Source: Desulfuromonas sp. SDB
GTDB taxonomy: Bacteria > SDB-A
Direction of reading: 5' to 3'
DNA: 14,751 bases
NCBI GenBank assembly: GCA_001412365.1
Contig: LKUE01000277.1
Span: forward strand, 1-14,751
In this document: piece after piece, positions 1 to 14,751 of the stretch
How positions within the stretch are numbered: the first letter of the stretch is position 1
Layout: each line of letters starts with the position of its first letter
Program-made: the position numbers and the translations under genes
Notes under the pieces: model-generated
Told to the model about the DNA's origin: nothing
Seen by the model: the letters and a program-made list of their open reading frames with translations, nothing else
The model's database searches: none

Positions 1-923
1 GCATGTTTAGTTTTATCCTGCTGAAAAAATGCTTTGCCTAATTCCAATTTAGTTTGACCGATAAAAAGCTGATTGTTAACTTCTACTGCTAAATTCAGTG
101 CCTTGGTTAAAATTTCAACAGCTTCATCAATTCTTTTGGTTTTCATATATACTTCTGCCAAAACATGAAGCGATGGAATAATTAAATTCTTACTTCCAAT
201 TTCTTCCCATAATTCATTTGCTCTTAAAATACTTTTTTCAGCTTGTTTAAAATTTTCTTTCTGGATATAGATTTTCCCCATATTAGTTAAGCAATGAGCT
301 ATTCCCAGTTTTCTACCAATCTTCCGATTAATTTCCAATCCCTTTTGTAAATAGATGGTTGCCTGTTCTAGCTCTTTTTCATCAATTAGTAAATTTGCCA
401 TATTATTAAAAGTTGCCCCCTGGATAAGTTTATTTTTAGCTTTTGCAGCTATCTCATTGGCCTGTTTATAACAATCCATTGCATTGTCGTTAAATCCCAT
501 TTCTTCAAAGGTTATTCCTTTGCCATTTAAAGCTGCAGCCTGTCCATCCAGGTCGTTGCACTTTCTTGAGATATCAATGGCTTTAAGACAGCATTGTTGT
601 GCGTCAACAATTTCTCCTTGCCGAATTTTACAGTTACCTAGATTCATCCAAGCTCTGGCTAAAGATATTGATTGATCAAACTTTTCTAATATTTGAATTG
701 CTTTGTTGCAAATATTAGCAGCATTATCTGCCCCCTCTAAGTTATTTACAATTCTTGCCAAATAAACATAAGCTTGGCCTAATTTTTCTTGCTGATTATT
801 TTGTGAAGCAAGTTTTATTGCTTGATTTGCCAGATTCTTTGCTTTTTGGGGATCAGTATCTAGAAGCCTAGAACATTCTTTTAATAAACTTTCCAGTTTT
901 TCAATATCAGCATAAGCTGCCAT
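1..923 (-). CDS. TPR-repeat protein, truncated by the window edge
   Basis: An open frame of 307 codons runs leftward from ATG 923 and leaves the window at base 1 without a stop, so the C-terminus is missing. I translated it from the reverse strand. It consists of roughly 40-residue tetratricopeptide units with the usual A-W-M-N-L-G, A-A-L-N-G-K-G, F-N-N-M-A-N and C-L-T-N-M-G helix starts, each followed by A-x-x-x-Y/L-x-x-A-L positions. There is no signal peptide, so it is probably a cytoplasmic protein-protein scaffold. The repeats resemble the TPR tail of the cyclase-ATPase protein at 8030-11866, but no catalytic domain is visible in this part. An in-frame TAA lies three codons upstream, so this is the first possible ATG. 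No Shine-Dalgarno site precedes it; a TATAAT lies 9 bases upstream (see 933-938). The specific function is unknown. Confidence 0.8.
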   Translation of the reverse strand, partial: MAAYADIEKLESLLKECSRLLDTDPQKAKNLANQAIKLASQNNQQEKLGQAYVYLARIVNNLEGADNAANICNKAIQILEKFDQSISLARAWMNLGNCKIRQGEIVDAQQCCLKAIDISRKCNDLDGQAAALNGKGITFEEMGFNDNAMDCYKQANEIAAKAKNKLIQGATFNNMANLLIDEKELEQATIYLQKGLEINRKIGRKLGIAHCLTNMGKIYIQKENFKQAEKSILRANELWEEIGSKNLIIPSLHVLAEVYMKTKRIDEAVEILTKALNLAVEVNNQLFIGQTKLELGKAFFQQDKTKH

Positions 924-932
924 TGTATTTTA

Positions 933-938
933 ATTATA
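933..938 (-). promoter_or_regulatory. Candidate -10 box giving a leaderless start
   Basis: On the minus strand a perfect TATAAT lies so close to ATG 923 that transcription would begin within about three bases of the start codon. No good -35 hexamer is visible. The fit with the absent ribosome binding site is suggestive only. Confidence 0.35.
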
Positions 939-1058
939 CAAAAATCTTTTGATTTTATATATATAATTTGCACTTCCTGATGAAACAAATAAGACTTTTT
1001 GAATTTGTATTTGCAGTTAATTAATTTTAAATACTTGTTTTCCAGTTAACCTTAAGAT

Positions 1059-2144
1059 TTATGGACTTGCTGGTTTAATTGATTCCGGATATCTGGACAT
1101 CCTTTCAATGGCTTCAGGTGAAACATTTTCCAGGAAAGGGGTATTACTGTACACTGTTTCCAGCAAAATCCTGTTCGCCTCGGTGGTATATTCAACAAAT
1201 TGATCAAGGACATCCCCACTGACAGCAAGGTTAATATCCTGAATCATAACCGGTGAATCTGAAGAAAAATCAACTGAAGATAAATCAATATATTTTATCT
1301 GTTCACAGAGGGAAGTAAAGAAATAGACTTTATTATTGAAAATATCATAAACCATACTCCACTTGGAAAAACTCCCATACTTAACTTTTATCAGGATACT
1401 AAATGCAAAATCAATTGGATCAACATTAGGATTTTCTTGATAATCCATTAATTTATTTACAATCATGGAATAAGCAACTAAAGAAAAATCAAGTTCACTG
1501 TCGGCATAAAAGATTAAGTTATTCTGGTTATCGTACAAATCTCCATAGGAAGTATAAAATTCAACTGAAGATTGAAAAGTACTATTGGTTAGCACCGGGT
1601 AAGTTACTGTTTTGTCAACATAATAGACCATCTCTCCATCAAGAAATTCAATTACCGCACAGGTTCCGCTGGAATCGCAAACCAGAAAATGAATAGGAAC
1701 TGCTCCGGTATCAATTCTAACCTCGGCATTACTTTTTATCACTTCTTCCACTGAACAGTAATTATCCAACTGATATTGAATCCACTGCAATTCACCAATG
1801 GTTGACCTCTCATCGGGAGCAGGATATTGAGTGCTGTCCAGCCACATCTGAGCAACTACCAATCCTGCTTCATTGATGCCATCGGTAGGCATTTCTCTGC
1901 CGTATTGGTTAAAAGTTATACTCCCGTATTTTGAAATCCAATGGACGGGGGTTTCCCCTGAAATTGCGGTTTTTTCCAGATTTCTCTTGTTGATAATTAC
2001 AAAACCATCCTCCACCATCCAGTCATAATTCCTGCCAAATATTAGGTTTTGATCATCAATCAGACAAAAGGTAGAGCAAGCTAATAAAATATTGGGAGTG
2101 ATTAAACTTAGAATCAGAATGACATTAAAAATCTTCTTAACCAT
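1059..2144 (-). CDS. Exported choloylglycine hydrolase / penicillin V acylase family amidase (linear amide C-N hydrolase)
   Basis: The 361-residue protein has a Lys-Lys plus hydrophobic signal peptide ending at L-L-A, followed by Cys23. This fits the N-terminal nucleophile that family members expose by processing. Family landmarks follow: F-G-R-N-Y-D-W (Arg38 and Asp41, the usual distance from the nucleophile), T-D-G-I-N-E-A-G-L (Asn91), P-V-L-T-N (Asn187) and W-S-M-V-Y-D near 262-267. Family members cleave amide bonds of bile salts, penicillin V or acyl-homoserine lactones; the substrate here cannot be read. I see no clear counterpart of the Arg that bile salt hydrolases have near position 228. 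AGGAGGTG upstream supports the ATG. It is the last gene of the putative minus-strand operon. L-L-A-C also fits a lipobox, so lipidation is an alternative. Family call confident, substrate unknown. Confidence 0.88.
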   Translation of the reverse strand: MVKKIFNVILILSLITPNILLACSTFCLIDDQNLIFGRNYDWMVEDGFVIINKRNLEKTAISGETPVHWISKYGSITFNQYGREMPTDGINEAGLVVAQMWLDSTQYPAPDERSTIGELQWIQYQLDNYCSVEEVIKSNAEVRIDTGAVPIHFLVCDSSGTCAVIEFLDGEMVYYVDKTVTYPVLTNSTFQSSVEFYTSYGDLYDNQNNLIFYADSELDFSLVAYSMIVNKLMDYQENPNVDPIDFAFSILIKVKYGSFSKWSMVYDIFNNKVYFFTSLCEQIKYIDLSSVDFSSDSPVMIQDINLAVSGDVLDQFVEYTTEANRILLETVYSNTPFLENVSPEAIERMSRYPESIKPASP

Positions 2145-2167
2145 AACACACCTCCTGGTAACTGCTC

Positions 2168-2425
2168 TTAAATTTTTCCCAGCAAACCCTTAAACCAGTT
2201 GATCAGGAAATTGATATGCTCAATGCCGTACAACAGATTCTGGTAGGCAAAATAATCAACTTTCTGATTAAATAACTGCTGTTCAATTAAAACCAACTCA
2301 TTTAATTCCCGGTTCAATCCATCCAGATAATAACTGATAATTTTTTTCTTTTGGGGATTTCAATAAATGAAAAGAAAAAAAATATTGAGTAGGACAATCT
2401 GGATTTTATAGGTTGGTTGTTCCAT
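2168..2425 (-). pseudogene. Small membrane ORF interrupted by one in-frame TGA
   Basis: Between the propeller lipoprotein and the amidase an 86-codon frame starts at ATG 2425, 17 nt after the previous stop, and ends at TAA 2168. It is broken only by a TGA at 2360-2362 (codon 22). The first part reads as a hydrophobic segment (I-V-L-L-N-I-F-F-L-F-I-Y). The second part is soluble and amphipathic (I-S-Y-Y-L-D-G-L-N-R-E-L-N-E-L) and ends in a second hydrophobic patch. One G-to-A change from Trp TGG would explain it. Two homopolymer indels (a run of eight T and one of seven A, read on the minus strand) would also give a continuous reading. Genes around it use TGA as a stop, so genome-wide recoding is unlikely. 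I do not recognise the family and no good ribosome binding site is visible. Confidence 0.5.
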
Positions 2426-2442
2426 CCACTTAAAAAAAATTA

Positions 2443-3540
2443 TCAAATCCCGTACCGGTAGATCAGACCTTCTCCCAGTATCTCAACTGCGTAAAGATAA
2501 CCTCCAAATACTTCAATATCCCCTAAAGGGCTGATATACCAGGTTCTTCTCTGTTCCCCGGGATAAGGAACGGCAAGCTTTAAAACATCTATCATTTCAC
2601 CCTGGTGGTCATAGACATCCACCCGGCAAAACGGTTGACCAAAAGTTTCTCCCCACAGTACATACAAGTTTCCTTTCTCGTCAACTGAAATGTCCCCTAT
2701 AATCAGACTGGCAATTTGATCAGTGGTATCTTCAGGAAAATGTGGTTTAATCGGTTCAAAGGGCAATTCCCGAATGATGTAGTCAGGATCAACATTTCCC
2801 TGTTCATCTATCTTCACTATCCGGTATTCCCCGCTAAATGCAACATAAATATTTTTATCTCCATCCTGGGTGATATAGGATTGATTGGCAACTCTTTCCA
2901 GCCATCTTCTTTCCCGCCTATCCGAAATATTTACATCTACCTTGTCCACATATTCACCCAAAAGTTCTCCACTCAGATTATACTTTGCCAGTATCTTTCC
3001 GTTGGAAGGACGGGTGGTTAAAACATAGATGGAATTAGTGTCTTCTACTAATATCTGCCAGGGGCGGTATTCAGGATAAAATGAATGCCATTCATTACCC
3101 AGGGAATCGTAAATTTCAATTTTATTCTGATCAATGATGTATATATTTCCATAGCGGTCATATCCGATATGTCCGGGTCGGGATAATTCACTTACCGCAT
3201 CACCTTCCCTTCCTATTTCCGCAATTAAATCCCCCTGCGAAGAGATAATTAATATTTTTGACTTAATATAATCCAAAACAATTAAATTATCCCTTATAGT
3301 ATCGTATTTTACATATTCAGGTTGAAAAGTCATAGGTTCACCCAGGGAATCGTAAAAATCAAATTTAAATGGTTCTAATGCTTCCAGGTCAGGACTATCC
3401 CAGAACAGTGAAAAATCATACCGGTTACCACTGTTATTGACGGAACAACTGTTAATAGAAATTGAAAACAGTAAGGCTGCTTCAAAAATAATAATCCAAT
3501 TTAAAATTTGGTATTTATTTTTCTTCATCTTCATCCTCAA
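2443..3540 (-). CDS. Six-bladed beta-propeller (NHL-like) lipoprotein
   Basis: A Lys-rich start and a hydrophobic segment lead to I-N-S-C, an acceptable lipobox (Cys32), so the protein is probably anchored in the envelope. The rest is built of propeller blades with the recurring pattern G-N-I-Y-I-I-D-x-x-K-I-E-I-Y-D-S-L-G (about 131-148), followed by similar strands ending in N-I-Y-V-A and N-L-Y-V-L-W. This matches the 6-bladed beta-propeller lipoproteins common in FCB bacteria, whose ligands are mostly unknown. The start is ambiguous: a TTG at 3540 with GGAG upstream, or ATGs at 3534 and 3528 (the latter with GAGG six bases ahead). All overlap the end of the preceding gene by 14 to 26 nt, which indicates translational coupling. 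No catalytic motif is visible. Confidence 0.75.
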   Translation of the reverse strand: MRMKMKKNKYQILNWIIIFEAALLFSISINSCSVNNSGNRYDFSLFWDSPDLEALEPFKFDFYDSLGEPMTFQPEYVKYDTIRDNLIVLDYIKSKILIISSQGDLIAEIGREGDAVSELSRPGHIGYDRYGNIYIIDQNKIEIYDSLGNEWHSFYPEYRPWQILVEDTNSIYVLTTRPSNGKILAKYNLSGELLGEYVDKVDVNISDRRERRWLERVANQSYITQDGDKNIYVAFSGEYRIVKIDEQGNVDPDYIIRELPFEPIKPHFPEDTTDQIASLIIGDISVDEKGNLYVLWGETFGQPFCRVDVYDHQGEMIDVLKLAVPYPGEQRRTWYISPLGDIEVFGGYLYAVEILGEGLIYRYGI

Positions 3541-4033
3541 TTATCTCCACTTCATCTAAACCGATAATTTCATCTAAAATAACATATTCCTCTTTTGGTT
3601 GTTGTAAGTCTCTACCGGTCAATTTACTTCCGCAATTTAAACAGAACTTTAATTCCTTAAAAATTTTTTCATTACAATTAGGACAAATCAGTGCATCCGG
3701 TTCTTCTTTTTCCTTTTTCTTTTCATCTTTTTTTGTGGTCTTTAACTCTGCAGCTATCATTGAATTTTCAATTTTACACATGGGACAGATAATTACATTT
3801 GAAGAATATCTCCATATCCGGTAGATTATTTCTGGAATAAAACAAATCAAGATTAATCCCCATAAATAAAAGGTTGCTTGGGAATAGTTATATCTCAAAT
3901 TAGTCAAATAAAAATAAATTGGAACAGTAAAGGCAAATAAAATTAATACTATTTCTATATAGCAGTTTCCCCTGATCTTTTTCCGGGGCTTGCCCTCATA
4001 TCCACATTGATTGCAGTATAGTTCTTTTTTCAT
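3515..4033 (-). CDS. Zinc-ribbon membrane protein of unknown function
   Basis: The 172-residue protein carries a Cys pair at 7 and 10 (Y-C-N-Q-C-G), two transmembrane helices at about 26-45 and 54-74, a second pair at 83 and 86 (C-P-M-C), a lysine/glutamate-rich linker, and a separate compact zinc ribbon with Cys 117, 120, 131 and 134. The N-terminal pair and the pair after the helices could form one zinc site held together at the membrane face. The tail is strongly acidic. Proteins of this type are usually uncharacterised; a role in sensing or scaffolding at the membrane is only a guess. ATG 4033 has no convincing ribosome binding site. Its end overlaps the start of the propeller lipoprotein gene, so the two are probably translated together. 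Confidence 0.72.
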   Translation of the reverse strand: MKKELYCNQCGYEGKPRKKIRGNCYIEIVLILFAFTVPIYFYLTNLRYNYSQATFYLWGLILICFIPEIIYRIWRYSSNVIICPMCKIENSMIAAELKTTKKDEKKKEKEEPDALICPNCNEKIFKELKFCLNCGSKLTGRDLQQPKEEYVILDEIIGLDEVEIIEDEDEEK

Positions 4034-4086
4034 TTATCTTTAATATTTAACTTTAATTATTTTATTTTGGAAAATACAAATAAATA

Positions 4087-5133
4087 TCAAATGGTTTTAC
4101 TCCAAACTTTAACAAAATAATCATTATTATTGCGTGAAAAGAAAAATTCTTTATTTCCCTTAAAACCAATTTGTTCAGCGAATTGATTAAACCGAGGAAA
4201 ATCAAAAAACAGATCTGCTGCTTTACAAAATTTCTTTATATCCTTCATTTTAATCCAGGAAGAACTCTCTGTTTGGTAATAATTCGATTTAAATGGTTCT
4301 GACAAATTACAGATCACCAATCTTCCCCCTGTCCTTAGAACTCTAAACGCTTCGGTCAATAATTGGGAAATCCCCTGAATTTCCGTCAAGCTTACATTAC
4401 AGGTAACCAAATCAAATAAATTATCTTTAAACGGCAGATATCTGACATCTACCCCAAAAGCCTCCGTCCTTCCTGCATTTTTTAGATGATCTAACCGGTA
4501 CTGAAGACTCCAGGTGCAGAAAATATCATTATCCACTCCATAAGCAAAATCAATTTCCTTTGCATTGTTAACCAAGCTGGTTAACAATGAACCGGAACCG
4601 CTGGCTAAATCCAAAATCTTCTTTGGTTTCAAGCAAAGACAAATATCTAAAAACTTGTTGAACATTTCATTTCCTGAATTTTTTATAAATTTAAGATCTG
4701 AGTATTTTTTGAATCTCATCCGGTTGTAGTAATTAAAGAAAACACCCGATTTACGGTATTTAGCTTTATTTAATATCTTTCTATCATAATATTTAAAATA
4801 ATTTTCATCATTAAACGGTTTTCTGCATGGTTTTACTTTTTCATTCCGGGAAAGTGCCCCCTCTATTCCCATCTCACCTAATCTACCCAGAGAATCCTGA
4901 TAACTTTCCTGTATATTAATTCCCAATGCTTTATTGATAGGAGGAAGCCAATTGGCAATAGAATTATCTTTTATAATTAACGGTCTTCCCAATACAATGG
5001 GAAAGAAATGTAGTCCTGTTTCACATAGAAGTTTTCCTCTGGATATTTCTGAACCACTTATCCGATGATCAACCAGAACTGGTTTTCTTCCGCAAACCGG
5101 ACATTGCAGATATCTTAAATGAGATTTTTTCAT
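4087..5133 (-). CDS. SAM-dependent methyltransferase with N-terminal zinc-ribbon (Trm112/YcaR-like) domain
   Basis: Residues 1-56 form a small metal-binding domain with C-P-V-C at 11-14, Cys37 and His42, followed by F-F-P-I-V-x-G-R-P-L-I-I as in Trm112-like domains. The Rossmann methyltransferase starts near 170 with motif I I-L-D-L-A-S-G-S-G (173-181), then the acidic residue D201 after G-V that binds the SAM ribose, F-G-V-D-V-R-Y-L-P-F, F-D-L-V-T-C-N and V-L-R-T-G-G-R-L-V-I. The family transfers a methyl group from SAM. The Cys-Cys-Cys-His head also recalls RlmA-type rRNA methyltransferases, so RNA is one candidate substrate and a small molecule another. A linker of about 110 residues separates the domains. 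ATG 5133 lies 16 nt after the preceding stop and has no strong ribosome binding site, consistent with an operon. Confidence 0.82.
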   Translation of the reverse strand: MKKSHLRYLQCPVCGRKPVLVDHRISGSEISRGKLLCETGLHFFPIVLGRPLIIKDNSIANWLPPINKALGINIQESYQDSLGRLGEMGIEGALSRNEKVKPCRKPFNDENYFKYYDRKILNKAKYRKSGVFFNYYNRMRFKKYSDLKFIKNSGNEMFNKFLDICLCLKPKKILDLASGSGSLLTSLVNNAKEIDFAYGVDNDIFCTWSLQYRLDHLKNAGRTEAFGVDVRYLPFKDNLFDLVTCNVSLTEIQGISQLLTEAFRVLRTGGRLVICNLSEPFKSNYYQTESSSWIKMKDIKKFCKAADLFFDFPRFNQFAEQIGFKGNKEFFFSRNNNDYFVKVWSKTI

Positions 5134-5149
5134 TTAGCTTAGTTGAAAT

Positions 5150-5665
5150 TTAATTCTTCACTTCCAGACAGATCTGCTTGATCAGAACAAACACCCAGAC
5201 CCCAAAAGGAATTATAAAAGAAATAATTAAAACCAAAATTTCCAGGGATGATAAATTATTAATTGATTCAAAAAACAATATAACACAGGAAGTCATCAAG
5301 ATAATGCCAATGGAGAACAACAGCATCATTCCTGCATTGGAGACATGTTTATAAGCGGAATGCTGCCTCATCCCCAGTTGATCTTCAATTTGCTTGCACC
5401 GGTCGTATTTTTCCTTTTTAGCTCTATTACTCATTTTTACCAGAAGTCCGGTAATTAAAATCAGGATAATTCCTATTTCACTGGCTAAGGCGACGAAGAA
5501 TTTATTGGTGCTATGATCAATTTGACTGAAGGCAAAACCCAGCAGAACAATAATGGCAGTAGTCATAATACTCATCGAAGTCCACTGAAGATTATCATGG
5601 TGCTGAGCTGAATTTTGAGCCTGTTGATATTCGGTTAACAATATCTGTCTTTCGATTTCTTCCAT
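5150..5665 (-). CDS. Four-helix integral membrane protein, function unknown
   Basis: I take ATG 5665 as the start because AGGAGG lies four bases ahead of it; a longer reading from 5689 would put that site inside the gene. The 171 residues begin with an amphipathic polar helix rich in Glu and Gln (M-E-E-I-E-R-Q, T-E-Y-Q-Q-A-Q). Four hydrophobic segments follow at about 31-48, 56-77, 111-132 and 141-162. A charged loop (K-x-x-N-R-A-K-K-E-K-Y-D) lies between the second and third. No catalytic motif is seen and I do not recognise a named family, although an N-terminal polar helix with a conserved-looking H-H-D-N-L-Q-W before the first helix occurs in small bacterial membrane proteins. It is the first gene of the putative six-gene minus-strand operon. 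Confidence 0.72.
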   Translation of the reverse strand: MEEIERQILLTEYQQAQNSAQHHDNLQWTSMSIMTTAIIVLLGFAFSQIDHSTNKFFVALASEIGIILILITGLLVKMSNRAKKEKYDRCKQIEDQLGMRQHSAYKHVSNAGMMLLFSIGIILMTSCVILFFESINNLSSLEILVLIISFIIPFGVWVFVLIKQICLEVKN

Positions 5666-5908
5666 CCATCCTCCTGGAATTATTTTCAAAAGTAATATTT
5701 AAAATTAGCATTGCCAGTTAACAAAGTGAATGTTTTTCAGCAAAATCAATTACTTTTCCTTTGATATATTTCCAAAATGACCCTAAATTATTTATGATGA
5801 AAAAATGAATAGAAACCATAAAAAACAATGGATAAATAGATATAATTTCAACATGAGGTCATAGAAACCCCAGTTTTTCTTTTCTATTAATAAATCTATT
5901 GAAATTTC

Positions 5909-5935
5909 AAGGAGAGGATTAACCTCTCCTTTTTT
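5909..5935 (+). terminator. Strong stem-loop with a U-tract on the plus strand only
   Basis: AAGGAGAGG (5909-5917), loop ATTAA, CCTCTCCTT (5923-5931), then T's to 5935. This is a textbook intrinsic terminator for rightward transcription. It lies about 20 nt beyond the stop of the leftward gene at 5953. Read leftward the hairpin is followed by TTGAAATTTC, which is a poor U-tract. It may still act in both directions. A 12-bp palindrome, TTGAAATTTCAA (5899-5910), abuts it. Confidence 0.65.
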
Positions 5936-5952
5936 ACTTAAATAAAATCAGT

Positions 5953-7761
5953 TTATTCAGCGATAAAGATACTTTTTGTGTATAAACCTTCAGGTATATT
6001 CAAAGATAGAATGTATTTCCCCGGAGGTAATTCAGGTGAAAATTCAATTGAATATGTACCTGGAGCTTGGTTGCTATTAAAAACAGACATTAAATTTCTT
6101 CCAGTGATATCAAAGAGATCTATGGATATCCTCCCAAAGGATAGGACAGAATATGAAATAGTGTAATCGCTTCCCTTGTTAATCAATTCAAAAAAACCTG
6201 GCTGAATATCACCCAAGACCGGTTCCTCTTCCACTGCTGATACAGATGTTTTGTCAAACCAGACACTATGAGTATTGTTATTATTACTTACCCACATTAC
6301 ACAGGCATTTGATCTTGCATAATCATAACAGACAGAAGGTCTGTAAAAATTAGATAATTGATTTGTATCGTCGTTGACCAACTCTGAATTTGACCATGAG
6401 GGGGGATTTGATATTGTACCTTGTTTATATCTGACCTCTTCTGAGCCCCCATGATCAACTCTGAATACTGAAAAGACATCAGTGCTGTTGTAGTCAATAT
6501 AGACATCAGGCAAAAAAGAGTTATCAAAAGAGCTAACCAGCGTTTCTACAGACCAGGTCTGACCATTGTTTACTGAATAATAATTGTAGATATCTCTCTG
6601 GGAATAAGTTGTATCTGCTACGGTGAACAGGCAGAACCATGTTCCAGTGTTATGTGATCCTGCAATTGAAGGATCATATTCATTTAAGTGATTATTGGGA
6701 TCGGTAGTAAAAGCGCCAGTCCATGAAGAACCTCCGTTTGTGGATCTGTAAGCTTTTACCTGTTCATCGTTGGTCTGGGGATATCCAGAAGGATGGAGTG
6801 AAGCTGCAAGGATTAAATTGGTTTCATCGCCGTTTTCAATATCAGTTCCGAAATAATATATTCCTTCTCCGACTGTACTTGCAATAGTGTCCACCAAATC
6901 CCAATTTGAAACATCCATATTGTTGGATCTTGCAAATATAATTTGAGATGAGTCTAATGCATAAATAACCATCTGATTCCAGGTAGCATAAATCCATTTG
7001 CTATTGTAGTTTGGTCCATCATTTGTTACCACGAAATCACGAATTTTAGAAATAGTATATCCGCCTAACGGTGAACCCCAGTAAATAGGAGTCAAAGTGT
7101 CTCCGGGAACAAAAACAATTGTCCAGGGTCGCTCTTGGAATGAAGTATTTACCAAAATGTAGGACATTATAAGGGTGTCATCTGCTACACTCAGTCTTGG
7201 TTCTTTTATTGATGATACCTGAGATGAAAAACTCGCTTCATCACAGGTTGACCATGTATTACCACCATCGGTTGACCTTCTAGTTACACGCAAAAAGCCT
7301 GAGCCTGGCGGATCATAGATAAAAACTACATAGAGGTCACCATTGCTCAGAGAAACAATATTGCCATCAAAACAATAATCTCTTGCATCTAACCTGATAT
7401 CTACCCCCCACAGAGGAGCAAGTAATGACGGAGAAAGATGATGTTCAATTATCTCATCACTTCCCCTTGCTAAAGAATTTGAAAAATCGTAGGTCAGAGG
7501 ATCAATCTCCTGAGTTCTGTTCTCTTTCCACCATTTATTTATGATCATCGAAAGCTGGTTCGCCTTCTCGATTTCACCGTTTTCTCTTGCTAAAATCATC
7601 TGATAGGTAGCAAGCTCCGGATCGAAATCGGATGGAACGACTACTTCTAAGGTTTGTTCCATGGGCGGAATGTATCCTACACCGTCAGATATTCCCGCAG
7701 GTTTTGCCCATACAATTGATACCAAAACAATCGTGAAAAAGACCATAAATACCGGTTTCAC
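5953..7761 (-). CDS. Secreted BNR/sialidase-fold protein with C-terminal FlgD-like / T9SS-type sorting domain
   Basis: I choose GTG 7761 because AAGGAGG lies just ahead of it; an upstream ATG at 7830 would bury that site. The 602-residue product starts with a signal peptide ending V-S-I-V-W-A before K-P-A-G. After an N-terminal region of about 130 residues come Asp-box motifs S-T-D-G-G-N-T-W (163-170), S-T-N-G-G-S-S-W (340-347) and S-V-N-N-G-Q-T-W (396-403), typical of sialidase-type beta-propellers. The last 80 or so residues (I-S-I-D-L-F-D-I-T-G-R, L-P-P-G-K-Y-I-L-S-L) match the C-terminal domain of FCB secreted proteins. I see no clear R-I-P motif or arginine triad, so it is more likely a binding or structural surface protein than a proven sialidase. 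It appears to be transcribed alone. Confidence 0.8.
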   Translation of the reverse strand: MKPVFMVFFTIVLVSIVWAKPAGISDGVGYIPPMEQTLEVVVPSDFDPELATYQMILARENGEIEKANQLSMIINKWWKENRTQEIDPLTYDFSNSLARGSDEIIEHHLSPSLLAPLWGVDIRLDARDYCFDGNIVSLSNGDLYVVFIYDPPGSGFLRVTRRSTDGGNTWSTCDEASFSSQVSSIKEPRLSVADDTLIMSYILVNTSFQERPWTIVFVPGDTLTPIYWGSPLGGYTISKIRDFVVTNDGPNYNSKWIYATWNQMVIYALDSSQIIFARSNNMDVSNWDLVDTIASTVGEGIYYFGTDIENGDETNLILAASLHPSGYPQTNDEQVKAYRSTNGGSSWTGAFTTDPNNHLNEYDPSIAGSHNTGTWFCLFTVADTTYSQRDIYNYYSVNNGQTWSVETLVSSFDNSFLPDVYIDYNSTDVFSVFRVDHGGSEEVRYKQGTISNPPSWSNSELVNDDTNQLSNFYRPSVCYDYARSNACVMWVSNNNNTHSVWFDKTSVSAVEEEPVLGDIQPGFFELINKGSDYTISYSVLSFGRISIDLFDITGRNLMSVFNSNQAPGTYSIEFSPELPPGKYILSLNIPEGLYTKSIFIAE

Positions 7762-7797
7762 TCTACCTCCTTTGTTTTTATGAAAAGAGAATATCAA

Positions 7798-7803
7798 ATT
7801 ATA
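7798..7803 (-). promoter_or_regulatory. Candidate -10 box for the BNR protein gene
   Basis: TATAAT on the minus strand would place the transcript start about 30 nt before GTG 7761, which leaves room for the AAGGAGG site. The -35 region is poor, so this is a weak call. Confidence 0.35.
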
Positions 7804-7881
7804 TTTTATTAAAAATTGAAATAAATTCAACTCCTAATCAAATATCCCTTCATCTGATATGCAAGATTTTATTACTATTAT

Positions 7882-7927
7882 ACTTGAAAATCCAAATCCT
7901 TTGATTTGGAAAACCATCAATTCAAGT
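7882..7927. repeat. Nested inverted repeat (hairpin element a)
   Basis: An inner palindrome CCAAATC-CTTT-GATTTGG (7892-7909) sits inside an outer pair ACTTGAA (7882-7888) and TTCAAGT (7921-7927). The core CTTTGATTTG is shared with the elements at 13266 (reverse strand) and 13463, which suggests one dispersed family. Confidence 0.55.
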
Positions 7928-7961
7928 TTTTTCGTTAATTAATAAAATAACTATTTCTACG

Positions 7962-8023
7962 TTCAAAAATATCACAAAGAAGAATTTTCTAGAAATTCCA
8001 AACTCAAATTTTTTAATTTGAGT
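7962..8023 (+). repeat. Dispersed hairpin repeat (element b)
   Basis: It begins with TTCAAAAATATCACAAAG (7962-7979), followed by a first stem GAATTT/AAATTC and a second stem ACTCAAATT-TTTT-AATTTGAGT (8002-8023). The last 34 bases (7990-8023) match 13463-13496 at 29 positions. The 18-base head recurs at 14720-14737 with two differences. The second hairpin lies seven bases beyond the stop of the cyclase gene, so it may also help to end that transcript. Confidence 0.65.
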
Positions 8024-8029
8024 ATCATG

Positions 8030-11000
8030 CTACCGTCGCCAATTCTTAAATTTTCTGATCATTTCTTGATCATCATTTTCAACGGCACTTTTCATTCCCT
8101 TATTCAACATCAGTATAGCATCTTCTTTTTTATCCATTTCAATTAACAGCTCAGTTATTTCAAGATAGTATTCGGGAAGATGGGACTTTAGATTATTCTT
8201 CTCCAGAATTTCGATAACTTCATTATAAGTTTCCAATGACTGCTTGTATTTTCGAATATTTTTGTAAAATTGGGCAATATTCCCCAGTGAAAATATGACT
8301 CCTTCCAACATTCCAATCTCTCTGGCAATACTCAAAGACTTTTTAAAATTCAGCAGGCATTTGTAATTTTGCCCTAAAATCCCGTAAACGCTGCCTATAT
8401 TCATATATGCCTGTGATAAACCGATTTTATCTTTAATTTTCCTTGAAGTTTCCAATCTCTTTTTATAGTAGAATATAGCTTTATCATAATCCTTCTTGAG
8501 ATAATAAATACCTCCAATATTTGAAAGAACCGCTCCCAGACCTTTTACATCTCCAATTTCTTCAGTGATCACCAAAACTTGCTCATAATATTCCATCGCC
8601 TTATCTGGCTGCTTTAAATAATGATACGCTAAACCCATATTCCCCAGGGAGTAATGCTGTTCCTTTCTATCGCCTAATTCCTTGGCAATTTCATACTGCA
8701 TCTTGAAATATTCCAGAGATTTTTCATACTTCTTAAGTGAAAGATATAAATTTCCTGTATTTCCGTATGCCCTTGCTTGGTTGATTTTGTCATTTAGTTC
8801 AATTGAAATCCTCAATTTCTCATCCAGACACTCTTTACCCTCATCAAAATTTCCCTGTATGATATTTATCACTGCCATATTTCCTTTAGCATCGGCATAT
8901 TGTTTCCGGTCATTTAACTTATCTGATATTGACAGTTGTATATTATATTTACTCAGAGCTTTAGGAAAATTACCCATTGACCAGTAAATATGACCCAAAA
9001 TCCCACTTGCCCTCGCATAATCCTGTTTTGCCTGATATTTCTCAAAAACTTTTACCGCATCCAGGGCATATTTAAGTGCTGGTTGGTAATCTGAGATTCG
9101 ATCCAGATGTTCAGCAAACATTATTTTAATTTTTGCCAGGTATATTTCATCTTCAAATTTTTCTGATGATTTTAGCAGTTCTCTGTACAATTTTTCAGTT
9201 TTCTCCCACTCTCCTATCAACTGCATTATGTCAGCTACCTTCAGAGAAATATCAATATATTTTTTCTTTATTTTGATACTGTCTTCACTTTGTTCTTTTT
9301 TTCTGAGGTAAAAGAGCAGTTTGTTGTAAAAATCAAGAGCTTTGCGGTTTTCAAATTTTTCCTTGGAAAGATCTCCTGCCTTTTCAAGATATTCCAGTGT
9401 CTTATTTCTAATTTGCGCTTTTTCATAATGATTAGCTAATTCAGCGTAGTGCTGTTCTAAGGAATCAATGTTCATCTCTTCTATTGTCTCTGCTGCAAGT
9501 TTGTGAAGATTCCTCAATCTTTCCTTGAGTTGCATCTGATATATGCTTTCTCTAATCAATGCATGCTTGAAGATATAAATCAATTCATTAAGAGGGAAGT
9601 AAATTGACTCTGTTTCTCCTTCCCGAAGAAGATTTTCAAAATCATCGAATTTCAACATTTTCCTCAGTACATTTACCACAAATTCTCTCCCCAATACGGA
9701 AGCGGTTTGTAACATCACTTTCAGTTCATCGCGGAGGCGGTCAATCCTGGAAATAATAATGGCATTGATATCAGAAGGTATTTCAAAAGTTTCATTTAAT
9801 AGCCTGAAATCCTCATCTATTAAATTATTTTCACTCAGATACTTTAAAATCTGCTCCAGGTAGAAGGGATTTCCTTCACTCTGTCTGGATAAATAGTCCA
9901 GAGTATCTGTAGGGATATCATTTGCCTGAAGTATTATTTTTGAAAGACTATCTATTCCCTCTTTATCCAGATAGCCCAGGGTAATCCTTTTCTCCGAATT
10001 CCTCCCTGTCTTCAATGTAAAATTGGATCCGTCATTGTTGAATCTGCAGGTGGTTAATATTATAAAAGGAACATCATCTACATTCCTGGTCATTATATCA
10101 AGCCATTTCTCTGTATCCGGATCAATCAGATGACCATCCTCCAGTTCAATTATTACCGGTCTATATGAACTTTCCGCTATTATTAATTGCTTCATTCCAT
10201 ACAGAATATTCTCATATCTTCCCTTGCCGTTGAGTTGTTCAAATAATGAACCTTCCCAGAAAAGATTGACCAGTGAACCGAGAATTGATTTTATCCTGAT
10301 CAGTTCTTTTTTTCCTTTTTCAGCTTGGTCAATTAAATCTCTGTACTTTTTCTCAAATGAGGAGAAATTCTCCTTATTGGATTTCAGTTCGGATTGATTG
10401 AAGTAGTCCTTTAAAAAACTCTTAATCGGATTAAAGCTGTTTTTCAGTATCTCGTCACAGGGAAGATACATCCAGGTGTATCTGTCCTTAACCCTTTCTC
10501 TAAGTTCCTGAAGTAGGACCGTCTTCCCTATACCCGGCTCCCCTTCTATATATACTATTCCTCCAAATTTTCCCTTTTCGATATTTCCCAGATAATCATT
10601 TAGCAGCTTCAGTTCTTTTTTTCTTCCCACCATTTCAACTTTATATCTTTCCCTCTTTTTCTTTTCACCAAGACAGTAAACCTGTACCAGTCTATTAAAA
10701 CCTTTGAATCTCAATTTCCCCTTATCGGATACAATGTATTTATTACTGACTTTTCTCAGTATACTCTCATCAATTAAGATTTGCCCGGTATCAGCATAGG
10801 TCATTAATCTCGCAGCAAGGTTGATATGCCTACCCTGCGCGGTATACTCTGCCCGGAAACTGCTTCCGGTAAAACCGGCAAAAGCCCTGCCATAAGTCAT
10901 GCCTATCTTCGCTTTAAATCCCTTTATTGCAATCACCCCTAATACAAAATCACATGCCCTGATCAAAAGATTCTCTTTGGTTACCGGAGCTCCGAACAGT

Positions 11001-11866
11001 ATCAGCAGAAAACCTCCTTTGTCCCCAAAACTGACTCTGTTGAAATACCCTCCGTAATGATTTGCCAGTGATATTACCTTTGAAATATTCGCCAAGTATT
11101 TTCCTTTTTCCGCAAAGGAAATAAAACAGCTGACTACATCCCTGAACTCTCCCTTTACCTTCTGCCTTATTATATTTTCAGGAAAAAACACTTTTTGTAT
11201 TTCCAAATCAGTAAATTCTGCTTGGTCATATTCATCTGTATCAGGACTTTCCCTGTCACCAGGTTCAATTAAATAAAAGCCACTCTTTTTTTCAAAACTT
11301 TTAAAACTGCTGCCTATTTTTTCCTTCAATGTCCTGTCAATTACTATTTCCCCTTTATTACAGTATTTTTCACCCTGAGAACCGATCTCTATCGCTTCAC
11401 CTTTGAAAAAATAGGAATTCTGGTATTGGTTTTTGATTATTCCCCATTGAACTTCCCCCCAAGCTGCTCCTATTTTTACCTCCAGTCTGAAATTCCCGAA
11501 TTTTGTCCTCTGATAACCAGTTTCTAAAAATACTTTCAAAATTTTTTCCGCTGATACTACAGCATTTTGGAATTTTTTATAAAAAGTTTTAGCTGATTTA
11601 ACCGAAGGAAATATTGCATAAAAAGCGTCCCCGCCAAATGTAGATACAAATCCGCCGTATCTGTAAATGATTTCTATGGAAGGAGTGAAAACATCGTTGA
11701 TAATTTTAGTAAGTATTTCCGCTCCTTCTTTTCCGTTTTCCATTAATTTCTGGGTCATGGATGTGAATCCGGATATATCAACAAAAAGGACTACTGCTTG
11801 TAATTTCCCTCTGTATTTACCCATTTTAAATTTTTCAATAATGTATCCGGGAACTAATGAATTCAA
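8030..11866 (-). CDS. Soluble-adenylyl-cyclase-like protein: tandem class III cyclase domains, STAND ATPase, TPRs
   Basis: The 1278 residues carry, in order: cyclase domain C1 (about 20-200), with both metal-binding Asp residues, F-V-D30-I-S-G-F-T and F-G-G-D80-A; cyclase domain C2 (about 240-400), which lacks the metal Asps but has D-K283-G, Y-T342 and the transition-state pair N349/R353 in R-H-I-N-L-A-A-R; a P-loop ATPase with Walker A G-E-P-G-I-G-K-T (442-449), a Walker B-like I-I-E-L-E-D (572-577) and a winged-helix region; then about ten TPRs from 870 to the end. C1-C2-ATPase-TPR is the layout of ADCY10, which makes cAMP from ATP. The residue split implies one composite active site per chain. 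No signal peptide or membrane helix is seen. The start is TTG 11866, with GGGAG about ten bases upstream and a stop in frame before it. It is flanked by hairpin repeats and is likely monocistronic. Confidence 0.88.
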   Translation of the reverse strand: MNSLVPGYIIEKFKMGKYRGKLQAVVLFVDISGFTSMTQKLMENGKEGAEILTKIINDVFTPSIEIIYRYGGFVSTFGGDAFYAIFPSVKSAKTFYKKFQNAVVSAEKILKVFLETGYQRTKFGNFRLEVKIGAAWGEVQWGIIKNQYQNSYFFKGEAIEIGSQGEKYCNKGEIVIDRTLKEKIGSSFKSFEKKSGFYLIEPGDRESPDTDEYDQAEFTDLEIQKVFFPENIIRQKVKGEFRDVVSCFISFAEKGKYLANISKVISLANHYGGYFNRVSFGDKGGFLLILFGAPVTKENLLIRACDFVLGVIAIKGFKAKIGMTYGRAFAGFTGSSFRAEYTAQGRHINLAARLMTYADTGQILIDESILRKVSNKYIVSDKGKLRFKGFNRLVQVYCLGEKKKRERYKVEMVGRKKELKLLNDYLGNIEKGKFGGIVYIEGEPGIGKTVLLQELRERVKDRYTWMYLPCDEILKNSFNPIKSFLKDYFNQSELKSNKENFSSFEKKYRDLIDQAEKGKKELIRIKSILGSLVNLFWEGSLFEQLNGKGRYENILYGMKQLIIAESSYRPVIIELEDGHLIDPDTEKWLDIMTRNVDDVPFIILTTCRFNNDGSNFTLKTGRNSEKRITLGYLDKEGIDSLSKIILQANDIPTDTLDYLSRQSEGNPFYLEQILKYLSENNLIDEDFRLLNETFEIPSDINAIIISRIDRLRDELKVMLQTASVLGREFVVNVLRKMLKFDDFENLLREGETESIYFPLNELIYIFKHALIRESIYQMQLKERLRNLHKLAAETIEEMNIDSLEQHYAELANHYEKAQIRNKTLEYLEKAGDLSKEKFENRKALDFYNKLLFYLRKKEQSEDSIKIKKKYIDISLKVADIMQLIGEWEKTEKLYRELLKSSEKFEDEIYLAKIKIMFAEHLDRISDYQPALKYALDAVKVFEKYQAKQDYARASGILGHIYWSMGNFPKALSKYNIQLSISDKLNDRKQYADAKGNMAVINIIQGNFDEGKECLDEKLRISIELNDKINQARAYGNTGNLYLSLKKYEKSLEYFKMQYEIAKELGDRKEQHYSLGNMGLAYHYLKQPDKAMEYYEQVLVITEEIGDVKGLGAVLSNIGGIYYLKKDYDKAIFYYKKRLETSRKIKDKIGLSQAYMNIGSVYGILGQNYKCLLNFKKSLSIAREIGMLEGVIFSLGNIAQFYKNIRKYKQSLETYNEVIEILEKNNLKSHLPEYYLEITELLIEMDKKEDAILMLNKGMKSAVENDDQEMIRKFKNWRR

Positions 11867-11949
11867 GTTATAATCACTCCCATTATTAATAATTTATCAG
11901 CAGTTTTTCATTCTGAAAATCAATAACTGTTTATCTACTAAAAAAATAT

Positions 11950-11987
11950 AAACTCAAATCTTAGATTTAAACATCTTACTTGAGTTT
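11950..11987. repeat. Nested inverted repeat in the divergent gap (hairpin element c)
   Basis: Outer arms AAACTCAA (11950-11957) and TTGAGTTT (11980-11987) enclose AAATC-TTA-GATTT (11956-11968). It uses the same CTCAAAT/ATTTGAG vocabulary as elements b and e2. It lies between the divergent cyclase and antitoxin genes. No convincing promoter for the cyclase gene was seen in the rest of this 239-nt gap. Confidence 0.5.
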
Positions 11988-12057
11988 AGAAGATGCTCAA
12001 AACTGAAATTTTTAGCAACTGATCTAATTTTATAATGCAATAAATTCTAACAAACAC

Positions 12058-12086
12058 TTGACAGATAATCTTACATTTAATATACT
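12058..12086 (+). promoter_or_regulatory. Sigma-70-type promoter of the Panacea module with overlapping dyad
   Basis: TTGACA (12058-12063), 17 nt, TATACT (12081-12086). Transcription would start near 12093, a few bases before the AAGGAGGT ribosome binding site. An inverted repeat GACAG (12060-12064) / CTGTC (12085-12089) brackets the promoter. It could be the operator by which the HTH antitoxin represses its own operon; this is an inference. Confidence 0.75.
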
Positions 12087-12105
12087 GTCTTAAAAAGGAG
12101 GTCTA

Positions 12106-12885
12106 ATGGATAAGATAAATAAAAATATTGGAAATAAAATTAGATTATTACGAAAAGAAAAAAATCTCAGTCAGGAAGAACTTGCTTCAATGCTAGATAT
12201 AACTAGACCAATTTTATCTAATATTGAAAATAGTGAAAGAAAAATTAATGTAGAAGAGATAAAAAAGATTTCTAAAATTTTTAATATATCATCAGATGTA
12301 CTACTTGGTCTTCAGAAACCACCGACTGTAACAATTATCAAAAGAAAATCTTCCAAAGAGCAGATAAGGATCAATGTCCCTCAACAGAGGCTAGGGAAAT
12401 TTAAACAGGTTCTTCTTTATATATTAAACGAAGTTGGTTCAAAACCAAATATCGGAGAAACAGTTATATATAAACTTTTATATTTTATTGATTTTGATTT
12501 TTATGAGTTATTTGAAGAACAATTAATCGGAGCAACTTATATTAAAAACAATTATGGTCCTACTCCTGTAGAATTTAATAAAATAATTGAAGATATGATT
12601 GAAAACGAAGAAGTAGTTAGAGTAACAAGTAAATTCTTTAAATATCCTCAACGAAAATATTTACCCCTTATACAACCTGACTTATCTCAGTTAAAAGCAA
12701 ATGAGCTACAAGTAATAAATTCAGTTTTAGACCGTTTATCTGATATGAATGCCTACCAAATCAGTGACTATTCTCATCAAGATATTCCATGGATATATAC
12801 TGAAGATATGCAACCTATTGAATACGAAGCAGTTTTTTATCGAATTCCTCCCTACTCAGTTAGGAAATACGAGGATGAGGTTTAA
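12106..12885 (+). CDS. panA: Antitoxin: XRE-type HTH fused to a Panacea (DUF4065/SocA-like) domain
   Basis: Residues 8-68 are a Cro/CI-type helix-turn-helix (R-L-L-R-K-E-K-N-L-S-Q-E-E-L-A ... S-N-I-E-N-S-E-R-K-I). Residues 97-245 match the Panacea antitoxin domain, with K-L-L-Y-F-I-D-F at 123-130, I-G-A-T-Y-x-x-N-x-Y-G-P-T-P near 141-154 and the late signature S-H-Q-D-I-P-W at 223-229. Panacea proteins neutralise many unrelated toxins encoded next to them, and the HTH normally autoregulates the operon. Strong AAGGAGGT precedes ATG 12106. The last 11 nt overlap the toxin gene, so production of the two proteins is coupled. The frame is intact, unlike that of its partner. The symbol follows the PanAT naming and is a family-level label. 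Confidence 0.85.
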   Translation: MDKINKNIGNKIRLLRKEKNLSQEELASMLDITRPILSNIENSERKINVEEIKKISKIFNISSDVLLGLQKPPTVTIIKRKSSKEQIRINVPQQRLGKFKQVLLYILNEVGSKPNIGETVIYKLLYFIDFDFYELFEEQLIGATYIKNNYGPTPVEFNKIIEDMIENEEVVRVTSKFFKYPQRKYLPLIQPDLSQLKANELQVINSVLDRLSDMNAYQISDYSHQDIPWIYTEDMQPIEYEAVFYRIPPYSVRKYEDEV

Positions 12886-13248
12886 AGAAGAAATAAAGAT
12901 AGATGAATTTATAAAAGAATTTAAAAAATTATCAAAAAAATATCGAACATTAAATGAAGATTTTAATAATTTTATAAAATTTTCTCTTGAACCATTTCTT
13001 TTAGATCAAAAAAATAATAAATGCTCAGAGAGGTTATCAGATATTGGAGTTAGATATCCTGAAATATGGAAGGTAAAAAATTCGCTTCAAAATCCTTTAA
13101 GGGAAGAGGTGTCAAATCTGGTTTTAGAATCATCTATGCTTTCTACAGAGACTTAGAAAAAATAATCTATATAGAAATATATCATAAATCCCAAAAAAAC
13201 AATGAGGATAGAGAAAGAATTAAGACAATAATTAAAAAAGACAATTAA
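12875..13248 (+). pseudogene. RelE/ParE-superfamily toxin, single -1 frameshift
   Basis: ATG 12875 overlaps the antitoxin end (GAGGATGAGG). The first 68 codons give an N-terminal helical part typical of RelE-type toxins (E-F-K-K-L-S-K-K-Y near 15-23, E-I-W-K-V-K at 63-68). The family then expects a K-F-x-x-K-S-x-K-G-R-G-x-K-S-G-x-R-x-I-Y-A block. That block is present, but in the -1 frame from 13075 on (F-K-G-R-G-V-K-S-G-F-R-I-I-Y-A, then I-E-I-Y-H-K), and it ends at TAA 13248. Read straight, the gene instead stops at 13156. One missing A in the run of six at 13075-13080 would join the halves into about 124 residues. A slippery A-AAA-AAT lies exactly there, so programmed frameshifting cannot be excluded. 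Such toxins are mRNA interferases or gyrase poisons; which applies here is not clear. Confidence 0.75.
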
Positions 13249-13265
13249 AATTTATAGCTATTTAT

Positions 13266-13316
13266 AAAAAAGTCACAAAGCAGGATTTCGCAAAATCCCA
13301 AATCAAAGATTTAGGA
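13266..13316 (+). repeat. Dispersed hairpin repeat (element e)
   Basis: Head AAAAAAGTCACAAAG (13266-13280), stem GGATTT-CGCA-AAATCC (13283-13298), then AAATC-AAA-GATTT (13300-13312). Order and spacing follow element b at 7962. The first stem differs by a paired change (GGATTT/AAATCC versus GAATTT/AAATTC), which keeps the pairing. It lies directly behind the toxin gene. Confidence 0.6.
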
Positions 13317-13462
13317 AGAAATCTATTCTTTCAGAAAACGTTAATAGTTCTGTTATTTTTTAACCAATGAATATAACTCTAAGTCGCTTGAATTATGATT
13401 TTATATTATCTTTAAATATATATTAATAATATAGTAGAAAATGCCAATAAAGTTACCTTTCA

Positions 13463-13496
13463 TAGAAATTCTTAACTCAAATACTTTGATTTGAGT
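13463..13496 (+). repeat. Dispersed hairpin repeat, second half (element e2)
   Basis: TAGAAATTC followed by the palindrome ACTCAAAT-ACTTTG-ATTTGAGT. It matches 7990-8023 at 29 of 34 positions. The upstream head is not clearly preserved. Together with element e it fills much of the 381-nt gap between the toxin gene and the next module; the rest of that gap up to 13530 shows nothing I can assign. Confidence 0.6.
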
Positions 13497-13530
13497 CAAC
13501 GTCACCCCAATTGTTTTATTTTTAAACTAG

Positions 13531-13625
13531 TTGCCTAACAATATATAATTATTTGTAGATTGTTAGGCAAATAACTTGACATTTATTGCCTAACATTTTA
13601 TATTAAAATAAATTTTGTTAGGCAA
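13531..13625. promoter_or_regulatory. Four-copy 11-bp operator array at the promoter of the second module
   Basis: TTGCCTAACAA (13531-13541), its exact reverse complement TTGTTAGGCAA (13560-13570), TTGCCTAACAT (13586-13596, one mismatch) and TTGTTAGGCAA (13615-13625). Start-to-start steps are 29, 26 and 29 nt, so a dyad with 18-nt gap is repeated with a 55-nt period. Box 3 lies between the -35 and -10 elements and box 4 covers the expected transcript start region. This is the layout of a repressor array. The DNA-binding protein is unknown; the small basic protein encoded next is the obvious candidate. Confidence 0.75.
13576..13604 (+). promoter_or_regulatory. Sigma-70-type promoter of the second module
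   Basis: TTGACA (13576-13581), 17 nt, TATATT (13599-13604). The start point would be near 13611, giving a leader of about 19 nt before ATG 13630. Box 3 of the operator array sits in the spacer. Confidence 0.75.
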
Positions 13626-13629
13626 TAAA

Positions 13630-13935
13630 ATGAGTATTGTATCAGACATATTAAAAGAAGAAGCTAAAAGATTGTTAGCTCTGAAAAAAAAATATCAAAA
13701 AGAATTAAGTAAATTTCCTAAAGGTTCCTTATCAAAAAAAAGAAGAGGGAATAATAATTATTATTACTTGGTGTTCAGAGAAAAAGAAAAAATTAACTTT
13801 AAGTACGTAGGTAAAGAGAATTCAGATAAAGTAAAAAAATTAGAAAATGATATAAAAAGAAGGGATAGCATCAAAGAAAAACTTAAAAAAATTAATCGAA
13901 ACCTCGATGAAATAAAGAAAGTACTTAATGATTAA
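13630..13935 (+). CDS. Small basic coiled-coil protein, candidate antitoxin/regulator
   Basis: I take ATG 13630; a TTG at 13615 would lie inside operator box 4 and near the transcript start. The 101-residue protein is very rich in Lys. It has an N-terminal helix (D-I-L-K-E-E-A-K-R-L-L-A-L-K-K-K-Y), a central K-G-S-L-S-K-K-R-R-G followed by Y-Y-Y-L-V-F-R-E-K-E and F-K-Y-V-G-K, which reads like a small beta module, and a long C-terminal coiled coil. The G-S-(I/L)-x-K-K ... Y-Y-Y ... Y-(L/V)-G-K pattern recurs in small bacterial proteins of unknown function. Its stop overlaps the next start (ATGATTAA), so the two genes are coupled. Upstream position, small size, charge and the operator array suggest the antitoxin or repressor of a toxin-antitoxin-like pair; this is inferred, not shown. 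Confidence 0.65.
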   Translation: MSIVSDILKEEAKRLLALKKKYQKELSKFPKGSLSKKRRGNNNYYYLVFREKEKINFKYVGKENSDKVKKLENDIKRRDSIKEKLKKINRNLDEIKKVLND

Positions 13936-14615
13936 TAATGAAAATTTATTTCTAAAAATTCTAAAAATTTTTGAGAAAAAGGATATATTAAAAAATTTAA
14001 TATTAGTGGGTAGTTGGGTTTTACCAGTTTATAAAGAATATTTTAATAATTCCCCTGACATACCTATTCTCAGAACCACTGACCTCGATTTCATTGTCTA
14101 TGATTATCATAAAATAAAAATACACCGAGATCTTTTAAAAATTTTAAAAGAACTTGATTTCGAAATCCAGTATTCTGTTTTAGGAAATTTCCAGAAATTT
14201 ATTCATCCTGATCTTGAAATTGAATTTTTAACTCCTCAAAAAGGGAAGGGGAACCGATAATGCATTAGAAATAAAACAACTTAATATTTCTGCTCAACCA
14301 TTAAGATATATTAAATTTCTTTGTTCTTATATAATCCAAGTCCTTTATAATGATATAGAATTATATGTACCTGAACCAACTATATTTACAATGATGAAAT
14401 TTCTTCTCTCGAAAAAAAGGAAAAATACAACCAAAGCAAAGAAAGATCTATATACAGCCATAGAACTAAGCCAATATTTAATTAACATTGAGAGAGAAAA
14501 AGAAAAATTCAAATATTATTTTAGTAAAATGCCCAATAAATGGAAAAAAGAATGTCTAGAAGTAATAAAAGCAGAATACAACACTTTATATTCAATTTTA
14601 TCAAAATCCGAATGA
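13928..14615 (+). pseudogene. Nucleotidyltransferase (NTP_transf_8-like), single-base frameshift
   Basis: ATG 13928 overlaps the previous stop by eight bases. The first part shows L-V-G-S-W (26-30), then R-T-T-D-L-D-F-I-V (49-57), the Gly-Ser and Asp-x-Asp of nucleotidyltransferases, and a later acidic strand E-I-E-F-L-T-P (97-103). The frame hits TAA at 14258. In the next frame the same family continues without a break from 14253 (T-D-N-A-L-E-I-K-Q-L, A-Q-P-L-R-Y-I-K-F-L, V-P-E-P-T-I-F, K-A-K-K-D-L) to TGA 14615. One surplus base in GGGG at 14248-14251 or the following AA explains it. Restored, it is about 228 residues, a normal size for the family. Relatives (AbiEii, MNT types) act as toxins that transfer nucleotides to RNA or protein. 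The partner and operator favour a toxin-antitoxin role. The family name is from memory of its motifs. Confidence 0.72.
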
Positions 14616-14719
14616 TTTCTATTATCTAATTTGAATATTTCGAGAGAGTTCTATAGAAAGTTAAGATTCAAATCAATTATATTGGAAATTATTATCTCAA
14701 TTATTTTACTATTGCTATA

Positions 14720-14751
14720 CTCAAAAATGTCACAAAGTATTGCACCGTCCC
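14720..14751. repeat. Partial repeat at the right edge
   Basis: CTCAAAAATGTCACAAAG (14720-14737) repeats the head of element b (7962-7979) with two differences. It runs into TATTGCACCGTCCC at the window end. On the reverse strand the edge reads GGGACGGTGC, like the start of REP/RAYT-type repeats, but the rest lies outside the window. Between 14616 and this point I see only a loose dyad, ATTTGAAT (14629-14636) / ATTCAAAT (14666-14673). Confidence 0.4.

Follow-up and report, generated by a model that had tools for sequence, protein, structure and literature searches.

A bacterial sAC-like cyclase with a predicted STAND switch and TPR region in Desulfuromonas sp. SDB

Introduction

Among proteins of solved structure, the closest relative of the protein analysed here is the human soluble adenylyl cyclase (sAC) ADCY10. 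In this enzyme, R176 holds the metal-binding residue D99 in an inhibitory salt bridge, which is broken by bicarbonate (PMC12250328). The sACs of sea urchin and salmon each lack one residue of the K95/R176 bicarbonate pair, and these enzymes are regulated by pH and are not activated by bicarbonate (PMC12867704). The adenine base is read by K334, with the Lys of the Asp-Lys-Gly (D-K-G) motif located in a neighbouring loop (PMC12867704, Table 1).

Known systems also resemble the remaining parts of the locus. STAND regulators such as MalT, Apaf-1 and the protein of structure 6mfv carry a P-loop NTPase with helical and winged-helix parts, as does the protein described here, and in MalT and 6mfv a TPR-type repeat sensor lies behind the NTPase in the same manner. 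However, where those regulators have a DNA-binding or CARD domain as output, our protein has a cyclase pair, and this pair is placed ahead of the NTPase. Among bacteria, the sAC-like cyclases of Chloroflexus are reportedly the subject of a 2004 study by Kobayashi, Buck and Levin. This work is cited in passages of PMC11006738 and PMC6660944, and the passage in PMC11006738 gives a Chloroflexus cyclase as bicarbonate-activated. In Xanthomonas, the genes XC_0250/XC_0249 bring together a class III cyclase with TPRs and an adjacent cNMP-GGDEF gene, and the messenger is cGMP (PMC3770947).

Results

Gene architecture

The window (the whole stretch of 14,751 nucleotides from Desulfuromonas sp. SDB that was analysed) contains an open and intact reading frame of 1278 amino acids on the minus strand, which begins with a TTG codon. 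The sequence GGGAG is located about 10 bases upstream of this start, and the N terminus of the encoded protein (hereafter the window protein) aligns with the MRNLIP.FI start of its paralogues. A Pfam scan reveals two Guanylate_cyc stretches, an AAA_16 domain and many TPRs, confirming the original prediction that an ATPase and TPRs lie behind the cyclase halves. The principal regions are as follows.

8030..11866, minus strand: whole gene, encoding a C1-C2 cyclase pair, a STAND-type NTPase and TPRs (1278 aa, TTG start)
11297..11866, minus strand: C1 cyclase half, residues 1-190
10652..11161, minus strand: C2 cyclase half, residues 236-405
9377..10639, minus strand: STAND-type NTPase and winged-helix region, residues 410-830 (AAA_16; fold of 396-830)
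10520..10543, minus strand: P-loop GEPGIGKT, residues 442-449 (all 33 aligned rows share its Lys)
8033..9376, minus strand: TPR region, residues 831-1278 (where conservation between paralogues is lowest)

The anatomy of the gene, in which a bacterial sAC-like cyclase is joined to a STAND switch and a TPR half, is well supported, and it is ordinary in kind. The best reading is that of a STAND-gated sAC-like cyclase, a known kind of protein, with a notable expansion in this lineage.

Kinship with ADCY10

When residues 1-412 were compared with all solved structures, human ADCY10 was the best sequence match (E 1.7e-18). With a profile built from 44 rows, a single match to ADCY10 spans the two halves (E 1e-74), and the next cyclase follows at 4.7e-36, which places the likeness far above chance. 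The AlphaFold (AF2) model of residues 1-411 has a pLDDT of 93.8 and a pTM of 0.92. Foldseek searches with this model return ADCY10 entries in all of the top 24 places, and VIA-align superposes it on ADCY10 (4clk) with Z 41.0 and an rmsd of 2.5 A over 390 aligned residues; the next structural family is AC9, at Z about 36. Because ADCY10 leads the structural matches to this extent, the predicted pairing of C1 with C2 is that of ADCY10 crystals, as the original prediction had assumed.

Within the C1-C2 core, to which this comparison applies, both proteins have two cyclase halves per chain, one composite site, the same catalytic columns, a common F-D-K-G loop and the same overall fold. In contrast, sequence identity is about 21%, and the window protein has no K95/R176 pair and carries an Arg at the K334 adenine position.

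Catalytic residues

Pairwise phmmer, MAFFT and hmmalign agree on the residue columns. In C1, D30 and D80 correspond to D47 and D99 of ADCY10, and E160 (D173) and Q164 (L177) occupy the positions where C2 has Asn and Arg. In C2, D282-K283-G284 corresponds to D339-K340-G341, and T342, N349 and R353 correspond to T405, N412 and R416, with Thr-Asn-Arg spacing identical to that of ADCY10. The division of residues recognized at the outset, with both metal Asps but no Asn/Arg pair in C1, and with D-K-G, Thr342, Asn349 and Arg353 at ADCY10 spacing in C2, is thus recovered by all three aligners.

11777..11779, minus strand: Asp30, metal Asp (ADCY10 D47); of the 114 aligned rows, 113 have D and one has a gap
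11627..11629, minus strand: Asp80, metal Asp (ADCY10 D99); all 114 aligned rows have D
11474..11476, minus strand: Lys131, at the position of the pyrophosphate Lys144 of ADCY10 (by alignment; role from PMC12867704, Table 1)
11015..11023, minus strand: Asp282-Lys283-Gly284, in the F-D-K-G loop common to ADCY10 C2
10841..10843, minus strand: Thr342 (ADCY10 T405)
10820..10822, minus strand: Asn349 (ADCY10 N412)
10808..10810, minus strand: Arg353 (ADCY10 R416)

Together with the predicted pairing, these columns support an sAC-like tandem, in which the presence of one composite active site per chain and a degenerate second site is a well-supported prediction. Conservation was assessed in 114 aligned rows, comprising 113 bacterial sequences (the window protein included) and the human one, and the residue is kept in 113 rows at D47, 114 at D99, 111 at N412 and 110 at R416. 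From these features we infer that the window protein is catalytic.

Some relatives depart from this pattern. Three genes that coexist with active paralogues (L104:1804-5526, L094:2-2029 and L051:13468-14670) are likely pseudo-cyclases with N, H or E at the D47 position, and the first two additionally carry M or F at R416. Not all members of the family are active cyclases, given the loss of catalytic residues in L104 and L094:2-2029. In a separate subgroup (L088, L086:537-4529 and L094:6548-10516), T405 is replaced by Ser, and the otherwise near-invariant N412 by Ile or Thr.

Predicted STAND NTPase and TPR half

The AF2 model of residues 396-830 has a pLDDT of 91.5. Its best structural matches are MalT (8bob, Z 23.8), Apaf-1 (Z 23.0) and the STAND protein with a TPR sensor (6mfv, Z 22.2), and the P-loop Lys does not vary across the 33 aligned rows. 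The back half is therefore modelled as folding like a STAND switch of the MalT/Apaf-1 type, which is then followed by the TPRs. For pairs drawn from ten full-length paralogues, median identity is 36% in C1, 36% in C2 and 38% in the winged-helix region, compared with 21% in the TPR region. This difference would suit a shared output coupled to different sensors, although repeats that are weakly constrained would show lower identity as well. Together, the STAND fold and the faster divergence of the TPRs lend support to the idea that the ATPase/TPR half serves as the sensor.

Two other families were compared. NCBIfam TIGR03903 (TOMM system kinase/cyclase fusion) matches residues 263-867, which span C2 and the ATPase region, at E 8e-43. 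However, its score of 146.5 bits is far below the cut-off of 705.75, no kinase domain was found in the window protein, and the first cyclase half lies outside the reported match, so this assignment was rejected. PADLOC PycC models give weak matches (best E 1.4e-9), at the level expected for any class III domain, and Pfam identified no Pycsar effector among the genes neighbouring the window gene.

Expansion in the lineage

The genome containing the window (3.14 Mb in 433 contigs) carries about 16 genes of the C1-C2, NTPase and TPR architecture. In this count, L047 and L048, which lie on two contigs and have overlapping ends, are taken as the two pieces of a single gene. Three related genomes give 16-20 matches each, with some genes matching twice, and in one relative two sAC-like genes are arranged in direct tandem (L086 and L098). 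A contig scan of genomes with the single protein returned no relative; the relatives came with a narrower alignment. In a set of 386 genomes, of which nearly all lie outside the family, 35 gave a match at E <= 1e-40.

Bicarbonate positions

The bicarbonate residues K95 and R176 of ADCY10 align with T76 and S163 of the window protein in phmmer, MAFFT and hmmalign, which firms up an assignment first made by eye.

11639..11641, minus strand: Thr76, at the position of the bicarbonate Lys95 of ADCY10
11378..11380, minus strand: Ser163, at the position of the bicarbonate Arg176 of ADCY10

The site was judged from sequence alignments, several of which agree that no Lys/Arg pair is present, and from the global structural match. 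Among the 114 aligned rows, only the human row has both residues, and the pair occurs in none of the 113 bacterial rows. The nearest bacterial cases are two rows, which carry Lys/His and Leu/Arg respectively, and the commonest residue at position 176 is Ala. Likewise, none of the 44 profile rows has two Lys/Arg residues at positions 95 and 176. The class Chloroflexia was searched around a Herpetosiphonaceae bacterium genome, and none of the rows read there has a K/R pair at these positions. Five tandem genes come from a 5,258,541-base Chloroflexia genome, which by its size we take to be that of Chloroflexus aurantiacus J-10-fl. Their residues at position 176 are A, G, A, A and S, and those at position 95 are K, K, K, T and H. 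The lack of the pair at the positions that the original prediction had singled out is accordingly common to all of these bacterial relatives and is not distinctive of the window protein. Because no sampled bacterial tandem relative has the pair, K95/R176 looks like a later animal feature, as judged from the aligned sequences.

The same prediction held that the enzyme should make cAMP and be insensitive to bicarbonate specifically because T76 and S163 replace the pair. We regard this version as plausible but lean slightly against it. The T76/S163 alignment is stable across aligners, yet the pair is absent from every bacterial tandem relative sampled, including all five genes of the presumed C. 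aurantiacus genome. Human sAC needs the pair, and the sea urchin and salmon enzymes that lack one of the two residues are not activated by bicarbonate (PMC12867704; mechanism in PMC12250328), whereas a Chloroflexus cyclase is described as bicarbonate-activated in the passage of PMC11006738 that cites Kobayashi 2004. With the pair missing throughout the bacterial relatives, bicarbonate insensitivity does not follow from its absence, and any bicarbonate activation of bacterial sACs would need to occur in another way. The two cases are not identical, however. The Chloroflexia genes examined share with the window gene an sAC-like tandem and the lack of the pair, but many of them keep K95, including three of the five in the 5,258,541-base genome, whereas the window protein has Thr at this position and retains neither residue.

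Base recognition and candidate cyclic-nucleotide readers

The D-K-G motif had been listed among the retained features of C2. The loop is indeed kept, but its Lys is not the residue that reads adenine in ADCY10. That role belongs to K334, whose column holds Arg277 in the window protein (MAFFT, hmmalign).

11036..11038, minus strand: Arg277, at the position of the adenine-recognition Lys334 of ADCY10 (by alignment; role from PMC12867704, Table 1)
10835..10837, minus strand: Gln344 (ADCY10 I407), found together with Arg277 in eight rows that all belong to this lineage

Lys is present in the K334 column in only 14 of 44 rows, and relatives show K, R, G, Q, M, V and S. This variation suggests that K334 is not a strict mark of sAC-type tandem cyclases. 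With R277 at the adenine position, ATP is the likely, though not certain, substrate and cAMP the likely product, and the choice of base is not settled.

Candidate cyclic-nucleotide readers are encoded in these genomes. The group comprises four genomes, that of the window included, and each gives five cNMP-binding matches. Among those in the window's genome, one is a cNMP-GGDEF protein, another is mechanosensitive-channel-like and carries a cNMP domain, and a further one is CRP-like; these domain names were assigned by eye, the GGDEF protein by its likeness to the domain-scanned L091. The cNMP-binding-GGDEF proteins are encoded at three loci.

L087:817-1995 (relative G003): cNMP-binding-GGDEF protein
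L091:355-1455 (relative G002): cNMP-binding-GGDEF protein
L225:75-1142 (window's genome): cNMP-binding-GGDEF protein

In two relatives, the cNMP-GGDEF gene is divergent from an sAC-like gene of the Arg277/Gln344 type. The corresponding genes in the window's genome lie at contig ends (C172, C418), and their adjacency there is thus a guess. It is possible that the cNMP-GGDEF protein relays a cyclic nucleotide signal to cyclic di-GMP. A TPR-histidine kinase gene is located on the other side of the cNMP-GGDEF gene (L091:5351-7000, L035:4009-5757). As a family-wide association, the pairing of cNMP-binding genes with sAC-like genes was rejected, since it occurs at only a few of 156 loci.

In the neighbourhood examined, the window gene itself is not flanked by any cNMP-binding gene. 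Divergent from the cyclase gene is a gene for an HTH and SocA/Panacea-domain protein (antitoxin-like; window:12106-12885), which is followed by small ORFs including a nucleotidyltransferase-like one (13928-14260, NTP_transf_8). Elsewhere, the window encodes a small membrane protein that matches the 8xMP family below the cut-off (5150-5689) and a Choloylglycine-hydrolase-family (linear amide hydrolase) protein (1059-2144).

A product other than cAMP would be expected if Arg277 and Gln344 formed a base pocket altered for GTP or another nucleotide, which we consider unlikely. An Arg in place of K334 and a Gln two residues past Thr342 do occur together in eight rows of this lineage. However, this co-occurrence mostly reflects shared ancestry, and a co-evolving pair was rejected because independent pairs mostly show no difference (about three of eight agree, p 0.25). 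Thr342 is retained, and the K334 column varies widely among relatives in any case. Known guanylyl cyclases carry a Glu/Cys pair, from which Arg277/Gln344 differs. The divergent arrangement seen in the two relatives resembles that of Xanthomonas XC_0250/XC_0249, for which the product is cGMP (PMC3770947), but the likeness is one of gene arrangement, and the window gene has no such neighbour. It is improbable that the cyclase half is a pseudoenzyme that only binds nucleotide. In favour of this reading, the structural matches include 6yii, a class III-like ATP-binding protein (Z 25.8), and some relatives have lost catalytic residues. The window protein, however, has all of the metal and transition-state residues, which are near-invariant across the 114 rows.

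Discussion

Overall, we consider it likely that the product of the window gene is a bacterial nucleotidyl cyclase of the sAC-like type that a STAND switch gates, with TPR inputs and a cyclic-nucleotide output. The product, switching, ligands and readers that we infer for this protein can be arranged as follows. C1 would provide the two metal-binding Asps and C2 the Thr, Asn and Arg of a single composite catalytic site per chain. A ligand or partner acting on the TPR region would most likely drive ADP/ATP exchange in the MalT/Apaf-1-like NTPase, and this exchange would alter C1-C2 pairing so that synthesis of the cyclic nucleotide, most likely cAMP, is raised or lowered. Because the cyclase and winged-helix parts are better conserved than the TPRs, the approximately 16 paralogues look as if they connect different inputs to one common cyclic-nucleotide output, for which the genome's five cNMP-binding proteins may be the readers.

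A more ambitious interpretation is that the lineage maintains an NLR-like repertoire, with some 15 or more STAND-gated cyclase paralogues per 2-3 Mb genome that combine a conserved cyclase output with diverged TPR sensors. One cyclic nucleotide would then be relayed by cNMP-binding effectors, including the cNMP-GGDEF protein, through which the signal would reach cyclic di-GMP. We offer this interpretation tentatively and consider it less likely than not.

The survey of relatives sets the mammalian bicarbonate pair in context, since its absence is normal for bacterial members of the family. From the STAND fold located behind the cyclase, a concrete model of how sAC-like enzymes are regulated suggests itself, and the lineage expansion offers many natural variants of the sensor half for comparison.
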